Positions 1 to 64,000 of a stretch of 64,000 bases of DNA are shown here, one piece after another. The first letter of the stretch is position 1. Each line of letters opens with the position of its first letter. A program made the translations under genes and the position numbers. The DNA lies in NCBI GenBank assembly GCA_022824265.1, contig JAJEAG010000036.1, positions 62,001-126,000 on the forward strand. The letters run 5' to 3'. Below the pieces are notes generated by a model. It did not search any database. It was not told the origin of the DNA and worked only from the letters and a program-made list of their open reading frames with translations. Source of the DNA: Candidatus Poribacteria bacterium (GTDB lineage Bacteria > Poribacteria > WGA-4E > WGA-3G).

Positions 1-125
1 AGGTTCGTGCTATTCCATCAACTTTTCTGATAGATGGTGACGGAGTTATCCGTAAAACGAATCTCCGAGGAAGTGCGCTTGAATCCGCTGTTGCTCAACT
101 TGTACAAGAAAATATGTCGCGTTAG
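1..125 (+). CDS. C-terminal fragment of a TlpA/thioredoxin-like protein (partial)
   Basis: An open frame enters from the left edge (first full codon at base 3) and stops at the TAG ending at 125. The 40 visible residues (VRAIPSTFLIDGDGVIRK...) closely match the end of both thioredoxin domains of the next gene, including the cis-proline strand (AIP) and the FLIDG-x-G strand. It is therefore the tail of a TlpA/ResA-like thiol-disulfide protein and a paralogue of its neighbour. The active-site part lies outside the window, so its redox status cannot be judged. Confidence 0.8.
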   Translation, partial: VRAIPSTFLIDGDGVIRKTNLRGSALESAVAQLVQENMSR

Positions 126-211
126 AATCAATAATATCAATGGGCGGGTCAAGGAATCCGCCCAATCACCAATCATTTACTTACGGTTACATCACACGAA
201 AGGAGGAAACT

Positions 212-2524
212 ATGTTCATCCAGAATAAAACACATTTCTCTATTCGCAGTATAGGTATTCTCACAATTGTTGTGTTAATCAGTTTTTGTTCATATCTCGC
301 TGCTGAAGACACACCACAAACAACTCCAAATCTAAGTCCAGCAGAAATTGGATCCAAATACCAAGAAATCAAAGCAATTTATAAAAAAATAACCAACCAG
401 ACTACGCAAGCAAGATTAGAACAGTTAGTCGAAATGTCCTCGGAATTTGTCACATCATTTCCTGAATACAAACGTATAGACGAAGTATATTACTATCTTG
501 GCAACACATTAGTCCGTTTAAAGCGTGTGGAAGAGGGGATTACAGTTTTTGAAAAACTTATTGACGAACATCCTGAAGCACGTTATGTTCAACCAAGCCT
601 GTTGGAATTAGGTATGGCTTACGATAGCCTCTCCAACCATGACAAAGCAGATGAAATCTACACTAAACTGATAGAACACCCAAAATTCGAGGAAAAATCA
701 TACGCGAAACTTGCTAAAAAGATTCTTGAACAAGATAAATCTGAACGGAAAGGTATAATATCCAATCGCGCCGCAGCAAGCACCCCCAGACCAAGTGAGT
801 GGGTGGGTAAACCTGCACCAGAATTTCAGGTTAAAGACCTGAAAGGTGAAGAACTTACATTGGAGAAATATCGTGGACAAGTTGTACTGCTCGATTTCTG
901 GGCAACATGGTGTGGACCTTGCATTAATGAATTGCCGAATGTTAAGAAAACATACCAAGAATACAAGGATAAGAAATTCCAAATTATCGGGATAAGTTTG
1001 GACAGGTCTCAACAACCGCTTGAAGCATTCGTTAAGAAAGAAGAACTTGGATGGGTTCACCACTGGGATCAAGGTGGAAAGATAGCGAATCAATACGGGG
1101 TTACCGGAATTCCATCTATGTTTCTACTTGACGGTGAAGGTGTAATTCGTAAGACAAATCTACGTGGACGTGCCCTTGAAACCTCCGTTGCCGAATTGGT
1201 AAAGGAAAATCTAACGAAACCAGCAAAGTCCCCTACAAAAACCGATACACTCGAGTCCGATTCTAAACCGAAATCCATTCCCGCAACAAAACTCATTAAA
1301 CCGAAACCTGCCCTACAAAATGAAGCACCTTCACCTATCGCTACAAAAGTAAGTGATTGGATTGGAAAACCTGCACCTGATTTTAAGGTGACAGATGTGA
1401 AGGGAGATGAACTTTCTCTGGAAGATTATCGTGGACAGGTTGTGCTGCTTGATTTCTGGGCAACGTGGTGTGGTCCTTGCATCAAAGAGATGCCGAAACT
1501 TAAGAAAACTTTTGAAAAATACAAAGATCAGAACTTTCAAATAATCGGCATTAGTCTGGATAGGTCAAAACCACCACTTGAGGCATATATTGAGAAAGAA
1601 GAACTTGCATGGGAACACTATTGGGATCAAGATCGGAAGGTGAGAGAACAATACGGTGTTCGGGCAATACCCACAGCATTTCTGATAGATGGAGAAGGAA
1701 TTATCCGAAAGGCAAGCCTTGGTGGTTTTGATGTTGAATCTGCAGTTGCTGAATTAGTGAAGGAAAATCATGAAAAAACTGATAAGCCTACGGAACCTAC
1801 AAAAACTCCCACCGACTCACCTGAAATAGTGCAAAATGCAGAACTGACAATCAAAGAGATAATTGACGCAGCTGTTGAAGCACACGGTGGACTTGAAAAA
1901 CTACAATCCGTAAAAAACATTGTGATAGAATCACAGAGTTTTGAATATCTCCCCAATGGCATCGTGCAAGATGAGGGACGGAGTAAAACATATTATTTGC
2001 CTGATAAATTCCGATCCGATTGGGACACAGATAGCGGCAACGATAGTATTATCTATGATGGTGATTCCTTGTTTCAGTTAACAAACGGAAAAAATAACGA
2101 AATACCAGTTGACAAGGTTATGTCTACTATTCTTTTCTTCAAAGATAGCCTTTTCCGTGAACCGATCTGGCTTTTGACAAATCTTGCGCAGAACAAAATT
2201 CCAGTTGAATATGCGGGTACAGCAGATATAAAAGGTGATACAGCATCTATCCTTTTAATTACGCAGCCTTCTGGAAGAAAACTAAAAGCCTTCTTTAGTG
2301 AAAAGACCAGTCTTTTAGTCAAATACATTCATTATTATGAAATTGCAGAAGATAATGAAACAGTAGAAGTCTCTTTGGATGAATATCGTGATGTTGATGG
2401 TATTCATATAGCACACCACCGCACCACAAAAAACGGTGAAGTTCGCCAAGTTTTGATTACCGACATAAAGTTGAATGCTGAAATTGACGCAGCACTGTTT
2501 AGTCCGGACAAAATAAACGAGTAG
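212..2524 (+). CDS. Secreted protein with two TlpA-like thioredoxin domains and a LolA-like C-terminal domain
   Basis: The 770-residue protein starts at ATG 212 behind AAAGGAGGAAAC; an upstream in-frame start at 140 lacks a ribosome site. A signal peptide (hydrophobic core about residues 12-27, ending near AAED) sends it across the membrane. Residues about 60-165 look like a TPR-type helical region. Two near-identical thioredoxin domains follow, each with WATWCGPC (Cys234/Cys237 and Cys420/Cys423) and a cis-Pro (GIPS, AIPT), so both should be redox active in thiol-disulfide exchange outside the cytoplasm. Residues about 550-770 (HGGLEKLQSVKNI..., DGDSLFQL) resemble beta-rich LolA/DUF4292-like lipoprotein-binding folds; this is a weaker call. 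The two thioredoxin domains and the preceding partial gene point to serial duplication. The substrate is unknown. Confidence 0.85.
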   Translation: MFIQNKTHFSIRSIGILTIVVLISFCSYLAAEDTPQTTPNLSPAEIGSKYQEIKAIYKKITNQTTQARLEQLVEMSSEFVTSFPEYKRIDEVYYYLGNTLVRLKRVEEGITVFEKLIDEHPEARYVQPSLLELGMAYDSLSNHDKADEIYTKLIEHPKFEEKSYAKLAKKILEQDKSERKGIISNRAAASTPRPSEWVGKPAPEFQVKDLKGEELTLEKYRGQVVLLDFWATWCGPCINELPNVKKTYQEYKDKKFQIIGISLDRSQQPLEAFVKKEELGWVHHWDQGGKIANQYGVTGIPSMFLLDGEGVIRKTNLRGRALETSVAELVKENLTKPAKSPTKTDTLESDSKPKSIPATKLIKPKPALQNEAPSPIATKVSDWIGKPAPDFKVTDVKGDELSLEDYRGQVVLLDFWATWCGPCIKEMPKLKKTFEKYKDQNFQIIGISLDRSKPPLEAYIEKEELAWEHYWDQDRKVREQYGVRAIPTAFLIDGEGIIRKASLGGFDVESAVAELVKENHEKTDKPTEPTKTPTDSPEIVQNAELTIKEIIDAAVEAHGGLEKLQSVKNIVIESQSFEYLPNGIVQDEGRSKTYYLPDKFRSDWDTDSGNDSIIYDGDSLFQLTNGKNNEIPVDKVMSTILFFKDSLFREPIWLLTNLAQNKIPVEYAGTADIKGDTASILLITQPSGRKLKAFFSEKTSLLVKYIHYYEIAEDNETVEVSLDEYRDVDGIHIAHHRTTKNGEVRQVLITDIKLNAEIDAALFSPDKINE

Positions 2525-2582
2525 TCGTATTTTTTAGAAGAAGTTGACTCTTAATTTACTGAATACAAGGAGAATCATAGAT

Positions 2583-3338
2583 ATGACCCGTTTAAGCTTG
2601 ATTTTACTGATAGTCGTCTATATGTGTATGTCAGTTAGCATCGTCATAGCACAAGAAGAGGATGCCGTTGGTGGTGCGACGGTAAAAGGGGAAGTTATTG
2701 ATACATCCGCTCAACAGAATCCGATAGCAGGAGTCACCGTTACAATTGTTAATTCGGCTACCGGTAAAGAATATACCGTCAAAACGGATAAAAATGGGGC
2801 TTATGAAAAGAAAGGATTACCCGCCGGTCGCTATATGATTGGTGTTTCAAAACCAGGATATAGTGAACGAGTCGGTAGACCAAAGGTCGTTGCAGCAGGT
2901 GGTGAGGTCTTTGATAAAATAAAGATGAGAAAAAAAGGTATTGCCGCAGTTGATGCCGCACAAGAGGACATCGTTGGTGGTGCGACGATAAAAGGAGAAG
3001 TAATTGATTTATCTCCTGAACAGAGACCGATAGCAGGAGTTACCGTGAAAATTGTTAATGCTGCTACCGGTAAAGAACATACCGTCAAAACGGATAAAAA
3101 TGGGGCTTATGAAAAGAAAGGACTACCTGCTGGTCGCTATACGATTAGTGTTTCAAAACCAGGATATGGTGAACGAGTCGGTAAATCTAAGGTTGTTGCA
3201 GATGGTGGTGAAATATTTGATAGAATAAAAATGAGAAAAAAAGAGAATATTTTCACCTTTTTAATGGATACGTTTGGGTTTCTATTGCTTTCACTTTTCA
3301 TAGTTTTTATTCTCATTTTTACTGGTGCGGAATTGTAG
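2583..3338 (+). CDS. Membrane-anchored protein with two carboxypeptidase-regulatory-like domains
   Basis: The start chosen is ATG 2583 behind AAGGAG, giving 251 residues; a TTG at 2544 has no ribosome site. An N-terminal signal peptide ends near VIAQEE. Two almost identical ~95-residue repeats follow (about residues 30-120 and 128-220). Each has the pattern ATVKGEVID-x5-NPIAGVTV and KTDKNGAYEKKGLPAGRY, typical of the beta-sandwich CarboxypepD_reg/prealbumin-like fold. A C-terminal hydrophobic helix (about 228-250) would anchor the protein in a membrane. It has no catalytic motif and is probably structural or binding. It is the first of three tandem paralogues. Confidence 0.8.
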   Translation: MTRLSLILLIVVYMCMSVSIVIAQEEDAVGGATVKGEVIDTSAQQNPIAGVTVTIVNSATGKEYTVKTDKNGAYEKKGLPAGRYMIGVSKPGYSERVGRPKVVAAGGEVFDKIKMRKKGIAAVDAAQEDIVGGATIKGEVIDLSPEQRPIAGVTVKIVNAATGKEHTVKTDKNGAYEKKGLPAGRYTISVSKPGYGERVGKSKVVADGGEIFDRIKMRKKENIFTFLMDTFGFLLLSLFIVFILIFTGAEL

Positions 3339-3359
3339 TTTCTGAACCGGATAAAAAAG

Positions 3360-3854
3360 ATGCCTCATAAAAAACTCTCTTTAACAATACTTGTATGCAT
3401 AATCATTCCTATTAGTATTTGCACTTCATTCGGACAAAATGCTGTTCAGGACAGTAGTGGGGCAACGATTAAAGGTGAAGTTATTGATGCAACACCAGAA
3501 CAGAATCCAATTGTAGGAGTTACTGTTAAAATCGTTAATTCGGCTGACGGTCAAGAATATATTGTCACAACGGATAAAGACGGTGTTTACGAGAAGACAG
3601 GGTTGCCTGCTGGTCGCTATGCGATTAGTGTTTCTAAAGCTGGTTATGGGGACCGGTTTGGGAAATCAGAGATTGTTGCAGCAGGTGGAGAAATCTTTAA
3701 TAGAATCAAGATGAGAAAACAAAGAAAACAAAAGAGTTTCTTCACTTATTTCTTTGAATTTAACGGTTTTCTCATTATTGTACTTACCTTTTATCTTATA
3801 CTTTACACTATAGGAATCGGCTACTTAATTTTCTACTTCATATCAAAGATATAG
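3360..3854 (+). CDS. Membrane-anchored protein with one carboxypeptidase-regulatory-like domain
   Basis: This 164-residue paralogue of the preceding gene, 21 bases downstream, carries only one beta-sandwich repeat (ATIKGEVIDATPEQNPIVGVTV ... TTDKDGVYEKTGLPAGRY). A signal peptide (IPISICTSFGQ) precedes the domain and a C-terminal membrane helix (about residues 130-160) follows it. The ribosome site is weak (a purine run AAAAAAG before ATG 3360), which suggests translational coupling to the upstream gene. No enzymatic residues are visible. The function is unknown beyond a small surface or periplasmic binding/structural domain. Confidence 0.75.
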   Translation: MPHKKLSLTILVCIIIPISICTSFGQNAVQDSSGATIKGEVIDATPEQNPIVGVTVKIVNSADGQEYIVTTDKDGVYEKTGLPAGRYAISVSKAGYGDRFGKSEIVAAGGEIFNRIKMRKQRKQKSFFTYFFEFNGFLIIVLTFYLILYTIGIGYLIFYFISKI

Positions 3855-3920
3855 CGGTGTACATAATAAACTTTATTCTCCGAGATAATCTCGTCAGGTG
3901 ATAATCAGAAGGAGTAAATA

Positions 3921-4394
3921 ATGACACGATTAAATTTACTTATGATGTTTGTTATGTGTATGAGTTCTTATTTTTGTATCAGTTCTGCAAACGAATTAGA
4001 TCCTGATTATGATGTTAGTGCAACGATCCGAGGAGAAATTGTTGATACCACACCAGAACAAAATCCAATTGAGGGAGTCACTGTTAAAATCGTTAATTCG
4101 GCTGACGGTCAAGAATATATTGTCACAACGGATAAAGATGGTGTTTATGAGAAAAAAGGGCTTCATGGTGGTCGCTATATAATTTATGCTCATAAGAAAG
4201 GATACGGAGACAGAATTAGCAAATCTAAGGTTGTCGCATACGGTGGTGAAATGTTTGACAGAATCAAAATGCGTAAAAAAGATAACATATTAACGCTTTT
4301 CATGGGTCAGGTTTTCACTTGGCAACTTGTTGTCGGATTTGCCTTAGGGTTTCTTGTCGCTTTAATTATGGGTTCTGGTAGGTCACGTGTTTGA
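3921..4394 (+). CDS. Membrane-anchored protein with one carboxypeptidase-regulatory-like domain
   Basis: Third tandem paralogue, 157 residues, with a good ribosome site (AAGGAGTAAATA before ATG 3921). It has a signal peptide, one beta-sandwich domain (ATIRGEIVDTTPEQNPIEGVTV, TTDKDGVYEKKGLHGGRY) and a C-terminal hydrophobic helix (about residues 132-150) ending in a short positively charged tail. The stretch VKIVNSADGQEYIVTTDKDG is shared exactly with the previous gene, so duplication or gene conversion is recent. Its function is unknown. Confidence 0.78.
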   Translation: MTRLNLLMMFVMCMSSYFCISSANELDPDYDVSATIRGEIVDTTPEQNPIEGVTVKIVNSADGQEYIVTTDKDGVYEKKGLHGGRYIIYAHKKGYGDRISKSKVVAYGGEMFDRIKMRKKDNILTLFMGQVFTWQLVVGFALGFLVALIMGSGRSRV

Positions 4395-4403
4395 GGATAA
4401 CTT

Positions 4404-5492
4404 ATGGCGCACGTCAATTTGAAAGATGTCACAAAAATATACGACGGTGATGTTCTTGCAGTTGAAAAAGCAAACTTTCAGATTTCGGATGAGTCGTTTA
4501 CTGTCCTTGTCGGACCGTCGGGGTGCGGTAAATCAACAATCCTGCGGATGATCGCTGGATTGGAAGAGATAACTGAGGGTGACATATACATTGACGAAGA
4601 GCGTATTAACGACATCCCACCGAAGGATAGAGACATCGCCATGGTTTTCCAAAACTACGCGCTTTATCCACACATGACGGTGTATAAGAACATGGCATTC
4701 GGATTGAAATTGCGTAAGTATCCGAAACAGGAAATTGACCAACGCGTCAACGAAGCAGCAGACATTCTCAATATTTCCCATCTACTGAACCGCAAACCGA
4801 AACATCTCTCTGGTGGTGAACGTCAGCGTGTTGCAGTCGGTAGAGCAATTGTTCGTCAACCGAAGGTGTTCCTGTTTGATGAACCGTTGAGCAACCTTGA
4901 TGCGAAACTACGTGTGCAAATGCGAATGGAAATCAGTCGTCTCCATGACCGACTCAACGCAACGATTGTCTATGTTACGCACGATCAAGTTGAAGCCATG
5001 ACGATGGGGGATCAGATCATTGTTCTCAATGAGGGGAAAATCCAACAAATTGCTGATCCGGGGACCCTCTATCACAAACCTGCAAACCAATTTGTCGGAG
5101 GGTTTATCGGAACACCACCAATGAACTTTATAGATACACACATTGAAAATGACAACGGCACACCAAAACTACAGTTTGAAGACTATTCCATTGAACTGAA
5201 TTCAGATTTACAGACAGTCCTCAATGATCTTTCGGGAGGTTCTGTGACACTTGGTATCCGTCCGGAGGATATTCATGTCGGTGAGAATGGGAAAAATCAG
5301 GTTTTAACTCAGGTAGAATTGGTTGAACCGCTTGGAAACCACGCGCTACTGTATCTGCGAACAGAGAAAAACAACTTTGTTGCACAATCCAGCCTGGTCA
5401 ATTTACCGCAGCACAACACACCGCTGACAGTCAGTTTTGACATTGACAAAGCACACCTATTCCATCCAGAAACAGGTGATTTGTTGATATAA
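4404..5492 (+). CDS. MalK/UgpC-type ABC transporter ATP-binding protein
   Basis: The 362-residue ATPase of a carbohydrate-importer type ABC transporter. Walker A (GPSGCGKST) begins at residue 37, the signature LSGGERQ at 135 and Walker B (VFLFDEP) near 155. The H-loop follows (YVTHDQ). The length and the C-terminal regulatory domain (from about residue 240, with LGIRPEDI) match the MalK/UgpC/MsmK family, which energises uptake of sugars, glycerol-3-phosphate and related solutes. No permease or binding-protein gene is adjacent, so it may serve several transporters as MsmK does. It starts 9 bases after the previous stop. Confidence 0.92.
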   Translation: MAHVNLKDVTKIYDGDVLAVEKANFQISDESFTVLVGPSGCGKSTILRMIAGLEEITEGDIYIDEERINDIPPKDRDIAMVFQNYALYPHMTVYKNMAFGLKLRKYPKQEIDQRVNEAADILNISHLLNRKPKHLSGGERQRVAVGRAIVRQPKVFLFDEPLSNLDAKLRVQMRMEISRLHDRLNATIVYVTHDQVEAMTMGDQIIVLNEGKIQQIADPGTLYHKPANQFVGGFIGTPPMNFIDTHIENDNGTPKLQFEDYSIELNSDLQTVLNDLSGGSVTLGIRPEDIHVGENGKNQVLTQVELVEPLGNHALLYLRTEKNNFVAQSSLVNLPQHNTPLTVSFDIDKAHLFHPETGDLLI

Positions 5493-5498
5493 TACAAT

Positions 5499-6521
5499 TC
5501 ACAAGAGTGCTTGTATTTGCTGCCACGTCTCCGCATCTATCGGAATTCCGTCCCGTTCACGTTTGCGTTGTTCATCCCAACCACGTTCCCCAGGCATCTG
5601 AATCTTATCAATACCAGCAGCACGTTTTGCTGACTTGAGATATTCTATGAAACGTTCTATCTCAGCACTGAAACCCGGAAACCCTCTAAAACTTGCGACG
5701 TTAATCACAATGACAAACAACCCGTTACCAACACGTGCGTCATCACTATGACTGCACCCCGCGCCTGTCAACGCCCCTGAAAGAATATCTACTATTACAC
5801 TGAGTCCAAAACCTTTGTGTGCTGCAATCCCACCGAATGGAAGTAGTGCGGCAGGTGGTTCACTGTAGAAATCCTCTGCATCAGTCGTTGACTTACCGTC
5901 GGTGTTGATAAGCCATCCTTGTGGAAGTGTTTCGTTCCGATGCTGTTTGACACGAATTTTCCCTGACGCGACAACACTTGTGGACATATCCAATACAATC
6001 GGATCTTGTCCTTCAATCGGTACTGCACATGCAATAGGATTGGTTGATAGCCTTCCTTCACTCCCACCGTGCGGTGCGACACATGTGCCTCCTCCATGAT
6101 CATTTGCCATGAGCAACGCAATCATCTCATTTTCTGCAGTGATGCACGCATATCCACCTAATCTACCGACCTCATTGCATCGCGACACAGCAACAGAACT
6201 GATATCCGTCAGTCTTGCCTTCTGGATTGCTAATTCAACGGCACGTGTGGCAATAACGGGACCGAAACCCCAATTGCCATCTAATATCGCTATGGATGCT
6301 GATTCGTGTATCGTTTCTGTTGGAGCGTTAGGTTGGATGAGTCCGTCTTTAAGTTCACGCACATATTTTGATAGATGGATAACACCGTGTGAATCGTGTC
6401 CAACACAATTCGCATCTACCATAGAACGAGTTACGATTTCTGCTTCAGATGGTGAAACATTCAGTTTTTGGAATACATTTAGACAGATAGTAGTGAGTTC
6501 TTCTGCTGTGACATTCGGCAT
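5499..6521 (-). CDS. Ldh-family (malate/L-lactate/ureidoglycolate-type) NAD(P)-dependent dehydrogenase
   Basis: The 340-residue protein has the hallmark N-terminal GHDSHG segment (VGHDSHGVIHLSKYV), which carries the catalytic His of the malate/L-lactate dehydrogenase family. It also has the nucleotide-binding region around STNPIACAVPIEGQDPIVLDMSTS and the C-terminal HKGFGLS motif. These enzymes oxidise 2-hydroxy acids or related substrates with NAD(P) and differ from the Rossmann-fold LDH/MDH family. The exact substrate cannot be told from sequence. The epimerase gene lies directly upstream on the same strand (38-base gap), so the two may be co-transcribed. Confidence 0.88.
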   Translation of the reverse strand: MPNVTAEELTTICLNVFQKLNVSPSEAEIVTRSMVDANCVGHDSHGVIHLSKYVRELKDGLIQPNAPTETIHESASIAILDGNWGFGPVIATRAVELAIQKARLTDISSVAVSRCNEVGRLGGYACITAENEMIALLMANDHGGGTCVAPHGGSEGRLSTNPIACAVPIEGQDPIVLDMSTSVVASGKIRVKQHRNETLPQGWLINTDGKSTTDAEDFYSEPPAALLPFGGIAAHKGFGLSVIVDILSGALTGAGCSHSDDARVGNGLFVIVINVASFRGFPGFSAEIERFIEYLKSAKRAAGIDKIQMPGERGWDEQRKRERDGIPIDAETWQQIQALL

Positions 6522-6559
6522 TACGGCGGTCCTTTTGTGAATGTCAATATAAGGCGAAA

Positions 6560-7387
6560 TCAGACATCTTCTGTTTCATTAAGGATTTCAGCAATTCGTT
6601 TAGCAAAACGGTATGCACTGTTGTCTTCCGGTTCGTAACCGATCACCTTCCGAGCATTAGTGATACTCCAGAATTTATGTGAGTTGTCGCTGATACCGTA
6701 GAAGATCTGGAACGGGATGCCGTTTTCATCTTCTATATTTTCTGTTTCAATGCTCTTGACAAAGAGTTGTACTTGATCTCTAACGCTCAAGTATGCGCCA
6801 AGTGCGCGGTGCATCTTATGATAATTATCCGCAGTGATGTCATTTAAATCCGTCTCTCGCGGTGCACCGATACGTATTTGGACATTCTGTAACTTTTTAT
6901 TCTTTCTAAATCCTGTCGCAAAGACAAAACCGAGATGTTCATAAGACTCTTTTGCCCACCCGTAGAAGTTATCTGACAGGGGACGCATATCTGGTGTTAC
7001 GAAGTCCCATTTACCTGTCCAGATGAGTTTTTCATAATAATCTGCGGCGTGATTGGAACTACAGACGACAACGCGTCTCACATCCGTTTCCCAACTGGTA
7101 TGGTAGACGTTGTATGCCATCTGAATGTTGTTGAGTTCGTTTTCAAATCCGCCACCTTGAAATGCACAGTGGACGACTGCATCAACCCCTTCAAAATAGT
7201 GTTTATATACTTCTCGGTCAGGGTTGCTAACGTCAACGACTTGAAGACCTTCCACCTCTTCACCTTGTCGATTTGTGGTTCTCACGTCAAGAAGAACGAG
7301 ATCGTAACGTTCACGGAATGCTGGTAGCATCCGACCTGCAATATATCCTGCTGCGCCTGTGATGAGGACTTTTCTGCGATTTGGCAT
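6560..7387 (-). CDS. NAD-dependent epimerase/dehydratase (extended SDR)
   Basis: A start at 7387 gives 275 residues and places the Rossmann motif ITGAAGYIAG at residues 9-18. It is preceded by AAAAGGAAATTTG. A longer frame to 7453 would add a tail reading through repeat DNA and is rejected. Typical SDR features follow: LLDVRT (coenzyme acidic residue), VVDVSNPDREVY, VVVCSSNHAAD (active-site Ser region) and YGWAKESYE (catalytic Tyr-x3-Lys). Sugar-nucleotide or uronate dehydrogenase-type chemistry is plausible, but the substrate is not assignable. It probably forms a two-gene unit with the Ldh-family gene. Confidence 0.88.
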   Translation of the reverse strand: MPNRRKVLITGAAGYIAGRMLPAFRERYDLVLLDVRTTNRQGEEVEGLQVVDVSNPDREVYKHYFEGVDAVVHCAFQGGGFENELNNIQMAYNVYHTSWETDVRRVVVCSSNHAADYYEKLIWTGKWDFVTPDMRPLSDNFYGWAKESYEHLGFVFATGFRKNKKLQNVQIRIGAPRETDLNDITADNYHKMHRALGAYLSVRDQVQLFVKSIETENIEDENGIPFQIFYGISDNSHKFWSITNARKVIGYEPEDNSAYRFAKRIAEILNETEDV

Positions 7388-7434
7388 CAAATTTCCTTTT
7401 ATGGTAGATTTTGAGATAATTCCACACCTGCTCT

Positions 7435-7750
7435 GGTGCGGTTGGGAAACCACCGCACCAGAAGCGTCAATTTAGTGCGTAACTTTAGTGCATCTGATAC
7501 ACCTTTCGCCCCTCTGGGGCTTGCTGTTAGTAGGATTAACGTTTACTATACACCTATCGCCTCTCCGAGGCTTTAGCAAAGCATATCTCAGCACCAGCGG
7601 TGCGGAAGGTGTGTAGAACCTAATACAACAAAAACCAAAGCACCAGCGGTACGAAAGGTGTGTTGTCTAAAATTGGTCGGACAAGGAGCTACCACATGAA
7701 ACTTGTTATTAAATTGACGCTTATGGTGTGGTTAGGAAACTGCACCTACC
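7435..7750. repeat. Composite repeat flanked by inverted REP-like hairpins
   Basis: The intergenic region between the epimerase and the 559-residue gene is bounded by two inverted copies of a REP-like unit. The left copy is a GGTGCGG...CCGCACC hairpin (7435-7459) followed by AAGCGTCAATTTA. The right copy is the reverse, AAATTGACGCTTATGG followed by a GTGTGGTTAGGAAACTGCACC hairpin (7711-7750). Inside lies a four-copy 24-bp array (listed separately). The same flank arrangement recurs at 41433-41810. No gene is visible inside. Confidence 0.65.
7499..7663. repeat. Four 24-bp imperfect repeats, two forward and two inverted
   Basis: Forward copies begin ACACCT(T/A)TCGCC at 7499-7522 and 7550-7573. 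Inverted copies begin GCACCAGCGGT at 7591-7614 and 7640-7663; their reverse complement reads ACAC-ACCTT..GC. The head-to-head order could fold into a long cruciform or RNA hairpin. Its function is unknown. Confidence 0.6.
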
Positions 7751-7768
7751 GTAGATCAAAAGTGTATA

Positions 7769-9448
7769 TTATGGAATCTTTAGTTTGTCTTTACAGTACC
7801 GCGCCAGTGTTTTCATCTCATCAACAACCTGCGTCTCAGTTTTGATAAGTTGACAATAAAAAGATGGAACAGATTCTCTTCTAAAAAGCCTATCAAAGAA
7901 ACTTCGTTGTTGATCCTCAGGCACTTCAAACCGAGTTGTTGAGGAACGTGAAGGATCTAACCCTAAATATTCAATTGAAAAATACTGGTCCCCTTCTCCT
8001 TTAATAATATTTCCATCGTGGATACTACCCGTAATCTTTCGACCGTAACTCACGGAATAAACTCTACCGGAAATTTTATTTAGGACGGTATAACCCCCTT
8101 CGTCTATGGATTCGTTCCAACACTTCTCAAATCCGTTTTTAGGGAGACGTTCTCTGAGTTCTTCTGCTGAACGGACGACGAATCTATTCTGCTGTAGTAT
8201 TTTAGAAATAGGCAATTCAGTATCCTGTTCCGTTAATGGTGGAGGACCTGTCAGCAGGTCAACGTTATCAAGTGTCCAGACAACTCCATCTCGGGTACCC
8301 TTTGCTAAGTTGAGGTGTTTTTCAACAAATTCACCATTAAGCGGGTGGAGTTGGTAATTTCCATTGCCGTTAAACGCCGAACGTAAACCTCTGCGATGGT
8401 CAATCACAGAGAACCTTTTATCAGGTATAGGTATTTCCAACTGAAGGGTATATCCCGTATCCAAATCAGTTGTGAGATTCAGTTGTGAGATTCGGAGTTG
8501 TGCTAAGCGCGTCAATGCTGTCTGGCTTTTAGACAGGACACGTCCGATGAGATATTCGCTGCGGAGTTTCGGTATTTCAGTAGCAAGTCGTTGAAGGGTA
8601 TCTTCATCAAGCAATTCTAACATAACTTTGTGTTCCCATCTGGTGCCGCGTTCGTGTACAAGAATTTGGAACTGCTGCTTATCCCCACTGGTGCGGATAT
8701 ATCCGAGGGCAGTCCATGGGTCAAAAGTTGCGCGATAGTACCCGCTTTTTTCCGCATCACCACCAGCTAAAACACAATCTCGTCTTTCATATCGAGAATA
8801 CAGACCAAATTGGAATTCATAAGTTTCGTAAGGAGCCAAAGCCTTACGTAAATCCTGTGCAAACTCACTTCCGCGCGAGTATTTACTGAAAATCTGTTCA
8901 GTACGTTGTGGTTGATTAAGTGCATCAAGGAACGATCCAATAGGGATACCTGCCTCTTCCACACCTTCGTCCTCACTCTTTCCAAAAACCTTTGTTTTTG
9001 TCTTGAAAGGTGGATTACGGAGTGAGACATCACGTTGTGAAACAAGTTGTAAAGCAGGATCATCAGACATACCAGCAATTGTCGGTGCGTCTCCGAGGAT
9101 TTCAGCCAATTTGGCATCGTCAATCTTCTCCATTAGCACCGTACCACGTTTGAGTTCTGCAAAGTGGATGATGTCGTCAAGACTATACTGAAGCGGGGCA
9201 CTTGATGATAGGTTGTCGTAACTGGATCGATGAAATCGGATACGCGGCTTGATCCGAAAGACAGGTGTAAGACCGTAGTCCTTCAGTAGTGCATATAGAG
9301 TCACCGTATAGGATTCCTCGTGCACCTTCTGTGCCAGAATACCGTGATCGTTTGCTTTATTGCTAACGATTAACCGCTCCTGCACGGGACGACTATCGTT
9401 GCTAAATATCATCATCCGATGTTCTTCTCTATTATCATCTACTAACAT
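7769..9448 (-). CDS. Conserved-looking protein of unknown function (559 aa)
   Basis: I do not recognise this family. The start ATG at 9448 follows GGGAGGAGGGAACC, a strong ribosome site. The protein has no signal peptide or membrane segment and is rich in charged and beta-prone sequence. It opens with an acidic, arginine-rich stretch (MLVDDNREEHRMMIF) and ends in a basic helix (MKTLARYCKDKLKIP). The middle contains ERRDCVLAGGDAEKSGYYRATFDPWTALGYIR and a hydrophilic region near EIPIPDKRFSVIDHRRG. It is likely cytoplasmic. Length and an open frame without frameshifts support a real gene. The ROK kinase lies upstream on the same strand with a 47-base gap. Confidence 0.7.
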   Translation of the reverse strand: MLVDDNREEHRMMIFSNDSRPVQERLIVSNKANDHGILAQKVHEESYTVTLYALLKDYGLTPVFRIKPRIRFHRSSYDNLSSSAPLQYSLDDIIHFAELKRGTVLMEKIDDAKLAEILGDAPTIAGMSDDPALQLVSQRDVSLRNPPFKTKTKVFGKSEDEGVEEAGIPIGSFLDALNQPQRTEQIFSKYSRGSEFAQDLRKALAPYETYEFQFGLYSRYERRDCVLAGGDAEKSGYYRATFDPWTALGYIRTSGDKQQFQILVHERGTRWEHKVMLELLDEDTLQRLATEIPKLRSEYLIGRVLSKSQTALTRLAQLRISQLNLTTDLDTGYTLQLEIPIPDKRFSVIDHRRGLRSAFNGNGNYQLHPLNGEFVEKHLNLAKGTRDGVVWTLDNVDLLTGPPPLTEQDTELPISKILQQNRFVVRSAEELRERLPKNGFEKCWNESIDEGGYTVLNKISGRVYSVSYGRKITGSIHDGNIIKGEGDQYFSIEYLGLDPSRSSTTRFEVPEDQQRSFFDRLFRRESVPSFYCQLIKTETQVVDEMKTLARYCKDKLKIP

Positions 9449-9495
9449 GGTTCCCTCCTCCCTTGAGTATAGATCTTTCTATCTGAACTTAAGAT

Positions 9496-10470
9496 CTATC
9501 CTGCTTTGAGTCTTTGTCTTGCCAATGCGGCTGCACCAAGCACACCAGCATCATCCCCCAGTTCTGCCCTAACAATCTGAACGCCTTTTAAAGTATCGGG
9601 TAGCGCGTACTTTTTAGCGGCTTTGCGAATGTTGTCTATGAATTTATCGTCAAGTGCTTCTACAACGCCACCCCCAAGAACAATCATGTCGGGGTTCAAA
9701 AAATTCACAATAGAACCGATACCAACACCGAGGTATTTTGTTGTCTGTTTAAAAACTTTGACAGTCAATTTATCCTTACTTCGTAGTGCCTTAGCTAAGG
9801 TGCCGCTGCGAATTAGATCGAGATCACCATCTGTAAGTTTTGTAAGGATACTTTTTTTCCCTTTATTCAGTATCGCCTTTTGAAATGCTTTTGTCATCGC
9901 AGTTCGACTCGCAAGTGCTTCTAAGCATCCACGTGTACCACATCCACATTTAGGACCGTCTGCTTTAACAATAATGTGTCCGATTTCACCAGCAGTCTTA
10001 CTTGCGCCGTGGAAAAGTTCACCGTTCAGAATAATACCACCACCAATACCAGTACCAACAAAAATCCCTACAAGGTTTTGGATACCTTTTCCTGCACCAT
10101 AAGTATGTTCTCCGAGCGTACCAATATTCACATCATTGTCAACAAACGTTGGAATGTCAAGACGTTCTTCTAATTCTGTTTTCAGTGCGACATTTTTCCA
10201 ACCGAGATTTGGTGCAAAAATCACAACACCTGTTTGCGGATCAAGCGGTCCAGGTGCCCCAATCCCAATAGCTTGAATTGTGTCAACTGCAACACCAGAT
10301 TTTTGGAACGCCTCCTTAATTGAATCAGCGATCCTATCTATAACGATGGATGTATCGTCTTTTGCTTGTGTCGGTATTTTTGCCGTAGCTAAGATATTAC
10401 CCGATTCATTTACAACTGCGGAGAGAATTTTAGTGCCACCCATATCCACTCCGATAACATTTGTGTTCAT
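9496..10470 (-). CDS. ROK-family sugar kinase (glucokinase-like)
   Basis: The 324-residue ROK protein begins with the phosphate-binding motif GVDMGGTKI (residues 7-15). It has the ATP/sugar-binding VGIFVGTGIGGGIILNG, the EIGH sugar-binding motif (AGEIGHIIV) and the ROK zinc cluster CGCGTRGCLEA (about residues 173-185). It lacks the N-terminal helix-turn-helix of ROK repressors, so it should be an ATP-dependent kinase of glucose or a related hexose (or N-acylated hexosamine) in the cytoplasm. AAAGGAAATAAAG precedes the start. Confidence 0.92.
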   Translation of the reverse strand: MNTNVIGVDMGGTKILSAVVNESGNILATAKIPTQAKDDTSIVIDRIADSIKEAFQKSGVAVDTIQAIGIGAPGPLDPQTGVVIFAPNLGWKNVALKTELEERLDIPTFVDNDVNIGTLGEHTYGAGKGIQNLVGIFVGTGIGGGIILNGELFHGASKTAGEIGHIIVKADGPKCGCGTRGCLEALASRTAMTKAFQKAILNKGKKSILTKLTDGDLDLIRSGTLAKALRSKDKLTVKVFKQTTKYLGVGIGSIVNFLNPDMIVLGGGVVEALDDKFIDNIRKAAKKYALPDTLKGVQIVRAELGDDAGVLGAAALARQRLKAG

Positions 10471-10515
10471 CTTTATTTCCTTTGTATAGTAGGTCTTCGT
10501 CCTAAAATTAGATTT

Positions 10516-10980
10516 CTATGAAGCGATAAAATCAAGGAGTTTCTGTTTAAATCCTGTTGCTGATAATTGTTCCCATTTTTTTAGAAATGTTTCATAGTCA
10601 GTAGTGCGAGTAATGCGGGTGCGTGTGATAAGCGTATCAACCCCAGGCAACTCAGTAGTTTGACAACTTTCTTTATAATTCGTTAGCACATCTAAGACAA
10701 CATCACTATCGTGAATATCACCAAGTATATCCTGCAAATCTATAATAGTTGTGAGAAAACTATCAAAACCAGTATCGTAGTTAACAGCAAAAAACTCTAA
10801 TGTATACCGCAGTCTTTTTATGGAAATCCGCATGTTGTGCAGTTCTTCACGTCGTTCCGGGTCATGAATAAATTGCTCCCAACTGTCCACCTCTTCAACC
10901 TTCTGCGGCAGAATGATACGCGCATTTGTTTGATAATTCTGTTCAGGTTTGAGTCCTGTGATTTTTCGTGGTTTTGCCAT
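10516..10980 (-). CDS. CHAD domain, C-terminal half (split gene)
   Basis: The 154-residue ORF begins immediately after, and in the same frame as, the TGA of the preceding ORF (GAA TGA ATG GCA). It contains the second CHAD half-repeat (LHNMRISIKRLRYTLEFFA, about residues 47-65) with the conserved His and basic residues that bind polyphosphate. CHAD proteins normally carry both halves in one ~250-300-residue chain, so this and its neighbour look like one domain divided by a single stop. GAGG sits 7 bases before the ATG, so re-initiation is plausible. Confidence 0.8.
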   Translation of the reverse strand: MAKPRKITGLKPEQNYQTNARIILPQKVEEVDSWEQFIHDPERREELHNMRISIKRLRYTLEFFAVNYDTGFDSFLTTIIDLQDILGDIHDSDVVLDVLTNYKESCQTTELPGVDTLITRTRITRTTDYETFLKKWEQLSATGFKQKLLDFIAS

Positions 10981-11454
10981 TCATTCATCTGCCTCAAAGA
11001 ACGTTAGAAAATGTTTATCAAAATTGCTTATCTCAAGTTCTGTAAATAGTTCTAACATCGGTTTTCGTGCTTCTTCACGTTTCTGCTGTAGATGTTCAAT
11101 CAACCCCTTAATATCATTTTGTTCCAAGTTTGATAGTGTTTGTAATTCGTTCTGAAAATGCACAATCAGTACATCAAGATCACGGACTGTTCCCATTGTC
11201 CGAGTAATTGTTCGGATCTGTTTGTAGTATTTTTTGAAAGGTTCCTTTTCAAAACAATCAGCAAAGTTATCCATTGCGGCGCGTAGTCGACGAGAGGCGA
11301 CACGCATATCATGGACGAATTCAATGTCAACACCATCGCTTGCACCTGCCTTGTGAGACATCATCTCGCGAAAATACCCAACGATAATCCGTCGTGCACA
11401 GGTTTCCAAAGTCTTATCGGGTGCGACACCTTTTATTTTGATTGCTGCACTCAT
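10981..11454 (-). CDS. CHAD domain, N-terminal half (split gene)
   Basis: The start chosen is ATG 11454 behind GGAGGATACCAAA, giving 157 residues; a TTG at 11469 would overlap that ribosome site. It contains the first CHAD half (FVHDMRVASRRLRAAMDNF, about residues 48-66) with the conserved His/Arg set that binds inorganic polyphosphate, followed by a helical bundle. It ends FFEADE-TGA and the next ORF begins with no intervening base. The pair should assemble into a full CHAD fold. No thiamine-triphosphatase-type CYTH domain is present. Confidence 0.82.
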   Translation of the reverse strand: MSAAIKIKGVAPDKTLETCARRIIVGYFREMMSHKAGASDGVDIEFVHDMRVASRRLRAAMDNFADCFEKEPFKKYYKQIRTITRTMGTVRDLDVLIVHFQNELQTLSNLEQNDIKGLIEHLQQKREEARKPMLELFTELEISNFDKHFLTFFEADE

Positions 11455-11511
11455 TTTGGTATCCTCCAAAACGAAGGGAAAGGCAAATTTCCCTTATGTC
11501 TACACCGATTT

Positions 11512-12900
11512 TTAAAAAAGGAAAATCTTTGCTAACAGGAAGTAGGTAAAAATACCGATTACATCAATCGCAGTTGTAACAAATGGTCCCGTAGCAACTG
11601 CGGGGTCAATCTCAACCCGTTTGAAAAACATAGGTATGATCGTTCCTACCGTTGCTGCAATAATCATGTTCACAAAGATAGCAAGTGCGACAACAAGTGG
11701 TAATTTCCAAGCATATTCTCTATAATGTGGAAAAAGTGCCGCAAACCCACCAAGTAATACCCCATAAGTAATGCCGAGCAATGCTCCAGTGCTAAATTCA
11801 CGCCACAACACATGCCAAGTGTCTTTTATGCTTACCTCTCCAATTGCTATACTTCGGACAATGATGGTAGAGGATTGCGTCCCTATATTTCCTCCCATTC
11901 CCATTATTATTGGGATAAACGCTGCTAACGCAGCAATCTGTTTTAATTGCGTTTCAAAAACCCCAATGACATACACCGCAATCAAACCGCCTGCGAAACT
12001 TGCAAGTAACCACGGTAAACGTGCACGTGTATTCCTAAAAATAGATCGTGAGGTAATATCTAAATCACCGGTACCCGCCATCTTGAGCATATCTTCAGTA
12101 TTCTCTTCTCGGATAACATCAACAACATCATCAATTGTAATAACACCAACTAATTGTCCAATGCTATTGATTACCGGTATTGCGAGTAGGTTGTACCGAG
12201 CAACTGCACGTGCTACTGTTTCTTGTGGCATGTCGGTGTGAACAGTATATAAGTTTGATGTCATCAAATTCTTTAGTGGGGTATCTGGCTTTGTCTGCAC
12301 CAACTGCCTTAACGATAGAACTCCTTTCAACTTATTTTCTTCGTCAACAACATAAACATAAAAAGTAATCGGTGGTATTTCTACTTCAGTTAGTTCCCGA
12401 ATCATCTCGGTGGCTTCAGCGGCGGTTGTTTCTTGAAACAGAGCGAAGTAATTCGGTGACATAATGGCTCCAGCGGTTTTTTCCTCATATTCAAGGAGCC
12501 GTTCAATATCCTCTGAATTTTCACCCGCAATGAGATTAAGCAGTTCCTCCTTCTTTTCTTTAGGAAGGTCGGAAAGAATTCGTGTAACATCGTCTGCTGG
12601 CATTGTGTGCAAGACACTCGCCACCGTTGTTGCTTCTGTTTCTTCAATAAACTCGTCAATATCTGCAGTATTCAGATCACACAACACCTCTCCCATTCGT
12701 TTTTCTTCAATCAGCAGTGTAAATAGGCTACTTTTTGCTTCTGGACGGAGGCGCGGAAACCAACGTGCAATGTCTGCCGAATGCGTTTTTGCGATAATAT
12801 TACGAAGGTTCGGAAACGCACGTCGTTGGATCAAACGAACAACGGTGGAGATTAACAGTTCGTCAACATCCTGTGTTGTAATGATTGTTTGACCTTCCAT
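11512..12900 (-). CDS. mgtE: Magnesium transporter MgtE
   Basis: At 462 residues this has the full MgtE architecture. An N-terminal helical domain (to about 130) is followed by two CBS domains (about 135-260, beginning GAIMSPNYFAL). A plug helix region and a five-helix membrane domain complete it (from about residue 290, with GGNIGTQSSTIIVRSIAIGEV and the conserved acidic ion-path residues near its end). MgtE is a Mg2+ channel gated by cytosolic Mg2+ bound to the N and CBS domains. It lies 42 bases upstream of the CHAD pair and 11 bases downstream of aroC on the same strand. Confidence 0.95.
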   Translation of the reverse strand: MEGQTIITTQDVDELLISTVVRLIQRRAFPNLRNIIAKTHSADIARWFPRLRPEAKSSLFTLLIEEKRMGEVLCDLNTADIDEFIEETEATTVASVLHTMPADDVTRILSDLPKEKKEELLNLIAGENSEDIERLLEYEEKTAGAIMSPNYFALFQETTAAEATEMIRELTEVEIPPITFYVYVVDEENKLKGVLSLRQLVQTKPDTPLKNLMTSNLYTVHTDMPQETVARAVARYNLLAIPVINSIGQLVGVITIDDVVDVIREENTEDMLKMAGTGDLDITSRSIFRNTRARLPWLLASFAGGLIAVYVIGVFETQLKQIAALAAFIPIIMGMGGNIGTQSSTIIVRSIAIGEVSIKDTWHVLWREFSTGALLGITYGVLLGGFAALFPHYREYAWKLPLVVALAIFVNMIIAATVGTIIPMFFKRVEIDPAVATGPFVTTAIDVIGIFTYFLLAKIFLF

Positions 12901-12911
12901 GCAAGTATCTC

Positions 12912-13985
12912 TTAGGATTTAGCTTTATGTCGTAGGAGATGATCTGTAAGAACGAGTGCAGCCATCGCCTCTACAATCGCAGGTGCACGTACTAACACGC
13001 ATGGGTCATGCCGACCACTTGCCTCTAAAGTAACCTCGTTTCCTTCCACATCAACAGTCTGCTGAGGTTTACCAATGGTTGCTGTCGGTTTAAAAGCGAC
13101 TTGGAACAAGATATTTTCGCCATTGGATATTCCTCCTTGTGTACCCCCTGAATTGTTTGTACGAGTTCGAATCTGACCTGACTCATTGTAGAATTCGTCG
13201 TTGTGTTCAGAACCAGTCAGGGTGATACCGTCAAAACCTGACCCGATTTGGAATCCCATCGTTGCAGGTAGAGACATCATCGCCTTTGCTAAATCCGCTT
13301 TGAGTTTATCAAAGACTGGTTCACCGAGACCAACGGGAACATTTCGGCAAACTCCTTCAATTACACCACCGAGAGAATCTTGGTCGCGTCGCGCCTGATC
13401 AATACGTTCTGCCATTTTCGGACTAACAATCGGATCGGGACACCGGACTGGACTCGCTTCTATTTCTTCAAGCGTAACCGTGTCTGAATCTACTGTAGCT
13501 TCAAGTGTATGAATCTGTTTGACGTATGCCAATGATTCTGTTTCACACTGCACCCGTAGGATCTCTTTTGCGATTGCCCCTGCTGCAACACGTCCGATGG
13601 TTTCTCTTGCACTTGCTCTACCGCCTCCTTGCCAGTTCCGAATTCCATATTTCTGCTGATATGTAAAGTCTGCATGTGAGGGACGGTATAAGTCTTTTAA
13701 ATGTTCGTAGGCAGCTGGACGTGCGTCCTTATTCCACACTAACATAGAGATAGGAGTGCCAAGGCTTTTTCCTTCAAACACGCCAGAGAGTATCTCAACA
13801 ATATCTTCCTCCTGACGAGGCGTAGTGAGATGACTTTGTCCCGGTCTTCGCCGATTGAGTTCATATTGTATTGCGGATTTATCAATGTTAATCTGTGGAG
13901 GACATCCATCTATCACGACCCCAACAGCACCGCCATGTGATTCACCCCAAGTTGTAATTCTAAACAGGTGTCCGAAAGTGTTCAT
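12912..13985 (-). CDS. aroC: Chorismate synthase
   Basis: The 357-residue protein makes chorismate from 5-enolpyruvylshikimate-3-phosphate, the last shared step to aromatic amino acids, using reduced FMN. Family signatures are clear: [20 protein letters not shown] at the N-terminus (signature 1), [11 protein letters not shown], the Ser/Arg-rich [24 protein letters not shown] segment and the C-terminal [24 protein letters not shown]. Length is normal. No other shikimate gene is nearby. Confidence 0.97.
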
Positions 13986-14731
13986 TAACTTTATCCCGAT
14001 AAGGCACGCAATCAGATATGCGTTTATTTTAACAAGTGTATATTTTCAATATCTTACGAAATACTATAGCAGATTGTCAATAAACATGCAAAGCAATAAT
14101 TGAGCGCGGTGTGTAAAGTTTTGGGGAAATTGTCTGAATCATAGAAGACACCATAAATGTCAATTTGAGGAGGAGATGCGTTTGTATTTGTGCAACTTAT
14201 TACGTTTCTTACATTATAGGGTAAGGTCTCCTCCCCGCTTGCTCACATACAGTCCCGTAGGTTGGTGTGAGTAAAGCGACCTAAGACAACACATTATGAT
14301 ATACCCATAAAATACCACTATATTATACATCCAATAAGATATTTCGCTTTTTAATTTGACACCCACAAAAAGATACTATATAATTAACAAGTGTTTATAA
14401 TCTGAGTGTGTATCAACGACACAAGTTAGATATACAACAGGTCGTATAATCTTAAACGGGGCTTACGTAACAAAACGGTAGGCGCACTTTGTACGCGCGC
14501 TATAAACCCACAATCCTCTTGAAAATCACGATATTTTAGTCATAATATTTTGAGAAATTGTGAGAATTGCGTAAGTCCTACTTGAATAAACAGGGTTTGT
14601 AGTATATGTATATGGTTTCTTTAACACAAAAGTTATCTATTAGCTTTGCATTCCACATAATTTGCGGCTTTTGTTGCCATGTATAACAAATTATCTGATA
14701 TTTATCAGACCACATCAGAAATCAATGTTTA
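13986..14731. other. Intergenic region holding a dispersed-repeat copy
   Basis: No credible gene was found in these ~750 bases. They contain a diverged dispersed repeat at 14153-14290 (listed separately) and AT-rich sequence up to the transposase. I saw no clear terminal inverted repeat for the transposase on this side. Confidence 0.5.
14153..14290 (+). repeat. Dispersed ~135-bp repeat, copy A
   Basis: This stretch aligns along its whole length with the reverse complement of 41643-41783. Matching landmarks in order are GTCAATTTGAGGA, GAGATGCGTTTGTA, TAAGGTCTCCTC, CTCACATACAGTCC and AAAGCGACCT. The 41643 copy looks less decayed. It is a non-coding dispersed element of unknown origin. Confidence 0.65.
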
Positions 14732-15886
14732 TCAATGTTTAGTTGGTATCTGTTCATGAAAATGCTCACTGAGATCAGACAGTATCTGCCTTTTTCCTGA
14801 AAGTTCAAGTTGTATCTGATGGAATGTTTTCCGTGTCAAACGGCTTACGTGTTGCATCAAGAGATAACTCAGGATTTTGACACCTAAACCTACGGACGCA
14901 CCTTGTCTGCCTTCTAAACTCATTTTTGAAAGTTTCAAATCTGTTTTCAGGTGTCGCCAAAACTGTTCTATACCGTGGTGTTGAGACCAAATCTTGAGTA
15001 TCTCACTGGATCGTAAGGGTTTCCCAAAGACCAGCATCGTTCTGATTTTGCCCATATCCATAAAGAAAAGTATGACAAGTGAACCAAATGTCTGACTTAT
15101 GGCTTGCGTGCGATAGTGGGGTTTGTCACATCCCCACTGTTCCGATTTCAGTTCTATCTGCTTTTTGTGTTGTGAGAGTTTAGCAGCTTCGTTATCAATA
15201 TCCATGACATAATTATTTTTTCCGTGGATGAGTATGCGATCAAACCCGATATCAGACAAACTTTCAACGAGTTGGTGACTGCCATACCACGAATCAAAAG
15301 TGATCGGATATTTTCTGAGGTCTACACCGGATGCGTCAAAGATATCTAATACCTCTTTGAGCATTACAATAAAACAAGAGAGTTTATCCGTGTTGCCTCT
15401 CCCTTGTTTACTAACAATACGAATGTTGAGGGGGATGATCATATGACCGATCTTTATGGTGATGCCTAACACATTTCGCCCCTTTATGGCGTTATTATGT
15501 TTTTTAGACCACCACTTATAGCAGTAGGAGAGTAGTTTACCATAGCGCGGATCATTTGTATCATCTACACTCATTGTGATGCGACGACGGGATTGTGTAG
15601 AAGCACTTTTTGTTTCGGCATCTTGCACCTCAGCGATAGCGACAGCACATCCAATACGCATCAGTAGACACTTCCACTGATAAAGACTGAGGCTTTTCAG
15701 ATGCCGATAAAGCGTAGCAGTCGGGATCGCCAAGGCAGTTGCCAATTGATGCGGATTGTAGAGTCCAAACAGATGACCGGTTGAAAGCAAAAGCAAGACT
15801 TCTCGCAGTTGTGATGTCATCTTTCGAAAGTTAGAATAGAGAAGTATTTGAAAATACATAGCTGATTTGATAAGATGTTGTTGCAT
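14732..15886 (-). CDS. DDE transposase (IS4-like)
   Basis: Start ATG 15886 is preceded by AGGAGGCTATCCC, giving 384 residues; the frame stays open to 15925 without a ribosome site. A DDE catalytic core can be read: Asp in MSVDDTNDPRYGK (about residue 104), Asp in ITFDSWYGSHQL (about 196) and Glu in GIEQFWRHLKTDLKLSKM (about 303), the last resembling the IS4-type Y/F-R-E-K block. The gene is intact and could be active. I could not find convincing terminal inverted repeats or a target duplication, so element borders are left open. Confidence 0.82.
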   Translation of the reverse strand: MQQHLIKSAMYFQILLYSNFRKMTSQLREVLLLLSTGHLFGLYNPHQLATALAIPTATLYRHLKSLSLYQWKCLLMRIGCAVAIAEVQDAETKSASTQSRRRITMSVDDTNDPRYGKLLSYCYKWWSKKHNNAIKGRNVLGITIKIGHMIIPLNIRIVSKQGRGNTDKLSCFIVMLKEVLDIFDASGVDLRKYPITFDSWYGSHQLVESLSDIGFDRILIHGKNNYVMDIDNEAAKLSQHKKQIELKSEQWGCDKPHYRTQAISQTFGSLVILFFMDMGKIRTMLVFGKPLRSSEILKIWSQHHGIEQFWRHLKTDLKLSKMSLEGRQGASVGLGVKILSYLLMQHVSRLTRKTFHQIQLELSGKRQILSDLSEHFHEQIPTKH

Positions 15887-16495
15887 GGGATAGCCTCCTA
15901 AAAGTAATAGGTGAGCTTTTACCATTTAGGATGGTATCTCATGCACTAAAAGTCAAGAAAAATTTAAAACAAAACGCATTTTCATAGCGTTTTACATGCT
16001 AAAGGTTGATGGCTATTAGGTTAAACGCTATTCTGAGAAATATCAGATTATGTAGGTAGAATTGAAAAGTACAAAACCGAAAAAGGAGCAAAAAAAAATG
16101 TGAAATTCGCGTCACATTCCTTGTCCTGACTGAATCCTTAACGTCACAGGTGACGTACAAAAAGTCACAATTTTTAGCACATACTGATAAACAATGTAAC
16201 GGCAAATTAACAGACATAGGTTTCACTTCTCTTTACCCGATCTACGAGAGATTATATTGAATTGTATAAAATACATCCGAAAAAACCGAACACTAAATTA
16301 CCTTGACTAACTTTCTTGATTAACAATAATAGTCTATGATAAACTATTGAAAACTGTTTAGCACCGATAATTTGAGATCTCTGTTAAATATTTCTTGCTC
16401 AAACCTAATTGGTATCTAAACTAAATTATAACGAACTAAATCTGACAAAGAGAGTTCCTATCTCTATCAGATGCACAAGATAAAGGAGAATAAAA
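15887..16495. other. AT-rich intergenic region
   Basis: These ~600 bases between the transposase and the first LamG gene hold no supported gene. A short hairpin (AAAACGC, 9-base loop, GCGTTTT; 15971-15993) lies near the transposase promoter side. AAGGAG at the right end belongs to the next gene. Confidence 0.45.
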
Positions 16496-17263
16496 GTGGC
16501 ACTCAAAACTATTAAAGTAATATGTATCCTCAGTCTTTTACTTACATCTATGTGGTATGTAAATGTGGCTGATGCAGCAGAAGATTTTGTGGTAGATGGT
16601 CTTGTAGCAATGTATACACTCAATGAGAAAGACCTTGATGGTGACGTGGTTATGGATACTTCCGGCAATAACAACCACGCCAAACTTATCGGAAATCTTG
16701 ACTTCGTTGAAGGACCAATAGGGGACGCTTTCGAATTTAAAGCCGCCGCGAATAACTATGTTGAAATTCCTGATATGGGTGACTTTGATTTTGCATCAGT
16801 TGAATGTTACGCCTTACAAACTCAGTTTGGCGGTATTCAGGGTATAGTTTCTACTTGGCAGTGGGTAGCAGGTAAGGTACATTTCAAGTTTCAAGAAAAC
16901 CAAATTCAGGTCGATAAAAATGGCGGTTCAAAAATCCGTTTTAACGCTGAAGCTAAAAAATGGTATCATATCATTTACACCACTAATCCACCAGATAATG
17001 AACTCAAACTTTATGTAGATGGTGAGTTAGTTGCAGAAGGACCCGCTGGTGCACAACCTGAAAACATGAAAGAACGTCGAATTGGAAGTGAACACGATGG
17101 TCGTTTCCTCAACGGTATGATTGATAACGTCCGCATCTATGACCGAGTTCTTGATGAGGATGAAGTAATGCAGAACTTTGAGGCAAAATCTGATCAATTA
17201 CCTGTTGAACCTGCTGATAAACTTTCTACCACTTGGGGAGCACTTAAACAGAAGAGATTCTAA
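16496..17263 (+). CDS. Secreted LamG/concanavalin-like protein with TWG tail
   Basis: The 255-residue protein uses a GTG start at 16496 behind AAGGAGAATAAAA. A signal peptide (about residues 1-28, ending VADAAED) precedes a LamG/concanavalin A-like jelly-roll. Visible elements are MYTLNEKDLDGDVVMDTSGNNNHAKLIGN, the strand WYHIIYTTNPPDNELKLYVDGELV and the closing GMIDNVRIYDRVLDEDEV, a standard LamG ending. The C-terminus is KLSTTWGALKQKRF, a tail also present in the next gene. It probably binds carbohydrate or protein outside the cell; no catalytic domain is attached. Confidence 0.85.
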   Translation: MALKTIKVICILSLLLTSMWYVNVADAAEDFVVDGLVAMYTLNEKDLDGDVVMDTSGNNNHAKLIGNLDFVEGPIGDAFEFKAAANNYVEIPDMGDFDFASVECYALQTQFGGIQGIVSTWQWVAGKVHFKFQENQIQVDKNGGSKIRFNAEAKKWYHIIYTTNPPDNELKLYVDGELVAEGPAGAQPENMKERRIGSEHDGRFLNGMIDNVRIYDRVLDEDEVMQNFEAKSDQLPVEPADKLSTTWGALKQKRF

Positions 17264-17482
17264 TAGGTAGAATGAATACATACTATTTATATGGTAACGA
17301 CCCTGATTGATGGATATGGGATACATCTTTTCCACGCTACCAAAACTATGCTGAAGCACTTTCCAGGATAGTCTCGCAAAACTGTTTATCTAATTGATAA
17401 TCCATAATGCGTTAACAGGTGGCGTGTAATAATGTATCCTGTTTCACAACTACCATATCAAGTGCGATTTTAAGGAGGAACC

Positions 17483-18343
17483 ATGTTTTTGCCTAAAAGG
17501 TATATGAATTACGTGTTCATAACATTTGCTATAATTATGCTAAGTTTCACTATGATACAAATAGGTGAAGCAAGGTTTGCTGCAGATACGATTCAAGGTA
17601 TGTGGACCTTTGAGGAAGGACAAGGTAAAACAGTAAAGGACCTTTCTGGAAACGGTAGTGATGGAGTATTTGTTGGAGATGTCAAATGGGCAGATGCCAA
17701 ATTCGGTGGGGGCATAGAATTAACTGGTGAAGTCGCACAAAACCATGTTCGTATTGGAAATGAAGGTGAACCAGATACTTTGGCAGCCTTGAACTTTAAG
17801 GACTCCGAAGGTTTCTCAATCCATGCATGGATATATCCAACAATACCACCTGAAGGAAAATGTGTGATATGGAAAGGAAAAGGATGTTCAAGTTGGTCAC
17901 AATACCTACTTGGAACCGGTGCTCATGAAAATGTCGGTGGGAGGATTAATAGAGCTTCGTTCCATTATCGTCTCAGGAGTGCTCCAGAAAGACATGAAGC
18001 ACTCGGTGAAGCTCTTCCAGTAAATGAGTGGGTACACCTTGTGGGTGTATGGGATGGTGCAAAAATCTATATTTACGTTAACGGTGAACTACAGGACAGT
18101 AAAGATGCCGCGGGACAACCTTGGGACTCTTTTGAAGCGGTCTACATCGGAGCAGATGCGGGGTGTAATGAACCTAACGGAAGGTGTCACTTCGGTGGAA
18201 TCATTGATGAAATCGTAATGTTTAATATTCCACTTTCCGCGGATGATGTTAAAACCCTCGGTAATGGTATTGATGGTGCTTTTGCAGTTGATGCTGCTGG
18301 AAAGACTACAACAACTTGGGGTAGACTTAAATCCTCTGAATAA
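17483..18343 (+). CDS. Secreted LamG/concanavalin-like protein with TWG tail
   Basis: Start ATG 17483 follows AAGGAGGAACC. The 286-residue product has a signal peptide (to about residue 30, GEARFAAD) and one LamG domain: MWTFEEGQGKTVKDLSGNGSDGVFVGD, GFSIHAWIYPT, WVHLVGVWDGAKIYIYVNGEL, and GGIIDEIVMFNIPLSADDVKTL. It ends KTTTTWGRLKSSE, paralogous to the tail of the previous gene 220 bases upstream. The fold implies extracellular ligand binding. The ligand is not known. Confidence 0.85.
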   Translation: MFLPKRYMNYVFITFAIIMLSFTMIQIGEARFAADTIQGMWTFEEGQGKTVKDLSGNGSDGVFVGDVKWADAKFGGGIELTGEVAQNHVRIGNEGEPDTLAALNFKDSEGFSIHAWIYPTIPPEGKCVIWKGKGCSSWSQYLLGTGAHENVGGRINRASFHYRLRSAPERHEALGEALPVNEWVHLVGVWDGAKIYIYVNGELQDSKDAAGQPWDSFEAVYIGADAGCNEPNGRCHFGGIIDEIVMFNIPLSADDVKTLGNGIDGAFAVDAAGKTTTTWGRLKSSE

Positions 18344-18361
18344 GTATTTTGATCATATACA

Positions 18362-19276
18362 ATGCAATCAATTAATAAGGCGATTATACCTATCGCTGGA
18401 TACGGGACACGTCTCTTTCCCGCAACGAAAGCCGTACCGAAGGCACTGTTTCCAATTATCGCTCAGGATGGTCTGGCAAAACCGATTATCCAATTGATTA
18501 TTGAGGAGGCATTAACCGCTGGCGTGGAAGCGGTGTGCCTTGTTGCACAACCGCACCAAGTGGAACCGATTACCGACTATTTTTCTGGTAATGTCCCAGA
18601 TGCTATTCGCGAAAAACCGGAACTTGCTGTGCAGGCAGATAGGTTGGTTGAAATCGGTAAACGTCTGCAATTTGCTATTCAAGCGGAACCGCAAGGGTTC
18701 GGGCATGCTATCTATTGTGCGAAGGACTTTGCTGCAGACGACCCTGTTATGATTCTGCTGGGTGACCATCTCTATATTTCGGAGACTGATGTTTCTTGTG
18801 CAAAACAGTTGGCAGATGTCTACACACAAGTTGGCAAATCAGTGACAAGCCTTGACGTGTGTGATGAAAGTGAACTCTCTGTGAACGGGATTGTGCAGGG
18901 AAGTCCAGAAAGCGAGTCTTCTCGTCTTTTTACGTTAGCGCACATTGCGGAAAAACCGACTGTAGATTATGCGAGAGAACACATGCGTGTTGATGGAATA
19001 TGGGATGCACAGGAAACACACCAATATCTCTGCCACTTTGGAATAGATCTACTTACCCCTCTCCTGTTTGATATACTGGATTACAACTATCGCAATCAGA
19101 TTCTAACACATGGTGAGATTCAACTTCGGGATGCGATGGCTGAAGTAGTCAAACAGGAAGGTATGTTCGGCTACCGTGTGGCAGGTAGCCGATATGACAC
19201 AGGCAACCCACAGGAATTGCTAAGAACTGCCTACACCTTTGGACTGCACGGTCCCTACCGAGATATCTTAATCTAA
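18362..19276 (+). CDS. GalU-like nucleotidyltransferase (UTP-glucose-1-phosphate uridylyltransferase type)
   Basis: The 304-residue protein begins with the nucleotidyltransferase loop AGYGTRLFPATKAVPKALFP (about residues 12-31), which binds the nucleotide triphosphate and metal. It then has VEAVCLVAQPHQ, a QGFGHAIYCAKDF segment and LLGDHLY with the metal-binding Asp. Length and motifs fit GalU, which makes UDP-glucose from UTP and glucose-1-phosphate. The middle differs from canonical GalU, so another NDP-sugar product remains possible. It overlaps the end of the convergent hydrolase gene by 9 bases. Confidence 0.85.
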   Translation: MQSINKAIIPIAGYGTRLFPATKAVPKALFPIIAQDGLAKPIIQLIIEEALTAGVEAVCLVAQPHQVEPITDYFSGNVPDAIREKPELAVQADRLVEIGKRLQFAIQAEPQGFGHAIYCAKDFAADDPVMILLGDHLYISETDVSCAKQLADVYTQVGKSVTSLDVCDESELSVNGIVQGSPESESSRLFTLAHIAEKPTVDYAREHMRVDGIWDAQETHQYLCHFGIDLLTPLLFDILDYNYRNQILTHGEIQLRDAMAEVVKQEGMFGYRVAGSRYDTGNPQELLRTAYTFGLHGPYRDILI

Positions 19277-19978
19277 CGTTCCTCCTACTTCTAAGTCAAC
19301 AATTTCCACATCCATAGATGCAGTCAATTTGAGGAACTCTTCCAATGTCCCTGTCAACAGCGGGAATGTTCCGTAATGCATCGGTAGAATTGCTGGCACT
19401 TTGAGCAACTTGACAGCATAAGCGGCTTCACGCGGTCCCATCGTGAAATGACCACCAATGGGAAGCAGTGCTAAATCTGGCTGGTAAATCTCACCAATTA
19501 TCTGCATATCTCCGAACACATTTGTATCTCCAGCGTGATAGATTTTATACCCGTTTGCGAACTCCAGCACGAACCCAGCAGGTTCACCCGTATAAATGGT
19601 AGTGCCATCTTCCTCTGTAACACTACTGCTGTGATTTGCTGTAACCATCGTTGCCTTCACGCCGTCTACCGTTACGGTACCACCTTTATTCATGCCAATT
19701 ATGTTTTGAACCCCCTTCGATTCAAGCCATTTTGCGACTTCAATCATTGTCACGACTGTGGGGGTGTGTTTTTTCGCGATAGGGACAGCATCTTCTGTGT
19801 GATCCCAATGTCCATGTGTGATATACATAACATCAAGCCTGTCAAAGGTTTTGAGTTCATCAGGACATGCAGGATTACTATCAACCCATGGATCAATTAA
19901 GAAGGTTTTCCCTTCAGTTTCAAATTTAAATGTGGCATGTCCAAGCCATGTTAAACGAATACCGTTGTTGAGTTTCAT
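19268..19978 (-). CDS. UPF0173-type metal-dependent hydrolase (metallo-beta-lactamase fold)
   Basis: The 236-residue metallo-beta-lactamase-fold protein has HGHWDH at residues 55-60, an early WLGHATF strand, a GDTN metal ligand segment (HAGDTNVFGDM) and a terminal PMHYGTFP His. Length and sequence fit the UPF0173 (YtkL-like) family, whose substrates are poorly defined. Its ATG overlaps the stop of the upstream PLP-enzyme gene (ATGA), so it is the last gene of the operon starting at 32989. Confidence 0.9.
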   Translation of the reverse strand: MKLNNGIRLTWLGHATFKFETEGKTFLIDPWVDSNPACPDELKTFDRLDVMYITHGHWDHTEDAVPIAKKHTPTVVTMIEVAKWLESKGVQNIIGMNKGGTVTVDGVKATMVTANHSSSVTEEDGTTIYTGEPAGFVLEFANGYKIYHAGDTNVFGDMQIIGEIYQPDLALLPIGGHFTMGPREAAYAVKLLKVPAILPMHYGTFPLLTGTLEEFLKLTASMDVEIVDLEVGGTLD

Positions 19979-21096
19979 TTCGTTGTATTAATAATCTCCT
20001 TTATTCTATTTGCAATTATTTCTACTTCACCCTGCATAAGGGTTTGTCCGTTAATAAGGATTCCGTTTGCCCCCGCGCCGGCAATGTCTATCACGGGGTC
20101 ACCTGTTTGTAGTCGGTGTAGTATTTCATCGCGTGTAATACTAAGTTTTTCTGCATCAAATCGGATTTCGGAGCGTGGCATGGGTTGTCCTGCTTCAGAT
20201 GGGAAACTACGATGCACACTAACACCTTGAAAGTCCTTAAACACCTCAGCATAGTAGGTAACCTGGTCTTCATAAGATTGTATTAATTCGTCGTGGTCTT
20301 GATTCAGGTACCACTCCACCGCTGCCAACAATCCGACCATCTCTTCTTTGCCAACTTTCATCCCTCTACCGATAAAGGGGTGAGGCGGACCGTTGAATGC
20401 TATTGCGTCTATCAACAGTTTCTTGCCAACGATCAATCCACTACTTTGCGGACCACACAAGCCTTTTCCTCCGCTAAACATTGCTATATCTGCTCCCATC
20501 TGTGTGAAACGCCATAGGTTTTCTGGGGGTGGCAGCTGTGCCGCAGCATCAACAATCAATGGAATGCCATGTTTTTGGGCAATTTCGATGCCTTTCTCAT
20601 AAGATACCCAAAGATGTTCTCTGCTGGGATTTGCGAAGTAGAAGATTGCAGCGGTCTTGTCGGTGATAGCGTTTTCAAGTTCGTCTGATGTTGTGCCGTT
20701 TTCGTTTCCTATTTCTACGAATGTGACACCTGCCATCCGCACAGCAAAATCGTATCCTACTCTACCGTGGCGATGCACGATGACTTCGTTTTTCATTGAG
20801 TTGTCAAGATGGGGTAGTTTTGCGCGTTTGCTGGCATCAAGTCCGGTGATACACGCAGCAGTACTAAGCGTCAAAGCTGCTGCTGCACCATTGGAAACGT
20901 AAGCTGCTTCGTTGTGTGTGAGTTTTGCTATTTCTTCACCGACTCGTTTTTGAAGTTCAATGATGTCTACAAAATGCTTTGATGCATCAGCCATTGCATT
21001 GACAACTTCCGTTGGCATGATAGAGCCACCGAGGCGGGTTAATGTCGCATTGCCATTGATAACTGTTCGGATGCCTAAACGTTTGTAGATGGACAT
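19975..21096 (-). CDS. SelA-like / DgaE-like PLP-dependent enzyme
   Basis: This 373-residue fold-type I PLP enzyme has the lysine in MFSGGKGLCGPQSSGL (about residue 209) and the aspartate in IPLIVDAAAQLPP. It resembles the SelA-related group that includes D-glucosaminate-6-phosphate ammonia-lyase. It lacks the extra N-terminal domain and length (~460) of true selenocysteine synthase SelA, so it should not be taken as part of selenocysteine synthesis. It is translationally coupled to the hydrolase gene and 8 bases from the ATPase gene upstream, inside the large minus-strand operon. Confidence 0.82.
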   Translation of the reverse strand: MSIYKRLGIRTVINGNATLTRLGGSIMPTEVVNAMADASKHFVDIIELQKRVGEEIAKLTHNEAAYVSNGAAAALTLSTAACITGLDASKRAKLPHLDNSMKNEVIVHRHGRVGYDFAVRMAGVTFVEIGNENGTTSDELENAITDKTAAIFYFANPSREHLWVSYEKGIEIAQKHGIPLIVDAAAQLPPPENLWRFTQMGADIAMFSGGKGLCGPQSSGLIVGKKLLIDAIAFNGPPHPFIGRGMKVGKEEMVGLLAAVEWYLNQDHDELIQSYEDQVTYYAEVFKDFQGVSVHRSFPSEAGQPMPRSEIRFDAEKLSITRDEILHRLQTGDPVIDIAGAGANGILINGQTLMQGEVEIIANRIKEIINTTK

Positions 21097-21104
21097 TTGA
21101 AGGG

Positions 21105-21911
21105 TTATCCGACTTCCTGACCATCCAGTCTACCGACATGTAGATCAATTTCATCACGTGACTCGATTTTTTCAACCTTGCCATCTGCCATGTGGAAAAT
21201 GCGATCAGAAACATCAAGCATCTTGTGGTCATGTGTTGCGGTAATAATTGTTACACCGTTTTCGTCATTGAGGCTACGAAGCAAGTCAATAATTTCAAGA
21301 CCAGTCTTTGTATCCAAGTTTCCTGTCGGTTCATCAGCGAGGACAATAGCGGGATCATTAGCAAGAGAACGTGCAATAGCAACACGTTGCTGTTGACCAC
21401 CAGAGAGTTCAAGTGGCTTATGTTGCACACGGTCACCTAATCCCACAAGAGAAAGTAGGTCTACGCCTTTATCCCTGCTTTCGTCAGCACTCATTCCTGC
21501 AAAAATCATGGGAAGTGAGACATTTTCCAGTGCTGTCATAACAGGAATGAGGTTGAACGATTGGAATATATAACCGATTTTCCGGCAACGCAACCACGCT
21601 AACTCATACGCGTCAAGTTGTGCAATATCAACTTCGTCAATGTAGACCCTTCCCTCGGTCGGTTTATCTAATCCGCCAATCATATTGAAGAGCGTGGATT
21701 TTCCAGAACCAGAGGGTCCCATAATAGAAATGTATTCTCCACGTTGAATCTGGAAATTGACACCGCGTAGAGCATCTACTGTTTGTGTTCCCATCTCGTA
21801 TCGCTTAATAAGGTTTCTGACACGGACAGTATTCTCTTTGGGAAGCACCCGTTGGAACCGTTTCGGTGTTTCAGCGAGATTTGGTTGGACACCACCTATT
21901 TCTGTCTGCAT
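21105..21911 (-). CDS. LolD/MacB-type ABC transporter ATP-binding protein
   Basis: The 268-residue ATPase begins at ATG 21911 behind AAAGGAGAAACAG. Walker A (GPSGSGKST, about residue 65), signature LSGGQQQRVAIARSLA and Walker B VLADEPTGNLD mark the LolD/MacB/FtsE group, which works with FtsX-fold permeases rather than importers. A ~30-residue N-terminal extension precedes the usual start. The natural partner is the FtsX-fold protein encoded at the head of the same operon (25721-32989), since no other such permease is in the window. Confidence 0.93.
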   Translation of the reverse strand: MQTEIGGVQPNLAETPKRFQRVLPKENTVRVRNLIKRYEMGTQTVDALRGVNFQIQRGEYISIMGPSGSGKSTLFNMIGGLDKPTEGRVYIDEVDIAQLDAYELAWLRCRKIGYIFQSFNLIPVMTALENVSLPMIFAGMSADESRDKGVDLLSLVGLGDRVQHKPLELSGGQQQRVAIARSLANDPAIVLADEPTGNLDTKTGLEIIDLLRSLNDENGVTIITATHDHKMLDVSDRIFHMADGKVEKIESRDEIDLHVGRLDGQEVG

Positions 21912-21942
21912 ATCTGTTTCTCCTTTACTGTAAAACTCCGAC

Positions 21943-22407
21943 TTACCCTCTTGATAAAAAACCGAAACGTTTCTGTGGTTCTGGTTTCTGTGGAATTGCT
22001 ACATTCTGTTTAGTTTCTGTTGGAATAGCAAATCCGATAAAATTCCGTTTTCCGAGCTGCTTTATAAAAGTAAAGAGTGAAGTTTCTGCCTCTTTTCTGG
22101 TTAACTGATGTTTTTTCTGAAGTGTCTTTATAATCTGTGTTATGGTATGTTTCCCATCACACATCTGCCATACAAGCGCGCCGATGCTATCCAGCACGAC
22201 GACACGTTTATCGGGTAGCATAAAGATTTTACTTGTGATTCTCACCCAGAATTTGTCTTTCTGCGGAATAACAAGTGATGCTTCACCCTTGTCGTCTATT
22301 TCCCAAGTGATCAATTGATTCCTTAGTGGAAACGCCTTGAGGACCTTATCTCTATCTACATCAGGTCGTTTTTTGATTTTAAGAGCGTATAGAACTTTAT
22401 TTAACAT
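21943..22407 (-). CDS. PqqD-like protein
   Basis: The 154-residue protein contains a PqqD-type winged-helix segment in its second half: VVLDSIGALVWQMCDGKHTITQIIKTL, then a second helix pair KEAETSLFTFIKQLGKRNFIGF. In known systems PqqD-like domains bind leader peptides for radical-SAM or export machinery. No radical-SAM gene or precursor peptide is visible nearby. In this operon it sits between an ATPase and a duplicated-domain protein, so a role in substrate recognition for the transporter is only a suggestion. Confidence 0.72.
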   Translation of the reverse strand: MLNKVLYALKIKKRPDVDRDKVLKAFPLRNQLITWEIDDKGEASLVIPQKDKFWVRITSKIFMLPDKRVVVLDSIGALVWQMCDGKHTITQIIKTLQKKHQLTRKEAETSLFTFIKQLGKRNFIGFAIPTETKQNVAIPQKPEPQKRFGFLSRG

Positions 22408-22445
22408 TGTTAATCAATATGTTTAAATGTGTGTCTACATCGAAC

Positions 22446-23393
22446 CTAATGACAGTGGATACTCTCTGCTACCTCTTGTGCCAGTTTTTCGGATGCTTCC
22501 TGTCGTCCAATAGATTGTACAACATAGATCCGATTGGTATGGTGGCAGTGCCATGTGAAAAACGTAAGTCGTGTGCGTTTTAGGATTCTGTCAACTATCA
22601 GCACAGGCGAAAATGGCACACTATCGTATAGTCGTGTCTGTTGTCCAACAAAATTGATACGTTCATCACCATCTTCGTTATGTAGCGTAACTTCAAACCC
22701 ATAACCCCGTATCGCTTTTGCGTAACGACTCCGGAACCACGTCTCTAATGGATTGTCTTCCGATCTAAATTCGTTTAATAGGACCTCTGCGGGACCATAA
22801 CGTTCAACGCTGATTTTGCGGTATTTACCTCTGTTAAACGTAAACAACAGATATCCACTGAGGAGTTTCTGTTTCTCCAACTTGTAGGTACTCGGGACAG
22901 CAAGTCTAAGATTATAAGCACTCCAGACCTTGTGTTTCGCGTCTACTTGATCTGAAATCGATTGAAAAACACGAAGCACAATGGGACGCCAGTTCTCTTT
23001 AATCCTCCCCATAACTTGTACGATCGTGATACGTTTGGTATCCGGATTGTGTATGATCAACCCGTTTGCACGAATACCACCCTTCCAACTAAATCCAAGA
23101 ACAGTGCAATCTTTCAGGAAATCTTCGTCTTTAATAAGATCAACGTTTCTACGAAATGAAACATTACCTCCGCGTTTATAATTTTTACGGACTAACTTGA
23201 AGTATTCGTCGAGTGTTTTGTGTAGGTCAGGTTTCTTCTTCCGAGATTTTGCCCATTTGAGTTCTAACCGAGGCATGTCGGCATCATCCAGTCGGAGATA
23301 ACCGTTCTTTTCATCACCGCTGATCCCGCTGATTTCCCAAGTGGTTGGAATCTCTAATTGAATGCCTGCCCAACCAAAAAGAGTCCATTCCAT
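22446..23393 (-). CDS. Unknown protein with two repeated PsbP/Mog1-like halves
   Basis: I do not recognise the 315-residue protein by name. It has no signal peptide. Its halves resemble each other: IQLEIPTTWEISG...GYLRLDD (from residue 12) and LRLAVPSTYKLEK...GYLLFTFNRGKYRKISVERYG (from about 165), each followed by a strand, a long charged helix (DEYFKLVRKNYKRGG; ETWFRSRYAKAIRG) and a closing amphipathic segment. The pattern suggests an internal duplication of a small alpha/beta (PsbP/Mog1-like) fold. It starts at ATG 23393 (AGGAAAGAG) within the operon. Confidence 0.68.
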   Translation of the reverse strand: MEWTLFGWAGIQLEIPTTWEISGISGDEKNGYLRLDDADMPRLELKWAKSRKKKPDLHKTLDEYFKLVRKNYKRGGNVSFRRNVDLIKDEDFLKDCTVLGFSWKGGIRANGLIIHNPDTKRITIVQVMGRIKENWRPIVLRVFQSISDQVDAKHKVWSAYNLRLAVPSTYKLEKQKLLSGYLLFTFNRGKYRKISVERYGPAEVLLNEFRSEDNPLETWFRSRYAKAIRGYGFEVTLHNEDGDERINFVGQQTRLYDSVPFSPVLIVDRILKRTRLTFFTWHCHHTNRIYVVQSIGRQEASEKLAQEVAESIHCH

Positions 23394-23408
23394 ATCTCTT
23401 TCCTACCA

Positions 23409-25397
23409 CTAAAACGGCTTAACAATAACCGCCTTAGAGACAAGGGCAATTGCGACAGTACCCATCCCTATCAATCCTACACCGCAGGCGAAACCTGCAG
23501 CTAGTACTGGATTGAACATAAACCATCTTTTCAGTCCGAACCGCTTAATCATATAGAATCTACCGATGACTGCACCAAGTAGTCGCGCGACCATGCTTCC
23601 TGGATCTGCCCCGATTCCACCGATAATACCGTAGAACCACATTGACGGATATTTTAACACCCAAAGTAGTCCGTAGATAGCAAGACTTGAGGTAAATCCA
23701 GCAGCAACATAATCACCTCGTATGGCTTGAAGCATTTCACTATTTCCATCGCGTAGTGATGTTTTCATGAGACATTCGTTTGTAGCGTTAATGGGCCACA
23801 TCATCTGTACAAACGGGTATTGTGCACTCGGTATCGGTGCAATTTGCCAGATAAAATGCTGCACCAATATTCCACTAATAATCAATATAGGCATAATTAG
23901 CAATGTAGCAGCGAGATTTGATGTAAATGTTGTTCCTGTCAATTCCAGCACTCGCCATCCCTGTGTACCTGCTCCGTAATCTTCATCGGGCAGCGGTGCA
24001 AACCAGATATCAATCTCCTCGTACCGACTTAGAATAAAGGTAATCTCATGCAAATAAGGTATTTCAAATAGATCACGTCCAAGCACGCCATACGTCCTTG
24101 CAGTGATATAGGAATTCACTGGTGTATATACGAACGCGAACCCAAGTAGGAAACTGAGTGGAAAATTCGGTACCATCCAGTGGATGAGCCAAACAAATCC
24201 TGCCATCCCAATAAGCCATAGTATTCCCATTAACCATAGTGGAAAATCACCACGGTTCGGTGGTGTGGCAAGCGAACCACGTTGTCCTGCTTGTTTCTTA
24301 GATCTACGGAGTTTGAAAAGCATTGGGATAGACGCTGCCATGCCAACAACACCGAGACTAAAGTTTTTGCCCATACCGTAACTTGTCCAGAAATCGAGAC
24401 CGTTGAAAAGTCCAGTTGCACGTACATCAAGTCCAGGATGCCATTGATGTAAAATCTCATTCCTATAAAGAATATGCGGGTTCAAAACAAACTGCGATAG
24501 CATCGCGGCAACAAACTCAGACATCACCACAGGGAACGGTAAGACAAATCCGAAGAGCATTTGTCCGAAATCTGTTCGGAGCGCGAAAACTCCCGTTGGT
24601 GCGAATCCTTCAATACTTTGCGTAAAGTCTATCCACGGAATCTTCAGAATTTGTATCGGTGTACTCATCATTACGCCGGTGAGTGCAGGAACTCCGATAT
24701 AGATGAATCCCCATATTAAGCCTGCCATAGACCCAATAGAAAATACTTGCCATCGCCATGTCTCCTGTTTACCGGTTGTCTCCGCTAACGCAGTTGCCCC
24801 TTGTGCAGTAATCGGAGCCATAGGAAAGGGTAACCGTTCAAGGTCCGCAGTAAGTCTAAAGAGAATATATTGACCACTGACAAATCGTAAAGTTCCAAGA
24901 AGTTTAGTGGCGAGATAAACACCAATAGGTAACAACCAGTCGGGGTGTAACAAACTCCTTGATAATACGCCAACAGAATCACCTGCGGGAACCACCCACG
25001 CGGGAATTTTATCGGCAATTTCGTAGGAAACGGCTTGCGGTGTGTTGACAAAATATGCATACCAGATAAAACTCCGATATTGCATACCGCTGCCGACTGC
25101 TGCCCCTGTAAGACTTAACAGCATATAGAGTTCCTGCCGACGCGCCGTAGTGAAGGAACGTCTGGCTAATTCGGTGAACAAGATAACTGCCACCCAAGGA
25201 GCAGCTGCTGCACCAGATTGTCCAGATACATAACTCAGATAGATGGATCCGGGCATCATCAATAACCCGACAAAGAGTGCACCGAAGAACACTTTGACGG
25301 TTAATCCCGATTCAAAGGTTCGTGTGCCACCTTCTATATCGTATCGTTGTGCCCACGTTTGCCATTCATCTGCTTGTGAGATTCTCTCTCTCGCCAA
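23409..25397 (-). CDS. Polytopic membrane protein, OPT/DUF6785-like
   Basis: The 662-residue protein starts at TTG 25397, supported by AGGAGAATATTAA. It has around a dozen or more hydrophobic segments (for example VKVFFGALFVGLLMMPGSIYLSYV, WVAVILFTELARRSF, LSFLLGFAFVYTPVNSYITARTYG, and a terminal GFACGVGLIGMGTVAIALVSKAV). The arrangement LT-x-K-VFFGALFVG ... S-G-x-AAAAPWVAVILF recalls oligopeptide-transporter (OPT)-like families; the assignment is tentative. It is probably an inner-membrane transporter and lies in the middle of the large operon. Confidence 0.7.
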   Translation of the reverse strand: MARERISQADEWQTWAQRYDIEGGTRTFESGLTVKVFFGALFVGLLMMPGSIYLSYVSGQSGAAAAPWVAVILFTELARRSFTTARRQELYMLLSLTGAAVGSGMQYRSFIWYAYFVNTPQAVSYEIADKIPAWVVPAGDSVGVLSRSLLHPDWLLPIGVYLATKLLGTLRFVSGQYILFRLTADLERLPFPMAPITAQGATALAETTGKQETWRWQVFSIGSMAGLIWGFIYIGVPALTGVMMSTPIQILKIPWIDFTQSIEGFAPTGVFALRTDFGQMLFGFVLPFPVVMSEFVAAMLSQFVLNPHILYRNEILHQWHPGLDVRATGLFNGLDFWTSYGMGKNFSLGVVGMAASIPMLFKLRRSKKQAGQRGSLATPPNRGDFPLWLMGILWLIGMAGFVWLIHWMVPNFPLSFLLGFAFVYTPVNSYITARTYGVLGRDLFEIPYLHEITFILSRYEEIDIWFAPLPDEDYGAGTQGWRVLELTGTTFTSNLAATLLIMPILIISGILVQHFIWQIAPIPSAQYPFVQMMWPINATNECLMKTSLRDGNSEMLQAIRGDYVAAGFTSSLAIYGLLWVLKYPSMWFYGIIGGIGADPGSMVARLLGAVIGRFYMIKRFGLKRWFMFNPVLAAGFACGVGLIGMGTVAIALVSKAVIVKPF

Positions 25398-25494
25398 TTA
25401 ATATTCTCCTTTGTATTAGCAATCAGTCCTCATTAGTCAGCATACTGCGTCAAAAGGTTAGTATTAGCAACAGTTTCCGAGAACTGAGAACCGT

Positions 25495-25686
25495 TTAAGT
25501 ATCATCTTTCGGTGTTTTCTTGTTCCTACCTTCGCTAAGTTCTTCCCAAAAATGTGCGGTGAAGATTCCTATAGTCAAAATCAGTGCAGCGAACATCTGC
25601 CACTGCCAACTACCACCTAAAAATAGAACACTAACTAACCAGAGGATAGTTCCGAAAATGATGATAATACTTGCTAATTTTTCCAT
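25495..25686 (-). CDS. Small two-helix membrane protein
   Basis: A 63-residue protein with two hydrophobic helices (about residues 5-23 and 30-46) and a charged tail (EELSEGRNKKTPKDDT). ATG 25686 is preceded by AAGGAATCGTAT. It lies 34 bases after the giant permease gene and 97 before the OPT-like gene on the same strand, fitting an accessory membrane subunit. The family is unknown. Confidence 0.62.
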   Translation of the reverse strand: MEKLASIIIIFGTILWLVSVLFLGGSWQWQMFAALILTIGIFTAHFWEELSEGRNKKTPKDDT

Positions 25687-25720
25687 ATACGATTCCTTAT
25701 TCAGTTCAACTATACGCTAC

Positions 25721-28700
25721 CTAATCAGCTGTTGTTAATACCGGTTCTAATCTTGCAGTTTCTTCCTCGGTATCAGTGCTTTCGTTTCTACCGCGTTCGT
25801 GGAATTCTGCACGCACATCAACACTAAAGGTACGCCAAATCAGCAGTTGTTTCCGCAACAAATTGAGGAAACGTCGATTGACCCGTTTCCATGAAGCAAT
25901 CTCTCCGCTCTCGCGGTGCACGTCTAATGTGATTTTGTAAAGGTCTTCCTCTTCGCCACCGACAGGGGAGGTGATAAACTCAATAGATTGACTTACTCCC
26001 AAATCGTAAGGTGCTAACCACACCATCATTCCGATTTGATATGAATCCTCATCTGCAGCACTGAAAGTCACATTATCTGTGTAGAAATCACTTGCAGATT
26101 CATCTGCGTGTGCATCAAAGTAGTCACGCATAAAGACATTCAAACCGAGTGCTTCCTCCGCTAAAACGGTAAAAGGTAGATTGAAATGCCACACATCACC
26201 TTCGGGTTCAGGTAACTTCCATTTACGTTCAATATCCGGCACTGCCATTCGAGATGCTTTAATAGCAGGATAGAGTGTACTGAGCAGTACTACAATCATG
26301 ACGATAACAGTTGCGACAACAGTAGACATAGAAGAATAGTTTAGCGTCAAGCCTGCAAGCCAACCGAAATGCACTAACGTCGTTGCGATCACTTGCCCCA
26401 TCAGATAACCCAAAACTGCCCCAACAATTGCATATACGCAAGCTTCCGCAAGGAAGAGGAAAGCAATATGGATAGGTGCAAGTCCCACAGAACTGTAAAT
26501 CCCAATCTCTCGCACGCGTTCATAAACTGCACCGAGCATTGTATTTAAAACAATCAAGGCAGCAATCAGAATTGGCACAAATAGGTTACCCATCCCACTA
26601 AAACTGGTCATACCGATACTGCTGTAAAGATAGGTATCTTTATCACGTCCGACAAAGAAGTCAAGTGCAATACGGTTCATCAGAGGTGCCATGATAAGAT
26701 CAAGCTTGTCAATTGCAGCAAGTAGTTTCGGATCGTCTTCTTGCGGTTCCATGTTGACAGCAACACTTCTAAGCGTACCACCTTGATTCATAACAACTTC
26801 ATAAGGCAATATGGCAATACTATCAGGTGTGAGATGCAGATATTTTTGAAGTTCTCCCTCAAGCGTTTCATCACCTGTCCCACCTCGACTACGTTGCTGT
26901 TGCATCAATTGATAATCAACGGGTGTCATTTCTTCACCGTCATTATCCGTGAGATCCTTGAATCCTATTCCTAAAACACCGACCACGGTGAAGTCAGCCC
27001 CATATACAGAGATAGTGGCTTTTCCCATATCGCTCTCAGTGATTTTTAATAGATCAGCCATCCCTTTCGGCAGGACAATAGCGTAGGGCCACTCGGTGGG
27101 CCAATTCTCAGCATCAGTACGGTCAAACCATTTTCCGTATTGCAGATAACGATCGATACCAGTGACTGCAGGTTCCACTTCACTCATCCCGACAAGCATA
27201 TTCGCTGCAAAACTTAAAGGTTCGTCTGTAAGTGGACGTGTCGGTGGTGCAAGATCTTGTTCGTTAGCACTACGCGTCAATTGCACAAAAGATTGGTCCC
27301 CTGTTCCAGAAGACTGATACCAAGAACGTGGGGCAACAACATTCTGAACAGCAAGAATAGGCTGTTCGTCAACGTTTTCGATAAATCCAGTTTCACGCAA
27401 TTCAGTAAGTGCTGCAGGTATATCTATTGGTGTTTGCCCCTGCTGAGCCAAGAGTATGTTTTTCTGTTCCAGAAGACGTTCTAAATTACCGACAGTAATT
27501 TGCGTCTTCTGCATGTCATTCAGAATTGAGTTTAGAACAGGTTCTTCAAGTGGTCTCCAATACTGATCTCGGATGAGCAAGCCGGTGTAACGCGGTGTCA
27601 CCTGTGGCAAACTTGTTCTGTTTGGACGCATAAATGTCCGCACAGATGTGAAAGAAATCACAGTGAACGTCAAGATAACCAATGTTGTGCACGTAAGGAT
27701 TGTCCGTCCCTTCCGTTTCCGCATATTGGATATACCGAGACTAAACGCTGCTGCGCTGGCACTTAGCCTGCCGACATCGGCTTTATACACTTTGTTGCCT
27801 TGCTGCCGTATTTTCTCCAGTTGTTCCTCAAATTTCCTAACAATAATACTAATGACAATTACTGTTAATGCAAGTACAACGAATGCAATTAAGATAATGA
27901 TAGGTGTCGTTGTGATCTGGAATGCTGGATGTACCTGACTTAAGAAGTAAAAGACGAGTAGGAAAATACCAAAAGTAGCTATAATTTGCCTGTTAATATT
28001 GGGGAATCCGAATATTAGTCGTTCCATAAAGTATGCAAACGGCATCAGCAGTGCAAGGTAGAACATAATACCGTTTACGACATCGTTTCCAGTTCTTTTA
28101 ACATCGGGGTATGCGCGTGATTCGTATCCCCACGCAGCGCGTGCTAACTTGAGTGCTTGTTGGTAGTCATTTTGGAAAAGAGCGGTCTCTGCCCTTGTGA
28201 GATACTCATCGGCAAATTGGTGTAGTTTGTCAAGACGGTCGCTTGAGATACCAAACCGCTTGTAAAGTCGAGATCGGTTTTCATCAAGCCACCACATATC
28301 GCGTACAACAACATAAGGCGTAAGGCGGATACTGCCGTTTTCTCGCACGACAAATCCTTCTCCAGTGTAAAGCGTTGGATTTTTCATACCGCTTTTAGTT
28401 GCTTTAATAAGAAGAAGACGTTTGCCGATCTGTCCGTAAGCCATCCCAATTTTTATACGGCTTTGTGGTTCACTATACACAAGCGCGATAGGTTCAGCAG
28501 CAGATACTCCTTCCTGCTGCCACGGTTTAGACACACCAAATTTTTCAGGTGGACTATCTGACAAGGCATCATATACCTCTAATTCTCGTAAGGTGCGGAG
28601 ATAGCGTTGGTCAACTAAGTCGTAGATAGTTGTGGATACACACGGAAAGGTAACAACCCTACACCCGCGCCGACGCGTGTTGATTGGCACTTTATTTGGT

Positions 28701-31700
28701 AGGAGTTTCGCACCGTAATTTCCGAGATCTGGTGCGTAGATTATATCCCCAGAGTCGGGGTCAAGTATATAAGCCTCAACTTCTTGTGCACCACCAAGTC
28801 TACGTGTTGCTCTACCTTCCATTGCTAACCCTGCAACTTCAAAATTGCCTTTGTTGTCTCCCATAGCAAACAGGTCACCCCGTACCCCCATCATTGTCTT
28901 GTGTTTACGACGCAGTGTTAGGATCGGGTATGGCACAGGTTTATTCGGAAGCGCAGATTCACGAGCATCAAATTCAACAACATCCCCGAAAAGGTTGCAA
29001 TAAAAGTTTCCAACTCTCGCTGCTGTCGGCATCTGTGGGTCACGTAATGCTTGTATCAACAGCGATGCTAAAGTCTGTGCTTGTTGGTGTAAATTCCCAT
29101 CTTCTCGTAGATCAACGCGATCAATGGTATCAAGCGGTGTGTCGGTAAGAACACGAGCATCCTCAATAGTAGCAAAGGCGATACCTGTTTTTCCTACAAG
29201 CGTTGCAACCTCACTGTCAAAGGCAATTTTGCCCGGTATATATGTTTTCCACGTTTTCCCGCCACTGGCAGAAATAGCATTAACAAAGTTACTTCCACCA
29301 CCGAGTCCTACAATTGAGATTAATGTTTTGATGTCCTCTATTTCATCTTCTGTGAATGTATCAGGGTCTTCGTGTCGGAGTCTCAGCATTGCATCCAACT
29401 GTTCTCGCATCCGTATACTGTTTTTACGATTTTTCTTTGCGCTGCGTACATCGTTGCGGATAAAACGTTCTACCTCTTTGCGGATATAGTCCATATCTTT
29501 GAGCATATCTTCAGAAGGTTCACCGCGGTTCCGCCACTGCTCAAACTGCATCTTCATCAAACGACTGACTCCACCCAAGCCAGTAAGTTTACCATAATGT
29601 GCGCTGAGAAGAGTTTCAAGTGTTTTTCCCTCAAGGTTCTCTTTATCCGAAATCTGACTTGCGACTGACCATTGGCGCGCCATAACAGCTTGTCGAATCT
29701 GGTCGTCTGTGGCACGCCACAGTTTTCTAACACGCACACCAAAATCAGCATCTGCAGCATACGCGGCAAGTTTATTTCCGATGCTCGCGAATTCACGCCG
29801 CAGCACAAACTCCGGTTCTTGGTCATAAAACCAACCTTTGTTAAATACACCGAATTGATTTGATTGAGAGGATAGGTCTATGCTACAGAAAAGAGATGTA
29901 TAATATCGATTGAAAAGGTCTTGTAGTGCTACCGCAGCTTCAATCTGTGCAAGTTTGCGATTATATTCTATCTCGCTTATACGCGCCATTTTCTGTACTC
30001 GACTTTGAATATTACGGAAACGAGCATTTCTTAATGTGAGCATGTTATCTCGCAGAAGCACTTTTGTCTGTGCATCTAAATCCGTCGTGAGTGATGGCAG
30101 TTTTTCAATCAAATTGTTAAGCGATACAACATCTGCAGCTGCGTTCAATTTGACCGCTTGTAGTATTTGTGCCTCAACCAGATAGGCAGCGACATGTTTG
30201 CGTGCCTCTTTTGCCTGCGCCACCTCATCATTTGACAGATAACCGTGTAGAATTAACAACTCTTCATCAAGGTATTCGCGCGTAAGAGTTCCATGTGTGT
30301 CTAAGAGATTTTGGACGCGTGTAGATTCTAAACGCGCATTTCGTAGGGCAATTTCAAATATACCTTGCTTGTCGCGTGTCAAATCCTTAGTCAGGCCATC
30401 TTCACCATCACCCAGTCCTTCGGCTGCAGCCACTTCGGTCAGCCGTTGTCGCAACTGTGCATTAATTCTATCTATCCGTTCTTGTGATGACTCTGTGAGA
30501 TATTGGGATTGGACTTCAGGTGGTAAATCGTGTAAACGTTCATTGCCTAATTTCGTGATGGCATCTATAATTTGACTTGTTGCGGATGTGCTTTCCTTAA
30601 GGTTTTCTTGAACTTTTTGGAGTAATGCCCGTTCTCTTGCAATTGCTGCTTCCTTAGATTCTGTTGTATTTGCGATTATATTACGCGCTTTCCTCGCTTC
30701 TTTGAGAGTGGGTAGATCTGTGTGCCGGTCAAGTATCTTATCAGGTGTCCACATCAGAGCAAATTTCCGTTGGTCACTCATTTCCCAATTTGCAAGGGTA
30801 TTATTGAGTATTTCAATATCAGAGACCAACTCTGAAGGCAAATCACTCGGTGTTGGAACTTTATAATCAGATCCAATTTTCTCAGGCAATAGGTAGGATG
30901 AATTTGGATGGGTGCCGTAATTGCCACCTATCTCGCCAGCCTCAATTTCCCGCATCAACTTATCCACTGCCCATGTGTCTAATCGCGCGGTAGGTAAAGC
31001 AATGGTGTTGATCAACTCCTGCTGTGCAATTCTACTTGTATCTAAAGCAGATGTCCGTATTTGTCCGAGACGTTTAACAATCTGACGTAAGAAGTGTGTG
31101 GTTTGTAGCGCTTCCTTTTCAAAACGGACAAGATTCGCGTTAAGTCTTGATTTTTCTTCTTCTGTAAACCCCTGTTTTTCGCGCTTGCGATTCCGATCCG
31201 CATCTTTTTTCTGACGTTCTGAAAAATCCCGCTGCGCTCTGTGGAGCGAATCAATTTGTGAACGTGTAGAAGCGAGTCCTTCAAGCGTTGTAGAAAGGGA
31301 ATCGAGGTCATCTTTTATACCGTGCACCCCATGGTAAAAATCTGCATCAAGGTCTACCAGAATACTTCTATCAATGGAGAGCAGCAGTTTGCGTCCTAAT
31401 TCTTCAAATTCAATTATATCGGTTGATAATCCGCGTCTTAGTCCTTGTAACGTTGGCGTTCCGGGTGAATCGGTTGCAGATCCAACAATGTCTTGTCCAA
31501 TCCCTTCCATAAATGCACGCATACCAGCTAAGCCTTGAAAATGCGCGTCAACAGCCACGAAAAGAACTGAACGTCCAGGACGATATTGAGGATCTCCGAA
31601 TAAGCGTGCGAGTTCCATCAACACAGCGATACCACAAGTTGGATCAGCACCTGGTGCTATTGCTGGAACAACCGACATAGAATCGTAGTAAGCAGTAAGA

Positions 31701-32989
31701 ACGACTAACTCATCGCGTAAAACAGGATCGCCACCTTCCAAAAAGCCGCGTATGTTCTGTCCAACGCGCCGTTCCCATTTCATTTTACCACGCAAACGGA
31801 CGTTGACATCTTCACCTGTTGCAAGCAAGTCTTTCAACGCCACAGCATCCGCTTTAGATACCCAAAACCGAGGAATATTTGCAGGAACGGTAAGAAACTT
31901 GTTCTCTGCCTCACCGCGTATGGTCGTATCCGGTTCAATAAAAATGACTGCAGATGCGCCTAACATCGCAGCGTTAATCCACCGAGTACCAGAGTTAAAC
32001 TCAGTGAGGACGATAGCACCCTTTGGAATAAATATATGCGATTCACTTGCCGCTATGAATTCTCCCTTTTCGTCAATCTGTCCATCTTTGTTGTTATCAA
32101 GTCCATCTGTAGCATCACCGGGAATTTCATCTGTCCACCCATCAGCATTGTTGTCAATACTGTCTGTTGCCCACCCGAGTATTTCTGATAACAACGGAAT
32201 TTCGCCATACTCGTCAACGATACCATCTTCGTCGTTATCAATTCCATCGGAAGCTTTTTGCAGGTGTCCGTTGAGGACATCATCGGTTATACTCGCTTGT
32301 GTAACGCGAAACCGTCTTGCGAGGGAAACAAGCGTATCCCCTTCTTGAAGTTTATACCAAAAACCGCCAACGTTGCTTCCATTGAAGTCTGAAAGTTGAG
32401 AATCGTCGCCGTAAAGCAACGGACCGGTAAGTCCGCCAGTCGGAATGAATACCGTATTGCCTTCAACGATAGGTGTCGGTAGGTATCGGTTATGTTCGTT
32501 TTCAACGATGTCGGTTAAGGGGACAGCATAATTTTCCGCTATTTGTTCAAGGGTTTCTCCTGTTGTGACGGTATGCTTTACACCATCGGCAAGGAGTGAT
32601 GTCCTGACAAGGTTGGGCCATAGCGATTTAAGCGAAAATGTCCGCAATACAGTGCCGTCAAGGGAAAGTATCTCAATAGCACTATCACCATGGTCAATAG
32701 GAACTGTGACGGAAAATTCACGACTTTCAACATTTTTCAATCCCATTTCAACGAAACGGTCAAAAATGTATTTACTCCCATTTGCTGCCTGAGGATAGCC
32801 TGTAACGCGGCTTTCTAAACTTGATAGACGTGCAAGGTCTTTCCGAATGTTACGAATAGAGATCTCATCTCGTATCTGGATTGCAGCCTCTGATAACCCT
32901 AACTTTTTTTCTCCATCTGCTGCGTAACAAAATGAAATACCTCCGCAAAAGATTAATAAAAGTATTATGATATAATAACAATTCCTCAT
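25721..32989 (-). CDS. Giant LysM / degenerate M28 / coiled-coil / FtsX-permease fusion
   Basis: The start at ATG 32989 (GAGGAATTAT) gives ~2,422 residues; a TTG at 33001 is less likely. A signal-like helix comes first. Two LysM-like motifs follow (about 135-185 and 210-240), then three Asp-rich Ca-binding-like repeats (DGIDNDEDGIVDE, DSIDNNADGWTDE, DGLDNNKDGQIDE; about 245-310). An M28 peptidase-like domain (about 330-500) has altered metal/catalytic sites: YYD in place of HxD and DAHFQG in place of EE-x-G. A long charged helical region covers about 520-1100. Membrane helices lie near 1640-1790, then a MacB-like extracytoplasmic domain, then an FtsX core with VYERVREIGIYSSVGLAP (about 2150-2260). 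It heads an operon containing a LolD-type ATPase. Confidence 0.85.
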   Translation of the reverse strand: MRNCYYIIILLLIFCGGISFCYAADGEKKLGLSEAAIQIRDEISIRNIRKDLARLSSLESRVTGYPQAANGSKYIFDRFVEMGLKNVESREFSVTVPIDHGDSAIEILSLDGTVLRTFSLKSLWPNLVRTSLLADGVKHTVTTGETLEQIAENYAVPLTDIVENEHNRYLPTPIVEGNTVFIPTGGLTGPLLYGDDSQLSDFNGSNVGGFWYKLQEGDTLVSLARRFRVTQASITDDVLNGHLQKASDGIDNDEDGIVDEYGEIPLLSEILGWATDSIDNNADGWTDEIPGDATDGLDNNKDGQIDEKGEFIAASESHIFIPKGAIVLTEFNSGTRWINAAMLGASAVIFIEPDTTIRGEAENKFLTVPANIPRFWVSKADAVALKDLLATGEDVNVRLRGKMKWERRVGQNIRGFLEGGDPVLRDELVVLTAYYDSMSVVPAIAPGADPTCGIAVLMELARLFGDPQYRPGRSVLFVAVDAHFQGLAGMRAFMEGIGQDIVGSATDSPGTPTLQGLRRGLSTDIIEFEELGRKLLLSIDRSILVDLDADFYHGVHGIKDDLDSLSTTLEGLASTRSQIDSLHRAQRDFSERQKKDADRNRKREKQGFTEEEKSRLNANLVRFEKEALQTTHFLRQIVKRLGQIRTSALDTSRIAQQELINTIALPTARLDTWAVDKLMREIEAGEIGGNYGTHPNSSYLLPEKIGSDYKVPTPSDLPSELVSDIEILNNTLANWEMSDQRKFALMWTPDKILDRHTDLPTLKEARKARNIIANTTESKEAAIARERALLQKVQENLKESTSATSQIIDAITKLGNERLHDLPPEVQSQYLTESSQERIDRINAQLRQRLTEVAAAEGLGDGEDGLTKDLTRDKQGIFEIALRNARLESTRVQNLLDTHGTLTREYLDEELLILHGYLSNDEVAQAKEARKHVAAYLVEAQILQAVKLNAAADVVSLNNLIEKLPSLTTDLDAQTKVLLRDNMLTLRNARFRNIQSRVQKMARISEIEYNRKLAQIEAAVALQDLFNRYYTSLFCSIDLSSQSNQFGVFNKGWFYDQEPEFVLRREFASIGNKLAAYAADADFGVRVRKLWRATDDQIRQAVMARQWSVASQISDKENLEGKTLETLLSAHYGKLTGLGGVSRLMKMQFEQWRNRGEPSEDMLKDMDYIRKEVERFIRNDVRSAKKNRKNSIRMREQLDAMLRLRHEDPDTFTEDEIEDIKTLISIVGLGGGSNFVNAISASGGKTWKTYIPGKIAFDSEVATLVGKTGIAFATIEDARVLTDTPLDTIDRVDLREDGNLHQQAQTLASLLIQALRDPQMPTAARVGNFYCNLFGDVVEFDARESALPNKPVPYPILTLRRKHKTMMGVRGDLFAMGDNKGNFEVAGLAMEGRATRRLGGAQEVEAYILDPDSGDIIYAPDLGNYGAKLLPNKVPINTRRRGCRVVTFPCVSTTIYDLVDQRYLRTLRELEVYDALSDSPPEKFGVSKPWQQEGVSAAEPIALVYSEPQSRIKIGMAYGQIGKRLLLIKATKSGMKNPTLYTGEGFVVRENGSIRLTPYVVVRDMWWLDENRSRLYKRFGISSDRLDKLHQFADEYLTRAETALFQNDYQQALKLARAAWGYESRAYPDVKRTGNDVVNGIMFYLALLMPFAYFMERLIFGFPNINRQIIATFGIFLLVFYFLSQVHPAFQITTTPIIILIAFVVLALTVIVISIIVRKFEEQLEKIRQQGNKVYKADVGRLSASAAAFSLGISNMRKRKGRTILTCTTLVILTFTVISFTSVRTFMRPNRTSLPQVTPRYTGLLIRDQYWRPLEEPVLNSILNDMQKTQITVGNLERLLEQKNILLAQQGQTPIDIPAALTELRETGFIENVDEQPILAVQNVVAPRSWYQSSGTGDQSFVQLTRSANEQDLAPPTRPLTDEPLSFAANMLVGMSEVEPAVTGIDRYLQYGKWFDRTDAENWPTEWPYAIVLPKGMADLLKITESDMGKATISVYGADFTVVGVLGIGFKDLTDNDGEEMTPVDYQLMQQQRSRGGTGDETLEGELQKYLHLTPDSIAILPYEVVMNQGGTLRSVAVNMEPQEDDPKLLAAIDKLDLIMAPLMNRIALDFFVGRDKDTYLYSSIGMTSFSGMGNLFVPILIAALIVLNTMLGAVYERVREIGIYSSVGLAPIHIAFLFLAEACVYAIVGAVLGYLMGQVIATTLVHFGWLAGLTLNYSSMSTVVATVIVMIVVLLSTLYPAIKASRMAVPDIERKWKLPEPEGDVWHFNLPFTVLAEEALGLNVFMRDYFDAHADESASDFYTDNVTFSAADEDSYQIGMMVWLAPYDLGVSQSIEFITSPVGGEEEDLYKITLDVHRESGEIASWKRVNRRFLNLLRKQLLIWRTFSVDVRAEFHERGRNESTDTEEETARLEPVLTTAD

Positions 32990-33001
32990 ATAATTCCTCA
33001 A

Positions 33002-33461
33002 TTCCTTGATTTCCGTTGTTTTAGTGTAACAAATTTACAATAATTTTTCAATATAAAATATAACTGCACCAACTGCACCTGATTGCTGTTTTGTCGATCA
33101 TGTCTATTTTCAAAGATAAATCATAGATATTTTAGAACGGTTCATCCATTCCAAAATAATTGTAAAATTTTATTTGACTTGTGTTAATTAATATATTAAC
33201 ATATAGTATACAGAATTGTAAATAAGGTAAACAGGTGTTTTTATAGCATCTATATGTTTATCAATCTTGTTGACCAAAATAAAAGTAAAAGAATCCTTTA
33301 CATATTAAATTTTAGTTTAAATTTAAAAAGTTTGCATTTATGTAATTTTTATGTTAAACTGTCTTTCACGTTTTTGTTGAATTTCGTTAGTGAAAAACGT
33401 CAATTGAATTTATTAGGATCTTTTATTTAATATTTTTTATACTAATGGAAGGAATTGAATA
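33002..33461. other. Very AT-rich divergent intergenic region
   Basis: These 460 bases separate the giant minus-strand gene from the XRE gene and must hold both promoters. A TTGACT (33174-33179) with TAACAT 17 bases later is a possible plus-strand sigma-70 promoter, but the composition makes chance matches likely. TTAATTAATATATTAA (33184-33199) is near-palindromic. No gene is seen. Confidence 0.4.
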
Positions 33462-33824
33462 ATGAGTGATGAAGTTATTTCCCGAATAAAACAACGTCGG
33501 CGTGAACTTAAAATGACGCAAACTGAATTAGCAAAAGAAGCTAATTTAACACCTGCAGCTATATCCCAATTTGAGTCCGGAACTCGAAAACCCTCTTTTA
33601 ACACGCTTTCCAGTTTGTCTGATGCACTGAAGGTGACAACAGATTACCTACTCGGTAAAAAAGAACGCGGGTATGAAGACCTTATGGCTGATGAGAGGTT
33701 GAAATTAATGTTTAGAGGAATGATGAATTTCAGAGAAAGAGATAAAGAAACGCTCTATGAATTTTATAAGTTCCTCAAGACACAATCGGAAACAGAAGAT
33801 AAAGGTTCCGAGGATGCCGAGTAA
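33462..33824 (+). CDS. XRE-family helix-turn-helix regulator
   Basis: A 120-residue repressor-type protein with a Cro/C1 helix-turn-helix at residues 5-60 (IKQRRRELKMTQTELAKEANLTPAAISQFESGTRKPS). A linker and helical tail (LLGKKERGYEDL...) probably dimerise it. GGAAGGAATTGAATA precedes ATG 33462. The ImmA/IrrE gene overlaps its last 11 bases, so the two are translationally coupled. In such pairs the peptidase cleaves or inactivates the repressor, as ImmA does to ImmR in ICEBs1 or IrrE to DdrO. Confidence 0.9.
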   Translation: MSDEVISRIKQRRRELKMTQTELAKEANLTPAAISQFESGTRKPSFNTLSSLSDALKVTTDYLLGKKERGYEDLMADERLKLMFRGMMNFRERDKETLYEFYKFLKTQSETEDKGSEDAE

Positions 33825-34683
33825 CCGATTACGTTATGCGAAGGATAGTCCAGCAGCTACAGCATGGCACATCCTTCGCGACCTAAGCATACAAGATTTT
33901 CCAATTGATCCGAAGCAAATTGCTGCCGAACTCGGTATTGTGTTATGGGAGCGAGAATTACCGGATACTTGTGACGGATGTCTGATGCAGGTAGGAAATG
34001 CGTGGGGTATTCTCGTCAATGCAAAAATCCGATCTGAACCGCGTAGAAAGTTTACCATTGCACATGAAATTGGACATTACTTGTTAGAACGTGATTCTAC
34101 TCGTTCCTGTTCACTGGACGAACAGTTACATGCTATGACCGCTGAGCAGGAAGATGATACGGAAAATGAGAAGGTACAAAAACAGACATATCTCCTGAGT
34201 GAACAACGCGCAAACCAATTTGCTGTTGAATTGTTGATGCCGTCACCCATTTTCTTAGCAGATTCATCCTCGCTTTCACAGGTAGGTTTGCCAGCGATTG
34301 CTACGCTTGCCACTCAATACGGAACATCTTTGACAAGCACAGGAATCCATTACACAAGGTTATCCAATCTTGTGTGTGCTATTGTATTTTCTGATGCTGG
34401 AATCATTCGGTACTTTGCATATTCTGATGGATTTCGTGAGAACAAGAATTGCTACCTTCAAAGTGGACAACCGCTTCATCCAGATGCCTTAGCGTCTCGG
34501 TTTTCTAACGAAACCCGCGTTAGTGAAGTAATGGACGATGTGCCGCTAAATTACTGGTGTCAACCAAAAAACCGCCGAATGAACGGATCTCATCCGACGG
34601 TTGAAGAACACAGAATCTTTGAACATTCACGACGAATTCCAAGCACAAATCAAGTGGTAACTTTTCTTCATCTCCTCTGCTGA
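33814..34683 (+). CDS. ImmA/IrrE-family metallopeptidase
   Basis: The start chosen is ATG 33814, inside the end of the XRE gene and behind GGTTCCGAGG, giving 289 residues; the frame also opens at 33757 but that overlaps XRE coding. The zinc motif HEIGH (H84-E85-H88) sits in FTIAHEIGHYLLERD, with a downstream helix EQRANQFAVELLMP carrying the third-ligand region. These proteases relieve repression by cleaving the partner XRE protein under stress. The C-terminal ~110 residues (YFAYSDGFRENKN...) are family-variable and may sense the signal. Confidence 0.9.
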   Translation: MPSNRLRYAKDSPAATAWHILRDLSIQDFPIDPKQIAAELGIVLWERELPDTCDGCLMQVGNAWGILVNAKIRSEPRRKFTIAHEIGHYLLERDSTRSCSLDEQLHAMTAEQEDDTENEKVQKQTYLLSEQRANQFAVELLMPSPIFLADSSSLSQVGLPAIATLATQYGTSLTSTGIHYTRLSNLVCAIVFSDAGIIRYFAYSDGFRENKNCYLQSGQPLHPDALASRFSNETRVSEVMDDVPLNYWCQPKNRRMNGSHPTVEEHRIFEHSRRIPSTNQVVTFLHLLC

Positions 34684-34736
34684 TTAACTAAAACTATCTC
34701 ATAAGACATCGGTGATCATTTCTCTTGTCAATACCA

Positions 34737-36761
<2,025 letters not shown>

Positions 36762-36820
36762 CTATTTATGGATGTATATTTTGCTATTATAAACGTATCA
36801 TTTTACATACAGATTACATA

Positions 36821-36844
36821 AAAAAAGGCGGAGTAAACTCCGCC
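36821..36844 (-). terminator. Rho-independent terminator after the aldehyde dehydrogenase gene
   Basis: On the minus strand a perfect 7-bp stem (GGCGGAG / CTCCGCC, 4-base loop) is followed by a run of T, about 60 bases past the aldehyde dehydrogenase stop. It ends the microcompartment transcript before ligA. Confidence 0.88.
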
Positions 36845-36902
36845 GCAGAAAATACACAGAATGTTTCGAACGATACGAACTGATCGTATTAACTTACTTT
36901 CC

Positions 36903-38327
36903 TCACAATGTGTGTGCTGATAAGTCATTTGCAATGGTTAACCGTCTTTGCCTTGTAAACGTTCGAGGTCGGGTGTATCCTTCACCAGTCGGTCCAGCGA
37001 TAGTCATTGCTAAAAAGCCTTCACCCTCCAGTCCACAACATGCATAGGAAGGTGCATTGACAACAACGACAGAACAATTCATTGCTTTGTTGTATTGTGT
37101 GATGCGCGCTGTGTTATTAGTGTGGATCATTGCAGTGTGTCCACGACCACCATCTGCTGCGAGCGCGCCTTTTAATGCTTCGTTAAAATCGCGCACACGA
37201 ACCACAGGCAAAATCGGCATAAGGTACTCGTTGATAATGAATCCGTGATCCGCTGGAACTTCCACGACAACGGCAACCGTTTGGGCAGGTGCTGTAATAC
37301 CTGCTGCTTCAAGGATGGTCTTTGCGTCTTTACCGATATATTCTTTGTTTGATTCTCCGTTTTCAGTAACCACTGCTTCAAGTGCCTCGCGTTGACTCGC
37401 ATCGAGCAGGTGTCCACCGTTTTTCGTCAATTCACGTATCGTTTCATTTGCGACAGATTCAACAACAAAAAGTGCTTTTTCTCCGATACAAAGTAAGTTA
37501 TTGTCAAAACTTGTCCCCGCAATCACATGTCTCGCGGCATTTGGAATATCAGCAGTTTCATCAATAATAGCAGGTGGGTTGCCAGGTCCAGCAGCAATCG
37601 CCTTTTTACCACTTGTCAATGCAGCTCTCACCACACTCGCTCCACCAGTTGCAACGACCATTGCAATGTCGGAGTGATCCATAATCTGTTTTGCTGTCCG
37701 TAACGTTGCATTAGCAACAGAGGTGAGTAAATTCGCAGGTCCGCCAGCCTTCACAATCGCATCGTTGATGACATGCATCGTCTCTTCTGTGCATTCACTT
37801 GCATTTGGATGCGGACTAAACACGACAGCGTTACCCGCGGCGATCATGATAATCGCGTGGTTAATAACTGTGGAAGTCGGATTAGTGGTGGGAGTAATCG
37901 AATTAATAATACCGAAGGGAACATATTCAATCAAAAGCGTGCCATCGTCTCCAGACATAGACTCCGACATCAAGTCTTCCATCCCGGGTGACAGATTAAC
38001 CGCACCTTCATTTTTCATGACCTTATGTTCCGCGTTACCCATCTTTGTATCTTGGACAGCAAGGTCTGCGAGTCGTTTTGCGTTTTCAAGAGAAACTTGT
38101 TTTATTGCCTCAATAAGTTCACGTCGTTTGGCAAACCCGAGTTTGATAAGTGCTTCTTGTGCTGTTTTTGCTGCACTTATAGCCTCCTCAACAGTCGCAA
38201 AAACACCTGACCGAGAAGAACTCGCCCCAACCGTTACGGGTTGGGTTGAACCCGCTCCCTCTTTCTGTAAACTTGTTAAGACCTGCGAAACAATCTGTTC
38301 AATCTGTTTCTCATCAATTTGTGCCAT
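36903..38327 (-). CDS. CoA-acylating aldehyde dehydrogenase (EutE/PduP type), microcompartment enzyme
   Basis: The 474-residue protein converts an aldehyde (acetaldehyde or propionaldehyde class) plus CoA and NAD+ to acyl-CoA. The catalytic Cys lies in FDNNLLCIGEKALFVVE (about residue 279), and VVATGGASVVRAA and the AIAAGPGNPPAIIDE segment match EutE/PduP. An N-terminal amphipathic helix (DEKQIEQIVSQVLTSLQKEG) followed by a flexible linker is the typical encapsulation peptide that docks such enzymes into bacterial microcompartments. The shell gene lies 237 bases upstream on the same strand. TGGAGGGCTGA precedes the start. Confidence 0.93.
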   Translation of the reverse strand: MAQIDEKQIEQIVSQVLTSLQKEGAGSTQPVTVGASSSRSGVFATVEEAISAAKTAQEALIKLGFAKRRELIEAIKQVSLENAKRLADLAVQDTKMGNAEHKVMKNEGAVNLSPGMEDLMSESMSGDDGTLLIEYVPFGIINSITPTTNPTSTVINHAIIMIAAGNAVVFSPHPNASECTEETMHVINDAIVKAGGPANLLTSVANATLRTAKQIMDHSDIAMVVATGGASVVRAALTSGKKAIAAGPGNPPAIIDETADIPNAARHVIAGTSFDNNLLCIGEKALFVVESVANETIRELTKNGGHLLDASQREALEAVVTENGESNKEYIGKDAKTILEAAGITAPAQTVAVVVEVPADHGFIINEYLMPILPVVRVRDFNEALKGALAADGGRGHTAMIHTNNTARITQYNKAMNCSVVVVNAPSYACCGLEGEGFLAMTIAGPTGEGYTRPRTFTRQRRLTIANDLSAHTL

Positions 38328-38564
38328 TCAGCCCTCCAATACCTCATATAGATGCAGCGATTAGCAATCGCAATATACACCGATCGTGCGAATAATCCAA
38401 GCATCGCCATAGCCTATTGTGGATTCAGCGATTTCTGAGTGTTGATGGTACGTTTAGCAATCTTTGTAGCAAGTAAATAAAAATGCTCAGATAACATTAG
38501 ATTGCTTTCACGTTCCCGTTAGCGCGATGCATATATCGCGCCGTGTCCAACACAAACAATGGAT

Positions 38565-38870
38565 TTACGCATCCGAATCGTCATCGGCACCGGCAGCTTT
38601 TCCACCGAGAATGGATTCAACATCCGAATGTGGACGTGGAATGACGTGTACTGATACCAATTCACCAACTGCTTTTGCAGCTTCAGCACCGGCATCTGTA
38701 GCAGCCTGCACTGCCCCGACATCCCCGCGGACCATGACGGTTACAAAACCTCCGCCTACCTGTTCTTTTCCAATCAACTTGACGTTTGCGGCTTTAACCA
38801 TCGTGTCGGCGGCTTCAACAGCACCGATCAATCCACGTGTTTCAACCATTCCTAATGCTTCATTGCTCAT
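38565..38870 (-). CDS. BMC-domain microcompartment shell protein (EutM/PduA-like)
   Basis: This 101-residue single-BMC-domain protein forms hexameric shell tiles. It has the EutM/PduA pattern from the start: [40 protein letters not shown], the [16 protein letters not shown] helix and [16 protein letters not shown] short acidic tail (GADDDSDA) follows. A strong AAGGAGCAAATAAT precedes ATG 38870. Only this shell gene and the aldehyde dehydrogenase are present here, so pentamer and other shell genes must lie elsewhere if a closed compartment forms. Confidence 0.95.
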
Positions 38871-39105
38871 ATTATTTGCTCCTTATCTGACTAAAAAATA
38901 GAATGCAAGGGACTGCTTATGTTTTATCTAACAGATAGACGCAGTACCTCTAATTGATAAATTGTGCACGTTTAAATAATACTATAAATGCGTAATTTTA
39001 GCAAATCAAATTTTTGGTTTGGAATGAATATCTGGGTATTCTTAACTTGCCTAATCAATAAAATGATTTCTGTTTAAAACACGAATTTACTCAGGAGTTT
39101 CAGAA

Positions 39106-39597
39106 TTAGATAACCCATTTTTCTCTTTTTATCAAGTCTACAACTTTGATACATTCAACTTTAAAGTGCATGCAAACATCAGGTATTTTTGGTCTTTTTA
39201 CACTACCTGCAAGATTTTCCTCGGTTACGACAGTACAATTTTCCGTGATTAATGCGTAAGCAACGCACCAAGGGTCTGCTCCTGATTTTCCAGACCGACT
39301 GTCTACAAGACGTGGGAATACTGCTAATATTTCACGGACTTTTTCTTGAACTTGTATATTAACTCCCTCATGAAGATATTGTTTGAATTGATTCTTATTA
39401 CACCAATGTTTTATTTCAGGATCTCTCATAACTTCTTCAAAAACAACCTGTGACATTTTCAACCTATGGCTTCGAATCAGTTCTTCAATCTTTTTCCATA
39501 GAGTAGGGAAGAATTCTATTGGATAGCGTTCATGAAATGCAGCGATAATCGAACTGGTATCAATGCTATAGATTTTAACTTCAAACAGTGTATTCAT
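39106..39597 (-). CDS. DUF4411/PIN-like protein (putative toxin)
   Basis: A 163-residue protein of the DUF4411 type, a PIN-like nuclease fold. It has an N-terminal acidic strand (IYSIDTSSIIAAF), a second acidic site (SQVVFEEVMRDPEI) and a third (SGADPWCVAYALITENCTVVTEE), the D/E-E-D spacing expected for PIN metal binding. Its ATG overlaps the stop of the upstream XRE-ImmA gene (ATGA), the usual arrangement of this predicted toxin-antitoxin pair. The RNase activity is inferred from the fold. Confidence 0.82.
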   Translation of the reverse strand: MNTLFEVKIYSIDTSSIIAAFHERYPIEFFPTLWKKIEELIRSHRLKMSQVVFEEVMRDPEIKHWCNKNQFKQYLHEGVNIQVQEKVREILAVFPRLVDSRSGKSGADPWCVAYALITENCTVVTEENLAGSVKRPKIPDVCMHFKVECIKVVDLIKREKWVI

Positions 39598-40766
39598 GCT
39601 AAAATTGCACTTTCAATTTTAGAAAGATGTTTTGTATTACAATTGGAAAAAACAGAGGTTAAATCAGCGAGTGTAATTTTGTCCTCATAATATGCACTGA
39701 AAGCTGTGCGGGCAAAAAACTCACCAGAAGAATTAAGTAACCGAGTATGATAATGTGGAAAGCCTTTCGGTTTTTGATTGGTTTCGTTATACTTATTATG
39801 TTGTTCGATTCTAAACGTTTGATACTTTCGTTTTGTGATCTTTTTGAGTGTTAACAACCGTCGCATGATAACTTCAGTACTCACTCGAAAGTATTGACTT
39901 GCTTCAGTTATTAACTTCGAACTGAACGGACGATCTACTATCGTTAGTAGTTCTTTTTCAGGTACTAATACTTCTGCTGCGACTTGATTGCAGAAGACTT
40001 CCACCGGATCTACATTTTGAAAACTGACATCCTCGTAGTTCATATTTTGAATGATACTTTCTCCAAGGGCAATATGTACTAACTCGTGAATAATCGTAAA
40101 AATCCGTCCGTTAGGACTGTCCTGAGAATTTAAAACAATAACAGGAAAAGGGTGTTGTGCTATGCAAAATCCGCGAAAAGTATTCAGTTCAACAGAAAGG
40201 TGTGTGTTAGCAGAAGTTTGACAGACCAGAATACCTTTTGACTCGACAGTCCTTTTCCAAAACTTTAATATTCTATAGCGATCCTTGGTTTGTGGAAGTT
40301 CTTTAACGTTGATATTTAGAAATTTCCTTATTTTTTCCGCAGCGCGTATAGGTGTCTCATTACGATTGACCTTTAATGTCACTTCAGGAAAAGGCATCTC
40401 TAATAATTCATAAAAGTCGATCAATATCTCACGTCTATCAAAAACTTCAAGGACATTTGCTTTTAATCTATAGGCCTGCTCATTATCAGGAACAGCGGAT
40501 TGCGATAATACCCGATAATCAGTAAGTGGATGAAAGTCGGTAGGTGGTTTCGGTAAGTAGAAAATAGAAACATGAGTCCTATAGATATTTGCAATCTTTT
40601 TTAATTGCGCAAAGGTGGGTTGATCTTCACCTTTTTCCCAAGTCTCAAGTCGTTCCGGGTCTATTTTCAATTTTTCTGCTGCCAAGTCAATATCTAATTT
40701 AATTCGTCTTTCCCGCGTCCACTTTAGGACTTCTGGTGTGATGAGTGCTTTTACAGATTTAGCCAT
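39594..40766 (-). CDS. XRE helix-turn-helix / ImmA-IrrE fusion regulator (putative antitoxin)
   Basis: The start chosen is ATG 40766 (MAKSVKALITPEVLKW), giving 390 residues; an ATG 15 bases upstream has no ribosome site. An N-terminal XRE helix-turn-helix (about residues 10-65, LDIDLAAEKLKIDPERLETWEKGEDQPTFAQL) is fused to a zinc peptidase domain. HELVH in IFTIIHELVHIALGES (about residue 225) and the downstream FCNQVAAEVLVPEKELL helix complete the site. Such COG2856-type proteins act as the regulator/antitoxin of DUF4411 partners. A DNA-binding, self-repressing role is inferred. Confidence 0.87.
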   Translation of the reverse strand: MAKSVKALITPEVLKWTRERRIKLDIDLAAEKLKIDPERLETWEKGEDQPTFAQLKKIANIYRTHVSIFYLPKPPTDFHPLTDYRVLSQSAVPDNEQAYRLKANVLEVFDRREILIDFYELLEMPFPEVTLKVNRNETPIRAAEKIRKFLNINVKELPQTKDRYRILKFWKRTVESKGILVCQTSANTHLSVELNTFRGFCIAQHPFPVIVLNSQDSPNGRIFTIIHELVHIALGESIIQNMNYEDVSFQNVDPVEVFCNQVAAEVLVPEKELLTIVDRPFSSKLITEASQYFRVSTEVIMRRLLTLKKITKRKYQTFRIEQHNKYNETNQKPKGFPHYHTRLLNSSGEFFARTAFSAYYEDKITLADLTSVFSNCNTKHLSKIESAILA

Positions 40767-40986
40767 GATATGTATTCCCATGAATTAAACGCGCGTAGTA
40801 AAACTTTTTATCCTTACATTCACAAATAGAAAAAGTCTATTAACACAGACTGCTTTTTAGCGAATAAAGTATATCACAATAGAGGTCAACTGTCAAGATT
40901 CGAGTTCCTTATGATGTATCAATTTCCCTTGAAAAATCAGAAAAATATGGTATCATAGCAAGAAATCAACATACCATAGGAAGAAT

Positions 40987-41397
40987 ATGATAAAACAAAT
41001 CGAAATAACTTTACCAGCATACCCACGCGGGTTTCATCTTATCACAGATGAAATCACAAAATCTCTCGGAGAACTACCGGAAACAGGTATTCTACATCTC
41101 TTTATCAAGCACACCTCAGCAGGTATTACCATCAACGAAAATGACGATCCGACGGTGCGTGAAGACTTTGCGAATAGTTTTGACCGTCTCGTGAAGGAAC
41201 GAGAACCTTTCTACAAACACACGATAGAAGGCGATGACGATATGCCTGCACATATCAAAGCGTCGCTTGTTGGCTTTGCCGTGTCCATCCCGATTACGAA
41301 CCACAATCTGAATTTAGGTGTGTGGCAAGGAATCTACTTGTGCGAATTTCGTAATCGGGGTGGAAGACGTAACCTAACAGCGACGCTTTATTCGTAG
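40987..41397 (+). CDS. YjbQ family protein (UPF0047)
   Basis: A 136-residue YjbQ-fold protein that matches the family end to end. ITDEITKSL, LHLFIKHTSAGITINENDDPTVREDF, the DDDMPAHIKASLVG segment and GVWQGIYLCEFRNRGGRRNLTATL carry the conserved His/Asp/Arg residues. Some members have weak thiamine-phosphate synthase activity, but the physiological role is unsettled. AGGAAGAAT precedes ATG 40987. It appears to be a single-gene unit. Confidence 0.93.
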   Translation: MIKQIEITLPAYPRGFHLITDEITKSLGELPETGILHLFIKHTSAGITINENDDPTVREDFANSFDRLVKEREPFYKHTIEGDDDMPAHIKASLVGFAVSIPITNHNLNLGVWQGIYLCEFRNRGGRRNLTATLYS

Positions 41398-41432
41398 TTC
41401 AGTTTTCAAATGGGATATTGTGGTTTGTAAAA

Positions 41433-41810
41433 GTGCGGTGCAGTTATAAAACCGCACCATAAGCGTCAATTTAGTGATTCTTGTCCGTTTGAATTGCTTG
41501 TTGTCTGAACCAGGATTTTCAGGATTTCAGGATTTTCAGGATAAGAGATTGTATGCCGATGTTCCTTTGCAAAAGGTAGTCCTTCATCCTGGACAACGGA
41601 ATATATACCCACTAACTCCCAATCTGGGTTCAGATAACAGATATGTCAAAGGTTGCTTTGCTCGCTTCGGTTTACAGGACTGTATGTGAGGATGCGGGCG
41701 AGGAGACCTCGCCCCTACGGAATGTCCGAGGCGCAATGAATTGCGCGACTACAAACGCATCTCGTCCTTAAATTGACGCTTATGGGTGCAGTTATAAAAC
41801 CGCACCTACC
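41433..41810. repeat. Composite repeat flanked by inverted REP-like hairpins
   Basis: GTGCGGT...ACCGCAC (41433-41457) followed by CATAAGCGTCAATTTAG opens the region. AAATTGACGCTTATGG followed by a TGCAGTTATAAAACCGCACC half-hairpin closes it (41770-41810). Inside are a CAGGATTTT tandem run (41511-41542) and copy B of the ~135-bp repeat (41643-41783). An apparent 71-codon frame inside (41474-41689) is made of repeat sequence and is not a gene. Confidence 0.65.
41643..41783 (-). repeat. Dispersed ~135-bp repeat, copy B
   Basis: The reverse complement aligns with 14153-14290. This copy contains internal palindromes (GGGCGAGG-AGA-CCTCGCCC; GCGCAATGAATTGCGC) that copy A has partly lost. A shorter related fragment (GAATTGCGCGACTACGAAC) lies at 43331-43350. 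Confidence 0.65.
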
Positions 41811-41826
41811 AGTGATTGTCTTGTAG

Positions 41827-43173
41827 TTATATCCACGACGATTTCAGTTCATGCACTTTCAACGAGGCGAGGGTAGCTGAACCACCTTCGGCATAGATCC
41901 CGATATCTGCGTTTGCCAATTCTGGCACGAAATAGGATGTCATTGAGAGTGCTCCTGCGTTGCCGAATGCCTCAATAGAGATGCGATCAACTAAAATCTG
42001 TAATTGGATTTTTCCATCTTGTGGAGTAAGAGGTCCACTCCTTTCAAGGAAGGACAACTGCTTTTCAGCCACATCGTAACGGACATCTTGACCACGAATA
42101 TTGAAGCCAACAGCGGTAGCATCGTTGAGTTCAATTTCTGCACGGATATCAAATAGTTCACCTGTTAATCCTGCAAGTAGGTTTTCTTCAGGATTAAGCG
42201 TTACGTTGCTCCAAGCGTGCGTATAATCGTGGATATTTGCTATTTCAGCAACCGGTTCACGATACAGTCGGATGCCTTCATCTGTCGTCCGAAGTGTCAA
42301 CACACAAGGGAAACTCATCTGCTGATTAAAGGGCATCTCAGGAGGGTTACTACCATTCATCCACGCAATTTGAATACGACGACCGTCGGATTCCGGCACA
42401 TCACTCCATGTTTGTGCAGCATAGAAGTTTTTACCGTAGTCTGCACGTTGTGATTCGCCATCTTGAATGAAGTTAGTGCCATCAAAGTCACCGACATAAT
42501 ATTTGCCGCCAGCACCCCAAAACACCCATTTGGTATTCTCTGGGTCGCCATCAATGGGAAGTTCAAAGAGATCTGGACATTCCCCATCTGGTATCTTAAT
42601 ATCAGAGAGTCGTTCCCACTCCTTTAGGTTTGTTGAACTGAAAAAGGTAAAATCATTTCCGTCAAGAAAAAGTGTCATCACCCATTTTTGTGTAGGTTCG
42701 TGCCATATCACCTTGGGGTCACGGTTGCTCGCAACAATATGTTCTATGACTGGATTACCTTCGTATTTTGTCCAACTCCGTCCACGGTCATTGCTGTATG
42801 CGATGCTCTGTGTAAACGGCACCTTCTCAGGTGCGTGGCTACCGGCAGAAGTATAGAAAACCACGAGGACAGCCTCGTCACTTGTCTGGAAACCTGCGGT
42901 ATTGTTCCAGTCCACGACCCCAGAACCGGAGAAAATAGTTCCGAGTTCATCTGGATGAATTGCATGCGGCAGTTGTTTCCAGTGAACAAGGTCAGGACTG
43001 ACAGCATGTCCCCAAGTCATATTACCCCAGTTGATGCCGAAAGGATTGTGTTGAAAGAAGAGATGGTATTCTCCTTTGTAATATATTAGTCCATTTGGGT
43101 CGTTTGTCCAGTTGGTTTTTGGTGTGAAGTGATACTGCGGACGATATGTTTCCTTGTAAGCAGTTTGAATCAT
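41827..43173 (-). CDS. Glycoside hydrolase family 32 (beta-fructosidase/levanase type)
   Basis: The 448-residue GH32 enzyme has all three catalytic signatures: NWTNDPNGL with nucleophile Asp25, RDPK with the transition-state Asp (about residue 150) and the ECPDLFELP Glu acid/base (about 200). A five-bladed propeller is followed by the C-terminal beta-sandwich (from about 320). It hydrolyses terminal fructose from sucrose, inulin or levan. There is no signal peptide, so the enzyme is probably cytoplasmic and acts on imported oligosaccharide. GGAAGGAATAGATT precedes ATG 43173. No fructose transporter is adjacent. Confidence 0.93.
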   Translation of the reverse strand: MIQTAYKETYRPQYHFTPKTNWTNDPNGLIYYKGEYHLFFQHNPFGINWGNMTWGHAVSPDLVHWKQLPHAIHPDELGTIFSGSGVVDWNNTAGFQTSDEAVLVVFYTSAGSHAPEKVPFTQSIAYSNDRGRSWTKYEGNPVIEHIVASNRDPKVIWHEPTQKWVMTLFLDGNDFTFFSSTNLKEWERLSDIKIPDGECPDLFELPIDGDPENTKWVFWGAGGKYYVGDFDGTNFIQDGESQRADYGKNFYAAQTWSDVPESDGRRIQIAWMNGSNPPEMPFNQQMSFPCVLTLRTTDEGIRLYREPVAEIANIHDYTHAWSNVTLNPEENLLAGLTGELFDIRAEIELNDATAVGFNIRGQDVRYDVAEKQLSFLERSGPLTPQDGKIQLQILVDRISIEAFGNAGALSMTSYFVPELANADIGIYAEGGSATLASLKVHELKSSWI

Positions 43174-43564
43174 AATCTATTCCTTCCGTTTTGAAGATTG
43201 CAGAGTGAAAGTGCGATTTCCTCTATATTTGTTATGGATTATACTATTTATAAACATCTATTTTGTCAAGTTGCATTCTTATACCAATTCTATAAATGAT
43301 TTTCCATTTGGATTGAAATGTAAGATGCGTAATGAATTGCGCGACTACGAACCGGATATCTCTTAAAGGGATGTTATATTGTAGAAATGGTATAACATAA
43401 ATGTGTTAACCCTTTACCTATGATGTGCAAACACCTTCAATACGGGCGGGGAAACCTCATTCGTACGATCGGAATGGGTTGAATACGGACGGGAAACCCC
43501 ACTCTACGAGTTATGTACAATGTTTGTGTTTTTGTCGTAAATACATCGGTTTTTGCTCCTTCTA

Positions 43565-43608
43565 AAAACGTACACAAAAAGGCTGTTTTTCGTTTCTGTG
43601 TACGTTTT
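43565..43608. repeat. Perfect 12-bp inverted repeat with 20-base loop
   Basis: AAAACGTACACA (43565-43576) and TGTGTACGTTTT (43597-43608) are exact complements. The plus strand then runs G/T-rich, with further GTACG words at 43650-43690. It could be a transcription terminator, a small RNA or a mobile-element end. Nothing decides between these. Confidence 0.55.
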
Positions 43609-43906
43609 GAAATTTGGGGTTATGCCAGTCTGGAACTGGGTTTATAGGTGTGTACGATACTTTTTGAAATTTTCTGTTTGGTACGTTTTTATTTGCTTGG
43701 TTATGGTCGGTTTTTTGTCTGGATATTTCTGTGGATTTTGTTGATATTATGGGTTGTGGGCGTGTTTTGTTTTTCATAGTGATAGTATTATAACTGATGT
43801 CGGATGGGAATGGAAGGGTTTGGGAAGTTTGAAACAATATGTTTCATGTATGTTTCAGGAATGTTACGGAATTACTTCCATTTACATGACCTTCAGAATA
43901 CATAAT

Positions 43907-44030
43907 TTAACGTGAGTTCGGGAAAACGAATTTTGGCGTGCTGTGCGGTTAGGAAACCGCACCTACCGTTGTTATTAAGGTAATATTTGGGAAAGAGCAT
44001 ATCATTTTTCTTATACCGAACTCACGTTAA
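43907..44030. mobile_element. MITE-like element with 15-bp terminal inverted repeats and an internal REP hairpin
   Basis: TTAACGTGAGTTCGG (43907-43921) and CCGAACTCACGTTAA (44016-44030) are perfect inverted copies 124 bp end to end. A GTGCGGTT-AGGA-AACCGCAC hairpin (43943-43962) followed by CTACCG sits inside. No coding capacity. The termini differ from anything I can see near the window's transposase, so mobilisation would need an IS elsewhere. Confidence 0.7.
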
Positions 44031-44087
44031 TTTACGTATGATTAGCCAACAAAGATGCATTTTAATTTCTCCATATTAAAAAATTAG

Positions 44088-44114
44088 GCAACCGTTTTGC
44101 CTGTTACCCGCGTC
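44088..44114 (+). promoter_or_regulatory. Putative ECF-type promoter of the selenoprotein-sigma-WD40 unit
   Basis: GCAACCG (44088-44094) and CGCGTC (44109-44114, followed by ACTATA), 14 bases apart. It belongs to a motif set seen upstream of five sigma-propeller genes. It lies 122 bases before the selenoprotein start. Confidence 0.68.
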
Positions 44115-44236
44115 ACTATATATCAATTTGCTGAAGTTTGGGTAATTTCTGTCAGACTATTTTGGTTTCATCTATCCAAACTATAACAAAACACTCTAAA
44201 ATATAGCCAAAATATAAAACCAATAAGGAGATAAAA

Positions 44237-45889
44237 ATGAAAATATTATACACAAGTTTGCTCATTCTGATGGTAATAAGTGGACAATTGTATGCTGAAG
44301 ATCATTCGGCAGCAAACAACAAAATAACACTAAAACTTGACGATTCTTTGGAGGTGTCAGTTAAAGGTAATATTGCGCCGATAGGGGGTGTCGTGTCTAA
44401 TAACTTTAAAGATTGGGATTCCTTGACAAATTTACGGGTTGCAGAACCCAAAAAGAAGTATCCCGCATCGGTTTTCGAATCTTTTCTGCCTAACAAACCC
44501 GTTTCCATTGGTGAACTTTGGATAGTAAATCAGACAGGTGTACTCACCCTACTAAAGCAGCTGCATCCGAATCCAAGTCTGTTTTTACACATCAATGCAG
44601 GTGATTCTCTCGGTTTATGGGCATGTCTGCGGGCATACAATGATAAATACGCAGACATCGTGTTTCGTATCCATGCCGAATTTGTTCTAAAAGATGGTTG
44701 GTTCACGCCTTCACAGTTTACCGGTCATCTTGTTATTGACAGAATTCATGAGAAAGTTGCTTTTTTTGAGATGTATGTACCTGAAGGAACGGTTAACTTT
44801 GATGTTAATAGAAAATATCATGGTAAGCGAATAGCAGGAGCGGGTTATTGCTCACAAATGGAACTCAGAACAGGAGCGAAAGATTTCTTGAAAGACATTA
44901 AGTTTTCAGAATTCATAACACAAAAAGCAGCTGAACGTGCTTTGATTCTACGTTTCTACAGATCGCAGCAAATTAATTGGGTGCCTCCTGAACAAGTATT
45001 GGAAATGTCAAAAGCACAGCAGAAACCGATTCACGCTATCTCAATAGATGGACCGCTGATTGATGAGTCGTGCTGAGGAAGTGGCAAAAGCCTGAGGACA
45101 GGTGTCCTCTCCGATGAAAAAAATATCCAATTCTTGAATGAGAACTTCATCAATACGTGGATATCAAATGTTGAATTAGAACGCACACCGAGTAAGAAAC
45201 AATTAATTGCTCTCAGACGGCAACAGGGATTCAAACCTTTTGATAAAATGCACCCGTTGTCACAAGCGATCATGAAAGGGTGGAAGGAAGGTTCACCAGC
45301 AGATACTTTGGTATTCTCTCCTGAACTTGAACTGTTAGGTAGGTTACCTGTAAATGAACGCAGTGCTCCGTATAACGGTGCCAAAGGTTACCTTTTATTC
45401 CTCAAGAATGCTATAGATAGAAAAATGCCCGGATTGAATGAGGATATCCTGGAACCTACCAAAACCGATTGGAATACGCTCGTTGAATCTGGTGCTATTG
45501 TAGATAGCGGATTAAACGTTGTTCTCACTAACGGGAAGTCGGAACAAGAGGTACTCAGCATTTTTCGTACCCAAGACTATACTATCATCGAAATTGATGT
45601 GACTACTTATAAAGACGGTGGCATGTTATCTATTGAGATATGGGTTGGAGATGCTGAATTAGCGGGTTCGTTTGATCTGTTTGCTTCCACTGTGGAACTT
45701 GTCCCTGAAAACGTCCTTGCATCTGCAAAGGATATTCTACCCGATGAAAGGGAAACAATCATCTATCGTTTTGAGAAGGGACGCGTCTTTAGGTTAGGAG
45801 CAATTGGAAATTCCGGTGAGAAGGTGAAAATCAACGGATTTCTCGCTAATATCTCTGTTAAACCTACGCCAGAAACAAAGGATGAGTAG
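44237..45889 (+). CDS. Putative secreted selenoprotein with Cys-Sec pair (TGA-interrupted frame)
   Basis: An ORF starts at ATG 44237 (AAGGAGATAAAA) with a signal peptide (to about residue 20). It runs 279 codons to TGA (45074-45076) and continues open in the same frame to 45889, 550 residues if TGA is read as selenocysteine (position 280). The context is IDESC-U-GSGKSLR, an adjacent Cys-Sec like a redox centre, and the following residues (LSDEKNIQFLNENFINTW) look thioredoxin-like. A perfect hairpin lies 18-33 bases past the TGA. The downstream part has no in-frame ATG until 45248 and no ribosome site. Residues about 425-550 match the C-terminal module of the next protein. A nonsense mutation is the alternative. 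Confidence 0.75.
45074..45109 (+). promoter_or_regulatory. Putative bacterial SECIS element
   Basis: TGA (45074-45076) is followed by GAGGAC (45094-45099), loop AGGT and GTCCTC (45104-45109). The apical loop begins 23 bases after the TGA and has G at its second position, as bacterial SECIS elements that bind SelB typically do. Confidence 0.65.
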
Positions 45890-46043
45890 TTTGTAGTTGG
45901 TGGTGTGGAGCGAACCTCTATATACATCAATTTAAGGAAATGTATCAGTTTTATAATTTCTGATGGAGCAAAGTAGATCTATCACCCATTACGAACTATT
46001 AATTGAGATGATATAACAATAACGATACTTTTTGAGGTATCAC

Positions 46044-47366
46044 ATGAAAAACGACGATGTTGAATTAATCCATAATATTCTTGATGGTGATCAGAATGCC
46101 TTTGCGGAATTGGTGCGAAAATATCAGAAACCTATTCACGCGCTCGCGTGGCGGAAAGTTGGCGATTTCCATATTGCAGAAGAGATTACACAGGATACGT
46201 TTTTGAAAGTCTATCAGAAACTGGCAACTTTGGAAGATCCGCGCCGCTTCTCTGGATGGCTTTATAGAATTGCTGCACGTCAATGCAATGCGTGGCTCAG
46301 AAAAAAGCGGATGCAGATGCAATCACTTGATGATATTGATAATAACCTGTTAGAAAAAATAACCTATTCCAATTATATGGCTGAAGAGAAGCAGAAAACA
46401 TCTGTAGCAGCACAACGTGATGTCGTGCATAAATTGCTTGCGCGGCTGCAGGAAAGTGAACGTACCGTCATGACACTCCATTACTTCGGGGAAATGACAT
46501 GTGAAGAAATTAGCCGATTTTTGGGTGTATCAGCAAGCACTGTAAAAAGTCGTCTTCGTCGCGCACGATTGCGTCTAAAGAGAGCAGAACCGATAATCCG
46601 AGAAGCATTAGAGGGTTTCCATATTCAATCAAATCTTATTGAGAATATCATGCGAGAGATTCCTCATATCAAACCCGATTCACCCACTGATGGAAAACCT
46701 TTTATGCCATGGATGATCACTATTTCAACTGTTGTTCTCGTGATGATGTTAGGAATAGGCAATCAATTTCTTTCTCGCTTTCAACAACCTTACAACTTTA
46801 ATGCAACATCAGAGATGTCTGTGGAGATAATTGACGTACCTATTGTTCTGGATATTACATCAAAATCGAATTCACGGACTCAAGAGGGCAGATCTCTGAC
46901 ACCCAGTCAAGGAAACGGGTTTGACCTTAACTCTGTACAATCGGAAAATGTCCCCAGATTCCTTTCCGCACAAGCGAAGAAAGTTGTTCTCAACGATATA
47001 GAGACTTCACAAGATATTTTGAGTGTTTTCCGTACTCCAACTGCCGGTTATCAAGATTATTCTGTGGTTGAGATTGATACAACAGCATTTAGTGAAGGGG
47101 GTTTGCTCACGGTTGATATCCGGGTGGGAAGTGCTGAGGCATCTGGTGCATTCATTCTGTTTGCAGGCGATAGCAAACTTCACATTGAAGATGTTCCTAA
47201 GACAATACTTGCCGCAGCATCGGGAATTCCACGTGGTAAAATAGGGAGAATCACACATCGTTTTGAGCAAGGCGCAACCTTCTTGTTAGGAGCAACTGGT
47301 AAGTCGTTTAGTGGAAAAGGAAAAGCCAATTCTTTTCTCGCGAGTATATCTATAGATCCTGAATAA
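46044..47366 (+). CDS. ECF sigma factor with membrane segment and extracytoplasmic module
   Basis: ATG 46044 behind TTGAGGTATCAC gives 440 residues. Residues 1-185 are an ECF sigma factor: region 2 (FAELVRKYQKPIHALAWRKVGDFHIAEEITQDTFLKVYQ) and region 4 (RTVMTLHYFGEMTCEEISRFLGVSASTVKSRLRRARLRLK). A single hydrophobic helix (about 222-242, ITISTVVLVMMLGIG) follows, so residues beyond it should be outside the cytoplasm. Residues about 312-440 (ILSVFRTPTAGYQDYSVVEIDTT...) are homologous to the end of the selenoprotein encoded 154 bases upstream. It has no CGCGTC motif of its own, so it is probably co-transcribed from 44088. No anti-sigma gene is visible. Confidence 0.9.
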   Translation: MKNDDVELIHNILDGDQNAFAELVRKYQKPIHALAWRKVGDFHIAEEITQDTFLKVYQKLATLEDPRRFSGWLYRIAARQCNAWLRKKRMQMQSLDDIDNNLLEKITYSNYMAEEKQKTSVAAQRDVVHKLLARLQESERTVMTLHYFGEMTCEEISRFLGVSASTVKSRLRRARLRLKRAEPIIREALEGFHIQSNLIENIMREIPHIKPDSPTDGKPFMPWMITISTVVLVMMLGIGNQFLSRFQQPYNFNATSEMSVEIIDVPIVLDITSKSNSRTQEGRSLTPSQGNGFDLNSVQSENVPRFLSAQAKKVVLNDIETSQDILSVFRTPTAGYQDYSVVEIDTTAFSEGGLLTVDIRVGSAEASGAFILFAGDSKLHIEDVPKTILAAASGIPRGKIGRITHRFEQGATFLLGATGKSFSGKGKANSFLASISIDPE

Positions 47367-47407
47367 AAAACGAAAATTAATCTACAATCACGAAATAAGG
47401 ACTAAAA

Positions 47408-48517
47408 ATGAAGATCACGAAATTTGTCTCTTATGTATTCCTCATCTCTGTTGCTGTATTTTCGGCGAACGGTTCTACCAAAGATTTACCTAACGGTGCT
47501 ATAGAAAAAATCAATATCGGTGATGGACCTGTTAATGCTATCGCATATTCTCGACCCACAAATCAACTTGCTGTGGCAGCTGGGAAAAATATACATATCT
47601 ATGATGCAAACACCTATAAAAAGCTAAGACAGTTAACCGGACATACCGATTCGGTATTAGCACTCGCCTATTCTCCAAATGGCAAACTTCTCGTAAGTGG
47701 TAGTTCAGACAAGACAACGCGTTCATGGGATACGGACTCAGGGAAACACCTACGTACCCACAAAAAATATGCAGGACCTATCAATGCTATTGCGTTTTCA
47801 GCGAATGGAAATCAGTTTATGTGTGGAGGTAACGAACATGCAGACATTTGGTATTGGTATCCTACTAACTTCAATCAATCAAGCAAATCCCGTAGCTACA
47901 TGCCTGCAAAGTCATCCACAGCAAACGCATTCTCCTATACAGGTAAATATGAAGCACGAGCGTTTGATAGTGAAAAAGTTTTGCACGACATGTTACTTAC
48001 TCCCTTAACCCAAAACGGTAGAACACTTGAAAATAGCATTGTTATCGTAGTAAGTTCAGATTATGGTGGTTTCTTGACTGCACATACAGATTCGGTTTAT
48101 GTCCTAACCTTGCATGAAAAAAATAAAATCTTTGCAACTGGTAGCGAAGACGAGACAATACAATTATGGGATATAGAAGAAATTGATATAGATGAAACCA
48201 AAAGACCTGTTCACATCACTAATCCTAAACATGTTCTCTCAGGACATACTGGTGGCATATCAGCTCTGGACTTCTCCGTGAATGGTAAACACCTTGCAAG
48301 TGGAAGTTCCGACAATACGGTTTGTTTATGGGATGTTAGAACTGGAAAACATCTGCATACCTTTAAAGGACATACGGGTAAAATTGGTGCGGTGACATTC
48401 CTTGGAGATAAAGCACTTGCTGGTGCTGTTTTTGCTAAAGACAAAGGTCTTGTCAGTGGTTGTTCAGATGGCACAGTAATCTTATGGGATATTGAAAAAA
48501 TCATCTCAACGAACTAA
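47408..48517 (+). CDS. Secreted WD40-repeat protein
   Basis: The 369-residue protein has a signal peptide (to about residue 22, FSANGSTKD) and WD40 repeats such as LTGHTDSVLALAYSPNGKLLVSGSSDKTTRSWD, TAHTDSVYVLTL...GSEDETIQLWD and LSGHTGGISALDFS...GSSDNTVCLWD. About six or seven blades imply a complete propeller. A non-repeat stretch (about 155-220) interrupts it. It lacks a sigma domain, so it resembles a free-standing version of the propellers fused to the next sigma factors. AAGGACTAAAA precedes ATG 47408; it is 41 bases after the sigma gene. Confidence 0.88.
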   Translation: MKITKFVSYVFLISVAVFSANGSTKDLPNGAIEKINIGDGPVNAIAYSRPTNQLAVAAGKNIHIYDANTYKKLRQLTGHTDSVLALAYSPNGKLLVSGSSDKTTRSWDTDSGKHLRTHKKYAGPINAIAFSANGNQFMCGGNEHADIWYWYPTNFNQSSKSRSYMPAKSSTANAFSYTGKYEARAFDSEKVLHDMLLTPLTQNGRTLENSIVIVVSSDYGGFLTAHTDSVYVLTLHEKNKIFATGSEDETIQLWDIEEIDIDETKRPVHITNPKHVLSGHTGGISALDFSVNGKHLASGSSDNTVCLWDVRTGKHLHTFKGHTGKIGAVTFLGDKALAGAVFAKDKGLVSGCSDGTVILWDIEKIISTN

Positions 48518-48548
48518 TTTCCACGAATTGCACTTTTTTGTAAGAAAT

Positions 48549-48574
48549 GCACCCGTATTATCGTTTCACGCGTC
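48549..48574 (+). promoter_or_regulatory. Putative ECF-type promoter
   Basis: GCACCCG (48549-48555) and CGCGTC (48569-48574, then ACTATA), 13 bases apart; 50 bases before the sigma-WD40 start at 48625. Confidence 0.65.
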
Positions 48575-48624
48575 ACTATATGTGAAAACGAATCGTAACG
48601 ATTATTCCTTTGTGGAGTCTACCG

Positions 48625-51546
48625 ATGAAAAACGAAGACGCTGATATGATTCAACGCACACTTGCTGGAGATAACAACGCCTTCTCTGAGTTAGTGAAGA
48701 AATATCAGAAACAGGTTCACGCACTTGTATGGCGAAAAACAGGAGATTTCCATCTCGCTGAAGATATTACACAAGATACCTTCCTCAAAGCGTTTCAGAG
48801 GCTTCACACCCTCAAAGAACCGCACAGTTTTGCAGGATGGCTTTATGTTATTGCAACCCGTCGCTATCTCTCGTGGCATCGCAAAAAACGTCGGCATACA
48901 CAAGCATTGGAAAAGATAGATACGCCTATAACAAACAAAGATGCGTATTCACGACATGTTGCGGAGGAACAAGCGCAAACTACCGACAAGGCACAGCAAG
49001 AGGTTGTAAAAAAATTACTCGCAGAATTGAAGGAAAGTGATCGAACCGTCATCACACTTCACTACTTTGCTGAGATGACGTGTGAACAGATGAGTGAATT
49101 TTTGGGTGTATCCGCAAACACGATAAAGAGCAGACTCCGACGTGCACGGAACAGATTGAAACAGGAGGAACCGATGATCCGAGAAGCAATTACAAACTTT
49201 AAAATATCACCAATCTTAACCGATAACATCATGCAAGAAATCGCAAAAATAAAACCTGCTGCACCTTCTGTCAACAAACCTTTGCTTCCGTGGGTAATAA
49301 GTGCATCAAGTGCTGTTTTGGTTATGTTAATGCTTGGTTTCGGAAGTGAACACATACCGCATTTCCAACAACCTTATAGTTTAGAGGCACAGTCTGAAAC
49401 AACGGTCGAACTCGTTGACCTGCCTATCGTTCAAAATGTGGTTGCAAAGCCAGATATACGAAATCAACTGGTGGGACATTCCGACAGAGACGGCAAGAAT
49501 GATGGAAGTGGAAACGAAGCGGATCAGGTTTTAGGAAATGTCGGAGACTACACTCAATGGAATTTACCAAAAGGTGCGAAACATAGACTCAGTAAAGGCA
49601 GCATAAACGGAATCAGTTTTTCACCAGATGGCACTCAAATTGCTGTTGGAAGTGCTACCGGTGTTTGGATCTATGATGTTCGCACAGGTGCTGAAATCTC
49701 ACTGCTTACTGACCATACAACACCATCAGGGAAGGTAGCATTCTCTCCGGATAGTAAAACATTAGCAAGCGGAATGCATGATAAAATCTTGCTGTGGAAT
49801 ACAACAACTGGAAAACTTCTAAGGACATTTAAAAATAAGGTAGGATACATAAAAGATCTAAAAATAATTGACGATGGCAAAACTCTTCTCTGTAAGAATA
49901 GCAACGGTTCAGTTCGTTTATGGGACATCTCTACTGGCGTAATTAAGGACTTCCTCCCTCCACCACCGCATGGAGCAAGTCCATTACCGAGATACATAAA
50001 GGGGTATTTTTACAAAAAGGAATATGAAATTAAATCAGCAGATTTATACCTTAACAACGTTGACAATAAAGGCATTTTTGCGGTCGGGGAAGTAGATGGT
50101 AAAATTCAATTGGAGGATGCAATAACCGGAAAGCATTTAAAAACACTTCAAGACCATAATAAACCTATCTATCAGTTGTTATTTTCGCCAGACGGTACTC
50201 TTCTTGTTGCAACTGATAAATATAGGACTCCACTCCGTATTTGGGATGTAACCACTGGGAAACTCCTAAAAACCTTGTCTCAAACTTGGGGAAGGGGAAT
50301 CCTTACATTTTCTAAAGATGGTAAATTATTGGCTGGTCAGACATCTTCAAGAGAAATTAATTTATGGGATGTTGAGACTAAGACACTTCTCACAACACTT
50401 AGTGGAAAGATAGATACAGATGACAAAATTAAGGAATTGACTTTTTCACCAGATTCTAAGACGGTTGCGGGGGTAAGTCAGAATGGTGAAATCCATGTAT
50501 GGGATGTTAATACCGGTGAAGAGTTATTCTTATATAATAAAGGACATACACCTCAACTTGATGAATTAATGTTATCACCAAATAACAGCCATTTAGCTGC
50601 CGGATATGGAGATACAATTACATTGTGGGATACATTAAACTTCACTCAACTTCCTAACCGTATAGATATAGGTCGATACTCCACTTTCACATTTTCCCCT
50701 GATGGTAGTACAGTAACCAGTGCAAGTGGGTTCATGTATAGGAAACAAATCCGTGATGAATTTGTCAAGGAAAGTGTCGTTGCGACATTAAGTTTTTGGG
50801 ACACACTTACAGGAAACAAAATAAATGAATATCCAGTAGAATCACACAAAGGAGAAATACCAGAGGATTCAGGACAAAGGAACTTTTCGAGTAGTGGAAA
50901 CCTTTCCATAGGTATGTCGCCTAATCCAACTATATTTTCTCAAGATGGTTTTATGCTTACCACTGTTCTAAATACATTACGTGAAAATGTTACGGATGAT
51001 TACCGTTACACCCTGTTCTTATGGGAAGTATGGGAAGATGAGCGTCGTCGGGTCCATACCACCCTCAAAGGACACACAGATAAAATTAACGTATTGGCAT
51101 TAACTCCTAACGGCGATACTCTTGCAAGCGGAAGTGATGATGGAACAATTCGACTTTGGGATACAAGCACTGGAACACAGATATCAAGTATCCCTTCAAG
51201 TAAAACCGATACATTAGCGTTTTCTATGGATGGCAAAATACTGGCAAGCATCAACAATTCTGTTAGCATCCAACTGTGGGATGTTGGGACCGGCAAACAA
51301 CTTACATCTCTCAATGGACAAAACGAAGTCGTTACCGATTTGAAATTCTCTCCTGATAACAATATTCTTGCAAGTGGGAACCTTGACGGAACAATTCAAC
51401 TGTGGGATATATCTAATGGCAAACAATTGGGATTACTTAAAGGACATACCTCCCGACTTATCAATTTAGTGTTTTCTTCTGATGGCAAAACCCTCGTGAG
51501 CGGAGGTAGAGATGGAGACATATTCTTATGGAACGTCCCAAACTAA
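48625..51546 (+). CDS. ECF sigma factor - membrane helix - WD40 propeller fusion
   Basis: ATG 48625 (TGGAGTCTACCG) gives 973 residues. Residues 1-185 hold ECF sigma regions 2 and 4 (FSELVKKYQKQVHALVWRK..., DRTVITLHYFAEMTCEQMSEFLGVSANTIKSRLRRARNRLK). A hydrophobic helix at about 222-243 (VISASSAVLVMLMLGFG) precedes an Asn/Gly-rich linker. WD40 repeats fill about 305-973, from KGSINGISFSPDGTQIAVGSATGVWIYD to LKGHTSRLINLVFSSDGKTLVSGGRDGDIFLWN, probably two propellers. A cytoplasmic sigma tethered to an external sensor is inferred from topology. ECF-WD40 fusions are known in Planctomycetes. An internal AGGAGG-ATG (49163-49176) could start a sigma-less form. Confidence 0.92.
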   Translation: MKNEDADMIQRTLAGDNNAFSELVKKYQKQVHALVWRKTGDFHLAEDITQDTFLKAFQRLHTLKEPHSFAGWLYVIATRRYLSWHRKKRRHTQALEKIDTPITNKDAYSRHVAEEQAQTTDKAQQEVVKKLLAELKESDRTVITLHYFAEMTCEQMSEFLGVSANTIKSRLRRARNRLKQEEPMIREAITNFKISPILTDNIMQEIAKIKPAAPSVNKPLLPWVISASSAVLVMLMLGFGSEHIPHFQQPYSLEAQSETTVELVDLPIVQNVVAKPDIRNQLVGHSDRDGKNDGSGNEADQVLGNVGDYTQWNLPKGAKHRLSKGSINGISFSPDGTQIAVGSATGVWIYDVRTGAEISLLTDHTTPSGKVAFSPDSKTLASGMHDKILLWNTTTGKLLRTFKNKVGYIKDLKIIDDGKTLLCKNSNGSVRLWDISTGVIKDFLPPPPHGASPLPRYIKGYFYKKEYEIKSADLYLNNVDNKGIFAVGEVDGKIQLEDAITGKHLKTLQDHNKPIYQLLFSPDGTLLVATDKYRTPLRIWDVTTGKLLKTLSQTWGRGILTFSKDGKLLAGQTSSREINLWDVETKTLLTTLSGKIDTDDKIKELTFSPDSKTVAGVSQNGEIHVWDVNTGEELFLYNKGHTPQLDELMLSPNNSHLAAGYGDTITLWDTLNFTQLPNRIDIGRYSTFTFSPDGSTVTSASGFMYRKQIRDEFVKESVVATLSFWDTLTGNKINEYPVESHKGEIPEDSGQRNFSSSGNLSIGMSPNPTIFSQDGFMLTTVLNTLRENVTDDYRYTLFLWEVWEDERRRVHTTLKGHTDKINVLALTPNGDTLASGSDDGTIRLWDTSTGTQISSIPSSKTDTLAFSMDGKILASINNSVSIQLWDVGTGKQLTSLNGQNEVVTDLKFSPDNNILASGNLDGTIQLWDISNGKQLGLLKGHTSRLINLVFSSDGKTLVSGGRDGDIFLWNVPN

Positions 51547-51704
51547 CATAACTACCTTACATTAATCTTGACTTCACACATCCAACTAATACCTATTTTT
51601 GCACCTACCAAGTAATCAACACACATTGACAATCCGTTCCAATCAGGTAAAATTGAATTCCATTGGAACGGATGTCCTCAGTTAATTTATTTTATCTCCA
51701 TCAT

Positions 51705-51731
51705 GCACCCGTTTTATACCTAACCCGCGTC
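51705..51731 (+). promoter_or_regulatory. Putative ECF-type promoter
   Basis: GCACCCG (51705-51711) and CGCGTC (51726-51731), 14 bases apart; 65 bases before the start at 51797. Confidence 0.65.
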
Positions 51732-51796
51732 TTTTAAAGTACAGACACAATGATATGGATTCTATTCTTTATTCAACTCACATTGAAAGGTGATGT

Positions 51797-54706
51797 ATGA
51801 AAAACAACGACGGTGAACTAATCCACCGCATCCTTGATGGTGATGATACTGCATTTTCTCAACTTGTTGAAAGATATCAAAAGCAGGTACACGCACTTGC
51901 ATGGCGTAAAATCGGTGATTTCCATATTGCTGAGGAAATTACCCAAGATACCTTCTTGAAAGCATATCAGAAACTCGCTACGCTCAGAAAACCCACGCAT
52001 TTTGCAGGATGGATATATGTGATTGCAACACGTTGTTGTCAAGCGTGGCTCCGCAAAAAGCGAATACATACTGAATCATTAGAAGAAATAGACAACGAAG
52101 AACTGGAACCAGAAGCATATTCTCGATATATCGCTGAGGAAGGGGAGAAGATAACCGTTGATGCACAACGGCAAATCGTGAAAAAACTGCTTGCTACATT
52201 ACCAGAGAGCGAGCGCACCGTCATAACGCTTCACTACTTTGGAGAGATGACATGCGAAAAAATAAGCGAGTTTTTAGGTGTATCTGCCAACACGATAAAA
52301 AGCCGACTTCGCCGCGCACGGAACAGATTGAAACAGGAGGAACCGATGATCCGAGAAGCAATTACAAACTTCAAGGTATCACCAATCCTAACCGAAAATA
52401 TCATGCAAGAAATTGTAAAACTAAAACCTACTGTACCTCTTGCCAGTAAGCCTTTTGTGCCGTGGATAATTGGTGTATCAAGTGCTATATTGATTGTTTT
52501 GATGCTTCTTGGTATTGGCAGCCAATATCTTGGACATTTCCAGTTACCCTACAGTCTGGATGTACAGTCTGAAACAACAGTCGAAATTGTTGACGCACAA
52601 ATTGTGCAGAACCTTGAGGTGAAACAAGATGTGCGGAATCAACTTGAGGAAGGTTTTGATTTAGATGGTAGAAATGATGGTGATGGTGCCAGTGATAACG
52701 CGAATCAAGTTGAAACTGACCAAGATGACTATACTCGATGGAATTTGCCAGATGGCGCGAAACATAGACTCGGTAAAGGCAGCATAAACGGCATAAGTTT
52801 TTCACCAGATGGCACTCAAATTGCTGTTGGAAGTGCTACCGGTGTTTGGATCTATGATGTTCGCACAGGTGCTGAACTCTCACTGCTTACTGATCATAAG
52901 TCACGTTTTGGCGAAGTTGCATTCTCACCCGATGGTAAAACATTGGCAAGTGGAATGTATGATAAAATCTTGCTGTGGAATATAACTACAAGAAAACATC
53001 TGAAGACCTTCAACAGAGAAAAATCATTGTTCAATACACTAACATTTATTGGTGATGGTAAAACACTTCTCTGTGAAAGTTATGACGGTTCAGTTAATTT
53101 ATGGGATGTAAAGACCGGTGGAAAAACAGACTTCTACCCGAAATCCTCACGCGGGCTTAGTGCACACTTGAGTTCTATTTTTGGACGTGGTGTGTCAGCT
53201 GCGGATCTATTCATTGATAATATCAACAACAACAAAATTTTCGCAGTCGGGTTCGAGGATGGTAAAATTCGGTTGGAGGATGCTGGTAGCGGGAAACGTT
53301 TAAAAACACTTGAAGGTCATACAGATCGTGTCAGTCAGTTGGTATTTTCATCCGATGGAACACTTCTTGTTTCTACTTCTTATTTTAATGATCCACTCCT
53401 TTTATGGGATGTAACCACTGGTAAATTGATAACAACCTTGACTCAAAATCCAAAGTTTTGGGGATTCGTTAGTTTTTCAAAAAATGGTGAGACCTTGGCA
53501 TGCCAAACACTGGACAATGATATTGAACTATGGGATGTAGCGACTAAAACGCTTCGCACAACGATTGGTGAGAAGTTAGAATCTCCAATTTCCTTTAGTT
53601 CAACTATTCACGCATTAGCATTTTCACCAGATTCTAAAAGAATTGCTGGGGCCAATCGTAAGGGGGAAATCCGTATTTGGGATGTTAACACTGGTGACGA
53701 ATTATTTTCATTAAAAAAAGGACATGTATACGGACTTGGTGATTTGGTTTTTTCACCAAGTAGTGACCTTTTAGCAGCTGGACAGGGAAACACGATTCAG
53801 TTGTGGAACGCTCAAAACTTCACTCAACTCTCTAAGCGTATAAACACAGATGGATATTCCGCTTTTGTAATCCCACCTGATGGAAACACAATTATCAGTG
53901 TAAAAGGTTTTAGTTTTACAAAAAAATGGCGTGAGGCACGTATCAAGGAAAGTGTAAATACTACGTTGAATGTTTGGGATATACATTCAGGTGAAAAACT
54001 GTCGGAGTTTCCCGTTGAATCACACATAGAGGACAAACCCTATCCTGTAGAGAAGCATGGATCAGGAATGCCAGGTGGAAGTATGGACGATAATGTAATT
54101 TTATCTCAAGATGGTAATATTCTTGCCGCAGCTTTAAATTCAAAAAATGCCACCAAGGAAAACCGATTTTCAATACTGGTATGGGAAGTATGGGAGGATC
54201 CGCGCCGTCAGAAGCACACCACTCTCAAAGGACATACAAATACAATTAACGTATTGACAACCACTCCTAATGGGCACTGGATAGCAAGCGGAAGTGACGA
54301 TGGCACAATTCGGCTGTGGGATGCAAGTACTGGAACTCAGATGTTAAGTCTCCCCGCAAAAAATACCAGTGCCTTAGCGTTTTCTATGGATAACAAAATC
54401 CTTGCCAGTGCAAACAGTTCACAGCAAATTCAACTGTGGGATATTTCTACCGGTAAACAACTTACATCTTTTAAAAGCCAGAACGATTACATAACCGTTT
54501 TGACATTTTCTCATGATAGCAAAATACTTGCGAGTGGTGGTCATGACGGATCAATTCATCTCTGGGATATTTCTACCGGGAGACAATTGGAATCTCTTCA
54601 AGGACATTCCTATCGGATCTCTAAATTGGTGTTTTCATCCGATAACAAAACCCTAGCCAGCGGAGGTATTGATGGGGATATATTCTTATGGAACGTCCCA
54701 AACTAA
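51797..54706 (+). CDS. ECF sigma factor - membrane helix - WD40 propeller fusion
   Basis: A 969-residue paralogue of the preceding gene with the same layout: ECF sigma (1-185), membrane helix (about 222-243, IIGVSSAILIVLMLLGIG), linker, and WD40 region (about 310-969, ending IDGDIFLWNVPN). Long blocks are identical at DNA level to the upstream gene (for example 52777-52873 vs 49596-49692), and the 3' flanks also match, so the two form a recent tandem duplication about 3.17 kb apart. The blades diverge most in the middle (about residues 430-800), as expected if ligand specificity differs. An AGGAGG-ATG (52335-52348) again lies after sigma region 4. Confidence 0.92.
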   Translation: MKNNDGELIHRILDGDDTAFSQLVERYQKQVHALAWRKIGDFHIAEEITQDTFLKAYQKLATLRKPTHFAGWIYVIATRCCQAWLRKKRIHTESLEEIDNEELEPEAYSRYIAEEGEKITVDAQRQIVKKLLATLPESERTVITLHYFGEMTCEKISEFLGVSANTIKSRLRRARNRLKQEEPMIREAITNFKVSPILTENIMQEIVKLKPTVPLASKPFVPWIIGVSSAILIVLMLLGIGSQYLGHFQLPYSLDVQSETTVEIVDAQIVQNLEVKQDVRNQLEEGFDLDGRNDGDGASDNANQVETDQDDYTRWNLPDGAKHRLGKGSINGISFSPDGTQIAVGSATGVWIYDVRTGAELSLLTDHKSRFGEVAFSPDGKTLASGMYDKILLWNITTRKHLKTFNREKSLFNTLTFIGDGKTLLCESYDGSVNLWDVKTGGKTDFYPKSSRGLSAHLSSIFGRGVSAADLFIDNINNNKIFAVGFEDGKIRLEDAGSGKRLKTLEGHTDRVSQLVFSSDGTLLVSTSYFNDPLLLWDVTTGKLITTLTQNPKFWGFVSFSKNGETLACQTLDNDIELWDVATKTLRTTIGEKLESPISFSSTIHALAFSPDSKRIAGANRKGEIRIWDVNTGDELFSLKKGHVYGLGDLVFSPSSDLLAAGQGNTIQLWNAQNFTQLSKRINTDGYSAFVIPPDGNTIISVKGFSFTKKWREARIKESVNTTLNVWDIHSGEKLSEFPVESHIEDKPYPVEKHGSGMPGGSMDDNVILSQDGNILAAALNSKNATKENRFSILVWEVWEDPRRQKHTTLKGHTNTINVLTTTPNGHWIASGSDDGTIRLWDASTGTQMLSLPAKNTSALAFSMDNKILASANSSQQIQLWDISTGKQLTSFKSQNDYITVLTFSHDSKILASGGHDGSIHLWDISTGRQLESLQGHSYRISKLVFSSDNKTLASGGIDGDIFLWNVPN

Positions 54707-54869
54707 CATGATGATCCTATATTAATCTTGACTTCACACATCCAACCAATTCCTGTTTTTGCACCTACCAAATAACCATGCATCCCAACCTCCATACTTG
54801 ACATACCTTCCTGATTTGATACAATTACTTTCTACCACATAATTAATACACTAAAACTTGCAGAATTAT

Positions 54870-54896
54870 GCAACCGTTTTCCTCCTAAGTCGCGTC
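54870..54896 (+). promoter_or_regulatory. Putative ECF-type promoter
   Basis: GCAACCG (54870-54876) and CGCGTC (54891-54896), 14 bases apart; 49 bases before the start at 54946. Confidence 0.68.
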
Positions 54897-54945
54897 ACAA
54901 GGGTTCATAATGAATAATTGAACCTATCCTTTCTGGAGATACCAG

Positions 54946-57900
54946 ATGAAAAACGACGATGTTGAATTGATTCAACAGGTTCTTGCTGGCGATGAAAACG
55001 CTTTCGCTGAACTTGTGAAAAAGTATCAAAAACCGGTTCATGCACTCGCGTGGCGGAAAATTGAGGATTTCCACGTCGCAGAAGAGATTACGCAGGATAC
55101 CTTCTTGATAGTGTATCAGAGACTCCATACCCTAAAAGATCCGAATCAGTTTTTTGGATGGCTCTATGTGATTGTGACACGTCGATGCTACGCTTGGCTC
55201 CGAAAGAAACGGATACGAACACAACCGTTGGAGGACGTAGAAACAACAATGACTCAAAGAGATGCATACTCACGACATGTCGCAGACCAACGTGCTCAAA
55301 GTGCTGTTGAATCACAACGCGATGTAGTCAAACAACTACTCGCGAAATTGAAGGAGAGTGAACGCACGGTGATGACGTTGTATTATCTCGGAGAAATGAC
55401 AGTCGAAGAGATAAGCAAGTTCTTAGGAGTATCATCGGGGACGATTAAGAGTCGGTTACAACGGGCACGGAATCGGTTACAGAAGGAGGAAACAATGATT
55501 AGGGAAGCACTTGAACATTTCCAAATTTCACCCAACCTTACTAACAACATCATGCAAGAGGTAAAAAATCTAAAACCTACACCTTCTGGAAGTAAACCTT
55601 TAGTGCCATGGACGATTGCTGCGTCAAGTGCTGTTTTACTTGTGTTACTGCTTGGATTAGGAAGCCAACATTTACTGCAATTTCAGCAATCATACAGTTT
55701 AGATGCACAAGTTGAAATGACAGTTGAACTTGTTGAGGCACCTATTGTGTCGAATCTTGACACGAAGCCAGATGTACGTCGTCAAATTGGAAATGCAAAT
55801 GCACAAAATAATAGCAATAATAAGGGTCAAAAACCTAATGAAGTCCTATTTGCTGCCGCAGAGGCACAAGGAGAAGACGTGTCTGTTTCTAAGCAGGAGT
55901 GGATTCAATCTAAACCTATCACAGGTACTACGGTACAAGGTTTACTTGCAACCGCAAAGGAAGAACTATATGCTCTCGTTCATGATGGAAACCTATACAA
56001 ATTACAAGACGATAAAGAAGGATGGCAACATGTTAATGATATTAGTTCAATAACAGATGTGCCGTTTGTTGCTATTCCTATGGCAGAATGGGACAATACA
56101 CTCTATATGCTTCCGTCAAATAAACTCTATGCTTCAAAGGATAACGGTAAAACATGGAATTTCGTTCACCAATTTCCCGAAGAATATACCAGTCCAAAGG
56201 AATTGCTGCTAATGAAACATGCGTTTTACACTGTTTTTGAACGTGGCGGTGCTTTTCGTTCTAAGGATCGAGGAAAGACGTGGACAAATATAAACAATGA
56301 ATTTACCAACAGACCAAATTCTATTTCTATTGTATCTGTCCAAGACACAGTGTTTGCTTTAGCAGATTCTATCTATCGTTGGGACTCGGGTAGTTGGCAA
56401 CGGATAGCAGAATTCCCAGAACCCCAAGCAAGAAATTGTTATTCAATTACTGCAACCAATGACAAGTTGTATGCATTTGTAATAAATCATAGATATGATC
56501 CTGATAATTCATCGGAGAAACTACAACGAGGATGGTGGATATTTCGTTCAACTGACTTGGGAAATTCATGGAAAAATATAACACCTACGCATGTTTGGAA
56601 ATTAAGAGCAGGATGGCTCGTTAATATCAGACTTGTCGCTGCTGGTGATACGCTCATGGCAATTGAACAGGGTATGGTAAGCTCTACCGATGGTGGTGAT
56701 ACATGGATGCCACTACAGGGTTTTTCACCACCGATGTTATCGAATTCTCCTGCTGCGGCAGTAAGTGATAATATATTTTATTTTGGCAGCTCAGAGTACG
56801 GACTCCAACGTACAACTGATGGCGGTAAATCCTGGGAAGGGTTAAATGTTATTCCAGAAAATAGCCGAATTGGTAATATAGTTGTGTATAAAGAAGATGG
56901 TGAAGAGCAGAATACACATCCGATAATTTATGGTAATGTTGGAGAAATGGTAAACACCACCGACCAAGGTAAGTCTTGGAACGTTATTCCAATAGATATG
57001 CCAATGACATCATATAATAAAGAACAACCAGCAGAAATTTCCCAGATAGTCATCTCTGATGGTGTCATCTATGCAAAGGGCAGTTCACTTAGCAATTCAT
57101 ATAGTTATGTTCCTGGTAGTGATGAAACACGCATATTTCGCGTATCAACAGATGCCAATAAGTTGGTACCGATTCAAGACATGCCTGTCTTTGACTCAAC
57201 GAATTTATATGATCTGTTGAATCTCGGACAGGCTTCAAGAGGATCAGATAGGTTCTATGCTGAAATGTTACGGAAAAGTTCTATTGGGGCAACACAGTTC
57301 TTTAAACAGTTGGCAAAAATGGATATACCACATTCAGAGACATATTATCGGTACGGTGCACAAGGTGCATTTGCAGTTAGCGACAACACTTTTTATATGG
57401 AATACAACTTTAAACTCTTCCGCTGGGAACATGGTGATACAGAATGGCACGATACTGGACAGGAAGAAACAATTGAATTGATTGATGACATAGCGAAGAA
57501 AGATCTCAAACTTGCGGCATCAGGGAATACCGTCTACGTCGGCAAACGGGATGGACATCTTGTCGTATCATTTGATAAAGGTAATAATTGGTTTGATATT
57601 ACGCCAGGTCTACCGTTTCATGTTAACTCTTTTAATGATATTGTGGTTGCTGGATCCACCGTATATGTAGCGACTGACGCCGGCATCATCACATCTGATG
57701 ATGGGAGAAATTGGCGTACAGTCACTAATGCAGAGGGAACAAATCTCATTATGGAACACTTATCTATTGACGGAACAACTCTCTATGGTATCAACAGTAA
57801 CACAGGCATCTATCGCTTGGAAAAAGGTGTTTGGGAACAAGTTCTTTCAGATGCTCCCGACAACGTAAATTCTCTCGCTGTTGATGGAAACAACATATAC

Positions 57901-57948
57901 GTGGGAACACAGGACCGTGCGATGCTTCATTTCAATCTTGCAGAATAA
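54946..57948 (+). CDS. ECF sigma factor - membrane helix - Asp-box (BNR-like) propeller fusion
   Basis: The 1000-residue protein keeps the sigma part (regions 2 and 4, residues 1-185: FAELVKKYQKPVHALAWRK..., RTVMTLYYLGEMTVEEISKFLGVSSGTIKSRLQRAR) and the membrane helix (about 222-245). Here the C-terminal sensor is a different propeller: repeated Asp boxes S-x-D-x-G-x-T/S-W (SKDNGKTW, SKDRGKTW, STDLGNSW, STDGGDTW, TTDGGKSW, TTDQGKSW) as in BNR/sialidase-like or YCF48-like folds. An inserted helical segment (GATQFFKQLAKMD, about 785) interrupts it. The same sigma-TM chassis thus carries exchangeable sensors. GGAGATACCAG precedes ATG 54946. Confidence 0.92.
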   Translation: MKNDDVELIQQVLAGDENAFAELVKKYQKPVHALAWRKIEDFHVAEEITQDTFLIVYQRLHTLKDPNQFFGWLYVIVTRRCYAWLRKKRIRTQPLEDVETTMTQRDAYSRHVADQRAQSAVESQRDVVKQLLAKLKESERTVMTLYYLGEMTVEEISKFLGVSSGTIKSRLQRARNRLQKEETMIREALEHFQISPNLTNNIMQEVKNLKPTPSGSKPLVPWTIAASSAVLLVLLLGLGSQHLLQFQQSYSLDAQVEMTVELVEAPIVSNLDTKPDVRRQIGNANAQNNSNNKGQKPNEVLFAAAEAQGEDVSVSKQEWIQSKPITGTTVQGLLATAKEELYALVHDGNLYKLQDDKEGWQHVNDISSITDVPFVAIPMAEWDNTLYMLPSNKLYASKDNGKTWNFVHQFPEEYTSPKELLLMKHAFYTVFERGGAFRSKDRGKTWTNINNEFTNRPNSISIVSVQDTVFALADSIYRWDSGSWQRIAEFPEPQARNCYSITATNDKLYAFVINHRYDPDNSSEKLQRGWWIFRSTDLGNSWKNITPTHVWKLRAGWLVNIRLVAAGDTLMAIEQGMVSSTDGGDTWMPLQGFSPPMLSNSPAAAVSDNIFYFGSSEYGLQRTTDGGKSWEGLNVIPENSRIGNIVVYKEDGEEQNTHPIIYGNVGEMVNTTDQGKSWNVIPIDMPMTSYNKEQPAEISQIVISDGVIYAKGSSLSNSYSYVPGSDETRIFRVSTDANKLVPIQDMPVFDSTNLYDLLNLGQASRGSDRFYAEMLRKSSIGATQFFKQLAKMDIPHSETYYRYGAQGAFAVSDNTFYMEYNFKLFRWEHGDTEWHDTGQEETIELIDDIAKKDLKLAASGNTVYVGKRDGHLVVSFDKGNNWFDITPGLPFHVNSFNDIVVAGSTVYVATDAGIITSDDGRNWRTVTNAEGTNLIMEHLSIDGTTLYGINSNTGIYRLEKGVWEQVLSDAPDNVNSLAVDGNNIYVGTQDRAMLHFNLAE

Positions 57949-58161
57949 TGTGTCTTATTTGGAAGGTATTAAATGTCGTCCATTCTATCCCGATCCACCT
58001 CTTCTAATACACACCTAAAGTATATAATTTTCAACTTGATAAAGAACACGTACTTTGATAAAATTATAAAAAATAAATACTCACTAAATCAAAAACGGTT
58101 GAGGATACTTTATCCTTACTCACACGGACAAGAAGTGTTCTAATACACAACGGAGAAAAGC

Positions 58162-59067
58162 ATGGATCTCGTAAACGAATTTGCGTTCAAACAAAAAAAA
58201 TATATGCCCGTCTTTCCAAAAGCGAGTGGAAAACCGACCGTTTACATTGAAGGCTACCCGTTTGAGGACGACGAACCTATGGCAGCAACAGGATTTCACG
58301 GAATACAGATTACCACGTTTTTTGATCAAATTTCGCGATATTTTGATATTAATGAACATATTCACATCGGTATTGATAGTTTTATCTACTACCGTGAAGG
58401 GGACATCACCAAATTCGTTGCCCCTGATGTTTACGTCGTTTTCGGTGTTGATAAACATCCACAACGACGCAGTTTCTATACATGGGCAGAGGGTGCTGCA
58501 CCTGTTGCGGTATTTGAGTTCCTTTCAGATTCAACAGCACATCAAGATCGTAATAAAAAAGTACAGTTGTATCTGAAGGATATGGGTGTACAAGAATACT
58601 ATATCCATCAACCTGAGATGGAGAAACCATCGGAGTTTCGCGGGTGGCAGCGGAGTCCATCAGGGGACATTATAGAAATAGAACCGGATTCAGAAGGTGG
58701 TTTGTTCAGCGAAGCGTTAAATCTCTGGTTGCGATGGGAAGACGATCAGATTACACATGTAAGACTACTACGTCCGTATTTGCCAGATGGCACACTGATA
58801 ACCACATCTATGGAAGAAAAATACCTGCGAATACAGGAACAAGACCTCCGAGAACAAGAACAAGAAAGAAGAATACAAGAACAGAAAAGAAGAATACAAG
58901 AACAGCACCTCCGAGAGGAGGCGGAAGCGTTGGCAGCAACTGAAACTGACCGCCGTAAGGAAGCCGAAACACTCGCAAAAGAAGAAGCTGAACGGCGACA
59001 GAAACTTGAAGCAGAATTAGAACAACTCCGTGCACAGGTCGCCAACCGACAAGACGAAAGCACGTAA
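58162..59067 (+). CDS. Uma2-family (DUF820) PD-(D/E)XK nuclease-like protein with coiled-coil tail
   Basis: In this 301-residue protein, residues 1-195 form a Uma2/DUF820 domain. The acidic active-site pattern is APDVYVVFGV (Asp), AVFEFLSDSTAHQDRNKKVQLY (Glu and Lys, the E-x-S...K of this family) and VQEYYIHQPE. These restriction-endonuclease-fold proteins are abundant in cyanobacteria and similar genomes; their biological role is undefined. From about residue 215 to the end lies a highly charged helix with RIQEQ/LREQEQ repeats, a likely coiled coil. It interrupts the sigma-propeller series and has no CGCGTC motif. CGGAGAAAAGC precedes ATG 58162. Confidence 0.88.
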   Translation: MDLVNEFAFKQKKYMPVFPKASGKPTVYIEGYPFEDDEPMAATGFHGIQITTFFDQISRYFDINEHIHIGIDSFIYYREGDITKFVAPDVYVVFGVDKHPQRRSFYTWAEGAAPVAVFEFLSDSTAHQDRNKKVQLYLKDMGVQEYYIHQPEMEKPSEFRGWQRSPSGDIIEIEPDSEGGLFSEALNLWLRWEDDQITHVRLLRPYLPDGTLITTSMEEKYLRIQEQDLREQEQERRIQEQKRRIQEQHLREEAEALAATETDRRKEAETLAKEEAERRQKLEAELEQLRAQVANRQDEST

Positions 59068-59235
59068 CATATCCAAGATTAAATCAACCTAAACATAGTA
59101 AGGACACTCTTGTGTCGTTATAACCTAACCCTTCATACATGTGCTTTATTGCACATAACATGTAGGGTTTAATTTTATTTATCTAACAAACTCTACCTCA
59201 TTACCTGAAGCATTCTCTCTTTTTAGTAGAATTAT

Positions 59236-59262
59236 GCACCAGTTTTACCCCTAAGTCGCGTC
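59236..59262 (+). promoter_or_regulatory. Putative ECF-type promoter
   Basis: GCACCAG (59236-59242) and CGCGTC (59257-59262, then ACTATA), 14 bases apart; only 24 bases before the start at 59287. Confidence 0.66.
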
Positions 59263-59286
59263 ACTATAGGACATCGGAGGTAATGT

Positions 59287-62200
59287 ATGAAAAACCGTGA
59301 TCTTGAGTTGATCCAACGCGTTCTTGATGGTGATGAAATGGCTTTCACAGACCTTGTGAAAGAATATCAAAAACCGGTTCACACGCTTGTGTGGCGTAAA
59401 ATCGGGGATTTCCACATTGCCGAGGAACTTACACAAGACGTTTTCCTCAAGGCATATAAGAATCTGGACTCATTGAAAAACCCGCAGAGTTTCGCCAGTT
59501 GGCTATATGTAATTGCCACTCGTCGCTGCCTTGCATGGCAACGTAAAAAGCGTTTGCCGACACAATCTTTGGAAGATACAAACATCTCACAACTTGGAAA
59601 AGCGACCTATTCTCAATATATAGTTGAAGAAAACGAGCGGACAGCAGCAGAAGCACAACGCGAAACTGTCAAGAAGTTGCTTGCCAAACTACCAGAAAGT
59701 GAACGCACGGTAATCACATTACATTACTTCAGCGAGATGTCAAGTTCAGAGATTGGTGCGTTTTTAGGAGTCTCGGCAAATACGATTAGGAGCCGTCTCC
59801 GTCGCGCACAGCAACGTCTACAAAAGGAGGAAACAACGATTAGAGAAGCACTGGAACATTTTCAAATATCACCGAACCTTACCGATAACATTATGCAAGA
59901 GGTAAATAATCAAAAACCTACACCTTCTGGAAGTAAACCACTATTGCCATGGACGATTGCTGCTTCAGGTGCTATTTTGATTGTGTTACTGCTCGGATTA
60001 GGAAGCCAACAATTAGTAAATTATCAACAAACTTATTCTTTAGATGCACAAGCAGAGATGAAGATAGAACTCGTTGATACACCTATAGTGCTAAATCTGG
60101 ACACAACACAGGATGTAAAAAATCAACTTGGAAGTTCAAATCCACTTAGTATTAACGATAATAATGGTCAGAAACCTGACGAGGTGTTATTAGCTGCAGC
60201 AGATACAGAAGGAAAAGATACTTCTGCACAAAAACAGCAGTGGATTCAGAGAAACGGACCCGAAACGGGCATTTCAATGAGTAATCTTTTTCATACATCC
60301 GAAGGGGAAGTATATTTTATTCATCCAAGTAACACAATCTTAAAACTGCCAATTGATAGATCTGAATTACAAACCGTCAAAGACGTTAGTGATCTTGTAA
60401 CAGAATGGGATGATGAAATCCTTCTGGCGGAATTAAACGATAGGTTGTATAGCGTCATATCTAATGAACTCTACAGTTCTACAGATGGAGGTAAAACATG
60501 GCTTTCAGCAGGCAAGTGTCCGGAAGGGAAGGCAACTAAACTGGTAACAATGGGTGAAACTTTTTATCTGGCACACGAAGAACAGATTTTTCGTTCTACA
60601 GACATTGGGAAGACGTGGACTGCAGTAGATGCCGGATTGACAGGTAGAATAAACGATATAAAGGCAAATCAAAACATATTATTTGCTGCTACAGACACAG
60701 GTTTTTACCGCCTTAATAGTAATAATTGGCAACGTTTGGAATTCCCTGTGGAAGGAGCGGAGGTTTTCGAATCTTTTGCAGTAACCGAAAAAGACCTATA
60801 TGCCCATGCAGAAACGCATTGGAAAATAGGTGATCCCAAGAAACAAAATTGGTGGCTATTCCGTTCAACTGACAATGGTGATTCATGGACAGATATTACT
60901 CCTTCTAATGCATGGCAGACAATTGATAATCGACCCTTACTCACAATCTTGGCAACTGGTAAAACACTTTTACTGATTGGCAAACATGATGGCTTTGTTG
61001 CAAGGTCAATTGACAACGGGAATACATGGAAACTTGAGGAAACCACCGGTATTCCCGCTTCATCCTATGCTGTCTCCGATGGGGTAGCAATTAATGAAAG
61101 CACATATTTCACCATCGGAAATTCAGGGATTTTGCATTCGGATGATGGAGGAATATCGTGGAAACGTATCGGAGTTAGCGAGAAAAGCAGAATAGATAAC
61201 ATAATCCGAATTAAGACTAATAACCTGGAAGCCTCGTCTGATTCCTTCTACGCTATGATTATAAACGAAGTCTTCAAATCCAATGACAAAGGTAAGTCAT
61301 GGCGTGTCGTGAATCCAAAAATACGAATTACAGAATCTACTTCCTATCCTATTGCACCTCCGAAATTTACTCGGATCAGGGCATCTGGTGGTACCCTCTA
61401 TGCGAAACATGGTGGAACATCTCTTGGCAGCGGAAAAACAGGTATATATCGCATATCCGCAGATGGAGACACCTTTGTTCCGATCCAAGGTATGCCAACC
61501 TTGGACTCAGGAAATATGCAAAATATGTGGTCACAAAGAATGCAAGGTGCTTTGGATTTGTCAGATGAAGCCTTATTTAAGCAATTAAAGGAAAATGGCA
61601 TGGGTTCTACTCAGTTTTTCAAACAATTAGCACGAGGGGAATCTCATAAACAGAATCAACAAATAAAGAAACAACTCGCAAGTGAACAACTTGAACTATT
61701 AATGTTCGGTTTACGCGGTGGATTTGCTGTCAGTAACGGCACATTCTATATAGAATACAATTTTAAACTTTTCCGATGGCAACCGGGAGATACAGAATGG
61801 CATGACACGGGTGTGGAAGAAACAGCACCTGAACTCGTCTATAGGAAGGCTGCAGAGGTATTTGAACAGGAAGGTCTATCACAGGATAAAATTATGGAAA
61901 TTATTACGTCTTGGTTTACCGGATTCAAACTCGCTGTTTCAGGAGATACTGTTTACGTCGGCAAACGGGATGGTCATCTTGTCGCTTCGTTTGATCAAGG
62001 AAACGATTGGATTGATCTTACACCATTTCTACCTTTTCCGGTAAAAGCTTTCAAAGATATCGTGTTTGTCGCGGACAAAGTGTGTGTAGCAACAGACGTA
62101 GGCGTTTTTACTTCTGACCGTGGAAATAATTGGGGTGCTATCACCGACTCAGAGGGAACGAATCTCAACATGGATATGCTGGCTGTGGATGGAACGACGC

Positions 62201-62388
62201 TTTATGGTGTTACCAAAAGAACCGCTGACTACTACGGTGTTACCAATTTCTATCGCTTGGAAAAAGGCGTTTGGAAACAGATCGCATCAGAAGTGCCAGA
62301 TCGTGTAAATTCACTTGTTGTAGATAATGGCACGTTATACGTAGGAACACAAGACCGTGGTTTGCTTTATTTTAAGTTTGAAGATTAA
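59287..62388 (+). CDS. ECF sigma factor - membrane helix - Asp-box (BNR-like) propeller fusion
   Basis: A 1033-residue paralogue of the gene at 54946. ECF sigma regions 2 and 4 (1-185; region 4 here reads MSSSEIGAFLGVSANTIRSRLRRAQQRLQ) are followed by the membrane helix (about 222-243, IAASGAILIVLLLGLG) and an Asp-box propeller (STDGGKTW, STDIGKTW, STDNGDSW, SIDNGNTW, SDDGGISW, SNDKGKSW). It shares the GSTQFFKQLA insertion and the closing block (YVGKRDGHLVASFDQGNDW..., YVGTQDRGLLYF). At the internal AGGAGG site the Met is ACG (Thr), so no sigma-less form would start here. CATCGGAGGTAATGT precedes ATG 59287. Confidence 0.92.
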   Translation: MKNRDLELIQRVLDGDEMAFTDLVKEYQKPVHTLVWRKIGDFHIAEELTQDVFLKAYKNLDSLKNPQSFASWLYVIATRRCLAWQRKKRLPTQSLEDTNISQLGKATYSQYIVEENERTAAEAQRETVKKLLAKLPESERTVITLHYFSEMSSSEIGAFLGVSANTIRSRLRRAQQRLQKEETTIREALEHFQISPNLTDNIMQEVNNQKPTPSGSKPLLPWTIAASGAILIVLLLGLGSQQLVNYQQTYSLDAQAEMKIELVDTPIVLNLDTTQDVKNQLGSSNPLSINDNNGQKPDEVLLAAADTEGKDTSAQKQQWIQRNGPETGISMSNLFHTSEGEVYFIHPSNTILKLPIDRSELQTVKDVSDLVTEWDDEILLAELNDRLYSVISNELYSSTDGGKTWLSAGKCPEGKATKLVTMGETFYLAHEEQIFRSTDIGKTWTAVDAGLTGRINDIKANQNILFAATDTGFYRLNSNNWQRLEFPVEGAEVFESFAVTEKDLYAHAETHWKIGDPKKQNWWLFRSTDNGDSWTDITPSNAWQTIDNRPLLTILATGKTLLLIGKHDGFVARSIDNGNTWKLEETTGIPASSYAVSDGVAINESTYFTIGNSGILHSDDGGISWKRIGVSEKSRIDNIIRIKTNNLEASSDSFYAMIINEVFKSNDKGKSWRVVNPKIRITESTSYPIAPPKFTRIRASGGTLYAKHGGTSLGSGKTGIYRISADGDTFVPIQGMPTLDSGNMQNMWSQRMQGALDLSDEALFKQLKENGMGSTQFFKQLARGESHKQNQQIKKQLASEQLELLMFGLRGGFAVSNGTFYIEYNFKLFRWQPGDTEWHDTGVEETAPELVYRKAAEVFEQEGLSQDKIMEIITSWFTGFKLAVSGDTVYVGKRDGHLVASFDQGNDWIDLTPFLPFPVKAFKDIVFVADKVCVATDVGVFTSDRGNNWGAITDSEGTNLNMDMLAVDGTTLYGVTKRTADYYGVTNFYRLEKGVWKQIASEVPDRVNSLVVDNGTLYVGTQDRGLLYFKFED

Positions 62389-62423
62389 TTTAGTAAATCC
62401 TATAATTAATTTAGCATTTTTGA

Positions 62424-62457
62424 AAATGCGTCTCCTATTGATAGGGTAGACGCATTT
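62424..62457 (+). terminator. Terminator-like hairpin after the sigma-propeller gene
   Basis: AAATGCGTCT and AGACGCATTT form a 10-bp stem whose loop contains a further CCTAT/ATAGG pairing. It is 35 bases past the stop. The T run after it is short, so termination efficiency is uncertain. Confidence 0.6.
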
Positions 62458-62689
62458 AGATTTATAGTAAAAACCATAATTATTTACACCCAACGGTAGG
62501 TTCTGTTTCCTAACCGAATCGATATTTATTCAGCGTCATAGATGCAGTTAGAAAACCGCATCTACTGAGGAATGTGCACTTATTTATAGGTCTCACTATA
62601 ATAGCTAGATAGCATATCTTGGCAGCGTAGTGTTACATACTAACTGACTTACCTCTATCCTCCTTTCCTTCTATTTTTATCAAAATTAT

Positions 62690-62715
62690 GAGACTTTTTC
62701 CCTTCAACTCGCGTC
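62690..62715 (+). promoter_or_regulatory. Putative ECF-type promoter (weaker -35)
   Basis: GAGACTT (62690-62696) in the place of GCAACCG, then CGCGTC (62710-62715, followed by ACTATA); 49 bases before the start at 62765. The -10-like half is intact while the -35-like half is diverged. Confidence 0.58.
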
Positions 62716-62764
62716 ACTATATGTTGATGTCAAATGAGGTAATAACCTTTACCCGAGGTGTCCG

Positions 62765-64000
62765 ATGAAAAACGTTGATGTCAAACTCATTCAACGCACC
62801 CTTGATGGTGATGATACGGCGTTCTCTGAACTTGTGAGTAAATATCAAAAGTCTGTGCATGCACTTGCTTGGCGGAAGATTCAAGATTTCCACATCGCTG
62901 AGGAAATAGCACAGGATACATTTCTGAAGGCATATCAGAGATTGTCAACGTTGAAGGAACCCAGGTCTTTTGAGAGTTGGCTCTATGTCATAGCGGCAAA
63001 TCGATGCAAGGCGTGGCAACGTAAGAAACGATTGCAGACACAATCGTTGGATAACATCAATAATGCAGATCTGGAAAAAGCAACCTATTCCAGTTATATC
63101 AGTGCAGAAAACGAGAGAACAACAGCAGAAGCACAGCGCGAGGTCGTCAAGAAGTTACTTGCGAAGTTACAGGAGAGTGACCGCACTATCATCACGTTAT
63201 ACTACCTCGGGGGAATGACGTATGAAGAAATAAGCAGGTTTTTAGGTGTATCGGTAAGTGCGATTAAGAATCGACTCTACCGTGCGCGGCAGCTATTAAA
63301 GAAGGAGGAAACGATGATTAGAGAAGCATTAGAGAATTACCAAATCACGCCAAATCTCACTGAGAACATTATGCGCCAAATCTCACGACATAATCCGACC
63401 ACATCTACTACAGGCAAACCTTTGGTGCCGTGGGCAGTTGCTGTTTCAAGTGCCGTTTTGCTTATACTGTTACTTGGATTAGGCAATCAACATTTACTGC
63501 GTTTTCAACAACCTTATTCTTTAGATGCACAAGCAGAGACGACGGTTGAACTTGTTGAATCATCTGTTATACTGAACATTGATACAAAACCAGATATTCA
63601 AAATCAAATAGGGACCCCAAACATAGTTGGTAAGAATGATAACAACGGTCAAAAAACCAATGAAGTCCTATTTGCTGCCGCAGATGCAGAAGGCGAGGAT
63701 GTTTCTGTTCCTAAGCAACAATGGATAAAGTCCGGACCAGTAAAAGGGAGTGATGTGGGAGGTTTAACCGCAACATCTGACGGAGAACTATTCACCTATT
63801 TTTATGGAGAAGTCTACAAATTTGCCACCGATAGGCAAGAATGGCAACAAATCTCCAATGTAAAAACGCTGGATACTGATTATAGTAGGTTCGCGCCTAT
63901 GAAAAAATGGAACAATACCCTCTATATGCTACTGTCCAAACAAAGGCTATTCGCTTCAGAAGATGATGGTAAGACGTGGAAGTTTCTTTATGCCTTTCCA
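62765..64000 (+). CDS. ECF sigma factor - membrane helix - propeller fusion (partial, runs off the window)
   Basis: ATG 62765 follows CCGAGGTGTCCG. The frame is open through 412 codons to the window end. It has ECF sigma region 2 (FSELVSKYQKSVHALAWRKIQDFHIAEEIAQDTFLKAYQ) and region 4 (RTIITLYYLGGMTYEEISRFLGVSVSAIKNRLYRARQLLK). A membrane helix lies at about 222-243 (VAVSSAVLLILLLGLG), followed by a linker and the first propeller blades (FASEDDGKTWKFLYAFP), which match the Asp-box type. An AGGAGG-ATG lies at 63303-63316. It is the sixth sigma factor and fifth long fusion in the cluster; the array may continue beyond the window. Confidence 0.9.
   Translation, partial: MKNVDVKLIQRTLDGDDTAFSELVSKYQKSVHALAWRKIQDFHIAEEIAQDTFLKAYQRLSTLKEPRSFESWLYVIAANRCKAWQRKKRLQTQSLDNINNADLEKATYSSYISAENERTTAEAQREVVKKLLAKLQESDRTIITLYYLGGMTYEEISRFLGVSVSAIKNRLYRARQLLKKEETMIREALENYQITPNLTENIMRQISRHNPTTSTTGKPLVPWAVAVSSAVLLILLLGLGNQHLLRFQQPYSLDAQAETTVELVESSVILNIDTKPDIQNQIGTPNIVGKNDNNGQKTNEVLFAAADAEGEDVSVPKQQWIKSGPVKGSDVGGLTATSDGELFTYFYGEVYKFATDRQEWQQISNVKTLDTDYSRFAPMKKWNNTLYMLLSKQRLFASEDDGKTWKFLYAFP

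Follow-up and report, generated by a model that had tools for sequence, protein, structure and literature searches.

Does the TGA that divides two consecutive reading frames in Candidatus Poribacteria end a gene, or does it specify selenocysteine (Sec) in the middle of one? The question arises from a 64,000-nt stretch of one contig (hereafter, the window), in which the two frames were originally predicted, from the letters alone, to encode a single secreted selenoprotein with a Cys-Sec centre. With high confidence, we read the window gene as a selenoprotein in which UGA 280 would be decoded as Sec, a reading reached without protein, mass-spectrometry or selenium data. That the protein acts as an oxidoreductase is probable, with redox activity, resolving residue and substrate all inferred. 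The features on which these readings rest are collected in Table 1.

Table 1. Features of the putative selenoprotein gene and its downstream neighbour, in window coordinates
Feature	Position	Strand	Details	Basis
Shine-Dalgarno AAGGAG	44225..44230	+	6 nt ahead of ATG start	sequence
Putative selenoprotein CDS	44237..45889	+	550 aa/codons, single in-frame TGA, ends TAG	sequence
Probable signal peptide	44237..44296	+	aa 1–20 (MKILYTSLLILMVISGQLYA)	judged by eye; disordered in AlphaFold2 (AF2); crude hydrophobicity class
N-terminal beta domain	44324..44872	+	aa 30–212	AF2; conservation
Predicted thioredoxin-fold domain, DsbH/DUF255-like	44909..45436	+	aa ~225–400	Pfam near-matches, AF2, Foldseek
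Invariant Cys279, vicinal to Sec	45071..45073	+	Cys in 206/206 members	
TGA codon for putative Sec280	45074..45076	+	immediately ahead of active-site helix 281–288	
bSECIS hairpin GAGGAC-AGGT-GTCCTC	45094..45109	+	loop 45100–45103	sequence, folding, comparative tests
C-terminal beta-sandwich module	45512..45865	+	aa 426–543; also fused to neighbouring ECF sigma factor	AF2, comparison
ECF sigma factor	46044..47366	+	hydrophobic (TM-like) segment and same C-terminal module (46953–47354)	Pfam, comparison

The reading frame and its TGA

The half-frames 44237–45076 and 45077–45889 are one frame, separated only by the TGA at 45074–45076, and the predicted context, Ser-Cys-TGA-Gly-Ser-Gly-Lys-Ser-Leu-Arg, is borne out. 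Mechanical ORF calling splits the gene at this codon and gives a TTG ‘start’ at 45134. The original prediction saw no start with a ribosome site in the downstream half, and comparison agrees: no start codon is conserved 3′ of the TGA, with codon +6 being TTG in 105 members of the family and CTG in 92. It would have been refuted by homologues ending at the same position or by a misread TGT, TGC or TGG; instead, homologues continue in frame beyond the site, and independently assembled close relatives also have TGA. Sequence comparison demonstrates the gene structure.

The half downstream of the TGA is, by comparison of coding sequences, under purifying selection, with a dN/dS of 0.15–0.25 after the codon versus 0.11–0.18 before it. 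Elsewhere, UGA is still an ordinary stop: 7 of the 25 window ORFs of at least 300 aa end in TGA. A real stop at codon 280, leaving a 279-aa N-terminal product and a separate or decayed gene downstream, would explain the split made by ORF calling and its TTG at 45134, but is scarcely credible given these low ratios on either side, the lack of a conserved start, the retention of the exact TGA, flanked by open frame in both directions, in 205 of 206 members and the position of the cut, which would land inside the predicted thioredoxin fold. The conserved TGA, codon conservation, dN/dS and the TGA stops elsewhere ruled out a split gene and a pseudogene, as well as an ordinary stop and an altered genetic code.

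The bSECIS hairpin and the selenocysteine machinery

The hairpin described in the original prediction is present as claimed, with a loop that starts 23 nt past the TGA and a G at loop position 2. Folding of the 51 nt from 45074 to 45124 gives −14.3 kcal/mol (z = −2.29), a value equalled by 4 of 200 shuffles. For the window gene by itself, the hairpin counts for little and is only suggestive: 4.4% of synonymous recodings of the gene reproduce the 6/6 stem at that place, and 18% contain a bSECIS-like hairpin of some kind, its stem at least 6 bp long.

Alignment of the family settles the reality of the hairpin at the sequence level, through several lines of evidence. First, the published bSECIS model calls for a loop of 3–9 nt, an upper stem of 4–16 bp, a G within the first two loop positions, a loop 16–37 nt after the UGA and a minimum free energy (MFE) of at most −7.5 (PMC13188914). 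All 192 distinct elements satisfy its stem (at least 6 bp), loop, G and spacing rules, whereas synonymous shuffling leaves a hairpin of this type in 24% (maximum 31% over 100 rounds), and the MFE of the 54 nt after the UGA is −7.5 or lower in 99.5% of them. The exact 6/6 stem with a 4-nt loop occurs in 89% of members versus 3.6% after synonymous shuffling.

Second, codon choice is constrained across the hairpin. Arg+7 is AGR in 206/206 members (background 27%), Leu+11 is CTC in 201/206 (background 18.5%) and Gly+9 is GGT in 141/142 (background 36%). In pairs of sequences that share less than 60% identity, codons +6 to +12 are identical at a rate of 0.82 versus 0.21 expected; the resulting same-codon excess is 0.60 there and elsewhere has a median of 0.10 and a maximum of 0.26.

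Third, the stem covaries. Three of its six pairs have changes on both sides, the basal G-C switching to C-G and U-A and an inner G-C to A-U and G-U, with a score above 500 of 500 shuffles and above all slid registers. RNAalifold, run on a sample, proposed an alternative UGAGG/CCUC pairing; the local hairpin was better supported by the slid and shuffled controls and by the synonymous tests.

The machinery for Sec insertion was also found in the same genome, as the prediction would need: selA, selB, selC and selD are all there. On this gene content, the genome has what is needed to make selenocysteine. selB (C34:38034–39929; 354 bits, above cut-off) is directly followed by tRNA-Sec (C34:39990–40079; 78 bits), and selA and selD score 609 and 362 bits. 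Sec-type SelD is known to contain an in-frame TGA itself; this selD carries one, followed by its own hairpin, GCUC-CGGGU-GAGC, with loop CGGGU. In other genomes that bear the family, the set was less complete: a full selA was not found in assemblies G030, G033, G035 and G048, perhaps through incompleteness, and a true selA was not found in G061, the genome of the Gly variant described below, although selB is present.

The codon could instead be read through with a standard amino acid, by programmed or leaky read-through or by local reassignment. Our evidence comes from sequence only, and variants with Ser and Gly at the site exist, both of which leave room for this explanation; it is nevertheless very improbable with a complete Sec machinery in the genome, UGA serving as stop elsewhere, a hairpin that fits the published bSECIS model (PMC13188914) and the codon placed at the nucleophile position of a predicted thioredoxin domain. 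In the preferred reading, SelB and tRNA-Sec would decode UGA 280 as Sec, directed by the bSECIS hairpin just 3′ of it; Sec insertion in the living cell is inferred, though all but certain from the comparative evidence.

Distribution of the family and of its Sec codon

The genome holds seven further paralogues in one tandem array on contig C20 (approximately 10.9–23.1 kb, minus strand). They are roughly 50% identical, and each carries a single TGA, always at this site; a TAG reported within one of these matches falls upstream of that copy’s start. Across the phylum, the family is present in 65 of 85 Poribacteria genomes with 1–18 profile matches apiece, including some to the C-terminal module only, and among the matches listed that cross the site, all but one hold TGA. 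The TGA is also kept in more divergent members from other families within the order (E = 1e-57 to 1e-126), several of which are without the C-terminal module.

As far as the sequence searches go, the family has so far been found only in Poribacteria. When about 85,000 species genomes were scanned, the best 80 of 151 relatives corresponded to 75 loci, all in Candidatus Poribacteria; absence of the family outside the phylum is not proven, because this covers only the best 80 of 151. No relatives were found in 302 genomes outside the phylum with our first profile (A1), a wider profile (A3) gave only weak matches there, and none were found among the viral contigs or plasmids searched. Two of the weak A3 matches, in G380 (7.8e-5) and G333 (1e-3), were set aside because they look like ordinary Cys-containing DUF255/thioredoxin-like proteins.

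The Sec codon is TGA in 205 and TCA in 1 of the 206 aligned distinct members. Counting all 208 loci gives 206 TGA, one Ser, one Gly and no Cys. A tree of 190 members has one codon-state change, the Gly copy having been found later. Since the members share ancestry, they cannot be counted as independent events. The copies in G037 and G061 that seem to lack the TGA are variants with Ser (TCA) and Gly (GGA), not Cys forms. Both the Ser member (L107 and L146; G037:C82:175886–177457) and the Gly member (L171; G061:C115:4430–5758) retain the hairpin sequence. Several other copies in G061 are broken into fragments.

The original prediction had proposed looking for homologues with Sec or Cys aligned at the site: the Sec codon aligns in all but the Ser and Gly variants, and the Cys form did not materialize. 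The family is apparently Sec-only on this sequence evidence, and without any Cys homologue among the sequences found, the usual argument from Cys/Sec pairs is missing. Methods for discovering bacterial selenoproteins rely on such homologues. By its authors’ own account, deep-Sep may not identify selenoproteins without them (PMC12013277), and the present family, in 65 of 85 Poribacteria genomes, is a case at scale of selenoproteins for which no Cys form was found.

In passing, we observed a different exported thioredoxin-like ORF, in a genome from another taxonomic family of the class (L170; G009:C35:73202–73351, minus strand). It has one in-frame TGA within GCV-U-NNGVTGRASVFSDDRVIKILTEQFIPVADN, a C-x-U arrangement, followed by a possible GACG-GGCCGTG-CGTC hairpin, and is perhaps a second unlisted selenoprotein family.

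Predicted fold, genomic neighbourhood and relation to known systems

A thioredoxin-like pattern had been suspected in the downstream half, and structure prediction supports it. With a 63-sequence family alignment, AlphaFold2 models the full protein at a pLDDT of 88.7. The thioredoxin domain modelled alone reaches a pLDDT of 88.2 and a pTM of 0.84. Both models place Sec where the active-site helix begins, and a thioredoxin fold is predicted for the Sec domain on them. The domain’s best fold match in the PDB by Foldseek is DsbH (2ju5; E = 6.8e-5), with the Brucella Thioredox_DsbH protein Bab1_2064 (7tkv) also matched, at moderate TM-scores (0.49/0.59). PF03190 is the commonest Pfam near-match, in 16 of 63 members (best E = 0.012, below cut-off), and the window protein has no PF03190 match at the Pfam gathering cut-off. 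PDB sequence searches returned nothing useful for the protein, and BFVD matches were uninformative. Whole-protein Foldseek matches to beta-sandwich proteins, including a toxin domain, were discounted as generic fold similarity of the beta domains.

An ordinary relative in another phylum has SWCGYCKKM at the active-site position, which, read by eye, makes Sec280 the first Cys position, Gly283 the second and Cys279 an added neighbour. In the N-terminal beta domain, all 63 sequences have Cys130, Arg144, His146 and Glu209, and 57 of the 63 have Cys205. Some of the tandem copies have an additional beta module at the C-terminus (L009 on C20; matches L006 and L007), indicating that the module was duplicated within the family. 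Secretion, the remaining part of the prediction, is supported for the window copy, which has a probable signal peptide by eye. Only some copies would be exported, inspection having revealed no signal peptide in the seven tandem paralogues; a crude hydrophobicity score classed 57 of 122 members as exported-like and 65 as not.

On this reading, the window gene encodes the exported protein among a set of paralogues. Its Sec would take the place of the nucleophile in a DsbH/DUF255-like thioredoxin domain, in a C-U-x-x-G motif in which the invariant adjacent Cys279 stands in place of the usual Cys three residues on. The selenolate would most likely attack a disulfide, sulfoxide or peroxide substrate, resolution might follow through Cys279, forming an Se-S bond, or through another conserved Cys (130 or 205), and cellular thiols would re-reduce the enzyme.

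In the window and most close relatives, the gene after the exported selenoprotein is usually an ECF sigma factor, whose sigma regions Pfam confirms. Of 35 loci compared, 24 have near the exported copy an ECF sigma factor that shares its C-terminal module; some loci stop too early to tell. The C20 tandem array has no such sigma gene adjoining; by eye, it is flanked by TonB-dependent/carboxypeptidase-regulatory outer-membrane-like genes and leuD/leuC. Two more ECF-sigma-like proteins in the window (48625–51546 and 51797–54706), each with a hydrophobic segment and then WD40 propellers, come after the sigma neighbour, a run of sigma-sensor fusions. Elsewhere in the window, on the minus strand (39106–40781), an HTH/Peptidase_M78 (IrrE-like) gene overlaps a DUF4411 gene in the layout of a toxin–antitoxin-like pair.

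This neighbourhood bears on whether Sec is catalytic at all. The protein could be a selenoprotein whose Sec binds a metal or takes part in signalling, perhaps with the ECF sigma factor, rather than catalysing thiol/selenol exchange. C-U-x-x-G lacks the second active-site Cys, the sigma factor shares the C-terminal module at the 24 loci, and the conserved Cys130, His146 and Glu209 could bind metal; conversely, Sec at the N-terminal Cys position of a thioredoxin fold with an adjoining invariant Cys is typical of redox catalysis, and the C20 array manages without an adjoining sigma gene of this kind. We regard a non-catalytic Sec as unlikely. More speculative, and less likely again, is Sec-dependent redox signalling, in which the redox state or a ligand of the selenoprotein would be relayed to transcription through the membrane-anchored ECF sigma factor, and the tandem paralogues without signal peptides would respond inside the cell. 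The idea comes from the C-terminal module that exported selenoproteins and the sigma factor have in common, and the link between the two is inferred.

Thiol/selenol catalysis remains our preferred role, by inference. Searches of Pfam and NCBIfam found no family for the members, only scattered sub-threshold matches; no NCBIfam model covers the family, with single-member matches only (best E = 0.004). Among 119 prokaryotic selenoprotein families catalogued in 2026 (PMC13188914), none has this motif and architecture, and there was no NCBIfam or Pfam model match, families defined by other models lying outside the comparison. Among the open-access papers searched, none contains both ‘Poribacteria’ and ‘selenoprotein’, subscription papers and preprints being outside our scope.

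If the reading is right, ordinary gene calling breaks each copy in two at the TGA, and the demand of Poribacteria for selenium is unusual. The family also offers for testing around 190 SECIS elements that covary naturally, together with two variants that have lost Sec in nature. Poribacteria are known mostly as sponge symbionts. According to a passage of a 2017 study (PMC5649159), SelA and SelB are enriched and co-occur in most sponge symbiont bins of several phyla; that passage names no selenoprotein, and the family would be a concrete candidate user in Poribacteria.

Three known systems resemble the family in part. Thioredox_DsbH/DUF255 proteins (PF03190; 2ju5, 7tkv) have the thioredoxin fold and a similar pattern around the active site, whereas the present family has C-U-x-x-G rather than CxxC, adds N- and C-terminal beta domains and scores below the curated cut-off. 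Mammalian thioredoxin reductase ends in Gly-Cys-Sec-Gly, with Sec penultimate, and so has a vicinal Cys-Sec-Gly; it has another fold, and we claim no relationship. The catalogued thioredoxin-like bacterial selenoproteins (Sec thioredoxin UxxC, thiol:disulfide interchange protein, SaoT and Trx-like Sec.1/Sec.2; PMC13188914, Table 1) likewise have Sec at or near the thioredoxin-fold nucleophile and a bSECIS directly downstream, but with motifs such as UxxC, CxU and UxC (PMC13188914) in place of C-U-x-x-G. The Sec decoding apparatus is ordinary. What is new, as far as our tools reach, is the family itself, along with its C-U-x-x-G motif, its expansion and its apparent lack of any form but Sec-only.
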